Source: Actinomycetes bacterium (GTDB lineage Bacteria > Actinomycetota > Acidimicrobiia > Acidimicrobiales > Acidimicrobiaceae). Taken from it: a stretch of 35,206 nucleotides of DNA. Position numbers and translations under genes: made by a program. Below, piece by piece: positions 1 to 35,206 of the stretch. Where the stretch lies: contig JAKCBW010000008.1 in assembly GCA_021842145.1 (NCBI GenBank), positions 1 to 35,206 on the forward strand. The letters are read 5' to 3'. How positions within the stretch are numbered: position 1 is the first letter of the stretch; each line of letters opens with the position of its first letter. The notes under the pieces were generated by a model. It did not search any database. It was not told the DNA's origin and saw nothing but the letters and a program-made list of their open reading frames with translations.

Positions 1-946
1 CTGCGTCGATGATTTCGTAGGTGGACCTATCTGAAAGTACGCCATGCTGGTGAATGCCGGATTCATGGGCGAAGGCGTTACGTCCCACGACCGCCTTGTT
101 GTATTGAATGGGATAACCAGTCAATCGAGAGACGAGCCTCGAGGTCCGATTTATCTCTTCGGTGTTGATGTTGGTCGTTAAGTTGGCAAACAGGTCAGCC
201 CTGATCTTCGTTGCCATTACGACCTCCTCTAACGACGCATTTCCCGCCCTTTCGCCCAGTCCATTGACGCAAACTTCAACCTGGCGGGCTCCGGCTTGAA
301 TTCCAGCGAGGCTATTTGCCGCCGCAAGTCCAAGGTCGTTGTGGCAATGTGTCGAGATGATGTAGTTGCCCCTGACGTTTTCGGCAACATATCGGATAAG
401 GTCGCCAAACTCCCACGGGATGCCATATCCTACGGTGTCAGGGACGTTAAGGGTTGTCGCTCCGGAGTCAACCGCCTCTTGGAGGACCTCGATCATGAAA
501 TCAAGTGGAGTTCTCGTGGCGTCTTGGGGTGAAAACTCTACGTCGTCGGTATGGTGGCGAGCCCGGGACACTGCTGACCTGGTCTCCTCGAGAACTTGGG
601 CCTGGTCCATTTTAAGCATATGTTCCATATGGCTGGGGCTCGTTGATATGAAGATGTGTATGCGAGCCTTGTCTGCGTCTTTTACCGCTTCCCAACAACG
701 ATCCACGTCTGCGAGGTGGGTTCTTGACAATCCTGCGATTGCGGGGCCATGAACGCTTCTTGCTATCGCCTGAACTGCTTCAAAGTCTCCCTGTGAGGAG
801 ACTGGAAAGCCGGCCTCGATATAGTCGACACCGAGACGTGCTAGCTGTTCGGCGATTTCAAGCTTCTCGTGTACATCCAATGAGATACCGGGGGACTGTT
901 CCCCGTCTCGCAATGTCGTATCGAAGATTACTAGCCTCTCGGCCAT
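1..946 (-). CDS. leuA: 2-isopropylmalate synthase, C-terminus beyond the window
   Basis: This enzyme condenses acetyl-CoA with 2-oxoisovalerate, the first committed step of leucine synthesis in the cytoplasm. The visible 315 codons read from the N-terminus: [13 protein letters not shown] (metal and substrate loop, about residues 8-20), the EAGFP motif, [11 protein letters not shown] (metal-binding His pair), [14 protein letters not shown], and [14 protein letters not shown] at the edge. The TIM-barrel domain is intact; the LeuA dimer domain lies outside the window. The N-terminus resembles the shorter bacterial LeuA type, not the long mycobacterial type. The ATG at 946 follows GGAGGA at good spacing. 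The leader upstream holds a leucine attenuator (1000-1107), so expression is likely to respond to charged leucyl-tRNA. serA lies upstream on the same strand. A homocitrate or citramalate synthase is possible, but the attenuator argues for leuA. Confidence 0.95.
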
Positions 947-999
947 CGGATCCTCCAATTGGAACGTGTCTAGGACCTATACCCTTTCAAAACACCAAT

Positions 1000-1030
1000 A
1001 AAAAACCTCCTGGCCAGGGGCACAGGAGGT
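1000..1030 (-). terminator. leuA attenuator terminator hairpin
   Basis: Arms 1023-1030 and 1005-1012 form an 8-bp perfect stem (ACCTCCTG with CAGGAGGT) around a 10-nt loop, followed on the minus strand by a run of six T. It lies between the leader peptide and the leuA start, so it would stop transcription before leuA unless it is prevented from forming. Confidence 0.85.
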
Positions 1031-1032
1031 CG

Positions 1033-1056
1033 AGCGAGCGTCGTAGGGCGCTCGCT
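1033..1056 (-). promoter_or_regulatory. leader hairpin preceding the leuA attenuator
   Basis: AGCGAGCG (1049-1056) and CGCTCGCT (1033-1040) are perfect complements around an 8-nt loop. The first arm overlaps the stop codon of the leader peptide, so a ribosome in the leader would cover it. In addition, TATACCCTT inside the leader peptide (1068-1076) is complementary to AAGGGTATA beyond the terminator (977-985), a long-range pairing that encloses both hairpins. I could not identify a single clear antiterminator stem. Confidence 0.6.
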
Positions 1057-1094
1057 TAGGTAAGAAGAAGGGTATAAGCCAAAGACTTAATCAT
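1056..1094 (-). CDS. leucine-rich leader peptide of the leuA attenuator
   Basis: This 12-codon frame reads MIKSLAYTLLLT and stops with TAA. It has three consecutive CTT Leu codons plus one TTG, and it is followed at once by a hairpin and then a terminator. This is the classic layout of ribosome-mediated attenuation: stalling at Leu codons when leucyl-tRNA is scarce would alter folding downstream. No Shine-Dalgarno is seen. A TATAGT -10 hexamer ends 8 nt before the ATG, which suggests a leaderless transcript starting at or next to the A of the ATG. Confidence 0.75.
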   Translation of the reverse strand: MIKSLAYTLLLT

Positions 1095-1101
1095 TGATTC
1101 G

Positions 1102-1110
1102 ACTATAGCA
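1102..1110 (-). promoter_or_regulatory. leuA promoter, extended -10 element
   Basis: On the minus strand the sequence reads TGCTATAGT, an extended -10 (TGn plus TATAGT), with the leader-peptide ATG 7 nt further on. No consensus -35 is visible at 17 bp spacing, because that position falls in the loop of the palindrome at 1109-1147. An extended -10 can compensate for a missing -35. Confidence 0.6.
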
Positions 1111-1147
1111 ACAATGGCCCGAGCAAAGCGCGCTCGGGCCATTGTTG
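1109..1147 (-). terminator. 16-bp perfect palindrome between serA and leuA
   Basis: CAACAATGGCCCGAGC (1109-1124) and its exact complement (1132-1147) flank a 7-nt loop. It lies downstream of serA and directly abuts the leuA -10 element. It could end serA transcription, although there is no U-tract on either strand, or it could be a protein-binding operator over the leuA -35 region. The structure is certain; the role is inference. Confidence 0.5.
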
Positions 1148-1164
1148 GTAATATTCGGTCGGTC

Positions 1165-1201
1165 ATCTTTGGTCACCGTCGGACAGGCCGTGACCAAAGA
1201 T
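1165..1201. repeat. 12-bp inverted repeat in the serA 3' region
   Basis: ATCTTTGGTCAC (1165-1176) and GTGACCAAAGAT (1190-1201) are perfect complements around 13 nt. A further pair, CCAATCCAG (1211-1219) with CTGGATTGG (1310-1318), encloses the small hairpin CCCGAG/CTCGGG near 1258-1273. The whole serA-leuA spacer is therefore rich in paired segments. A structured 3' UTR, a small RNA or an old insertion are all possible. Confidence 0.5.
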
Positions 1202-1333
1202 AATTTCCTTCCAATCCAGTCCCAGGTGTCTCGCCCAGCGAATTCCAAAGCCGTCCTCCCGAGTGTCCTCGGGCGAATCTACTTCAGAGGCACTCAGACG
1301 CGAATTGCCCTGGATTGGCATCGGTAATGTCGC

Positions 1334-2911
1334 TCAAGATTGGTGATTACAGGTAACCGCCTTGGCATAGAGGATTCCTGGGGTATCGGCAATCTTCTGG
1401 ACGGATTCTTGCGGAATCTCCTCGTTTAGCGAAATTACCATTAGGGCCGAGCCGTCGTTGTTGGATGGGCTCACGGCCATCGACGAGATAGAAATGCCCG
1501 CTTCGCCGATGATCGTCCCTACTACGCCTATCTTGCCTGGCTTGTCGTCGTTCCGAACGACCAACATGTAGGTTGCTGGCGGAATCTCGACGGGATGTCC
1601 GTCGACTCGAACGATACGGGGCTCTCCCTTGATCCCGGTTATCGTCCCAGCTACTTCATGCTCCTTGCTCCTTAGGGTGATTAGAGATACGAAATCCCTC
1701 GATGTCGGGCTAGTCGTCTCTCTGACCTCGAGGCCCCTCTCTTGTGCGAGTTGCGGGGCATTGACGAAGGATACCGGATCGTCGGTCGCTTCGGAAAACA
1801 CCCCTTTCAGCGCCGAGAGGGTCAACAGGCGGGTATCATCCTCCGCAATTGGGCCCTGATACTCAACCTCCAACACCGAGGGCAGACCACCCGACATCGA
1901 CGCCAAGAATCTCCCCAAAGATTCGGCGATTGATAAAAATGGCCTCGAAGATTCCGACGCTTCAGCGGCGTCGACGTTGACGGCAAATGGTACAAAATCT
2001 CCAGCGAAAGCTAGAAGGAGCTGCTCAGCTATGGTAACGCCCGCTTTGTCCTGGGCTTCTGTCGTAGATGCTCCAAGGTGAGGCGTGACGACGACCGAGG
2101 AGAGCTCAAATAGGGGAGATTCGGTCATTGGCTCGGAGGAAAATACATCGAGAGCGGCTCCGGCTATGGTCCCATCTTGGATTGCTTCTGCGAGGGCATT
2201 TTCATCAATTATTCCGCCACGAGCGGCATTTATGATTCGCAAAGACGGCTTGGCCTTGGCCAGTAGGTCCTTGTTAATTAGTCCGGAGGTCTCCTTGTTC
2301 TTTGGAAGATGGATCGTTACGAAGTCAGCTTCAGCTATTAGCTCTTCGAGTCCCATCAACTCGACCCCCATCTTTTTTGCCTTCTCTTGCGAGACGTAGG
2401 GATCGTAAGCGACCAATCTCATTCCAAAGGCGAGCGCTCGTTGTGCGACGAGTGCTCCAATCTTTCCGAGTCCGACTACTCCGAGGACCTTGCCGTAGAG
2501 TTCGACCCCTTCCCACTTGGACCTTTCCCACTTTCCGTTCACCAGGGCGCTGTGGGCTTGAGGGATATTTCGCGCTTGAGATAGAAGAAGCGCCAGGGTG
2601 TGTTCGGCGGCCGAAAGTATGTTGGACTGGGGGGCATTTACCACCATGACGCCGCGCTTTGTGGCGTATGGAACATCAACGTTGTCGAGGCCAATCCCGG
2701 CCCTTCCAACTACTTTGAGAGAGGTGGTGGAGTCGAGGACCTCCTTGGTCACCTTTGTTGCGGATCTGATTATCAATCCCTCTGCCGTCTTGATCTCGCC
2801 CAAAAGTTCTTCGGGGGACAGACCGAGTTTAATGTCTACTTGGTGACCGGCTTCTCTAAGCTTATCGAGGCCGATATCTGCAATCTCTTCAGTAACGAGT
2901 ATCCTTGCCAT
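1334..2911 (-). CDS. serA: D-3-phosphoglycerate dehydrogenase
   Basis: It oxidises 3-phosphoglycerate to 3-phosphohydroxypyruvate with NAD, the first step of serine synthesis. The 525 residues match the long type-1 form with an N-terminal substrate domain, a Rossmann fold (GVVGLGKIGALVAQ, about residue 145), the catalytic region AARGGIIDE, DVFSSEP and PHLGASTTEAQ, then an allosteric substrate-binding domain and a C-terminal ACT domain (from about residue 450, MLVVRNDDKPGKIGVVG) that usually binds serine as a feedback signal. The ATG at 2911 has only a weak upstream GGCAGG. Its position before leuA resembles the ilv-serA-leuA order common in Actinobacteria, but here the pxp operon stands in place of the ilv genes. 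Confidence 0.97.
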   Translation of the reverse strand: MARILVTEEIADIGLDKLREAGHQVDIKLGLSPEELLGEIKTAEGLIIRSATKVTKEVLDSTTSLKVVGRAGIGLDNVDVPYATKRGVMVVNAPQSNILSAAEHTLALLLSQARNIPQAHSALVNGKWERSKWEGVELYGKVLGVVGLGKIGALVAQRALAFGMRLVAYDPYVSQEKAKKMGVELMGLEELIAEADFVTIHLPKNKETSGLINKDLLAKAKPSLRIINAARGGIIDENALAEAIQDGTIAGAALDVFSSEPMTESPLFELSSVVVTPHLGASTTEAQDKAGVTIAEQLLLAFAGDFVPFAVNVDAAEASESSRPFLSIAESLGRFLASMSGGLPSVLEVEYQGPIAEDDTRLLTLSALKGVFSEATDDPVSFVNAPQLAQERGLEVRETTSPTSRDFVSLITLRSKEHEVAGTITGIKGEPRIVRVDGHPVEIPPATYMLVVRNDDKPGKIGVVGTIIGEAGISISSMAVSPSNNDGSALMVISLNEEIPQESVQKIADTPGILYAKAVTCNHQS

Positions 2912-2951
2912 CTCTGTTTTACCTGCCTTGATTTGGGGGAAAGGCTAACTA

Positions 2952-2969
2952 ATCCCTGGATTTAGGGAT
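2952..2969. repeat. short inverted repeat upstream of serA
   Basis: ATCCCT (2952-2957) and AGGGAT (2964-2969) flank 6 nt, about 40 bp before the serA start. It could be an operator half-site pair. Nothing else shows its function. Confidence 0.25.
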
Positions 2970-3113
2970 AGATAAAGACTACCAATTTACTAAGGTATTA
3001 CACTTTGCCGAGAGATAAATAAGGAGGATCGCAGATAGCGATAGATATTTTCTACCAATCGGCGAGTAAAACGACCGCAATTCACAAGCCAAAGCTGTGC
3101 TCCTTGCTGACCG

Positions 3114-4004
3114 TTAGTTATCGCCCAGCTTGAGTGTTACTCTGTCACCCGGCCGTATCTGGGCTGCTAGGTCCGTCGAGCGCGGGTCTAAGGCTCCAAC
3201 GATTGGGTATCCACCGGTAGTCGGGTGATCGGCTAGAAATAAGACCAACTCTCCCGATGGGGGCGCTTGGAGAAAACCGCGCAATATCCCCTCCGGTTCA
3301 ACGTGGAGGTTTGGCTCGGGGCTCAATTCGGCTCCCGAGAGGCGGATGCCAATTCGGCTCGCATCTTTGGAAGCTATTAGCTCCCTATTTGCCAATTTAG
3401 AGATCGAGTTCCGTGTGAAGTGCCGACTTCTAGGACCCCACCATCCAGTGAGGTCGAAGTGGTCGCTTATTCCATCCGTAGCCGCTAGTTCAAAGGGAAT
3501 TTCCACAGCTAAATCAGTCTCTTGGATTGCGACTCGGTCTCCTTTTGACAACGGTGCCGGTCCTAGCCCAGATAGCGTATCCGATGATGACGAACCTAGG
3601 TATGGTTCTCCATATAAGCCGCCTTTGATAGCCAAGTAACTCCGTAGTCCGTATTGAGGCACCTCAAGGGAGACCGTATCCCCTCGTCTGACGAGGTGGG
3701 CGTAGTTGAAAGAGCAGGGTCTATCGGCAATGGTCAGACTTTGTATGGCGCCGGTGACCGCGATTATGGCGCTGCTGTGAAACTGAATCTGGCAAGGTCC
3801 ATAGAGGATCTCAAGGGCCGCCAGGTGCTGCGGGTTACCCACTAACCGATTGGCGAGTCTAAAGCTTGCTTGATCGCACGCTCCCGATGGTGTGACGCCC
3901 ATCCAACTGTATCCAGGGCGTCCAAGGTCCTCGATGAGTAGCTGGGGCGGAGCGGTGATAATTTCAAGGTAGTTTTCCAAGTAGTTGTTCTGGATCTCCG
4001 TCAC
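3114..4004 (-). CDS. pxpC: 5-oxoprolinase subunit C (biotin-dependent carboxyltransferase fold)
   Basis: PxpC is the KipA/AHS2 subunit of the ATP-dependent PxpABC 5-oxoprolinase, which opens pyroglutamate to glutamate. Family hallmarks include LIEDLGRPGYSWMGVTPSGACDQ near the N-terminus, the RLVGNP segment and GELVLFLADHPTTGGYP near the C-terminus. I take GTG at 4004 as the start: it overlaps the pxpB stop codon in GTGA, a translational-coupling arrangement, and gives 296 residues, starting just before the conserved N-terminus. An upstream ATG at 4079 is in frame but lies deep inside pxpB. It is the last gene of the pxpA-pxpB-pxpC operon. Confidence 0.9.
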   Translation of the reverse strand: MTEIQNNYLENYLEIITAPPQLLIEDLGRPGYSWMGVTPSGACDQASFRLANRLVGNPQHLAALEILYGPCQIQFHSSAIIAVTGAIQSLTIADRPCSFNYAHLVRRGDTVSLEVPQYGLRSYLAIKGGLYGEPYLGSSSSDTLSGLGPAPLSKGDRVAIQETDLAVEIPFELAATDGISDHFDLTGWWGPRSRHFTRNSISKLANRELIASKDASRIGIRLSGAELSPEPNLHVEPEGILRGFLQAPPSGELVLFLADHPTTGGYPIVGALDPRSTDLAAQIRPGDRVTLKLGDN

Positions 4005-4618
4005 CAGATCCTTCTCTCCACAAATCGCACACGGTCGCCGGGCTGAAGCAGTGCTGGTTCTGGCGCTGATGGGTCCCAAAGATTCAGTTCAGTTCTTCCG
4101 ATCAACCTCCACCCTCCTGGCGAAGGGTTTGGATAGACGGCGCTGTAGCTTTCGGCAATAGCAACCGCACCCTTTGGAACTAACCCTCTCGGTGAGCTAA
4201 GCCTTGGCAACTCAAGTGAGGGATGGAGGCCCACCAGGTAGGCAAAACCGGGGGCAAAGCCGAGGAATGAGACCGTGTATGGAGCTGCACAGTGCAAGTC
4301 GATCACCTCCCGCACCGTCAATCCGGCTAATGCGGCAGTACTATCCAGGTCTAGGCCGTCGTAAACGGTGGGGATTTCAATGTCCTTTTGGTCCCGACCA
4401 CCTGCTATAGCTCCAACGTCGTTTAGCATTTCGGCGATGGCACTGCTGGTTATCGCAACTTGTTCAGCCGCTTTGATGACGATGGTATCGGCGCCGAGGA
4501 TGACCTCCTCGAAGAGGTGGGGGATCCCCATTCTGAGGTACTTGAAACTGGCGATGACCAGATCTGAGGTGTCAAAGTCGACTATAAAAGCATTTGGGCC
4601 GATTGAATAGATCTTCAT
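4001..4618 (-). CDS. pxpB: 5-oxoprolinase subunit B (allophanate hydrolase subunit 1-like)
   Basis: This is the KipI/AHS1 subunit of the 5-oxoprolinase complex; it forms a heteromer with PxpC. The 205 residues include FLGFAPGFAYLVGL (about residues 118-131) and the conserved PRGLVPKGAVAI, PNPSPGGWRLIGRT and LLQPGDRVRF segments typical of the family. It starts 6 bp after the pxpA stop and overlaps pxpC by 4 bp, so the three genes form one transcription unit. The Bacillus homologue KipI also inhibits a sensor kinase, but the complete pxpABC set here points to oxoproline metabolism. Confidence 0.92.
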   Translation of the reverse strand: MKIYSIGPNAFIVDFDTSDLVIASFKYLRMGIPHLFEEVILGADTIVIKAAEQVAITSSAIAEMLNDVGAIAGGRDQKDIEIPTVYDGLDLDSTAALAGLTVREVIDLHCAAPYTVSFLGFAPGFAYLVGLHPSLELPRLSSPRGLVPKGAVAIAESYSAVYPNPSPGGWRLIGRTELNLWDPSAPEPALLQPGDRVRFVERRIW

Positions 4619-4624
4619 GTGGAT

Positions 4625-5401
4625 TTATGGAGCCTTGACTGTAATTCCAATGGAGCTCAGGCGTTTCTTTACAGCAGCCAAAATTTCAGGTGCGCCGGTA
4701 GTGTCGCTGTGCACGCAAAGTGAATCTATCGTAGCGGTTGGTTTCCATGCGGAAGGGTGGGGCAAGTCGAAACCTTGAGCGAGGGCTTGTGCCTGGTTGG
4801 CCGCCAAGGTTGGGTCTTTGATTACCGAGTCCTCCTCAGATCTCGGAGCAAGGGTTCCATCGCTTAGGTACCTCCTGTCACAGAAGCCTTCGTGTAGGGT
4901 CTTGATGCCCCTTCGATTCGCTTCGAAGGCTAAGGCGCTACCTGGCTGCGTGAGAATGTAAAGGTCTCGATCGAAGTCATAGACGGAGTTGACGACGGCT
5001 GCCGATTGTTCGTGGTCGCTAAAGCACCTGTTATAGAGGGCCCCGTGGGGTTTTACATAGCTAATCGTCGCATCGTGCTTAGCTGAAATAGCGTAGAGTG
5101 CCCCTATCTGATAACTAATGTCATCGGAGAGATCGTCGGGGGAGATATCCTGTCGTCTTCTGCCAAAACCGAATATGTCCCGATATCCAACCTGCGCCCC
5201 AATCCTAATCCCGAGCGCCTGGAGCTTCTTGACGGTGTTCGACATAATCTGTGGGTCTCCAGCGTGGAAGCCACAGGCTACATTTGCAGAGGTTATGTAG
5301 GGGAGTATCGCATCATCGTCGGATATGCGATAGGGTCCAAAACCTTCTCCGAGGTCCGCGTTGAGGTCCAAAGGAGTGCCCCCGTCAGAAATGTAAGCCA
5401 A
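4625..5401 (-). CDS. pxpA: 5-oxoprolinase subunit A (LamB/YcsF family)
   Basis: PxpA works with PxpBC to hydrolyse 5-oxoproline, a spontaneous glutamine and glutathione damage product, to glutamate. The 258 residues begin with DLNADLGEGFGPY (about residues 12-24), followed by SANVACGFHAGDP and, further on, VKPHGALYN, all hallmarks of the LamB/YcsF family. The protein has the usual family length and is the first gene of the operon, followed 6 bp later by pxpB. No strong promoter could be picked out upstream. Confidence 0.95.
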   Translation of the reverse strand: MAYISDGGTPLDLNADLGEGFGPYRISDDDAILPYITSANVACGFHAGDPQIMSNTVKKLQALGIRIGAQVGYRDIFGFGRRRQDISPDDLSDDISYQIGALYAISAKHDATISYVKPHGALYNRCFSDHEQSAAVVNSVYDFDRDLYILTQPGSALAFEANRRGIKTLHEGFCDRRYLSDGTLAPRSEEDSVIKDPTLAANQAQALAQGFDLPHPSAWKPTATIDSLCVHSDTTGAPEILAAVKKRLSSIGITVKAP

Positions 5402-5707
5402 CGTAGAAGATTCTTATCGAGATTCTAGTGAAGATTCTATAGCCGGAATGCTGACGGCAAATGAATCGCGTGAAAGGCCGTTTGGAATGATTAATAAACG
5501 CAAACTGTTTTCTTTACCTTGGAAGGCGGTCGTTGCAATCTGCGGCATTCAGAGACCACTGCCAAATGCAAGCGCGGCGGACATAGGGCCGCAAAAAGCC
5601 AATGCTCAACCTATCTGCAAGCCCAACCTATCTGCAGGCTCGACCATCGAGGTTTAGAGCACTAACTAGCAGTGGACTCAAAGAAGTTTCGAGTACTTGC
5701 TCATCAA
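5402..5707. other. intergenic region with a short tandem duplication
   Basis: I see no credible gene in this spacer upstream of pxpA. It contains a 17-bp unit in two tandem copies with two mismatches (5607-5623 and 5624-5640), whose shared part is CAACCTATCTGCA. A possible short plus-strand frame (5448-5657) has no family resemblance and a composition that does not suggest coding. Confidence 0.4.
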
Positions 5708-5749
5708 GGACAACAAGTAGGTCGGAAAGGACCGACATACTCGTTGTCC
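5708..5749 (-). terminator. imperfect hairpin downstream of sodN
   Basis: GGACAACaAGTAgGTCGG and its near complement flank a short loop 19 bp beyond the sodN stop. The stem is about 17 bp with mismatches, and there is no strong U-tract. It is a likely terminator or 3' stability element of the sodN transcript. Confidence 0.5.
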
Positions 5750-5767
5750 CGAGACGGCTGGATTCAG

Positions 5768-6199
5768 TTACTTCTTTGTAGCCCAGAAAATTTTGTCAAT
5801 TTCGGATATTTGACCTAATAGCTTGTCAGCCACTTGCACGTCGGTAGTCTTTTTGGACTCTCCGGCCGTCTTGGTCGCAGACCAGAAGAGATCGTGCAGT
5901 CCAGGGTGAGCCTCTAGGTGAGCGGGTTTGAAGTAATCGGTCCAAAGTACCCACAGGTGGTGCTTTACCAATTCAGCCCGCTCCTCTTTGATAGATACGG
6001 CCCTTTCTTTGAAAACGGGATCGTCTGAAGCATTGAACTTCTCCATAATCGCCTTCACCGACTCTGCCTCAATTCGTGCCTGAGCCGGATCGTAGACGCC
6101 GCATGGCAAGTCGCAGTGTGCGTGGACAGTTGACGGGCGGCTAAGCGAGTCGATCGCCCCCAAGATCTTTGGAAATAGTTTCAAAAGTGGCTCCTTCAT
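5768..6199 (-). CDS. sodN: nickel superoxide dismutase precursor
   Basis: It converts superoxide to oxygen and hydrogen peroxide with a nickel centre. The nickel hook HCDLPCGVYDP is fully conserved (His28, Cys29, Cys33 and Tyr36 counted from the ATG at 6199). The N-terminal His amine is a ligand only after the propeptide is removed. Here the propeptide is 27 residues and ends in VHA, and the predicted mature enzyme of 116 residues fits the family, which is usually 117 in Streptomyces. The C-terminal QISEIDKIFW is also typical. A TTG at 6211 could add four residues. GAGG lies only 2 nt before the ATG, so the start is somewhat uncertain. The usual processing protease gene sodX is not in this window. 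Confidence 0.96.
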   Translation of the reverse strand: MKEPLLKLFPKILGAIDSLSRPSTVHAHCDLPCGVYDPAQARIEAESVKAIMEKFNASDDPVFKERAVSIKEERAELVKHHLWVLWTDYFKPAHLEAHPGLHDLFWSATKTAGESKKTTDVQVADKLLGQISEIDKIFWATKK

Positions 6200-6426
6200 T
6201 ACCTCGGGCAAGGGGTATGTCTTGCTAAAGTTCCAACAACGAACTCATCGTATCTAATCCGGAGCCACGGATTATCTTGATACCACAGCAATATTTCAGT
6301 TTCTAACCTCCAACAGCCCGCATGTTTTGAAGGACAAAATTGTGGACGACAGGTGGCTAAAAGTTTCATCAAAATAGCGTCAGGTGGGGAGTCACCGAAT
6401 TTGCCCTTGCAACTGCTGTGGTTCTG
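6200..6426. other. sodN upstream region
   Basis: It lies between sodN and the stop of the small regulator gene on the same strand. It should hold the sodN promoter, but I see no clear consensus hexamers and no obvious operator for a nickel- or iron-responsive regulator. Confidence 0.3.
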
Positions 6427-6732
6427 CTAGTCGCTTTCGTTCCTCATATTTAGCGCCTCTACCGGGACCAATAAAGCTAAGATCTCGCCGATGGAGGGCG
6501 AGCTGGCTACCGGATCAATTAGTGGCAGCTCGGCTTGAATGGAATAGCGCGTCCTGCGGCCGTTTCGCTGCTTCTCTAGATAGCCAGCTTTTTCTAGGTC
6601 ATCGACGATCCGAAAAGCACTGCGTTCGGTTATGGATAAGGTCAAAGCGATATCACGGAGGCGTGCTGCGGGGTCGCCAGCAATGTGCACGAGTACTCGG
6701 GCGTGATTTGTAAGAAAACTCCAAGAGGCCAT
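6427..6732 (-). CDS. small winged-helix transcriptional regulator
   Basis: This 101-residue protein is almost entirely one winged helix-turn-helix of MarR/ArsR type: ARVLVHIAGDPAARLRDIALTLSITERSAFRIVDDLEKAGYLEK (about residues 11-54), followed by a basic wing RNGRRTRYSI. The RDIA...ITERSAFRIVDDLEKAGYL pattern is the recognition-helix region. No ligand domain or metal-binding cysteines are present. It lies upstream of sodN on the same strand and is divergent from two small membrane proteins, so either could be its target; that is inference. The ATG is preceded by AAAGG, and also by a TATAGT hexamer 8 nt upstream, so the mRNA may be nearly leaderless. Confidence 0.8.
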   Translation of the reverse strand: MASWSFLTNHARVLVHIAGDPAARLRDIALTLSITERSAFRIVDDLEKAGYLEKQRNGRRTRYSIQAELPLIDPVASSPSIGEILALLVPVEALNMRNESD

Positions 6733-6740
6733 ACCTTTTG

Positions 6741-6746
6741 ACTATA
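6741..6746 (-). promoter_or_regulatory. -10 element of the winged-helix regulator gene
   Basis: TATAGT on the minus strand ends 8 nt before the ATG at 6732. No good -35 is seen. The spacing predicts a transcript starting at, or 1-2 nt before, the start codon. Confidence 0.45.
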
Positions 6747-6768
6747 GTGGCAAAAAACTAGATATAGA

Positions 6769-6797
6769 TTGCTAATAATAGATTTCTAGTGTATAAT
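6769..6797 (+). promoter_or_regulatory. sigma70-type promoter of the small membrane protein genes
   Basis: TTGCTA (6769-6774) and a perfect TATAAT (6792-6797) are separated by 17 bp. The first gene starts about 60 bp downstream of the expected start site. This is the best housekeeping-type promoter seen in the window. Confidence 0.75.
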
Positions 6798-6866
6798 GAC
6801 GTATGGGAGTTTTTCTGAGCTTCCAACCGGCGGTCTCAGTAGGAGCTGCTGGGGACAGGACACACA

Positions 6867-7019
6867 ATGTTTCTAATTCTCGCCGTACTCGCTTTAGTCC
6901 TAATCTTCGGTGTCGCCGGATTTACCATCCATCTTCTTTGGATAGTTGCGGGGATCGTGGCGGTGATCTGGCTGTTCGGCTTTATGACCAAGGGCAAGAG
7001 GAGTTGGTATAAAAGGTAG
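6867..7019 (+). CDS. 50-residue hydrophobic membrane protein
   Basis: The protein consists of two hydrophobic helices (about residues 2-18 and 22-40, with FGVAGFTIHLLWIVAGIVAV across the turn) and a basic aromatic tail KGKRSWYKR. The layout matches the short hydrophobic proteins widespread in Actinobacteria (lmo0937/DUF5670-like, which often end in a WY-rich tail). Their function is unknown; many are associated with stress. AGGA lies 6 nt before the ATG. It is the first gene after a strong promoter and is followed by a second small membrane protein, so the two are probably co-transcribed. Confidence 0.7.
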   Translation: MFLILAVLALVLIFGVAGFTIHLLWIVAGIVAVIWLFGFMTKGKRSWYKR

Positions 7020-7166
7020 TCAGTTCGGATCATGAAGGCCGATACGGGATTATCTCACCGGTCTTCTAAATCAGGCGACTACCGCCAATCTCAGTCGAAT
7101 GGTCAAATCAACGGGTAACAAGAGCTCTGGCGCATTGCCGGGCCAACAATATAGAAAGAAGTAGAT

Positions 7167-7424
7167 ATGGGACTTACAGGTATGGTATTTAGCATCATCG
7201 CAGCGGTAGTGGGGGCGATAATGTACTTCGCAGTTACTACGCAAGGAAGCGGATTTCGGCTATCGACAGTTGGGATAATACTGATGATCGCAGGTGGAAT
7301 AGGTTTTGTAGTTTCTTCGGCCGTTTTTGCGGCATCACGCCAATCGAACAACAAGCGCACTTTCGACAGGCAAGCGACCGACGCTAGAGGCGTTTCCAGC
7401 GTAGTACACGAGGAAACCAGTTAA
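7167..7424 (+). CDS. small two-helix membrane protein, DUF6458-like
   Basis: The 85 residues have a hydrophobic helix at about 4-24 (MVFSIIAAVVGAIMYFAV), a short polar link, a second helix at about 34-56 (VGIILMIAGGIGFVVSSAVF), and a polar C-terminal tail rich in Ser, Arg and Asp. This resembles the small actinobacterial DUF6458 proteins of unknown function. AAAGAAG precedes the ATG. It lies about 150 bp after the 50-residue membrane protein and before a strong terminator, so both probably share one transcript. Confidence 0.72.
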   Translation: MGLTGMVFSIIAAVVGAIMYFAVTTQGSGFRLSTVGIILMIAGGIGFVVSSAVFAASRQSNNKRTFDRQATDARGVSSVVHEETS

Positions 7425-7456
7425 AAAATACTCTTCAATTAGATAGCTCTTTCCTG

Positions 7457-7496
7457 CAGTCACCTATGTCGATCGGCATGGGTGACTGTATTTTTA
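7457..7496 (+). terminator. rho-independent terminator after the small membrane protein genes
   Basis: CAGTCACC (7457-7464) and GGTGACTG (7481-7488) form a perfect 8-bp stem, followed by TATTTTT. It lies 33 bp after the stop codon. Confidence 0.9.
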
Positions 7497-7525
7497 AATT
7501 TCACAAGATTTTTAAATTTCACAAG
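7490..7525. repeat. 18-bp perfect tandem duplication
   Basis: ATTTTTAAATTTCACAAG occurs twice head to tail (7490-7507 and 7508-7525), starting inside the terminator U-tract. It looks like a recent slippage or replication duplication. Confidence 0.9.
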
Positions 7526-8160
7526 CTGCTTGAACAGGGCGATCAGAAGATCCCGACACGTACCTAAAAGTTGTCCAATACCGAAGCGGCTGAACTAGAT
7601 TAGCACCCTCTCAAAAGGGTCGGATGGGTCAGCTCGCCATCTGAAGACCGTGTTCTGAATGTATCGAACTTTGCCAGGTTGACCAATTAGGACAAATTGT
7701 ACGCGTGACGGTATAAGTTTCAATTCGCTGGACAGCTAGCGGTATCGTTGTCGTTTGATTACAAACGAATTGTTATTAATAAAAAGCTAATAGCACAATA
7801 CGTGCATTGAGATTAGACCTTCAGTCGGGCTTTGGTGATAATTGGACCATAGGCTGTATTTAAAGTGGGCACTTTGCGAAGGCTAGGGTCTTCGGTGTTG
7901 AAGATCTCGGGTCTGTCACGATCATTAATTGTTTCAACATAATACCAGTGAACAGCGATTATGTCCTAGTCACAAGAAATCACAGGGCAAGAGTTGAATT
8001 AATAAGTAGGCCGTCGATCAACTGATTCGAGCATCGTATGATAGAAAATAGCTGAGCCGAAGGTTATATTTTGCGCCTTGAGATTTGTGGTGATTTTGAA
8101 TGCTTGCCCAAAATGGAAGTATTTGGGAATTAATTGCTCGGTAAGTACATTAGTGTTATT
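7526..8160. other. long AT-rich intergenic region, no gene recognised
   Basis: About 630 bp with frequent stops in all frames and an A+T content clearly above its neighbours, especially 7740-8010. A minus-strand frame of 65 codons at 7999-8196 overlaps the palindrome upstream of the next gene and has no family resemblance, so I do not call it. Confidence 0.4.
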
Positions 8161-8161
8161 T

Positions 8162-8210
8162 CCGCCAGGTTGCTGCCGGGTCAGAATCAGCTGCAACCTG
8201 AGGCGGGTTG
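8162..8210. promoter_or_regulatory. nested inverted repeats upstream of the SufR-like regulator
   Basis: CCGCCAGGTTGC (8162-8173) pairs with GCAACCT...GGCGG (8193-8206, with a 2-nt bulge). The right arm also takes part in CAACC-N7-GGTTG (8194-8210). Cyanobacterial SufR operators have the form CAAC-N6-GTTG, so this could be an autoregulatory site of the gene starting 50 bp downstream. That comparison is suggestive only. Confidence 0.4.
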
Positions 8211-8260
8211 AGTTTGGTTAGAGCGTAATAGGAGACGATAAAAAAGAGAGGAGATCGATT

Positions 8261-8908
8261 GTGGCAGGGAGGAGACCGGCAGGGCCTACTTCAAATAAGA
8301 GGCGGGTTCTGGAGGAGATACTTGGGGCTCACGAGCCACTTACGATAGCCGAGATGGCGGAAACGCTGGGATTGCATCACAACGCAATACGACACCACTT
8401 AGAATCGCTTCTAGACGCCGGCTTAGTAGCGGAGACCATAGAGAGGCGATCCTCGCGTGGTCGTCCACGATACCTCTATAGCCCAACCCCGGACGCCAGA
8501 GAACGTGCTGTATCCTCCTATGAGAGGGTGTCAGCGATGCTGCTTGAGGTGATCGCAGAGGGGGCAACACCCGCTGAAGTCGGCGAAAGGGTCGGATCGA
8601 AGCTGGTCGAGTCCGCAACACAATTATCTTTGGGTGACCGTGAAAGGGCGATTGGAGCCCTCCAATCCGAGATGAAAGATTGGGGATTTGCCCCAAAGAC
8701 CGAGTGGAACGGAACGACCTGCAAGTTCACCTTGACAAAGTGTCCAGTTAGACACATGACCGCAATGGATCGCGAAGTCTTGTGTTCGCTTCACGTTGGA
8801 GTTGTCTCCGGCGCCGCAAAGAGTGCCGGCATGGAGGTTAACAAGATCGACATTTGCGATGACCCCTTTACCGGGTGCACTGCGACCCTAAGTATCTCCA
8901 TCGTCTAA
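8261..8908 (+). CDS. winged-helix regulator with a cysteine-rich C-terminus (SufR-like)
   Basis: Residues 12-72 form a winged helix-turn-helix (EPLTIAEMAETLGLHHNAIRHHLESLLDAGLV) with a basic wing RRSSRGRPRYLY. The C-terminal part has Cys154, Cys161, Cys175, Cys199 and Cys206; KCPVRHMTAMDREVLCSLH gives C-x13-C, the pattern by which SufR and related regulators bind an iron-sulfur cluster. It is therefore likely to sense iron-sulfur or redox status. No suf genes are adjacent, so the regulon is unknown. The GTG start is preceded by GAGAGGAG at good spacing. Length (215) is normal for the family. Inverted repeats at 8162-8210 suggest autoregulation. Confidence 0.82.
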   Translation: MAGRRPAGPTSNKRRVLEEILGAHEPLTIAEMAETLGLHHNAIRHHLESLLDAGLVAETIERRSSRGRPRYLYSPTPDARERAVSSYERVSAMLLEVIAEGATPAEVGERVGSKLVESATQLSLGDRERAIGALQSEMKDWGFAPKTEWNGTTCKFTLTKCPVRHMTAMDREVLCSLHVGVVSGAAKSAGMEVNKIDICDDPFTGCTATLSISIV

Positions 8909-9062
8909 GTATTTAAGAAGTCCAAGTATTTCAGAAAATGGGATTGCCCCGGGCGTATGGGCTTTCCCCGTGCATCTTCAACAATTGGTGAATTTGGATT
9001 TAGCTGGTGGTGTTTTAGTCCGATAATTGGTTGACTGTCGGTCTCATTAGGGGAGTGATCGG

Positions 9063-9947
9063 TTGGGAACTACCAGAATCAAGTGGGATCGAATACACTA
9101 CGGCGGCGACTCTTGTCAGTTTATTGATCTCTATAGTCCTCTGGGTGCGGAACAATCAGCGAGGATGGAGTCAACTTCGTCGGCAGGACCGCAGATCTAC
9201 AAGGCTGGCGATGTTTCGGTGCTCGCCCTTGATAGGTCGGCAGATGTAAAGAGGGCAAGGACTGCTGTCTGTTTTATCCATGGTGGTTACTGGCATGGGG
9301 AGTCAGACCTATCAGAGATGGAGCCTTTGGTAGATGATCTCGTAGCAGCCGGGATCGAAGTTGCCAACGTCGAGTATCGTATGATGGGTGTCGGCGGAGG
9401 CTGGCCGAGCAGTTTTTTTGACTTGGCAGCCTCAATGGATGCACTCTATCTTTCAGGGATCAGCAGGGTCGTCCTAGTTGGGCACTCGTCTGGAGGGCAG
9501 CTTGCCCTGTGGTTAGCATCCGTTTCGGAAAATGCCAAGCGAAGTGTTGGGATCTATCATGGTGAAGGTTCTTTGGTCGTTGCTGGCGTGGTTTCACTCG
9601 GAGGAATAACCGACTTAATCAGTTTCGCCGACAGGGGATTGTCTGGTGGCGCCGTGAGGATCTTCCTTGGAGGAATGCCGGAGGAGGTACCTCGCAGATA
9701 TGTTGCTGTTTCTCCAATGGAACTTTTGCCGATAGGCGCCCCGGTTCTGGTGGTGCACAGCAAGAAGGACTCGGTAGTTCCAATAGATATGGGCCGGAAG
9801 TTTTTCCAAGCCGCTAAGTCGAAAGGTGATCTGATCGAGACCGTAGAGGTTGATGGTGAAGACCATTATGACCTACTCGATCCGAAGATGCGTTCTTGGG
9901 AACTGGCCCGTCACTGGATCAAGTCAGTCTGCAACAAACCAGTGTGA
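9063..9947 (+). CDS. alpha/beta hydrolase, kynurenine formamidase/carboxylesterase-like
   Basis: The 294-residue protein has the oxyanion motif HGGYW (about residues 73-77), the nucleophile elbow GHSSGG (Ser142), a late acidic segment VHSKKDSVVP, and the final His in GEDHYDLL, together forming a Ser-Asp-His triad. HGGYW followed by GHSSGG is typical of arylformamidase-like and small esterase proteins. No signal peptide is seen. The substrate is unknown: the neighbours are a redox-type regulator and a membrane protein, so a role in tryptophan breakdown cannot be argued from context. The start is taken as TTG at 9063, which has AGGGGAG 7 nt upstream. Confidence 0.82.
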   Translation: MGTTRIKWDRIHYGGDSCQFIDLYSPLGAEQSARMESTSSAGPQIYKAGDVSVLALDRSADVKRARTAVCFIHGGYWHGESDLSEMEPLVDDLVAAGIEVANVEYRMMGVGGGWPSSFFDLAASMDALYLSGISRVVLVGHSSGGQLALWLASVSENAKRSVGIYHGEGSLVVAGVVSLGGITDLISFADRGLSGGAVRIFLGGMPEEVPRRYVAVSPMELLPIGAPVLVVHSKKDSVVPIDMGRKFFQAAKSKGDLIETVEVDGEDHYDLLDPKMRSWELARHWIKSVCNKPV

Positions 9948-10117
9948 TGATAGGACCGAGCTGATATAAAGCGGACTTTCCTTAGCTGGCAATTGAATCG
10001 GCCAGAAATAAAGATCCCAACCATCGGCAGCTTGCCTCGGGCCATTTCTCAGCACCTCAGCAGATTTCTGATTCTTTTGGGTTCTAGCTGGCGAAGGTGA
10101 GTTTGCGGGAGAAGGAA

Positions 10118-10780
10118 TTAGTGCAGGATATTTATTGCTCGTGCCGCGACAATGGTCACGGTTAACAGCGATACCAAGGATTCGATCCCCATCAGAATCT
10201 TTGCAATTGGACTAAGTGGCATGGTATCAGTTGGGCTGAATGCGGTTGCGTTGGTAAGGGATAAGTAGAGGTAGTCCACGAGGTTGGGGAGCCAACTAGG
10301 GCTGCAGATGCCCGTTTGGGTCATTTGAGGAAATAGAAAATCGGGATAGTGTTTAGATCCCTTGCTCCTTTCAACCGGGCCACCTCGGTCGATCTCCCAG
10401 AACCACAGGGCGAAGACTAAAACATTGGTTAGCCAAATTTCTAGGGCTGAAAAAAAGAGTTGCGTCCCGCTGGCCATGGTGCCATGGAGGAGCAGGTGGA
10501 CGAGCAAGCCGACCGAAAACAGATTTGCTAGCCCTATCAGCCCTATCAGTAGAATTGACAGGTAACGAAGCGACTTGGCGTGTTTGGATCGATACTGCGA
10601 AGTCAAAGCGAGGATAACAACGAGCGCCCCTTCTAAGGCCGCAAGAATCCAGGAGGGACCCAAGGTCAGCTGGCCCGGGAGCAAGATGTAAAGGGCTAGC
10701 GCAGCTAATATTATCGAAACAGCCGGAAGACGGGGATCTGTCAGAAAGCTTTCGGCTTGGGATTCCATCTTTTTGACCAT
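10118..10780 (-). CDS. integral membrane protein with an ion-channel-like C-terminal segment
   Basis: The 220 residues contain about five hydrophobic helices (around residues 18-35, 42-60, 70-95, 107-125 and 195-216). Between the last two lies a conserved stretch LYLSLTNATAFSPTDTMPLS that resembles the pore-loop region (TNATAFSPTDTMPL) found in actinobacterial membrane proteins distantly like two-helix potassium channels. No selectivity filter GYG is present. The function is not known. It is encoded just downstream of the CDF exporter on the same strand (127 bp gap). The ATG start has no strong Shine-Dalgarno, and the second Met at residue 5 is possible. Confidence 0.6.
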   Translation of the reverse strand: MVKKMESQAESFLTDPRLPAVSIILAALALYILLPGQLTLGPSWILAALEGALVVILALTSQYRSKHAKSLRYLSILLIGLIGLANLFSVGLLVHLLLHGTMASGTQLFFSALEIWLTNVLVFALWFWEIDRGGPVERSKGSKHYPDFLFPQMTQTGICSPSWLPNLVDYLYLSLTNATAFSPTDTMPLSPIAKILMGIESLVSLLTVTIVAARAINILH

Positions 10781-10907
10781 GCTTATAAGCTACATTTCCC
10801 GGACCACTAAAAGTCTGTTTTTACGCGAAGCCCCCCTTTATCAGGAGCGTCTGAAGATGGCTAGGTCATCTGTAGCGGGTCGCCAAGCTGGATCACGACT
10901 GCCACGG

Positions 10908-11819
10908 CTAGTGGGTTGGGGCCTCACAGGGGTGACACTCGATCTCGATGGTGGCATGATCAATGTGAAATTTTTCGGAGAGCATTCCTTTTATTGCGTC
11001 CGTCCTGACCTGGGCGACATGGAGGTCTACCGATTCAGTGAAGACAATGTGCGCTGATAACGCTGGGGTTTCCGATCCGAGGCTCCAGATGTGAAGGTGG
11101 TGCACATCGGTGATGTCGGGCTGCTGCAAGATCTCGGTGACTATTTCAGAGGGTTTGACATCTTTTGGGGTAGCTTCGAGGAGGACATCTACCGTTTGCG
11201 CTACTAACTTCCAAGTCGCTAAGAGGACCAAGGTCGATACGAGAATCGACGAGATCGGGTCGATGAGCTTCGCCCCCGTTGCGACGATCAGTAGGCCTGA
11301 GGCAATCGTAACGAGCCACGCAAGTGAATCGGCGGCGAAGTGTAGGGCGTTGATTCGGATAGCCAGCGACGAAGGAGTTTTTTCGTGTAACAGTAGGAAA
11401 GAAATCAATGAGATGACGCCGCCGATGACGCCGAGTTCGGCTACCGACGCACCACTCGTGACGGCGGGTACTTCTATGCGGTGCGCTGCCTCGATGACTA
11501 TCCAGACGGTCGTGGCTAGCAAGGCAACGCCGTTAATGAGCGCTGCCAAGACCTCAAGGCGAGCTAAGCCATAGCTATGCCTCGAAGATGCGGGCTTCAG
11601 GGAGAGCACGAGCGCCGAAAGGGTGATTCCGACGCCAGCGCTGTCGACGAACTGATGCAGGGCCGCCGAATATAACACCAGTGAATGGTACCTGTAACCG
11701 CCAATGGCCAGCACGACCACGAGGACAAGGTTGAGGCCAACGACGACCTTGAGGGACCCACCTTTATTTAGGCGCGACGTTGCACCATCCATGTGATCGT
11801 GCTCCGAGTGAAAATCCAC
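10908..11819 (-). CDS. cation diffusion facilitator family transporter
   Basis: CDF proteins export Zn, Co, Cd, Fe or Mn out of the cytoplasm in exchange for protons. The six-helix domain carries HxxxD in helix 2 (ALHQFVDSAG) and again in helix 5 (ALHFAADSLAW), the tetrahedral metal site, followed by the cytoplasmic C-terminal domain with HHLHIWSLG and a final HIDHATIEIEC. A His-rich N-terminus (HSEHDH) follows the GTG at 11819, which I prefer as start because it leaves 124 bp to the divergent peroxiredoxin gene; an ATG at 11792 is the alternative. The open frame continues to 11954, but that would overlap the peroxiredoxin start. Metal specificity cannot be read from this. Confidence 0.9.
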   Translation of the reverse strand: MDFHSEHDHMDGATSRLNKGGSLKVVVGLNLVLVVVLAIGGYRYHSLVLYSAALHQFVDSAGVGITLSALVLSLKPASSRHSYGLARLEVLAALINGVALLATTVWIVIEAAHRIEVPAVTSGASVAELGVIGGVISLISFLLLHEKTPSSLAIRINALHFAADSLAWLVTIASGLLIVATGAKLIDPISSILVSTLVLLATWKLVAQTVDVLLEATPKDVKPSEIVTEILQQPDITDVHHLHIWSLGSETPALSAHIVFTESVDLHVAQVRTDAIKGMLSEKFHIDHATIEIECHPCEAPTH

Positions 11820-11942
11820 ACTTTCCACTTTACCGTGGAGGGCGTATAGTTGTAATTGTTGACCAGAATAGTCAGCAATATCTGTAAGCGACTGATTAAG
11901 CGGCCATAGCCGTCTTGGTAAATGGTAGAAGGAGGCGGTGAA

Positions 11943-12578
11943 ATGTCTATTCAACTTGGCGACATAGCCCCGGATTTTAGGGCTTCAACCACTGAAGGGG
12001 AGATAAGTTTTTACGATTGGATTGGGGATGCCTGGGTTGTCCTATTCTCTCACCCCAAGGACTTTACCCCGGTTTGCACTACCGAACTCGGCGAGGTCGC
12101 CCGGTTAAAAGAGGATTTTTTACGTCGGAATGTGAAGGTCATTGGCCTGAGCGTCGACGACTTGGAGTCGCACGAGGCTTGGGGAAGTGATATTCGCGAC
12201 GCTACCGGACAAGTGGTTAATTTTCCAATGATTGCCGACCCCGATCGGGCGGTAGCAGAACTATATGACATGATTCACCCCAACTCTTCGACGACCACGA
12301 CCGTGAGGTCGGTATTTGTAATCGATCCAACCAGAAGGGTCAGACTCACCATAACGTATCCAGCCTCTACGGGCCGAAATTTCGCCGAAATCTTGCGCAC
12401 GATAGATTCATTGCAGCTCACAGACCAGTACCAAGTTTCGACTCCGGTAAATTGGCAAAACGGTGACGACGTGATCGTGGCACCGGCGGTGAGCGACGAG
12501 GAAGCCAAGATGCTGTTTCCAAAAGGATTTAGGACGATTAAGCCTTACCTGCGAACGACACCGCAGCCAGACATTTAG
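11943..12578 (+). CDS. 1-Cys peroxiredoxin (Prx6-like)
   Basis: It reduces hydrogen peroxide and alkyl hydroperoxides. The PxxxTxxC active site is HPKDFTPVC with peroxidatic Cys45; no second resolving Cys follows in the Prx6 pattern. FVIDPTRRVRLTITYPASTGRNFAEILRTIDSLQ and the long C-terminal arm with PVNWQNGDDVIV and FPKGF are typical of the 1-Cys family. The ATG at 11943 follows GGAGG at 8 nt. It is divergent from the CDF exporter, and 124 bp separate the two starts. TTGACC at 11859-11864 could be its -35, but I see no good -10. Length (211) is normal. Confidence 0.93.
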   Translation: MSIQLGDIAPDFRASTTEGEISFYDWIGDAWVVLFSHPKDFTPVCTTELGEVARLKEDFLRRNVKVIGLSVDDLESHEAWGSDIRDATGQVVNFPMIADPDRAVAELYDMIHPNSSTTTTVRSVFVIDPTRRVRLTITYPASTGRNFAEILRTIDSLQLTDQYQVSTPVNWQNGDDVIVAPAVSDEEAKMLFPKGFRTIKPYLRTTPQPDI

Positions 12579-12731
12579 CCGATTTAGCCCGGTTTGAGCA
12601 TTCCAACTTTCTCATTGGAAGCCGCTCCGTCTTCGGTTTTATACCTCGCCACCAGGAAAGGAGCATCTGTTCCAGCTGCTGCGGCTCGTTGGAAGGGGGC
12701 GATCCGGCTAGCACTCTTGGCATTGACGTAG

Positions 12732-14450
12732 TTATTTATTCTCGGTCATTTCATTTTTCAACTGCCTTTTCAGGAGCTTCCCGGCTGCGTTTCGCGGTAA
12801 AGCATCCTCCCTAAAGTAGACATACTTCGGCACCTTAAAGTGGGCAAGCCGCTTTGCAACATGCTCCTTTAACTCCTGCTCCGAAAGTGAGTGTCCGGGT
12901 CTGAGTTGGATTATCGCACAGACCTCCTCCCCTAACACCAGGTCTGGTATGCCTACGACCGCAACATCGGCGACGGCCGGGTGCTCGTAAATTGCGCCCT
13001 CGACTTCAGGTGAATATACATTTTCACCCCCTCTGATCAGCATATCCTTAGCCCGATCGACGATGTGTAGGTAGCCTTCTTCGTCAATGAAAGCCACGTC
13101 CCCGCTATGTAGCCAACCATTGCTGAAACTTGCCGCCGTAGCTTCTTGGTTGTTCCAGTAGCCGGGTATGACGTTTGCACCCTTGATCCATAGTTCGCCT
13201 GGAGTGTTTATGTCCTGATCCGTGCCGTCTGAGCCAATTATGCGAACTTCGCAAACCGGTACGGGCGGACCAACCGAGTCTGGTTTGCGAACATAGTCGT
13301 CCCCCACATTCATTGCCGCTATAGCGGACGTCTCGGTCAGTCCGTAACCATTAGAGGGCATGCCGGTTGGAAAATGCTCCTTGATGCGTCTAACTAATTC
13401 CGAAGGAGCAGGTGCTCCGCCATAGCTAATATTTCGGATCGAGGATGTGTCATATTTGGCAAAGTTGGGCGAATTTAGTACTTGCCAGACCATAGTGGGT
13501 ACGCCGCCGAAGAAAGTTACCCTTTCCCTCTCGATTAGTGCGAGTGCGTCCTCTGGGTCCCACCGACGCATTAGGACAATCTTGTTGCCAGCGACAAGAT
13601 TGGGAATCATCGTCGCAAAGCATCCGGTCGCGTGAAAGAGTGGAACCGATAGTAGGTAGCTGGACTCTGCAGGAGCCTCGGTCGCTTCGTTATCCGAATT
13701 GGACCTCTCTTTAGCGAGCATTGTCGACCTCGTAGTGACGAAAAAGGCGTTCATCAGGTTGGTAACGAGGTTTCTATGGGTACCGATCGCCCCCTTCGCC
13801 CTACCGGTTGTACCTGAGGTGTAGAAAATGACAGCTGGATCGTCCGCATCAATGAGCGCTTCGATGGGTCTGCGCACTCCTGATTTGAGTATGTCTTGCA
13901 TCTCTCTCTGAACTATCGAAGCAGGAACTTTCGAGCTGACATCCTGTGAGCACCTGACGGCTAGTACACTGAGATCCGCCGACTGGGATAACTCCGAGAG
14001 GTAGGGTGCGACTCGTTGAACTCGCTCTTGGTCGAAGATCAGTACTTTGGAACCAGAGTTTTCTAAACCATAGGCGAGCTCATCTCCGCTCCACCACGCA
14101 TTTAGCGGTACTGCAATTGCCCCGATAGATATTGTGGCCCAGAATGAGATTATCCACTCAGGATAGTTTCTCATTGCTATTGCAACCCGGTCCCCCTTGC
14201 CGACCCCCATCTCCAGGAGTTCAGCCGCCAAGGTGAGGACTAACTCGTAATGTTCGGTGAAGGAGTATCTTTCGTCTTCAAAAACCAAAAAGGTCTTATC
14301 GCCGTGTTGCCTAGAGCCGTGTAGGAGTTCAATCAGGTTTTTTGGCGCTTTCGCCCAAACCAAGGTTGGTACTCCCCGAATATCTTCCCTCGCCACTTCG
14401 AAGGGCTGCCCCTTGGCGGTGAGTATTTCGGTTGCCTGTGAAACGGTCAT
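12732..14450 (-). CDS. acyl-CoA synthetase (AMP-binding, class I adenylate-forming)
   Basis: It activates a carboxylic acid, probably a fatty acid, to acyl-AMP and then acyl-CoA. Motifs: YTSGTTGRAKGAI (P-loop, A3), YGLTETSA (A5), GELWIKGANVIPGYWN, WLHSGDVAFIDEEGYLHIVDRAKDMLIRGGENVYS (A7-A8), and the catalytic Lys near the C-terminus in PRNAAGKLLKRQL. ATG at 14450 gives MTVSQATEILTAKGQPFEV, matching the usual N-terminus of this family; ATG at 14456 and a TTG at 14540 are longer alternatives. It is divergent from an LLM-class oxidoreductase, a pairing that suggests lipid or steroid catabolism; the substrate is unknown. Confidence 0.92.
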   Translation of the reverse strand: MTVSQATEILTAKGQPFEVAREDIRGVPTLVWAKAPKNLIELLHGSRQHGDKTFLVFEDERYSFTEHYELVLTLAAELLEMGVGKGDRVAIAMRNYPEWIISFWATISIGAIAVPLNAWWSGDELAYGLENSGSKVLIFDQERVQRVAPYLSELSQSADLSVLAVRCSQDVSSKVPASIVQREMQDILKSGVRRPIEALIDADDPAVIFYTSGTTGRAKGAIGTHRNLVTNLMNAFFVTTRSTMLAKERSNSDNEATEAPAESSYLLSVPLFHATGCFATMIPNLVAGNKIVLMRRWDPEDALALIERERVTFFGGVPTMVWQVLNSPNFAKYDTSSIRNISYGGAPAPSELVRRIKEHFPTGMPSNGYGLTETSAIAAMNVGDDYVRKPDSVGPPVPVCEVRIIGSDGTDQDINTPGELWIKGANVIPGYWNNQEATAASFSNGWLHSGDVAFIDEEGYLHIVDRAKDMLIRGGENVYSPEVEGAIYEHPAVADVAVVGIPDLVLGEEVCAIIQLRPGHSLSEQELKEHVAKRLAHFKVPKYVYFREDALPRNAAGKLLKRQLKNEMTENK

Positions 14451-14628
14451 CCCCATGGCAATACGATACAAAATCTCTAGTACTAAGGGTACGCGACTTC
14501 CAAATACCTTTATTGGAGGTCTAATGTTGTGGAAGTGCAATTAGAAAACTTGGTTATCGAGGGATCGATCTAATGCATTGCTCGTAGGCAAGCATCTACT
14601 AGTTGGCTCGCTCAGAGGGAGCGCATTT

Positions 14629-15657
14629 ATGAGGCTCAGCATGCAGTTGAACTATGCCGGGGACTTTCACGCTTCGCTGCCGCAGATTTTAGCGTTTGAA
14701 AGGGAAGGATTGGAGGTCCTTTGGGTGGCTGAGGCCTACGGACTTGACTCCCCGACCCTCATGGGTTACTTGGCCGCAAAGACCACGACTCTCCAAATTG
14801 GTTCTGCGATATTGCCCATCTACACCAGAACGCCGACCCTAATCGCGCAAACTGCGGCTGGGCTGGACGAAGTTTCTCAGGGTCGCGCCCTGATTGGTCT
14901 GGGGGCATCCGGACCCCAAGTGATAGAGGGATGGCATGGAGTTCGTTATGACAGACCCCTCCAACGGACCCGTGAGATAGTCGAAATCTGTCGGAAGGTT
15001 TGGTCGCGGGAGCACCTTCGACACGATGGAATCTATCAGATTCCATTACCACAAGATCTTGGGACGGGCTTTGCTAAGCCACTAAAGTTGATTTCGCACC
15101 CCCTTCGGTCTCGAATTCCGATCTATATCGCATCTTTAGGTCCGAAGAACGTGGAGATGACGGCTGAAATAGCCGAGGGATGGTTGCCGATATTTTTCAT
15201 TCCCGAAAGGATGAGAGAAGTTTGGGGAAAGGCAATAGACGCCGGACTCGAAAAGCGACCTGAGGAACTTGGCACTCTAGACATCGTCGCAGGCGGTATG
15301 TTGGCGATTGGTGAGGACCTGGACCACCTTCTTGACCTAGCGAGGCCGTATATGGCTCTTTATATCGGAGGGATGGGGGCCAAGGGGAAGAACTTTTACA
15401 ACGAGCTTGCAGGTCGATTTGGATATGAGAAGGAAGCTGAGAGGATACAGGAACTGTACTTGGCGGGCAGGCGCCAAGAAGCAATGGCCGAAGTGCCACT
15501 GGAGTTTATTCGCCAAACATCGCTAGTTGGACCGATGGGCTATGTCGCTGAAAGGATAGAAGCTTTTAGAGAAGCTGGCGTAACTACACTTTCGGTTTCA
15601 CCCGTCGGCGACGATCCGTTAGGTTCGTTCGTAAAAGTCCGCCAAATGGTCTCTTGA
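14629..15657 (+). CDS. LLM-class (luciferase-like) F420-dependent oxidoreductase
   Basis: Bacterial-luciferase-like monooxygenase fold of 342 residues. Family features are an N-terminal MRLSMQLNYAGDF strand, VAEAYGLDSPTLMGYLA, LQIGSAILPIYTRTPTLIAQTAAGLD, and GRALIGLGASGPQVIEGWHG, the segment by which F420-type members bind cofactor and substrate. IPIYIASLGPKNVEMTAEIAEGWLP is also typical. The ATG at 14629 has AGAGGGAG 7 nt upstream. An in-frame start 51 bp earlier is not supported. F420 use is inferred from the actinobacterial subfamily; FMN cannot be excluded. It is divergent from an acyl-CoA synthetase. Confidence 0.9.
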   Translation: MRLSMQLNYAGDFHASLPQILAFEREGLEVLWVAEAYGLDSPTLMGYLAAKTTTLQIGSAILPIYTRTPTLIAQTAAGLDEVSQGRALIGLGASGPQVIEGWHGVRYDRPLQRTREIVEICRKVWSREHLRHDGIYQIPLPQDLGTGFAKPLKLISHPLRSRIPIYIASLGPKNVEMTAEIAEGWLPIFFIPERMREVWGKAIDAGLEKRPEELGTLDIVAGGMLAIGEDLDHLLDLARPYMALYIGGMGAKGKNFYNELAGRFGYEKEAERIQELYLAGRRQEAMAEVPLEFIRQTSLVGPMGYVAERIEAFREAGVTTLSVSPVGDDPLGSFVKVRQMVS

Positions 15658-15734
15658 GACCCAATGACCCATCGAGATCGCTCGGCTAGCGAAGCTTCGG
15701 AACAAACCGAGAAGCTCAATTTGGTTAAATTTGG

Positions 15735-15822
15735 CCAAGGTCAATGGGTGCCAAGGTCAATGGGTGCCAAGGTCAATGGGTGCCAAGGTCAATGGGTGCC
15801 AAGGTCAATGGGTGCCAAGGTC
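15735..15822. repeat. 16-bp tandem repeat, 5.5 copies
   Basis: The unit CCAAGGTCAATGGGTG occurs in five identical head-to-tail copies (15735-15814) and a final 8-bp partial copy. It lies between the convergent LLM and orn genes. The period is not a multiple of three, so the short frame reading through it is unlikely to be a gene. The identity of the copies suggests a recent or variable-number array. Confidence 0.97.
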
Positions 15823-15872
15823 TTAAAGTTGAGGCACCCGAATTCTTTTACTTCCTGTCGAGCACGGTCGAC

Positions 15873-16451
15873 TTAGGTAGCCTGCTCCTGCTCTATGGTG
15901 GATGTGCGCTCTGATTTGCGTTCTTTGAAAACAGCGTCTCGGTAGTAGGCGAGCTCGGCGAGGCTCTCTTTGATGTCATCCATGGCCCTATGCCCCATCG
16001 CTTTGCTCGGAGCGGCTTTTAGCTCATCTGGAAACCATCGCCTTGCAAGCTCTTTAATGCTCGATACGTCGATTGAGCGGTAGTGGAGCCAGTTTTCTAC
16101 TTGAGGCATATATTCAGCTAGAAAACGCCGATCCGTCCCGATCGAATTACCACAAAGGGGTGCAGTACGTTCTTTTGGTACGTGTCGACGGATGAACTCT
16201 AGTGTTTCCGCCTCTGCCTGCTGCAGGGTGACTTCGCTAAATGCCATTTCAGCTATTAGTCCGGAGCGGTTATGCATCTGGATGACCACGTTGTCCATCT
16301 GATCCAGTTGCTCCTGGGTCGCCTTTATAACAAGGTCGGGCCCCTCTTCGATTATGTTAAGGTCATCGTCGGTCACGAGAGTAGCGATCTCAACTATGAC
16401 GTGTTTTTTCGGGTCTAGCCCGGTCATTTCTAAGTCCATCCAAACAAGCAC
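15873..16451 (-). CDS. orn: oligoribonuclease
   Basis: It degrades short RNA oligonucleotides of two to five nucleotides, the last step of mRNA turnover, and hydrolyses pGpG from cyclic-di-GMP. The DEDDh exonuclease motifs are VWMDLEMTGLD (Asp6 and Glu8), LCGNSIGTDRRFL (Asp in the second motif) and HRAMDDIKES (His and Asp of the third). At 192 residues it fits the family. GTG at 16451 gives the usual VLVWMDLEMTGLD N-terminus; the TTG at 16460 is an alternative. It is divergent from the glycosyltransferase gene, 56 bp away. No clear Shine-Dalgarno precedes either start. Confidence 0.95.
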   Translation of the reverse strand: MLVWMDLEMTGLDPKKHVIVEIATLVTDDDLNIIEEGPDLVIKATQEQLDQMDNVVIQMHNRSGLIAEMAFSEVTLQQAEAETLEFIRRHVPKERTAPLCGNSIGTDRRFLAEYMPQVENWLHYRSIDVSSIKELARRWFPDELKAAPSKAMGHRAMDDIKESLAELAYYRDAVFKERKSERTSTIEQEQAT

Positions 16452-16507
16452 GATTATCAATGCTAGAGGCAGCGACTATTCTCACTTGTGCCGAATGTGA
16501 GGAATGC

Positions 16508-17335
16508 ATGGTTATATCTCAACCTTCTTTGTGCCCCTGGGTGGTCGTTCCGACCTATCAGGAGGCAGAAAATATAGAAGAGCTGGTGAAAAGGGTTCTT
16601 GGGGCAGTCCCCCAAGCCACCGTTCTGATAGTTGACGATTCGAGTCCAGATGGTACCGGGTTGATCGCCAAAGGGCTAGCCGATACTGGCTTGGCGGTGC
16701 GGGTACTCGAGAGACCCTCCAAATCTGGTTTGGGGAGCGCTTATCGGGATGGTTTTCGCTTGGCCCTCGATTCAGGAGCATCAGCGATTTTGGAGATTGA
16801 TGCCGATCTTTCTCACGATCCCGAGTCAATTCCGGAGCTTTTAACTGAGTTGGACAATGGGGCAGACCTGGCAATCGGATCTCGTTATGTGCCGGGAGGT
16901 TCGAGTCCCGGCCTACCGCCATTACGTCTTGCTATCTCTAAGGGTGGAAATCTCTACGCCGGCTTCGCCCTGGGTGTTCCGATAAGGGATGCAACATCTG
17001 GTTTTCGGGCATATCGAGCTGGGCTGATCAAAGAGATCGATCTCAGCAGGATAAGGGCTGATGGATATGGCTTCCAGGTTGAGATGGCCTATGAGGTTCA
17101 CCGTCTAGGCGGCAAGCTGGTGGAGATTCCTATTACATTTCGGACTCGGGTTGCCGGGATCTCCAAGATGTCAGGAAGAATAGTAGTTGAAGCCATGGCC
17201 CTATGTACCATCTGGGGGGTAGGTCGAAAGTTGCCATACTTGCAGCGAGACGACAGACAGGAAAAGGCATTAGACCTTTTCGAGAAGACTCTGGCTGTAA
17301 TGGACTCTTTGATCGCTAAAGGTAGGAGAGGCTAA
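16508..17335 (+). CDS. ppm: polyprenol-phosphate mannosyltransferase (DPM1/Ppm1-like GT2)
   Basis: It transfers mannose (or another hexose) from a nucleotide sugar to polyprenyl phosphate on the inner side of the cytoplasmic membrane, giving the lipid donor for cell-envelope mannosylation. The GT2 motifs are VVVPTYQEAENI, VDDSSPDGTG, the DxD-like EIDADLSHDP, GSRYVPGGS, and the C-terminal DGYGFQVEMAYEVHRLGGKLVEIPITFRTR. No transmembrane helices follow, so it is the catalytic domain alone, as in Dpm1. The ATG at 16508 has GAGGA 5 nt upstream. dut begins 3 bp after its stop. Confidence 0.9.
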   Translation: MVISQPSLCPWVVVPTYQEAENIEELVKRVLGAVPQATVLIVDDSSPDGTGLIAKGLADTGLAVRVLERPSKSGLGSAYRDGFRLALDSGASAILEIDADLSHDPESIPELLTELDNGADLAIGSRYVPGGSSPGLPPLRLAISKGGNLYAGFALGVPIRDATSGFRAYRAGLIKEIDLSRIRADGYGFQVEMAYEVHRLGGKLVEIPITFRTRVAGISKMSGRIVVEAMALCTIWGVGRKLPYLQRDDRQEKALDLFEKTLAVMDSLIAKGRRG

Positions 17336-17338
17336 TCG

Positions 17339-17770
17339 GTGCCAGCCGTTCCGTTTATCAGGCTGTCGGACTCTGCGAGGGCGCCAGAGGCCGCATTCAG
17401 CGACGATGCGGCATTTGATCTCTATGCAGCCGAAGAGGCGGTAATTCCAGCTAGAGGCCGGGCAACTATCGGTACTGCACTTGCTATAGAGTTGCCTCGT
17501 GGTTTTTGCGCCCTTGTCCTTCCTCGCTCCGGATTAGCCCACAAGTTCGGAATCTCGGTACTCAATTCACCGGGGGTAGTAGACGCTGGCTACAGGGGAG
17601 AAATCAGGGTGGTCCTTGCTAATCATTCCGAATCCGATTTCGCAATTAAAATCGGGGATCGAATTGCGCAGTTGGCGCTAATGAAGGTTCCCGAAGTTGA
17701 ATTTATCGAAGTTCAAAGCCTGTCCGAGTCGGATAGGGGAGTAGGCGGCTTCGGTCACACGGGAACATGA
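17339..17770 (+). CDS. dut: deoxyuridine 5'-triphosphate nucleotidohydrolase (dUTPase)
   Basis: It hydrolyses dUTP to dUMP and pyrophosphate, keeping uracil out of DNA and feeding dTMP synthesis. All five motifs of the trimeric family are present in order: DAAFDLYAAE, LPRSGLA, GVVDAGYRGEI, RIAQLAL, and RGVGGFGHTG at the C-terminus. The 143 residues are normal. The GTG start has GGAGAGG upstream and lies 3 bp behind the glycosyltransferase stop, so the two are co-transcribed. Confidence 0.97.
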   Translation: MPAVPFIRLSDSARAPEAAFSDDAAFDLYAAEEAVIPARGRATIGTALAIELPRGFCALVLPRSGLAHKFGISVLNSPGVVDAGYRGEIRVVLANHSESDFAIKIGDRIAQLALMKVPEVEFIEVQSLSESDRGVGGFGHTGT

Positions 17771-18137
17771 CGGTATTCCTGCCTTATAGGACGGGAGTTT
17801 TCGGGTCCGCATATACCAGGCGTGGTAGCAGATGCCGATTCACTTTTCGCAGATCCTTACCGATTTAGGGCCACTGTAAACTGTCAAAATCGCCGCCGCT
17901 GGTTTTAAGTCGACTCCAGGGTCGCTTTCAGTTCCCTGTCGTCCATCGGCCGCGATTGGCCTGGTTCAACTGGATGGCGAAACGAGTTTCTTCTCTGGCA
18001 TCCTATAGTGAAGCGGACCTCTGGGCATTGCAGTGAGACTTCCTTGGATCCATTTCAAGTCAATTCCCCTCGCCCCAGAGTTATGGAGTGGACCGTTTGT
18101 GTTCTCGTTTTAACGTCGTTGCCAATAGGATCACCCT
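17771..18137. other. intergenic region upstream of the acyltransferase gene
   Basis: I see no gene, RNA or clear terminator in these 367 bp, although transcription of ppm-dut must end here and the acyltransferase promoter should lie here. Short plus-strand frames overlap the start of the acyltransferase and are not supported. Confidence 0.35.
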
Positions 18138-19544
18138 GTGGAGAAGCTTTCGGGTATGGATGCAGGATTCTGGTACCTTCATGGGAAAAATTCGCCGATG
18201 TACCTGGGTGCAGTGTTGAAGTTGGAGCCAGAGAGTGGTTGTCCTGGGATATCCGCCACCGAACTGATTGACCTCTTTACGGCTAGGAGGGGACGCCTTT
18301 TAGCTTTGACCAAGAAGGTCTGGACTCCGAGGCTCGGAATCGGATTTCCGCACTGGATTGAAGATGAAGAATTTGACCTTGATTATCATATTGTCTCCGA
18401 TCCTGAGCCTATAGATCCAACTTATGAGCTGGACGTTAGGGTGGCGGAGTTCTTAATGGCCCACCTTGAGAAGGATCGTCCGCCCTGGCAGATCAGGCTC
18501 TTTTATGATCGCGAAGGTCGCACTTTCCTTATTGTGAAGCTTCACCATGCCCTTTTGGATGGTGGCTTAGGACTTGAGTTGCTCTCCGGTGTAGTCGATT
18601 TGGAGCCGGACTTTCATCCAGACACAGCTTCGTCTCGACAAAACATGCCGTCCAATCCGCCCTTCGTAAAGACTCCGAATCCGGTTGATGCAGGACTTGA
18701 AAGCATTATTGACCTTGTCAGTGGGCGCATACCCGCATTGTTGAATTTGAAGCGGCGGGTCTCCGAGGCAAAGAACCATCCCGAGGGTCATTTCGGAGAT
18801 GCTATTGGTAGTTTGTTTTCCGGAACGAAATGTGAAATTTCAGGTACTTTGAGCGATCAGCGGGAATTTAGAACCTTGTCGTTCCCTTTGGCGGTGCTGT
18901 CGAGACATGCAGCACGATTAAATACCACCCTGAACAACGCTCTGTTGTCGGTGATTGCGGGTGCAATGAAGAGATACTTCGACGAGAGGGGGCTCGACCC
19001 GATCGAGTCGCTGGTCGCTCTCGTTCCTATATCCCTTCGTGGACAAGAAGACGGAAATCAAGACTCCAAGAATCGATTGATGGGAATGCTGGTGAAGCTT
19101 CCCACGGGATCTCAAAGTGCGATTGAGAGACTCGATTCAACTACGAGGGCGGCTATCAATGCGAGGAAGCAAGCTGATTCGCTCGGTTCTGAAGTGCTAT
19201 TTGAATTGGGTACTTTGGTCGCTACCCCGCTTATTTCATTAGCTGTCGATTTTGCCAACGAACTTTCCCTGTTGGATTCGATAAGACCCCTCTTCAATCT
19301 CGTTATATCGAATCTTGCTGGCGTGGATTTTCCCCTCTATCTGCTCGGTCGGCGAATCAGCTCAATCATCCCGATTGGGCCATTGGCCGAGGGGAGTGGA
19401 CTAAATGTCACGGCATACAGTTACATGGACCAGATGGAGCTGGGAGTGATGAGCTGCCCCAGGTTACTGAAGGACCCTGACCTACTAGTCGTATCGATAA
19501 TTGCAGAACTAGATGAAGTCGACCGGTTTGAAGTGACAGTTTGA
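18138..19544 (+). CDS. wax ester synthase/acyl-CoA:diacylglycerol acyltransferase
   Basis: It uses acyl-CoA to esterify diacylglycerol or fatty alcohols, forming storage lipid. The HHxxxDG active-site motif is KLHHALLDGG (about residue 136), and the N-terminus MEKLSGMDAGFWYLHGKNSPMYLGAV is typical of the actinobacterial WS/DGAT family, as is the C-terminal DUF1298 half with LFNLVISNLAGVDFPLYLLGRRI. At 468 residues it has the usual length. GTG at 18138 is preceded by AGGA at about 8 nt. It belongs with the lipid-related acyl-CoA synthetase upstream, but they are not one operon. Confidence 0.95.
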   Translation: MEKLSGMDAGFWYLHGKNSPMYLGAVLKLEPESGCPGISATELIDLFTARRGRLLALTKKVWTPRLGIGFPHWIEDEEFDLDYHIVSDPEPIDPTYELDVRVAEFLMAHLEKDRPPWQIRLFYDREGRTFLIVKLHHALLDGGLGLELLSGVVDLEPDFHPDTASSRQNMPSNPPFVKTPNPVDAGLESIIDLVSGRIPALLNLKRRVSEAKNHPEGHFGDAIGSLFSGTKCEISGTLSDQREFRTLSFPLAVLSRHAARLNTTLNNALLSVIAGAMKRYFDERGLDPIESLVALVPISLRGQEDGNQDSKNRLMGMLVKLPTGSQSAIERLDSTTRAAINARKQADSLGSEVLFELGTLVATPLISLAVDFANELSLLDSIRPLFNLVISNLAGVDFPLYLLGRRISSIIPIGPLAEGSGLNVTAYSYMDQMELGVMSCPRLLKDPDLLVVSIIAELDEVDRFEVTV

Positions 19545-19575
19545 AAGTTGTACTCCGACTAGAGTGATTTGCACT

Positions 19576-19651
19576 GCGGACGTGGCTCAGCTGGTAGAGC
19601 ATCACCTTGCCAAGGTGAGGGTCGCGGGTTCGAATCCCGTCGTCCGCTCCA
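19576..19651 (+). tRNA. tRNA-Gly(GCC)
   Basis: A complete cloverleaf: acceptor GCGGACG/CGTCCGC, D arm with CTCAGCTGGTAGAG, anticodon stem CACCT with anticodon GCC, and T arm GCGGGTTCGAATCCCGT. The 3' CCA is encoded (19649-19651). A rho-independent terminator follows 20 bp later. Confidence 0.98.
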
Positions 19652-19670
19652 GGGGAGATAAGTGTTGTAT

Positions 19671-19704
19671 AAAAAAAGGGATCCGAAAGGATTCCTTTTT
19701 GTTT
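19671..19704 (+). terminator. terminator of tRNA-Gly
   Basis: GGGATCC and GGATTCC pair around a GAAA tetraloop, flanked by an A-run before and a T-run after (CCTTTTTGTTT). Confidence 0.88.
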
Positions 19705-19775
19705 ATAGATCTGGCGGATACAAGACCAAGTCAGCATGCTGGATTAAAGGAACTGAAAGTCGCCGAAGCTGTGTA

Positions 19776-20117
19776 AAGCCTTCAGGAGGTGGAATGCCTC
19801 CCATGTGTCCTAACCGACGAGCTCGGAATCGGGAGATGGATGCTGCGCTCAACCTCCACTACGAGCCGGAACATGCCAGTTGGGGCTCAATTAGCGCCTC
19901 GGCCCGCAGGTCAGCACTTCCATCGGTGGCAACGGAGTAGGGGGGGTCGGATGCTCGGACGACTGTGCACTTTGGGAGTGGAGGTCGCAATGGTGCCACC
20001 CCGCAAACTGTCCGCAGTGAGGCTATCTCCCAACCCGGCAATAGGGGAGAACCCCGAAAGGTGTGGATACGAGGTGAATCCCACCAATGCTCACCCAGGT
20101 GGGCGGTTTGGGATTAG
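19776..20117 (+). pseudogene. decayed C-terminus of a TnpB-like transposon protein
   Basis: One frame reads from about 19776 through a TAG at 19938-19940 to a second TAG at 20115-20117. It carries CPNRRARNREMDAALNL, resembling the zinc-ribbon and RDLNAALNL end of IS200/IS605 and IS607 TnpB proteins (the second CxxC is degraded to CPNR), followed after the stop by GATPQTVRSEAISQPGN, like the variable actinobacterial TnpB tail. The N-terminal RuvC domain is missing, so it is a relic. It lies 125 bp past tRNA-Gly. The identification rests on pattern memory of the TnpB C-terminus, and the early stop is direct. Confidence 0.5.
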
Positions 20118-20162
20118 ACAGCTAATGGCTCAGGCACAGCTTCGGCGGGCGATGGTGGAATT

Positions 20163-20219
20163 TTGCTGCCAGAGGTATTTCATGGCTTTAGTATTGCCGT
20201 GGATTACCTCTGGCAGCAA
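20163..20219. repeat. 15-bp perfect inverted repeat with inner stem
   Basis: TTGCTGCCAGAGGTA (20163-20177) and its exact complement (20205-20219) flank 27 nt, in which CATGGC and GCCGTG can form an inner stem with one G-U pair. It lies 45 bp past the TnpB relic and 87 bp past the purU stop. It could be the right-end hairpin of the lost insertion sequence or a terminator for purU; no U-tract is seen on either side. Confidence 0.6.
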
Positions 20220-20306
20220 CCAGGACAAGCTGTCAAGCGACTTTACGTTATTTCTGAATTTTGGTTACCCGGCTTCATTTGCCTTTCAGCCGGTAGGAAT
20301 GCTTGT

Positions 20307-21200
20307 TTAGTGAAGCACCACAGTGCGGATGCCATTAAGCATCACTCGGTTCTCGGTATGCCAACGTACGGCACGGGCTAGCGCCAAACTCTCTGTGTCG
20401 CGGCCTAGCATTGCTACCTCCTCGGCACTCATTGAGTGATTTACCCGGGCGACTTCCTGCTCAATTATTGGCCCCTCGTCGAGATCCTCTGTCACGTAGT
20501 GGGCGGTAGCGCCAACTAGCTTTACTCCCCGGTCATGGGCTTGGTGATACGGGCGGCCACCTTTGAAGCTCGGCAGAATCGAATGGTGGATATTTATTGC
20601 CTGCCCCTCGAGTCTTTTGCAAAGATCAGTGGAGAGTATCTGCATATATCTCGCAAGGACTACGAGGTCTATGTCGAGATCCTCGATGAGTTCTAGCAGC
20701 TGTGCCTCGGCTTGCAATTTCGTGTCCGGGCTAACGGGGATATGACGATACGGAATGTTGTAGCTGGCGGCGAGGCCCGCGAGATCGGGATGGTTTGAGA
20801 CCACCAATGGTATTTCAATGTTAAGGGCACGGTTAGCCGAGCGGAAGAGAAGGTCGTTGAGGCAGTGGCCGGCCCTGCTCACCATGATGAGTACCCGCTG
20901 TTTTTCGGCTAGCGATAGTAGTCGCCAGTTCATTTCGAAAGTGGTGGCGACGGATTTGAAGCTAATTCTAAGGTCTTCGAGGTTGATAGCCGAGCCATCG
21001 ACTACCTCAACCTGGACCCTCATGAAGAACATGCCCGTTTGATGATCGTCAAATTGCTGGCTCTCGACGATATTCAAACCCTTCTCGAAAAGAAACTTCG
21101 ACACGGCGTAAACAATGCCCGGGCGGTCGTGGCAACTTAGGGTTAGAACGTAGTCTGACTCCTGGATGCGAGGTGTAGTCGATTTAGAGGTTGAAGGCAT
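20307..21200 (-). CDS. purU: formyltetrahydrofolate deformylase
   Basis: PurU hydrolyses 10-formyl-tetrahydrofolate to formate and tetrahydrofolate, balancing one-carbon pools. An N-terminal ACT domain (VLTLSCHDRPGIVYAVSKFL, about residues 18-95) is followed by the formyltransferase-fold catalytic domain with INIHHSILPSFKGG (Asn-His) and VTEDLDEGPIIEQE (catalytic Asp). At 297 residues the length is normal. AGGAGAA lies 6 nt before the ATG at 21200. Confidence 0.96.
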   Translation of the reverse strand: MPSTSKSTTPRIQESDYVLTLSCHDRPGIVYAVSKFLFEKGLNIVESQQFDDHQTGMFFMRVQVEVVDGSAINLEDLRISFKSVATTFEMNWRLLSLAEKQRVLIMVSRAGHCLNDLLFRSANRALNIEIPLVVSNHPDLAGLAASYNIPYRHIPVSPDTKLQAEAQLLELIEDLDIDLVVLARYMQILSTDLCKRLEGQAINIHHSILPSFKGGRPYHQAHDRGVKLVGATAHYVTEDLDEGPIIEQEVARVNHSMSAEEVAMLGRDTESLALARAVRWHTENRVMLNGIRTVVLH

Positions 21201-21534
21201 TGCGTTCTCCTGCTGGGCTTTTCTGGATGTTAGCTCGAAGGCTTACTGGTGTCTGCTCTGGCGTATCTTACAGGGTTGATTACTGATATATCAAATACAT
21301 TTCAGTTGATAGTTCGTGGTAAGGTGGGGGAAGTGCTCGATGCTTGATTTTTGTCGAGCCCAGTTTTGGAAGCGACTATGCCTTTGATGCACGGTATCAC
21401 TTCGAGCCGAGTATGGAGACTGCCCTTCCACCATCGAAGAAAACTCCGCCCTTTGACTGGCAAGTTACAGAGTACCAGCGACGTCGAGTCCAAGTTCACA
21501 ATTTTGCAATCATGCCGGGTAGTGTGGGTGGAAC
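21201..21534. other. intergenic region between divergent purU and the reductase gene
   Basis: No gene or RNA is recognised in 334 bp. It must hold divergent promoters. A short AT-rich palindrome, TGATATATCA, is at 21284-21293. Short frames in both directions look like chance. Confidence 0.35.
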
Positions 21535-22782
21535 ATGAAACACTTTGACGTCATTGTCGTCGGCGCTGGTCCAGCCGGATCGATCTGTGCACTGTCGCTA
21601 GTGCGCACGGGAGCCACCGTTGGCATCGTTGACAAGTCAAGATTTCCAAGGGATAAGGCTTGTGGAGATGTTATTGGACCCAAAGCGGTGCGAATCCTTC
21701 GTTCGCTTGGGATCACAAGGCCAGAATCAGCGCTAGAGGTATCCGACGTCAATATCATCGGCCCGGGGGGTAGTACAGTGAGGCTCCCGTCGGAACAAGG
21801 TCTCGACTATGACGGAGTCGGATGGTCGTCTCCGCGGGAGATATTTGATAATCACTTGCTCAATTATGCACTTGAGTCGGGTGCTGAGTTCGTAAATGCT
21901 CGGGTTGGAACTGTAGCCCTGATCGATTCTGGCTATGAGGTAGCCCTCCCAGATGGGAGGAAGCTCCATTCGGAGTACCTAGTTGGAGCGGACGGAGCGA
22001 TATCCACGGTCGCTCAGTCCCTTGAACTGGTTGATCCAAGCAAGTTTTTACTCGGCTTCGCAGTCCGAACCTACCTAGAAGCGACGATTGAGTTTCCTAC
22101 CATCTCACTATGGGAGCAACCCATGGGTAGGCTTTTCCCCGGTTATGGGTGGGCCTTTCCAAGCGCAGGTGGGAGGGTCAACCTGGGTGTCGGTGTGGGA
22201 GTAGGATCCAATAAGAGGGCGGGTTCGATAGCGACTAAAGAACTTGAGGGTTACTACCATCGGTTGGCAAATGCCAAGGTAGTTTCGGATGGGGCCAGTC
22301 CTACCCAAAAGTTGGGCGGTTGGCTGAAGATGGGTACCTCCGGCACGATGCCTGGAAAGGGGAGGGCGTTACTGGTCGGAGACGCAGCGGGATTGGTCAA
22401 CCCTCTCCAGGGCGAAGGAATTGCCCAAGCGATAGCTTCTTCGGTCGCCGCAGCAAGGGTCATAGAGATGGGTATTTTGGATCCGGCTGCCCTTTATCGA
22501 AGATGGATCCAGGAGAACCTTCTCGACTACCAAAGGGCGTCGTCACTGCTGCATCGGATAGCAATCGCTAACCCCAGGGTGGCCCTGGCGGCGATGAAGT
22601 TACTATTTAACCCAGTTGTTTCGACTCGACTCGACTCGGCTTGGGGCATCTTTTGGAACGACCTAGCCGATGGAGCTGGGACGATCAGAGGTGCTCGGCC
22701 AGCGCGTTTGCTCACCAAAGCTCTTTTGAAATTAAATACCGCAGTGGAGGGACTGGCTCCTGGCCTCTTAGAGGTCAATTAA
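21535..22782 (+). CDS. geranylgeranyl reductase family FAD-dependent oxidoreductase
   Basis: The N-terminal FAD-binding motif is VIVVGAGPAGSICA (about residues 6-19), followed by FPRDKACGD, the signature of the geranylgeranyl reductase family, and GDAAGLVNPLQGEGI as the second FAD contact. The 415-residue length is normal. In mycobacteria, members such as MenJ saturate one isoprene unit of menaquinone; other members reduce geranylgeranyl lipids. Here the isoprenoid substrate is inferred only from the family. The ATG follows GGTGGAA. No quinone or isoprenoid genes are adjacent. Confidence 0.9.
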   Translation: MKHFDVIVVGAGPAGSICALSLVRTGATVGIVDKSRFPRDKACGDVIGPKAVRILRSLGITRPESALEVSDVNIIGPGGSTVRLPSEQGLDYDGVGWSSPREIFDNHLLNYALESGAEFVNARVGTVALIDSGYEVALPDGRKLHSEYLVGADGAISTVAQSLELVDPSKFLLGFAVRTYLEATIEFPTISLWEQPMGRLFPGYGWAFPSAGGRVNLGVGVGVGSNKRAGSIATKELEGYYHRLANAKVVSDGASPTQKLGGWLKMGTSGTMPGKGRALLVGDAAGLVNPLQGEGIAQAIASSVAAARVIEMGILDPAALYRRWIQENLLDYQRASSLLHRIAIANPRVALAAMKLLFNPVVSTRLDSAWGIFWNDLADGAGTIRGARPARLLTKALLKLNTAVEGLAPGLLEVN

Positions 22783-22865
22783 CCTTTAGAGTCAATTAAT
22801 CTTGCTCTGGGTAGCTGATAGCTTCCAGAGGCATTCAGACCTGCAGAGCTAGACGGCTTAAGCTG

Positions 22866-22899
22866 GGTCGACGTGTTATTGGTCGACGTGATAATGGTC
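22866..22899. repeat. 15-bp tandem duplication
   Basis: GGTCGACGTGTTATT (22866-22880) is followed by GGTCGACGTGATAAT (22881-22895) and a partial GGTC. The last bases overlap the stop codon of the PNPOx-like gene. Confidence 0.85.
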
Positions 22900-23446
22900 A
22901 AATAGAGAAGGAGTCCAAACCGTCGATACTTTTGGCGTTTTTTCGTCGGCGGTAATCGACCAGTTTTTCTTCACCCTTTTTCTTGCACCAGTCAGTCATG
23001 TCGGGCCTCTCTTTTACCGTTTCCATGATCGGTACTCCGAAACCGCAGGAACTGCTCACCCTTTCCACGCTAACTTCAATCACCGCCCTAGTGCCAAGGC
23101 GAGGAGGAAACGGTGTCAGATGAGATTCGAAATCTGCCTCACCTAAGAGGTGAACTCGCCCTTTGCCGTGAACCCGAACAGTCATTGGCTTCTCTCCAAA
23201 GGAACACCACATTATTACGATTCGCCCATTCTCCTTTAGATGGGCGATAGTTTCTGAGCCGCTTCCAGTGATGTCTAGGTACGCCAGGGTCGATTCGTCT
23301 AAAATCTTCAGCGTTTGGCTGTCCCCCTTCGGAGAGCAGTTGACGTGTCCACCGGAACCAGAAGGTGCTGTAGCAACGAAAAATACCTGCTGAGACTCGA
23401 TGAACAGGCGTAACTTCTCGCTTATTTTGCTCAATGCATCGCCCAT
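22898..23446 (-). CDS. pyridoxamine 5'-phosphate oxidase-like protein
   Basis: A split-barrel flavin- or F420-binding protein of 182 residues. Key segments are QVFFVATAPSGSGGHVNCSPKG (about residues 19-40), DITGSGSETIAHLKENGRIVIMWCSF, and VRVHGKGRVHLLGE, which recur in the PNPOx-like family; the C-terminal FGVPIMETVKERPDMTDWCKKKGEEKLVDYRRRKNAKSIDGL is typical of a common actinobacterial and cyanobacterial subgroup. ATG at 23446 has AGGAGG 4-5 nt upstream, so the longer open frame to 23509 is not used. It is not PdxH itself. The cofactor and substrate are unknown. Confidence 0.85.
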   Translation of the reverse strand: MGDALSKISEKLRLFIESQQVFFVATAPSGSGGHVNCSPKGDSQTLKILDESTLAYLDITGSGSETIAHLKENGRIVIMWCSFGEKPMTVRVHGKGRVHLLGEADFESHLTPFPPRLGTRAVIEVSVERVSSSCGFGVPIMETVKERPDMTDWCKKKGEEKLVDYRRRKNAKSIDGLDSFSI

Positions 23447-23737
23447 GGTCCTCCTTTCTATTATGCGAGACTCGAAAACTCGTCGGCCAGGAGTCAGTCG
23501 CAGAGCCATTTCAAACCTAAAGGTTTGCTATAAGCAATTTGCCTTATCTGCCAAATGCTTTACGGTGAGGGCCGTATTTGGTGACCGATCTGACATTGGA
23601 TTTTGCTCTTTTAGGGGTCCAATAGCTTAGATGGGCACCTTTGGGGCGAGAACAAGGTTGATTTTTTCAAATGGGAACAACTAGTGCAAGAGTTAGGTTG
23701 GTTACTAGTTGAAAAGTAAATTACTCGAGGTGGAAAA

Positions 23738-24325
23738 TTGCAGCAGAAAATTCGGATACTAGGAATTTCGGGGTCGACTCGCTCAGCCTCTTTGAACACA
23801 AAATTGCTCCATGCCCTGTCAAAACTGGCCCCGTCAAATGTAGAAATTGAGGTCTTGGAGGGACTCGAGAAGCTGCCATTTTATAACGAGGATTTTGAAG
23901 GCGAGAACCTGCCACGTTCTGTAGCTGAACTCCGGCAAAAGGTCGGTGCTGCTGACGGCATTATCATTTCTTCCCCGGAGTACAACTACTCCTTTAGCGC
24001 ACTTACTAAGAACACGATCGACTGGCTGTCTCGGCCCTACTCGAAGGGCGTTTTATCTGATATGCCGGTCGCAATAACCGGAGCATCTCCCGGCGTGCTT
24101 GGTACTGTAAGGTCTCAGAACCAACTTCGCCAGGTCTTACACGCTACAAATTCAAAGGTCCTTTCAAGACCAGAAGTCTACGTTGGCGGTGCTCATGCAA
24201 AGTTCGATGAGGACGGCGCTTTTGCCGATGAAGCTGGCAGGGATATGCTGATCCAATTGATTGACAACCTGGTCACCTTGATCGAACAGACTAGGGAAAA
24301 TCTACCCTCTGAGCTGGCTTCATAA
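23738..24325 (+). CDS. NAD(P)H-dependent FMN reductase family protein
   Basis: Flavodoxin-like fold of 195 residues: the FMN phosphate loop GISGSTRSASLNTKLL (about residues 9-24) and SPEYNYSFSALTKNTIDWLSRP (about residues 88-110) are the two hallmarks of the NADPH-dependent FMN reductase/ChrR family, which reduces quinones, chromate or azo compounds as well as flavins. The start is taken as TTG at 23738 with GAGGTGGA upstream. It stands alone, with about 230 bp to the divergent PNPOx-like gene. Confidence 0.9.
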   Translation: MQQKIRILGISGSTRSASLNTKLLHALSKLAPSNVEIEVLEGLEKLPFYNEDFEGENLPRSVAELRQKVGAADGIIISSPEYNYSFSALTKNTIDWLSRPYSKGVLSDMPVAITGASPGVLGTVRSQNQLRQVLHATNSKVLSRPEVYVGGAHAKFDEDGAFADEAGRDMLIQLIDNLVTLIEQTRENLPSELAS

Positions 24326-24613
24326 CACAAAGTCGCACGATAATCTCTGAGAATGCGGTAGGTGTACCGAACATGTCGTTCTGGTGGATTGGACCGGAGC
24401 ACGTGACCATTACCCGGGATCGGAGCAAAATCTGTAGGGGTATCGAGGCTTAACTTATGCTCTGCGATGCTCTGGAATTGATGCAGATGCCCCTTAATTC
24501 AGTGCGTATTTTGCTTCTGGTAGACTTGGTTGGCGTGGATTTGATGGGTGGAGTCCCATATCATGACTTGACTCATCGACGACTTCATGGGAATCAGCCA
24601 GGTTGGAGTGGTT

Positions 24614-25123
24614 ATGTCGTCCGTAGAAGTGAAATCGATTGGGGTTGAGGATTGGAGGATGTGGAGACATCTTCGCCTCAGTGCGCTGGCTGAGTTTCCG
24701 GCGTCCTTTGATTCCACGCTTGAGCAGTGGAGTGGCCAAAACGACACGGAAGAGCGATGGAGGGACCGTTTGGAAGCGGTACCACTAAATGTGGTCGCTT
24801 ACCTAAATGACCAACCCGCTGGCATGGTTAGTGCGATGGACAAGGTAGAGCGCATCGTGGTGCTAATTTCCCTTTGGGTTGCTCCCTGGGCGAGAGGTAC
24901 CGGAACCGGTGACCGACTAGTAGAAGCGGTTAACGAATGGGCTCGAAATCAATCGGCCTCGAAGGTGGTACTAGAAGTACGTCGGGCAAACGCAAGGGCG
25001 ATTGCACTTTATGAGAGGCACCGATTCAGGGTCCTTGATCCAGCTTCAGGCTTAGATCACTTAGACCTCAGTTGCGAGGGCGAACTCGCGATGGTGCACG
25101 AATTGAGCAACAAAGGTTTTTAA
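24614..25123 (+). CDS. GNAT family N-acetyltransferase
   Basis: The 169-residue protein shows the GNAT order: WVAPWARGTGTGDRLVEAVNEWA (motif A, acetyl-CoA pyrophosphate loop with RGTGTG), then VVLEVRRANARAIALYERHRFRV (motif B). The N-terminal part, with VEVKSIGVEDWRMWRHLRLSALAEFP, resembles uncharacterised GNATs. The substrate is unknown. ATG at 24614 has GGAG 6 nt upstream; an ATG 27 bp earlier is in frame but lacks a ribosome site. Its stop overlaps the stop of the convergent sulfurtransferase by 4 bp. Confidence 0.85.
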   Translation: MSSVEVKSIGVEDWRMWRHLRLSALAEFPASFDSTLEQWSGQNDTEERWRDRLEAVPLNVVAYLNDQPAGMVSAMDKVERIVVLISLWVAPWARGTGTGDRLVEAVNEWARNQSASKVVLEVRRANARAIALYERHRFRVLDPASGLDHLDLSCEGELAMVHELSNKGF

Positions 25124-25986
25124 CATTCTTCGATACAGATCGGTCTCTTAGGATCCGATGACCAGCCTGAGTATGAGCCTTCATATAGAAATCCTCCGCC
25201 AATACCACTAATGCGCAGTCCAAGGAGCAGATGGCAGGCCGTTATCCCCGAACCGCAGGAGCAGATGACCGGCTTTGACGGGTCTTTGAGCACTCCATTG
25301 AATAGCTGCCGAAGTTCATTTGGGGGAAGGAAACCATCCCGGTCTACCATCGTCGTCCACGGGAAGGACTTGGCGGTGGGGATGTGCCCCGGGACTCGAT
25401 CGATTGGCTCGAAATGACCTAGATACCTGTCTCTTGCCCTGGCGTCGAGTATGTAAGCACCCTTTGACCTCGAAATCCTGGAGACGTCGGCGGTAGAAAC
25501 CAATGCTTCAGATGGCCAGGAATCGGGGGCTGAAATTGGGTTTGTGCTTGGATCCAGTACGGTGTCGTTCAGTTCCACCGGACCGCGCCATGCTTGAAAT
25601 CCTCCGTCTAGCACTTTGACATCGACAGAAAGTTGGTCGAGCATCCACCAGAGGCGGGCGGCGATGGAGCCGAATTGGTCGTCGTAGCACACGATCCGAA
25701 TCCCAGACCCGACGCCAATGCTCGCTAGGGCAGCGACGAAGTCCTTTGGACTTTTTAGGGGATGCCTTCCACGGGAAGGTCCACCTGATCCCGTGCATAC
25801 GGTTTCAACATCGACAAAGATTGCCCCTGGAATATGGCCCTTGCGGTATGAATCGATACCTTTTCTGCCGTCAAGGTACCACCTCGAGTCGAGGACGAGC
25901 ACGTCTTCGAGTTGATAGATTTCTAATAGTTCTTCGCTCGAGATCATCGGGCTTGTAGGCAGGGCAGGACTGGCAGACATAGACAC
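25120..25986 (-). CDS. sulfurtransferase (two-domain rhodanese/3-mercaptopyruvate type)
   Basis: It moves a sulfane sulfur from thiosulfate or 3-mercaptopyruvate to an acceptor. An inactive N-terminal rhodanese domain (VLDSRWYLDGRKGIDSYRKGHIPGAIFVD) is followed by the active domain, ending in the loop CGSGITA with Cys244. CGSGxTA is typical of 3-mercaptopyruvate sulfurtransferases, as opposed to the CRxGxR loop of thiosulfate sulfurtransferases; the preference is inference. The length (288) is normal. GTG at 25986 or ATG at 25980 is the start. The stop codon overlaps that of the convergent GNAT gene. Confidence 0.92.
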   Translation of the reverse strand: MSMSASPALPTSPMISSEELLEIYQLEDVLVLDSRWYLDGRKGIDSYRKGHIPGAIFVDVETVCTGSGGPSRGRHPLKSPKDFVAALASIGVGSGIRIVCYDDQFGSIAARLWWMLDQLSVDVKVLDGGFQAWRGPVELNDTVLDPSTNPISAPDSWPSEALVSTADVSRISRSKGAYILDARARDRYLGHFEPIDRVPGHIPTAKSFPWTTMVDRDGFLPPNELRQLFNGVLKDPSKPVICSCGSGITACHLLLGLRISGIGGGFLYEGSYSGWSSDPKRPICIEEC

Positions 25987-26613
25987 AGCCTAAGGGGGAA
26001 TAAGGGCCAAAAGTCACTTTCATCCGTTATGAGGTCGGAGCGCCTTGCACTTATTGGCCTTGGTCGAGACCCGTTTCGTAGCCGTAAAAGTTTTACAACT
26101 TTTGGTGAACTTCACTCCGAATGTTTCGATATCGAGGCTGCTAAGAACCCTGACAGGCGTCTCAGAGCGACGGCGCCGTTGGGAATTCTCCTAAAGGCGA
26201 CAACACTGATGATGCACTTACAAGGCGTGGTCTGGCTCCTACTCCGTGGGGCCTTTCAGTGAGGCACAGCTTTCGATATTACGCAAATACGTTGAGCAAC
26301 CGAATCGACCAGGCGAATAACTTGCGATTTTCCGCCGCTGTAGGACTTCGTTCTCTCGCTGTGGAACGGTAGCTGGGTGACTTAGGCAGCCTATTTGATT
26401 TGGGTCAGTTGTAAGGCGCCTGGCCTAACCGTGGACGGGTAGGTGACCTTCGCTGAGGTGATTCCCGAGCAGTTATGATCTTTAGTTAGCCGGAAAGTCC
26501 GCGAGCCTTGAGATATGAGCTTCATGCTGATTACTCAACCGACCTGACTTAACGTGGGGGCGGCTTGAGGTAGAAGTTTTCGTCAAACTTGGTAAATCCC
26601 GAGGGAGCTGGTC
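25987..26613. other. long intergenic region upstream of the radical SAM gene
   Basis: About 630 bp without a gene I can support. A 77-codon plus-strand frame at 26029-26262 has no recognised family. The short palindrome AAAAGTTttacAACTTTT is at 26087-26104. A possible three-way-junction RNA fold lies at 26403-26448 (see the separate entry). The remainder shows nothing recognisable. Confidence 0.4.
26403..26448 (+). promoter_or_regulatory. possible structured leader element
   Basis: GGTCA (26403-26407) pairs with TGACC (26444-26448), enclosing a hairpin GTTgtaAGGC/GCCTAAC (26408-26429) and a second small hairpin CCG-TGGA-CGG. Together these would form a three-way junction about 165 nt before the radical SAM start. 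It matches no riboswitch class that I recognise and the stems are short. Confidence 0.2.
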
Positions 26614-27840
26614 GTGGAAGAAGTAACCGTAAAAGAAACCGATACCGACGGCCCTCACCAACATTCACGCCTGACCCATGGACAGGTTGGTCATGGAAGG
26701 GCTTTACGCCTTGACAAGAAGCCGATTCTGGTTTTCTGGGAGACCACCAAGGCATGCCCATTGGCTTGTAGTCACTGCCGGGCGCAAGCAATTTCTCATA
26801 GCATGCCTGGTGAACTGGATAGTGATGCCTCGAGGCGCCTCATTGAGCAGGTAGCTTCCTTTGGAACACCCCCACCGATCTTGGTCTTGACCGGAGGGGA
26901 CATAATGATGAGGCCGGACAAGTTCGAACTCATCAAGTATGCGAGTGATCTTGGGATCAGAGTTGCGATTTCGCCGGCGGTGAGTGAACATTTAAGTGAT
27001 AAATCTCTCGATGAGATGTACCGGTTGGGAGTAAGGTCCGCCTCGATCTCGCTAGATGGAATCGACAGGACTCACGACCTTGTCAGGGGGATAGACGGTC
27101 ATTACTCGCACACCCTGGAGGCGATATCAAGGCTCTTGGCGCATGGTTTTAGCGTGCAAGTTAATTCGACGGTTATGCGGACAACTTACCGGGACCTTCC
27201 AGCGGTGGCTGAGAAGCTGCTTGACTTAGGCGTAAAGATCTGGGAAGTCTTCTTCCTTATCCAGGTCGGCAGGGGAACGGCGCTATTAGAACTAGCTCCT
27301 GACGAGAACGAAGACGTGGCCAGGTTCCTTTACGACGTCTCAAGCTATGGTCTTTTGGTTCGAACCGTCGAGGCGCCTTTTTTCAGACGGGTCGCCGCAA
27401 ATCTAAAGGAGCCAAATTTCGCTGGCCCACAAATACTCCCGCCCGGGGATCTATACAGACAGCTGAGCAATGACCTGATAAGTAGGCTTGGCAAGTCCCC
27501 AGGACCGGCAAAGGTACCATCGGTCGCAACGAGGGATGGGAAGGGGATAATTTTCGTAGCCCATAACGGCGACGTATACCCCTCTGGGTTTCTGCCTGTG
27601 TCACTTGGCAATATTAAGTCAGCGGAGCTCACGGACATATATCGAAACCACCCTCTTTTGCACTCAATTCGCGAGGCGAAATTTAGTGGAAGATGTGGAG
27701 TTTGTGGATATCGAGATCTATGTGGTGGTTCTAGATCTCGAGCATTTGCCGCCTTTGGTGATCCATTAGCAGAGGATCCAGCTTGTGGATACCTAATTTC
27801 GGACCTTGATTTAGCGGAAAATATTATGGGAGCGAGCTAA
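26614..27840 (+). CDS. radical SAM/SPASM domain protein (TIGR04053-like)
   Basis: The radical SAM cluster motif is CPLACSHC (Cys48, Cys52 and Cys55), followed by ILVLTGGDIMMRPD and ISLDGIDRTHDLVRG. The C-terminal SPASM region has CGVCGYRDLCGGSRSRAFAAFGDPLAEDPAC, which holds auxiliary iron-sulfur ligands. The pattern FWETTKACPLACSHCRA...PGELDSD together with VQVNSTV and WEVFFLIQVGRGT fits the TIGR04053 group, related to heme-modifying and peptide-modifying enzymes such as AhbD and MftC; the substrate is not known. No small precursor peptide gene is seen nearby. The GTG start has GAGGGAG 7 nt upstream. The stop codon overlaps that of the convergent deacetylase gene. Confidence 0.88.
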   Translation: MEEVTVKETDTDGPHQHSRLTHGQVGHGRALRLDKKPILVFWETTKACPLACSHCRAQAISHSMPGELDSDASRRLIEQVASFGTPPPILVLTGGDIMMRPDKFELIKYASDLGIRVAISPAVSEHLSDKSLDEMYRLGVRSASISLDGIDRTHDLVRGIDGHYSHTLEAISRLLAHGFSVQVNSTVMRTTYRDLPAVAEKLLDLGVKIWEVFFLIQVGRGTALLELAPDENEDVARFLYDVSSYGLLVRTVEAPFFRRVAANLKEPNFAGPQILPPGDLYRQLSNDLISRLGKSPGPAKVPSVATRDGKGIIFVAHNGDVYPSGFLPVSLGNIKSAELTDIYRNHPLLHSIREAKFSGRCGVCGYRDLCGGSRSRAFAAFGDPLAEDPACGYLISDLDLAENIMGAS

Positions 27841-28649
27841 GTCTCGTTCCAAGGAAAGTCGAAAAGGTCATCGCTTCTGATCCCGGTGGATGCCCCCCTA
27901 AGGGTGAAATACTCTTTGGCGAAAGCTACCTTGAAGTAATCTTCCGGTATTTTTCTCACCCACGAGTCCGGAGCCACTTGGGATTCATGGGCAAAGAAAG
28001 CATCCCTTTTCGCTTGAGCGAATTCAGACACATCGACTGCGGTAGTGAGCATGGATTCGGGTTGTCCCATGTCGAACTCTTCGAGACGATCAAGAAACTC
28101 GCTGGCAACGTCGGCAAACTCAGCAATCTCAGACGCCGCCTTCATCATTTCTAAAAAGTGATCTCGGTTTATGGTAGCCTCATAGATCGCTTTTATTCCG
28201 ACGAGTTCTCCAGCAAGGACCCCGACCCGATGAACTTGGATGTGGTCAGGATGGCCATATCCACCATGATCGTCATAGATCGTGAGGACGTCAGCGGACT
28301 CCTCTTTGAGAATCGCTTCTAGCCTGCTAGCGGCCTCCTGAATGTCCGCTTGCCAAAAACAGGATGGATTCTCATTGTCGGGAGTACCCATCATCCCGGA
28401 GTCTCTGTATCCCAGCCAAACGAGTCTGTCGATGCCGATTATTTTTGCCGCAGCCTCAAGCTCTTTGGTCCTCCGGTCCGCTAAGGTCTCGCCCTCGGCG
28501 AGAATTCCCGGTGGGTATTCCCCGCAGGCTCCATCCGTGGCGGTCACGAGAACCACCCTGTGGCCGTCGCGCTTTGCTTTCATCATTACCCCAGCGGTAA
28601 GCATGACTTCGTCATCAGGGTGAGCGTGGAAGCAGACAAGTACAGACAT
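27837..28649 (-). CDS. PIG-L (LmbE-like) family deacetylase
   Basis: Zinc-dependent N-deacetylase fold of 270 residues: AHPDDE (residues 9-14, zinc ligands His and Asp), VTATDGACGEYPPG, WLGYRDSGM, and GGYGHPDHIQVHR (third zinc ligand). In Actinobacteria the family includes MshB and Mca of mycothiol metabolism as well as other sugar deacetylases; the sequence alone does not decide which. ATG at 28649 has GAGGA upstream; the open frame to 28724 lacks this support. It overlaps the convergent radical SAM gene by 4 bp. Confidence 0.88.
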   Translation of the reverse strand: MSVLVCFHAHPDDEVMLTAGVMMKAKRDGHRVVLVTATDGACGEYPPGILAEGETLADRRTKELEAAAKIIGIDRLVWLGYRDSGMMGTPDNENPSCFWQADIQEAASRLEAILKEESADVLTIYDDHGGYGHPDHIQVHRVGVLAGELVGIKAIYEATINRDHFLEMMKAASEIAEFADVASEFLDRLEEFDMGQPESMLTTAVDVSEFAQAKRDAFFAHESQVAPDSWVRKIPEDYFKVAFAKEYFTLRGASTGIRSDDLFDFPWNET

Positions 28650-29223
28650 GATCCTCGACTTTTCGTTATATTGCCTAGATTCAACGATAAAGATATGAAA
28701 AACTTCCAAATCATCGATTTGCATTGGTCGCCGTTAGAAATTAAGTTGCTTGGTTGCTTCTCACAGGCTTGAAATCGCTGGACGGTCGATAAAGGTGGCA
28801 GTGGGCTAAATGGTTGTCCTGCCTGGTTGCCCACACGACAATTCCACCCACTCAATCCCATCAGCTTAGAACGAAAATCTCTGGACGTCACAGAGGCCCT
28901 CTGTTGCCATTGACGATACAAAGTTAGCTTTTGACCTAAGCCTTGCTGGGCAAATTTACCGCCAATTTACCGCCCAACTATCTTTCTAGCTTGGCACATC
29001 GAGTGCTCTACCGACGCCCACCCACTGTCAGCAATGTAGATGGCGACTTCCTCCCCGTCTGCACCAATGGGGTTTGTGGGCGCTTTTGATCAAAGGTAGC
29101 AGCGGATAGTTTCGAGGCGGTTTTGGCCAACCGTCTCCGGGTTGCCAAGGGTTATGAGGTAACCTCAAGGCATTTGACCGGCGTGATGAGATCTGCTCTA
29201 ATCAGGGGAGATCTGGAGTTACG
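28650..29223. other. intergenic region with hairpin and small duplication
   Basis: No gene is supported. It contains an 11-bp tandem duplication of AATTTACCGCC (28954-28964 and 28965-28975) and a hairpin at 29114-29137 (GAGGCGGTT with AACCGTCTC around TTGGCC) that lies beyond the stop of the minus-strand gene at 29224 and may help end its transcript. Confidence 0.4.
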
Positions 29224-29775
29224 CTATTGGGGCTGGTTCTGGAGGATTCTCAACTCGATCAAGAGTCCTTTAGGAGTGGGAGGCGAAACCGTCTCATAGC
29301 TGCTTGGGGGTGGAGTTTTTATACCGATTTCCCAAAAATTCCCATCGGATCCGGCGATTCTCGCTATCAGGTTGGATCCAGTGCGTGATGTTGTCTTTGA
29401 GAGGATCTTCCAGCCTCGGTTTCCTAATGCGGGCACAAAAAAGGAATTCAATTTAGCTGCTGGGATAGGTACTTCGAGAATTAGGCCCCGGTCGTAGGCG
29501 CCTGCACCTTGATCAAAGTTTTCCACTCCAACCAGTTTCGATGACGAGGGTATGAAGGTCGCCTTTGAGACGTTGGCAGGCAAGTAACCGCCGGTAGATA
29601 TCTGACTCAGGTATTTAGTTGCTGACATCTCTGGATATGGAAGGGGGAGGTTTGTTGGTGTAGAAGAAGTTGGAACGGCCATAATCGCCCCAATGGCCAT
29701 TCCTATCAATAGCAACACCCCCACTGCCCATGCAATTCTGCCCTTCAGCTGACTCTGGGATTTCGTGTTTCTCAC
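29224..29775 (-). CDS. membrane-anchored hypothetical protein
   Basis: The 183-residue protein has one N-terminal hydrophobic helix (about residues 13-34, IAWAVGVLLLIGMAIGAIMAV) acting as signal anchor, then an extracytoplasmic region. The segments FDQGAGAYDRGLILEVPIP, LGNRGWKILSKTTSRTGSNLIARIAGSDGNFWEIGIK and LLIELRILQ resemble widespread actinobacterial hypothetical proteins with a conserved GSDGYYWE-like motif. The function is unknown. The GTG start is preceded by weak AAAG sequence, so it is uncertain. Confidence 0.65.
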   Translation of the reverse strand: MRNTKSQSQLKGRIAWAVGVLLLIGMAIGAIMAVPTSSTPTNLPLPYPEMSATKYLSQISTGGYLPANVSKATFIPSSSKLVGVENFDQGAGAYDRGLILEVPIPAAKLNSFFVPALGNRGWKILSKTTSRTGSNLIARIAGSDGNFWEIGIKTPPPSSYETVSPPTPKGLLIELRILQNQPQ

Positions 29776-30167
29776 CTTTCTGGAATGAACCTTTAAGCCA
29801 AGCTAGTTTATTGGGGCTTTAAGATTGTTGAGAAATCCCGATAAGCGCACTTTGCCACCTCGCGAGGGATGAAATAGGCTGGTCCAACTCGGCAATATTT
29901 GAAGCCGACAGCTGTGGCATATGTCGGGTGACGTTTGGCAACCGTAGACATTCTCATCAAAATTCCTACGAGTGGCCCATAAGCTAATCGAGCCTGTGAA
30001 TTGATATCGCATTCGAACGGGGCCCGTTCCGATGCCTCCTTCAGGAAACTTGGCTGGTTTCCTTTGGCGAATCTGCTTCGGTTGGGTGATGATTGAGGAT
30101 CGTAATGATCGGAAAATCTGTTAATGGGTTAGAGTGTACTTTTCACCATCCTTTGGATGTTGTAGAT
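29776..30167. other. intergenic region upstream of tRNA-Cys
   Basis: No gene is supported. A 69-codon minus-strand frame (29803-30012) has no recognisable family and lies upstream of the hypothetical gene. TAGAGT at 30130-30135 may be the -10 of tRNA-Cys, but I see no -35. Confidence 0.35.
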
Positions 30168-30238
30168 GGCGGCGTGGCCGAATGGTTCGGCAGAGGCCTG
30201 CAAAGCCTTGCAAAGCGGTTCGATTCCGCTCGCCGCCT
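30168..30238 (+). tRNA. tRNA-Cys(GCA)
   Basis: Cloverleaf: acceptor GGCGGCG/CGCCGCC, D loop GAATGGTTC, anticodon stem GAGGC/GCCTT with loop CTGCAAA (anticodon GCA), and T arm AGCGGTTCGATTCCGCT. The discriminator is U, and CCA is not encoded. A terminator follows. Confidence 0.95.
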
Positions 30239-30243
30239 CAACT

Positions 30244-30280
30244 GGCCCCTATCTGAGTTCGGATAGGGGCCGATTTTTTG
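30244..30280 (+). terminator. terminator of tRNA-Cys
   Basis: GGCCCCTATC (30244-30253) and GATAGGGGCC (30262-30271) form a perfect 10-bp stem followed by GATTTTTTG. Confidence 0.95.
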
Positions 30281-30345
30281 TCCAGAGGATAAAAAGGCAA
30301 ACAGTGCAATGATTCGGCTATTTAGCTGCTAGGTTAATGGCCCAC

Positions 30346-30418
30346 GGGCCGTTGGCGCAGCTGGTAGCGCACTTGCATGACGCGCAAGGGGTCAGAGGTT
30401 CGAGTCCTCTACGGCCCA
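30346..30418 (+). tRNA. tRNA-Val(GAC)
   Basis: Acceptor GGGCCGT/ACGGCCC, D arm with GCGCAGCTGGTAGCGC, anticodon stem CTTGC/GCAAG with loop ATGACGC (anticodon GAC), and T arm AGAGGTTCGAGTCCTCT. The 3' CCA is not encoded (ACCG follows). The stop codon of the serine recombinase on the opposite strand lies inside its 3' end (30409-30411), which marks it as the attachment site of the element to its right. Confidence 0.93.
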
Positions 30419-31797
30419 CCGACCGGGAGGCTGCGCGAACTGGATCGCCAGCCAAAGGTACGCGAAGGACGGGCTCGGTAGCGCAGCGTCGCGAATTCCT
30501 CGGGCGACGCGCACGTGATGTCAGCCGGCTCCATCTCCTCGTTCAGTTCTTTGCGCCGGACTCGAAGAACGGTGGCGCGGGTAGCGAGGTCTTCCACTCG
30601 ATCGCCGCACATTGCCTCGGGCATGGAACCCGACTCGAACGCTCGCATGTAGCGATCGACACTGGTGTCGAGCTTGGCGAGTTCATTGGTTATGGCAAGG
30701 AGTTCGTCGTGGCGCGAGTGACCGTCGCGGGCCTGTAGCTGCGCTTGACCGACGGCAGGGCGAAAGAGGCCCGAATCCTCGTAGGCGGCGAGCAAGGAGT
30801 CGATGATTGCGCTATCGAGCACGTCGGCGGGCAATCGGTCGGCGTTACGGGTCTTGGTGCCGTAGCGCTTGGGCGAACCGCAGGTGTAATAGCGACAGGT
30901 CGTAACGAGACCTGTCGCACGCGTGCCCGCGAAGCGCTGGCCGCAGTGGTTGCAGACGACGAGTCGGGTGAGCAGGTAGTCCGAGGCGTTGGTGGCGCGC
31001 TTGGAGGAGTCCTCACAGCGCTCGTCGAGGATCACCTGTGCGGCGTCGAACAACTCCTTCTCAACGAGAGCGGAATGGCTGCCGTCGCACCACCCGTTAC
31101 GGTAGCGAACCTGGCTGAGGTGGACCCGACTGCGCAGCACCGTTAGCACCGAGTTAAAGTACCAGGGCTTGCCCGAACGGGTCACCAGATCAGCACGGTT
31201 CAGCCAATTGGCGACGGTGTGACTACCGAGATTCTGATTCGCGAAGAGGTCGAAGAGCACCGGCACGAGGGGAGCTTCGGTTTCGTCCACGCTGACACGG
31301 CCCTCGCCCTTCAACACTCGGTAACCGTAGGGGGCGACGCCGCGGCACCAGCCACCGAGGCTCGCCTTGCGATCCGTGCCTGCGATCACGCGGTCAATGA
31401 TCGTAGCGCGTTCAAATACGGCGAAGATGCCGAGCATTTGGACCATCATGCTCCCCGCTGGTGACGTGGTGTCGAAGGGTTCGGTCGCAGATCGAAAGCC
31501 CACGTTCACGCTGTCCAAGGTCTCCAATATCTCGGCGAGCCCGCGCACTCTGCGCGACAGTCGGTCCACGCTGTAGGCGAGCAGAAGGCCGAACTTTCCG
31601 GCCTTGATGGCGCGCAGCGCGTTGCTGAGTCCCGGCCGTTCTAACTTGGAGCCCGACATCTGGTCGGTGAAGGTGGACACCAATTCCCAGTCCACTTGGC
31701 TCGCGACGTAGTTGCTCAGTTTCTCGGACTGCGCGCCGAGGGAGTAGGGCTGGTTGACCTCGTCGGTCGAAATCCGGGTGTAAGTGGCGATGCGCAC
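30409..31797 (-). CDS. large serine recombinase (integrase), probably defective at the C-terminus
   Basis: The N-terminal resolvase domain begins IATYTRISTDE with catalytic Ser10, then DQMSGSKLERPGL and YSVDRLSRRVRGL. A recombinase domain follows (GWCRGVAPYGYRVLKGEG), then a zinc ribbon CNHCGQRF...CRYYTC and a coiled region. It would integrate or excise a mobile element. GTG at 31797 has GAGGAG 7 nt upstream. The usual last 50-odd residues before the end are missing: the frame ends EEFATLRYRARPSRTFGW and reads into the tRNA, while another frame there encodes RVPLAGDPVRAASRSVGRRGLEPL, like an ordinary integrase tail running into a tRNA. An internal deletion with frameshift is likely. Confidence 0.85.
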   Translation of the reverse strand: MRIATYTRISTDEVNQPYSLGAQSEKLSNYVASQVDWELVSTFTDQMSGSKLERPGLSNALRAIKAGKFGLLLAYSVDRLSRRVRGLAEILETLDSVNVGFRSATEPFDTTSPAGSMMVQMLGIFAVFERATIIDRVIAGTDRKASLGGWCRGVAPYGYRVLKGEGRVSVDETEAPLVPVLFDLFANQNLGSHTVANWLNRADLVTRSGKPWYFNSVLTVLRSRVHLSQVRYRNGWCDGSHSALVEKELFDAAQVILDERCEDSSKRATNASDYLLTRLVVCNHCGQRFAGTRATGLVTTCRYYTCGSPKRYGTKTRNADRLPADVLDSAIIDSLLAAYEDSGLFRPAVGQAQLQARDGHSRHDELLAITNELAKLDTSVDRYMRAFESGSMPEAMCGDRVEDLATRATVLRVRRKELNEEMEPADITCASPEEFATLRYRARPSRTFGWRSSSRSLPVGGP

Positions 31798-31861
31798 GGC
31801 TTTCTCCTCAATCGGTGGCGGTAAACACCGCTTCAAACACAGCGAACGTCTACTCTGCTAG

Positions 31862-32143
31862 TCAACCATGCGTCGACGCTGTGACATCGGAGGGTTCGAG
31901 CACGACTCCGGTGGGGCGGCCCTGGGCGAGCACGGACCCGAGCAACGTCGCCAGCGTGACTGTAGCGCGAACCTCATCCGCGTTCGACAGATCGACGAAG
32001 ACGGGTGCGCTAATCGAGAGTGAACATGAGGAGGCGCATTCCTTCGGGGTCGTTGGTCGAGGGGGTTGCACCGATCCACGGGGTTCGGGACCACGGGAAC
32101 CGGGGTATTCTACCTTCGGACGGGGGTTCTTGCGTGACGTCAC
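31862..32143 (-). CDS. small hypothetical protein upstream of the recombinase
   Basis: This is a 93-codon frame on the same strand as, and 64 bp before, the recombinase. Its C-terminal half (FVDLSNADEVRATVTLATLLGSVLAQGRPTGVVLEPS) has a credible protein-like composition, while the N-terminal half is Pro- and Arg-rich and could be spurious. A GTG at 32143 opens the frame, but no convincing ribosome site or internal start is found, so it may be 5'-truncated. I do not recognise a family; similar small frames before serine recombinases are known to me only as hypotheticals. Confidence 0.35.
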   Translation of the reverse strand: MTSRKNPRPKVEYPGSRGPEPRGSVQPPRPTTPKECASSCSLSISAPVFVDLSNADEVRATVTLATLLGSVLAQGRPTGVVLEPSDVTASTHG

Positions 32144-32384
32144 GGTCTCACCGCTTCGTCATCAAGGAAATGACGAGGCCGCTCGTCTCAGGGGTCGGCG
32201 CTACCACTTCGTTCGATGCAGCGGGCTTCACGGGCCCAGGTTCGCGACTGCATCTTTTCTCGCTGGCCTTGGGCCGCGAGCCAGGCATCACCTTTGTCAC
32301 GCCAACCGACCCCAATCCAAGCAGTGAAACTCTGACTTCCTATATGCAACAGCTCGGCACATGACATGATCGAGCTTTGGCCAT
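32144..32384. other. region without a supported gene inside the island
   Basis: A plus-strand frame (about 32170-32364, ending QQLGT) has fairly normal codon use but no start signal and no family I recognise; it could be the remnant of a gene. The base composition changes here from G+C-rich on the left to A+T-richer on the right. Confidence 0.3.
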
Positions 32385-32756
32385 TCAAATCTCATTACCT
32401 GCACCCATGAAGGCGTGGGTTGATTGGATAGCTATAGCGCAGCCGGTAGGAGGCCCGGCACCGAAGTCCTTGGCCAAGCGGGCCGCTAGAGTCCATGAGG
32501 CGCTGGCTGTGAAGCTTATCACAAATGGGTGCTCGATAGCGATGTCAGCAATTTGTGTCTCGCCCCAGCGAGGAGAAGCAGACACATAAAGCAGCACAAC
32601 ATCGCCGTATCGAGAGTAGCCTTCCGGCAAGCCTCCTTGGCCATTTCCCGTGACGGTGTCCTGGGGGTTGACCGTACCTACAGCGGTGGCGACACAGTTG
32701 GTCGCCACACAAGAAGGAGGGAGCAAAACCGATGGATCTTGGCCGTTCGATGACAA
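32385..32756 (-). CDS. hypothetical protein, third gene of the lipoprotein cluster
   Basis: The 123-residue frame starts with TTG at 32756, 18 bp after the preceding membrane protein gene, so it is probably in the same operon. It has four Cys, two of them in the segment CVATNCVAT, a stretch TGNGQGGLPEGYSRYGDVVLLYVSA that weakly resembles GNGQLSGGQYPDEGIVIWVPG in the lipoprotein two genes upstream, and no signal peptide. No family is recognised. The lack of a signal and the TTG start leave open that it is a continuation of the previous gene after a frameshift. Confidence 0.45.
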   Translation of the reverse strand: MSSNGQDPSVLLPPSCVATNCVATAVGTVNPQDTVTGNGQGGLPEGYSRYGDVVLLYVSASPRWGETQIADIAIEHPFVISFTASASWTLAARLAKDFGAGPPTGCAIAIQSTHAFMGAGNEI

Positions 32757-32774
32757 TTGTTTACTAATACCTAT

Positions 32775-33098
32775 TTAAAGTAAAGTTCCTTTTGGCAATG
32801 CGGTCGATACTGTCCGTTGCGCCACTGCGGATATATTTGTATCGTTTTTAAAAAGGTGTCCGGTGAAGTAAGCGATGGCAGCGACCACCACGGTAATCCC
32901 AGCGACACCACCTACTACAAGACCAGCGGCGAGTAAGAATCCGAGGAAAATCCCTTTACTGGGTTTCTTTGGATTTTCGACTGCTACCGTGGTCGGTCTA
33001 TGGTCACTATCTTGTCTTGTCTCGTCTTCGACAACGGAGCTAAAGCTCCTCATGGAGGGATTGTCTAGGTGGCCAGCGTAACAAAATGGCTTTTCCAT
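32775..33098 (-). CDS. single-pass membrane protein of unknown function
   Basis: Of the 107 residues, about the first 45 are polar and precede a long hydrophobic helix (about residues 49-80, IFLGFLLAAGLVVGGVAGITVVVAAIAYF), followed by a short outer segment. The Cys in the N-terminal region is not in a lipobox. It lies 56 bp behind the lipoprotein gene and 18 bp before the next frame, on the same strand, so the three are probably one operon. No family is recognised. Confidence 0.55.
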   Translation of the reverse strand: MEKPFCYAGHLDNPSMRSFSSVVEDETRQDSDHRPTTVAVENPKKPSKGIFLGFLLAAGLVVGGVAGITVVVAAIAYFTGHLFKNDTNISAVAQRTVSTALPKGTLL

Positions 33099-33154
33099 CC
33101 ACGGGTGTCAAATCAATCAGGGCACCAAACTGTTCCTTTTGAGCGAATGGGATT

Positions 33155-33940
33155 CTAAAATCCAGCGGCAGATGGATTGATGTACCAATAAGTGACAAAG
33201 TTGAGGATCGCCCGGCATAATCCGTTTGAGGAAGACACCATGGCGCAGTCTGTTTGTACGGCGTAGCCTTGATTGTCCGATGAAGCCGATCCTAGCTTGT
33301 CTCCTGGGACCCAGATGACGATACCTTCATCCGGATATTGCCCTCCGGATAATTGCCCATTTCCATCCACGTAGGCCTGATCCTTGAAAAGTTCCGCCGA
33401 TGGATTCAATCTTTGTGAGGTTTCACCTATAACGGGAGGTGAAGAGTACAGATCACAGGGATCCATAACTTTGGCAGTCGCAAAGAAAGGGCATGCCAGG
33501 GATACGCTGGGACCCTGTCCGTTGGGTACGGTTAGCTCGACGCCTTGTGATTGCGGTCCGATGACGTTAATTGTTCTTCCCCCGTCAGCGTTTTCGATTG
33601 CCTTACATTGCCAACCCGATGGAGCTGCAACACCTAGTCCCCCAGCCATCACATAAACAGTGAGTTTGCCCATCAGCCCTGATGGAATGCCAAGGCCGGA
33701 CGAGTAATCGGAATTGGCAAAGTTGGAAGGGGTCGGCGGATTAGCTCCAATACCACTCGCTGTTGGACACCCTTGGAATCGGACTTTGCCCACCGCTTGC
33801 GTCGGGGTATTTGTAAGAGTGTGAGAAGTCGTTGAAGTAGTCGCAGCAACAGTGGCACCAATAGCTTTAGTTCCTCCGCAAGCGGACAGCAGCAAGGCAA
33901 GCGCACCTAACAAAATTGTGGTTTTCGATAAGATCTTCAT
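33155..33940 (-). CDS. lipoprotein of unknown function
   Basis: A type II signal sequence (MKILSKTTILLGALALLLSAC) ends in the lipobox LSAC with Cys21, so the mature protein should be acylated and attached to the outer face of the cytoplasmic membrane. A Thr- and Ser-rich linker follows (about residues 28-48). The rest has pairs of Cys (for example ACPFFATAKVMDPCDLY) that could form disulfides and ends with a segment TDCAMVSSSNGLCRAILNFVTYWY. I do not recognise a domain. The ATG lacks a strong Shine-Dalgarno. It is the first gene of a probable three-gene operon. Confidence 0.72.
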   Translation of the reverse strand: MKILSKTTILLGALALLLSACGGTKAIGATVAATTSTTSHTLTNTPTQAVGKVRFQGCPTASGIGANPPTPSNFANSDYSSGLGIPSGLMGKLTVYVMAGGLGVAAPSGWQCKAIENADGGRTINVIGPQSQGVELTVPNGQGPSVSLACPFFATAKVMDPCDLYSSPPVIGETSQRLNPSAELFKDQAYVDGNGQLSGGQYPDEGIVIWVPGDKLGSASSDNQGYAVQTDCAMVSSSNGLCRAILNFVTYWYINPSAAGF

Positions 33941-34052
33941 TGCTGATTCATAATGCTAAATGTGGAGCTGCTCCCGTGTCTGACTTTACGATACTTGAAA
34001 ACATCTAGCGATTCAATGCTTCGAGGAGATTGCAATATGGTGCCTTGACTGT

Positions 34053-34211
34053 CGTTATTTGAAATACATGCCAGAAGTAGCTGACCAGTCGAAGCACTCT
34101 CGCGAGGACCTCATGAGGATTCAGCGAAGTCTCAGCGGAGGACCCCGCGAAACCCTCGGTTATAGAATGCCCGTAGAGACACTCGCGAAGCTTGTTGCGC
34201 TGACCGGTTGA
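34053..34211 (+). pseudogene. remnant C-terminus of an IS30-family transposase
   Basis: A plus-strand frame reads RYLKYMPEVADQSKHSRED, then LMRIQRSLSGGPRETLGYRMP, then VETLAKLVALTG and a TGA at 34209. This matches the end of IS30 transposases, where HSREDL, an arginine-rich R-ETLGY-PxE block and KLVALTG are conserved. The rest of the transposase and the inverted repeats are missing. A minus-strand frame of 93 codons across the same stretch is a shadow. Confidence 0.7.
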
Positions 34212-34282
34212 AGCCGCTGCGGGATCCACAAAATCAGATTGCGCGCACCGTCCCGGAGATAGAAGTGGCCAATCTTCGTTGT

Positions 34283-34579
34283 TCACGACCGATAGACGCC
34301 TGCACGATGGCTAATCGCGGTCACCAACACCGTGTGCGTGTCGTCATCAATGAAGTACAATACTCGATAGTCACCGCGACTCGCTGAGTACGCCGGAGCC
34401 AAGGGTGGCCCAAGCGGTTTGCCAACGCGCTGAGGGTTGTCGAGCAACGGCCCGGTTATGAATTCGTACACCGCGTGGGCGATTTTCTCCGGGAGTACGT
34501 CAGATAGCGACATTGCGGCCGATCGGGCGATGAGAAGGTTGTATCGTTCCCTACTTGGTGTCGACACTGCGCCCGGCAT
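34283..34579 (-). CDS. RelE/ParE-family toxin of a type II toxin-antitoxin pair
   Basis: The 98-residue protein ends in the typical RelE pattern: VYEFITGPLLDNPQRVGKPLGPPL, then YSASRGDYRVLYFIDDDTHTVLVTAISHRAGVYRS, with the basic R-x-DYRVLY strand and HR near the C-terminus. RelE-type toxins cut mRNA at the ribosome. The frame starts at ATG 34579, overlapping the antitoxin by 29 bp; a GTG at 34567 would give a more usual N-terminus. The antitoxin gene lies immediately upstream, the normal order for this family. Confidence 0.88.
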   Translation of the reverse strand: MPGAVSTPSRERYNLLIARSAAMSLSDVLPEKIAHAVYEFITGPLLDNPQRVGKPLGPPLAPAYSASRGDYRVLYFIDDDTHTVLVTAISHRAGVYRS

Positions 34580-34841
34580 TCCTCATCACTTCGGCGAGTT
34601 GATCTCTATTGAGGACATCACCTTCCAAGATCGCTTGCGCGCCCACCTGGTGCTCGAGCAGCAGCGCAGGGTCGGACAGCACGGCAATCGTCTCGCGCAT
34701 GGCGTCGTAGTCATCGGCCCCCATGAGCACGGCGGCTCGGTGTCCGTTCTTGGTGATCTCGAAACGCTCGTGCGTTGAACTCGCTTCGTCGACCAATTTG
34801 GACAACTGAGCTCGAGCATCGGCGATGGGCAGTGTAGTCAT
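34551..34841 (-). CDS. Phd/YefM-type antitoxin
   Basis: The 96-residue protein starts MTTLPIADARAQLSKLVDEA, the Phd/YefM DNA-binding fold, with ITKNGHRAAVLMGADDYDAM next; the variable C-terminal part would neutralise the toxin. Such proteins repress their own promoter as a complex with the toxin. TATAAT ends 8 nt before the ATG, so the mRNA probably begins at the start codon. The last codons overlap the toxin start. Confidence 0.9.
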   Translation of the reverse strand: MTTLPIADARAQLSKLVDEASSTHERFEITKNGHRAAVLMGADDYDAMRETIAVLSDPALLLEHQVGAQAILEGDVLNRDQLAEVMRNAGRSVDTK

Positions 34842-34848
34842 GTACAGA

Positions 34849-34854
34849 ATTATA
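34849..34854 (-). promoter_or_regulatory. -10 element of the toxin-antitoxin operon
   Basis: A perfect TATAAT on the minus strand, with 7 nt between it and the antitoxin ATG. The spacing suits leaderless transcription. No consensus -35 is visible. Confidence 0.6.
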
Positions 34855-34902
34855 GCGTGTTTTGATCGGAAGTGAGCTTCTGGTTCTTATTGTGTGACCC
34901 AA

Positions 34903-34931
34903 GGTCCACCGACCGGGACGAGGCGCGAACT
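34903..34931. repeat. imperfect copy of the tRNA-Val/element junction
   Basis: GGTCCACCGACCGGGA plus further bases here match 30413-30441 (GGCCCACCGACCGGGA) in 25 of 29 positions, with a 13-bp identical core at 30416-30428 and 34906-34918. It could be the far attachment site of the element. The similarity is concentrated on the element side of the tRNA end. Confidence 0.45.
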
Positions 34932-35084
34932 TGTTGTCCGCAACGAGGCTCTCGGCCTCATCACACGATGTGGTCAGATCGTCGATCGGTGGCGCCCAGA
35001 CGATGTTTGTTCGATTCCAGTGACAGGGGGCGCGCTCAACCGGTCATTGCAACAGCGCTGGTTATGGTAGCCAGCGAAGCACGG

Positions 35085-35206
35085 TCATTTGCAAAGTACA
35101 GATGGGATGCCGAGTAGGTCGAGCGTGAGATCTGGCATGCGAGCGAGTTGGCGGGTCGCTGCTGCGATGTTGACTGATCGGTAGGTCGCGTGTCGGATGA
35201 TGCCGA
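35085..35206 (-). pseudogene. C-terminal end of a probable ISAs1-family transposase, cut by the window edge
   Basis: The last 39 codons before the stop at 35085-35087 read IIRHATYRSVNIAAATRQLA then RMPDLTLDLLGI, which resembles the conserved C-terminus of ISAs1-family transposases (gly-rich strand, NIAAATR, then LTLLGI). Upstream sequence lies outside the window, so whether the gene is intact is unknown. The assignment is from pattern memory. Confidence 0.5.

Follow-up and report, generated by a model that had tools for sequence, protein, structure and literature searches.

Leaderless leucine leader peptides before leuA and leuS are already known from Streptomyces, and the element analyzed here is of this kind. 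The S. lividans counterparts, LeuL1 and LeuL2, were found to be leaderless by RNA-seq (PMC8079986), as was the ilvB leader of C. diphtheriae (PMC5784534). For leuA of most Actinobacteria, a LEU element has been described that comprises a leucine leader, a pseudoknot and base pairing between the Leu codons and the Shine-Dalgarno sequence, its mechanism being left unclear; the same study assigns attenuators of the classical type, having both an antiterminator and a terminator hairpin, to leuS of two Streptomyces species (PMC1262725). The locus presented here departs from the known kind in having a terminator before leuA, in matching no Rfam family and in that no fold exclusive with its terminator was found.

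The window, i.e., the whole stretch of 35,206 nucleotides that was analyzed, comes from an Acidimicrobiales MAG of 2.0 Mb in 206 contigs that is 76% complete. Acidimicrobiales is an order of soil and water bacteria. The element is located on the minus strand in the gap between serA and leuA, and its parts are listed in Table 1. The leuA product matched HMGL-like (2.5e-91) and 2-isopropylmalate synthase models (up to 3.4e-153).

Table 1. Features of the serA-leuA gap and of the flanking genes in the window.
Feature	Position	Strand	Evidence	Remarks
serA	1334-2911	-		upstream of the leader, same strand as leuA
Extended -10, TGC-TATAGT	1102..1110	-	sequence	TG precedes TATAGT (1107-1102); 7 nt separate TATAGT from the leader ATG
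Leader peptide ORF MIKSLAYTLLLT*	1056..1094	-	sequence and homologous ORFs	predicted leaderless or near-leaderless
CTT CTT CTT, Leu codons 9-11	1062..1070	-	sequence and relatives	presumed control codons
Hairpin P1 (AGCGAGCG / CGCTCGCT)	1033..1056	-	arm complementarity, covariation	from the last base of the stop codon; arms 1056-1049 and 1040-1033, 100% complementary
Terminator hairpin P2 (ACCTCCTG-T-GCC-CCT-GGC-CAGGAGGT)	1005..1030	-	complementarity, covariation	8-nt arms 1030-1023 and 1012-1005, 100% complementary; 3-bp inner stem beyond a one-base bulge at 1022
U-tract (T6) of the terminator	1000..1005	-	sequence; conserved in the alignment	first T forms the basal pair of P2 with A1030
Covariance model match (element core)	1000..1067	-	E 3.4e-14, 68.9 bits	window among the model-building sequences
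Long-range pairing, upstream arm (leader codons 3-9)	1068..1086	-	complementarity	genus-local
Long-range pairing, downstream arm, past the terminator	968..986	-	complementarity	genus-local
leuA Shine-Dalgarno, GGAGGA	951..956	-	sequence	
leuA, 2-isopropylmalate synthase, 5' part, cut by the window edge	2..946	-	family models	starts at ATG 946; first 315 codons within the window

A sequence-only reading of this DNA had described a Leu-rich leader ORF, an extended -10 and a terminator with a U-tract, and all three were found on the minus strand where it had placed them; a second hairpin, P1, had been overlooked. The leader ORF (ATG ATT AAG TCT TTG GCT TAT ACC CTT CTT CTT ACC TAA) encodes 12 residues, and no Shine-Dalgarno sequence precedes it in the window. 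Upstream of the -10 in the window no -35 was recognizable, and a consensus promoter scanner called no promoter. Likewise, a consensus scanner reported no terminator at P2, the bulge and the length of the loop being the probable reasons.

Some further features of the surroundings were noted. A 19-nt inverted repeat at 1106-1150 (95% complementary, 7-nt loop) touches the -10 from upstream, at the place expected for a -35. Most of it is retained in L004 and L005, and similarly placed repeats of other sequence occur in L028, L029 and L031; it is possibly an operator or a hairpin at the end of serA. Between serA and the leader, a second inverted repeat at 1165-1201 has perfect 12-nt arms and a 13-nt loop, and was not seen in the upstream sequence of L033. 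At 3114-5401 of the minus strand, genes of the carboxyltransferase A/B, carboxyltransferase C/D and LamB/YcsF families stand in a row, a composition that, judged by these families, would be that of a 5-oxoprolinase (pxp) cluster.

The conservation of the leader was assessed in 106 leuA upstream regions (94 distinct). A simple pattern identified a terminator in 78, and 77 of them had a leader ORF too. The relatives include Acidimicrobiaceae and other Acidimicrobiia MAGs whose LeuA proteins are 99% (L033), 96% (L034) and 86% (L036) identical. In the 77 distinct leuA upstream regions the leader ORFs are 10-17 codons long, most often 12 or 13, with a mode of 12. The peptides mostly end in LLLT, the residue after the Leu run being sometimes G, S, M, I or R, and in some clades they end in LLLL or LLLSLL. 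In nearly all relatives, whether leuA type I, leuA type II or leuS lies downstream, the Leu run ends one codon before the stop codon or at it. The distance from the stop codon to P1 is 0-2 nt in all 77 leaders, and a gap of 0-6 nt separates P1 from P2 in the predicted folds. P2 has a mean energy of -18.9 kcal/mol over the 77 leaders.

Covariation was analyzed in 36 diverse sequences, with an alignment built from sequence and not fitted to structure. All nine consensus pairs of P1 and 7 of the 11 of P2 were changed on both sides, with 95.9% of the P2 cells paired. When the two hairpins were taken jointly, 16 of 20 pairs were changed on both sides in at least one sequence and 95.1% of the cells were paired. 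None of 500 shuffles reached the observed value on any measure, and sliding the partners by 1-3 columns reduced the pairing to 38-49%. RNAalifold recovered both hairpins independently. No Rfam family matched the leader region, either at the gathering threshold or at E up to 1, and a literature search on attenuators of Acidimicrobiia found none. A comparative study of amino-acid attenuators by Lopatovskaya et al. from 2010, to which PMC10272879 refers, may already list some of these leaders. Three sequences upstream of leuA (L103, L104 and L105) have an eroded Leu run, and the CTTAGGTAG motif and the hairpin that follows it persist; Shine-Dalgarno pairing in them is at chance level.

A covariance model of the element core was used to follow its distribution. 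The locus in the window is the sole match in its own genome. At E <= 0.01 the model matched 230 of 298 genomes of the order (185 of the 226 of good quality) and 48 of 396 genomes drawn from the phylum, 22 of these 48 being outside the order. Downstream genes were inspected at 78 loci, chosen as the best-scoring ones and not as a random sample; L158 and L183 are the same place, which leaves 77 distinct loci. By classes assigned from short motifs, the downstream gene was leuA type I at 32, leuA type II at 25, leuS at 5 (six rows, five places), ilvB at 12 and another gene at 3. Family searches on representatives confirmed leuS, acetolactate synthase and 2-isopropylmalate synthase. The two leuA types are only distantly related. 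Among the last six residues, the leaders before leuA and leuS have about three Leu, and those before ilvB, which were cases in other Actinobacteria, have Val, Leu and Ile as control residues. As leuA and leuS have only leucine in common, the association is the strongest indirect evidence for sensing of charged Leu-tRNA. The proposal that a leucine leader peptide and a terminator precede leuA is supported by 77 related leaders, covarying hairpins and an order-wide spread, and by the occurrence of this element before both leuA types and leuS. A weaker model match was observed in L167 (711-783) before a gene for an aminotransferase, with aspartate-glyoxylate aminotransferase as the best family; the leader there is without a matching amino-acid run, and the match is possibly due to chance or to an unrelated terminator.

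The promoter survey covered the 76 relatives with enough upstream sequence. In 51 of the 76, TTGAC occurs at -48 to -24 relative to the leader start; the background frequency was 16 in 642 windows. Placing a -10 hexamer 16-19 nt past TTGAC was possible in 52 relatives, with a composition biased by the placement, which was chosen by the best -10 score within fixed spacing; in 51 of the 52 the hexamer ends 6-11 nt upstream of the start codon, and the transcript leader would therefore be roughly 0-5 nt long. The leader peptide is thus predicted to be translated from a leaderless or near-leaderless transcript, as had been suggested from the sequence of the window, and this prediction agrees with the promoter spacing and, by analogy, with the S. 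lividans RNA-seq data.

In a classical attenuator, the terminator would be opposed by an antiterminator. The upstream pairing of the P2 5' arm was computed by equilibrium folding with a transcript ending before the P2 3' arm and with assumed ribosome footprints. Such thermodynamic folding of the 77 leaders, with or without ribosome masks, yielded no antiterminator exclusive with P2. The median gain of the P2 5' arm from upstream partners was -1.4 kcal/mol without a mask, against -18.9 kcal/mol for P2, and -0.2, -1.9 and -2.3 kcal/mol with the ribosome masked at the first Leu codon, the last Leu codon and the stop codon, respectively. Kinetic folding or a protein could alter this result. Pairing of the Leu codons with the 3' arm of the terminator was also considered as an antiterminator and was rejected: the pairing is weak and its logic is wrong, since stalling would promote termination. 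As no exclusive antiterminator was found, our claim is of an attenuator-like working and not of a canonical three-hairpin attenuator, and the earlier description of the sequence as direct evidence of ribosome-mediated attenuation went too far.

Judging from the comparative evidence, the element is very probably a leucine-responsive, ribosome-mediated transcription attenuator, the direction of regulation included. This conclusion is based on the ORF, the control codons, P1, P2, their spacing, conservation and covariation, and the association with leucine genes; from these we infer the 5' end, the ribosome steps and the manner in which P1 would weaken P2. RNA polymerase would start at the leader ATG or a few bases from it, and a ribosome would load on the 5'-terminal, or nearly 5'-terminal, start codon. 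When Leu-tRNA is charged, the ribosome would pass the Leu codons and reach the stop codon, where its footprint would cover the P1 5' arm; P1 would be blocked, P2 would fold and transcription would end before leuA. The same stop-codon masking logic has been proposed for ilvB1 of M. tuberculosis (PMC13236596). When Leu-tRNA is short, the ribosome would wait 2-4 codons upstream, P1 would form and read-through of P2 would rise.

P1 and P2 share no bases. P1 may act from its position 0-6 nt upstream by hindering the closing of the lower P2 stem at the polymerase. On the other hand, P1 may be a pause hairpin, with the bulge of P2 lying 10-14 nt past it and usually followed by G. The pauses of E. coli leuL and hisL combine a hairpin with the consensus G-10 Y-1 G+1 (PMC9291695). 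In 69 leaders, 10-14 nt (mean 11.9) separate the end of P1 from the bulged base of P2, and in 58 of these 69 a pyrimidine followed by G is found at the bulge; G at position -10 of the pause consensus was not enriched (12 of 69). We tentatively consider it possible, at somewhat less than even probability, that attenuation proceeds here without an exclusive antiterminator, that a stop-codon hairpin within 0-6 nt of the terminator is the switch, by hindrance or by pausing, and that leuA, leuS and ilvB share a portable module in which only the control codons change.

An attenuator of the classical three-hairpin type, whose antiterminator is weak or overlaps only in part and escapes the energy models, would have the same gross order of leader peptide, hairpin and terminator. 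It could find a precedent in the boundary-trinucleotide model of C. glutamicum ilvBNC, in which antiterminator and terminator share only three bases (PMC11857589). However, P1 and P2 have no conserved overlap, separated as they are by the short gap described above, either arm of P2 gains little energy from upstream pairing, and lineages with a GGGGG in the P2 3' arm keep Leu codons (CTGCTG) that pair poorly with it. We hold this explanation to be rather unlikely. The switch favored in the sequence-only reading, in which a ribosome stalled at the Leu codons breaks a helix between TATACCCTT and AAGGGTATA, rests on a pairing that does exist in the window: the 19-nt arms are 79% complementary, the core pairs at 13 of 13 positions with G-U allowed, and the duplex energy was reached by none of 100 shuffles (z -2.96). 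The core retains 12 and 11 of the 13 pairs in the next two species; in L004 one pair is preserved by a double change (U-A to C-G), and L005 has two mismatches. Yet pairing was not above chance in L006, the fourth species of the genus (z -0.36), nor across 76 leaders (mean z -0.39), and as a conserved switch it was rejected, fading beyond the two nearest relatives. Moreover, the downstream arm is transcribed after the terminator, so the pairing cannot decide termination, and it leaves the leuA Shine-Dalgarno sequence uncovered. We regard the pairing as genus-local and probably not the switch, a role for which we see very little probability.

The LEU element of Seliverstov 2005 would imply translational control, perhaps with a bound protein, through a pseudoknot whose base stem is formed by the Leu codons and the leuA Shine-Dalgarno sequence. 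Gene, Leu leader and phylum are all the same as here, and pairing of Leu codons with the Shine-Dalgarno sequence is strong in the terminator-less Acidimicrobiia leaders L098, L099 and L110, where fractions of 0.000, 0.005 and 0.000 of 200 shuffles, respectively, were recorded. In the terminator class, however, this pairing is no better than in shuffled sequences (median fraction 0.39; 0.10-0.18 in the close relatives of the window). No sign of a pseudoknot was seen in the leaders studied here, and the short and variable P1 loops make one unlikely; besides, the terminator present here is absent from the published leuA elements. The LEU element is therefore an improbable account of this locus. 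It could also be argued that there is no regulation at all, P2 serving only to terminate serA or spurious transcripts and the ORF being incidental, given that serA lies upstream on the same strand. This we find scarcely credible: the promoter and the Leu-rich ORF sit between serA and P2, and codon content, the spacing of P1 to the stop codon and covariation are kept across the order, before leuA, leuS and ilvB.

The three terminator-less leaders are of interest in their own right. Located between the end of an ilvC-like gene and leuA, they carry a Leu run followed by a hairpin at the stop codon, and the start codon of the L098 leader shares bases with the stop codon preceding it (ATGA). They are apparent translational cousins, and the designs with and without a terminator may share a core of leader plus P1 with different outputs.

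With the element read as an attenuator of leucine genes, a leucine attenuator absent from Rfam would be spread across the order, in bacteria that are known almost only from metagenomes. One module of leader, hairpin and terminator appears to move between the leuA types, leuS and ilvB, and if the portable-module interpretation is true, a change of the control codons alone would let it serve all of these genes. The question is also raised whether a non-overlapping hairpin beside a terminator can act as an antiterminator, which is relevant beyond this genome, since the literature leaves the control of leuA in Actinobacteria uncertain.

Among the known systems, the Proteobacterial Leu leader of the trp type resembles the element in its control codons, terminator and leucine gene, while differing from it in that here no Rfam match, no 2:3 antiterminator and no Shine-Dalgarno sequence before the leader ORF were found. 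With the LEU element, the gene and the Leu leader are shared, whereas here a terminator is present and pairing between Leu codons and the Shine-Dalgarno sequence is not supported (PMC1262725). The ilvB attenuators of Corynebacterium and Mycobacterium are alike in combining a short BCAA peptide, a hairpin and an intrinsic terminator (PMC11857589, PMC10272879, PMC13236596), and those of C. glutamicum and C. diphtheriae are leaderless or nearly so, like the prediction made here. In the models of these ilvB attenuators, however, the antiterminator overlaps the terminator; no such antiterminator was found here, and the control codons here are Leu only. The S. lividans leaders LeuL1 and LeuL2, before leuA and leuS, share Leu-run peptides of 12-15 residues that are leaderless there by RNA-seq (PMC8079986). 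A hairpin and a U stretch follow LeuL2 at leuS, as they follow the leader here, whereas the S. lividans leuA leader is without the typical terminator that is present before leuA in the window (PMC8079986). Finally, the distance from the Leu run to the stop codon is one codon here and four or more in S. lividans (PMC8079986).
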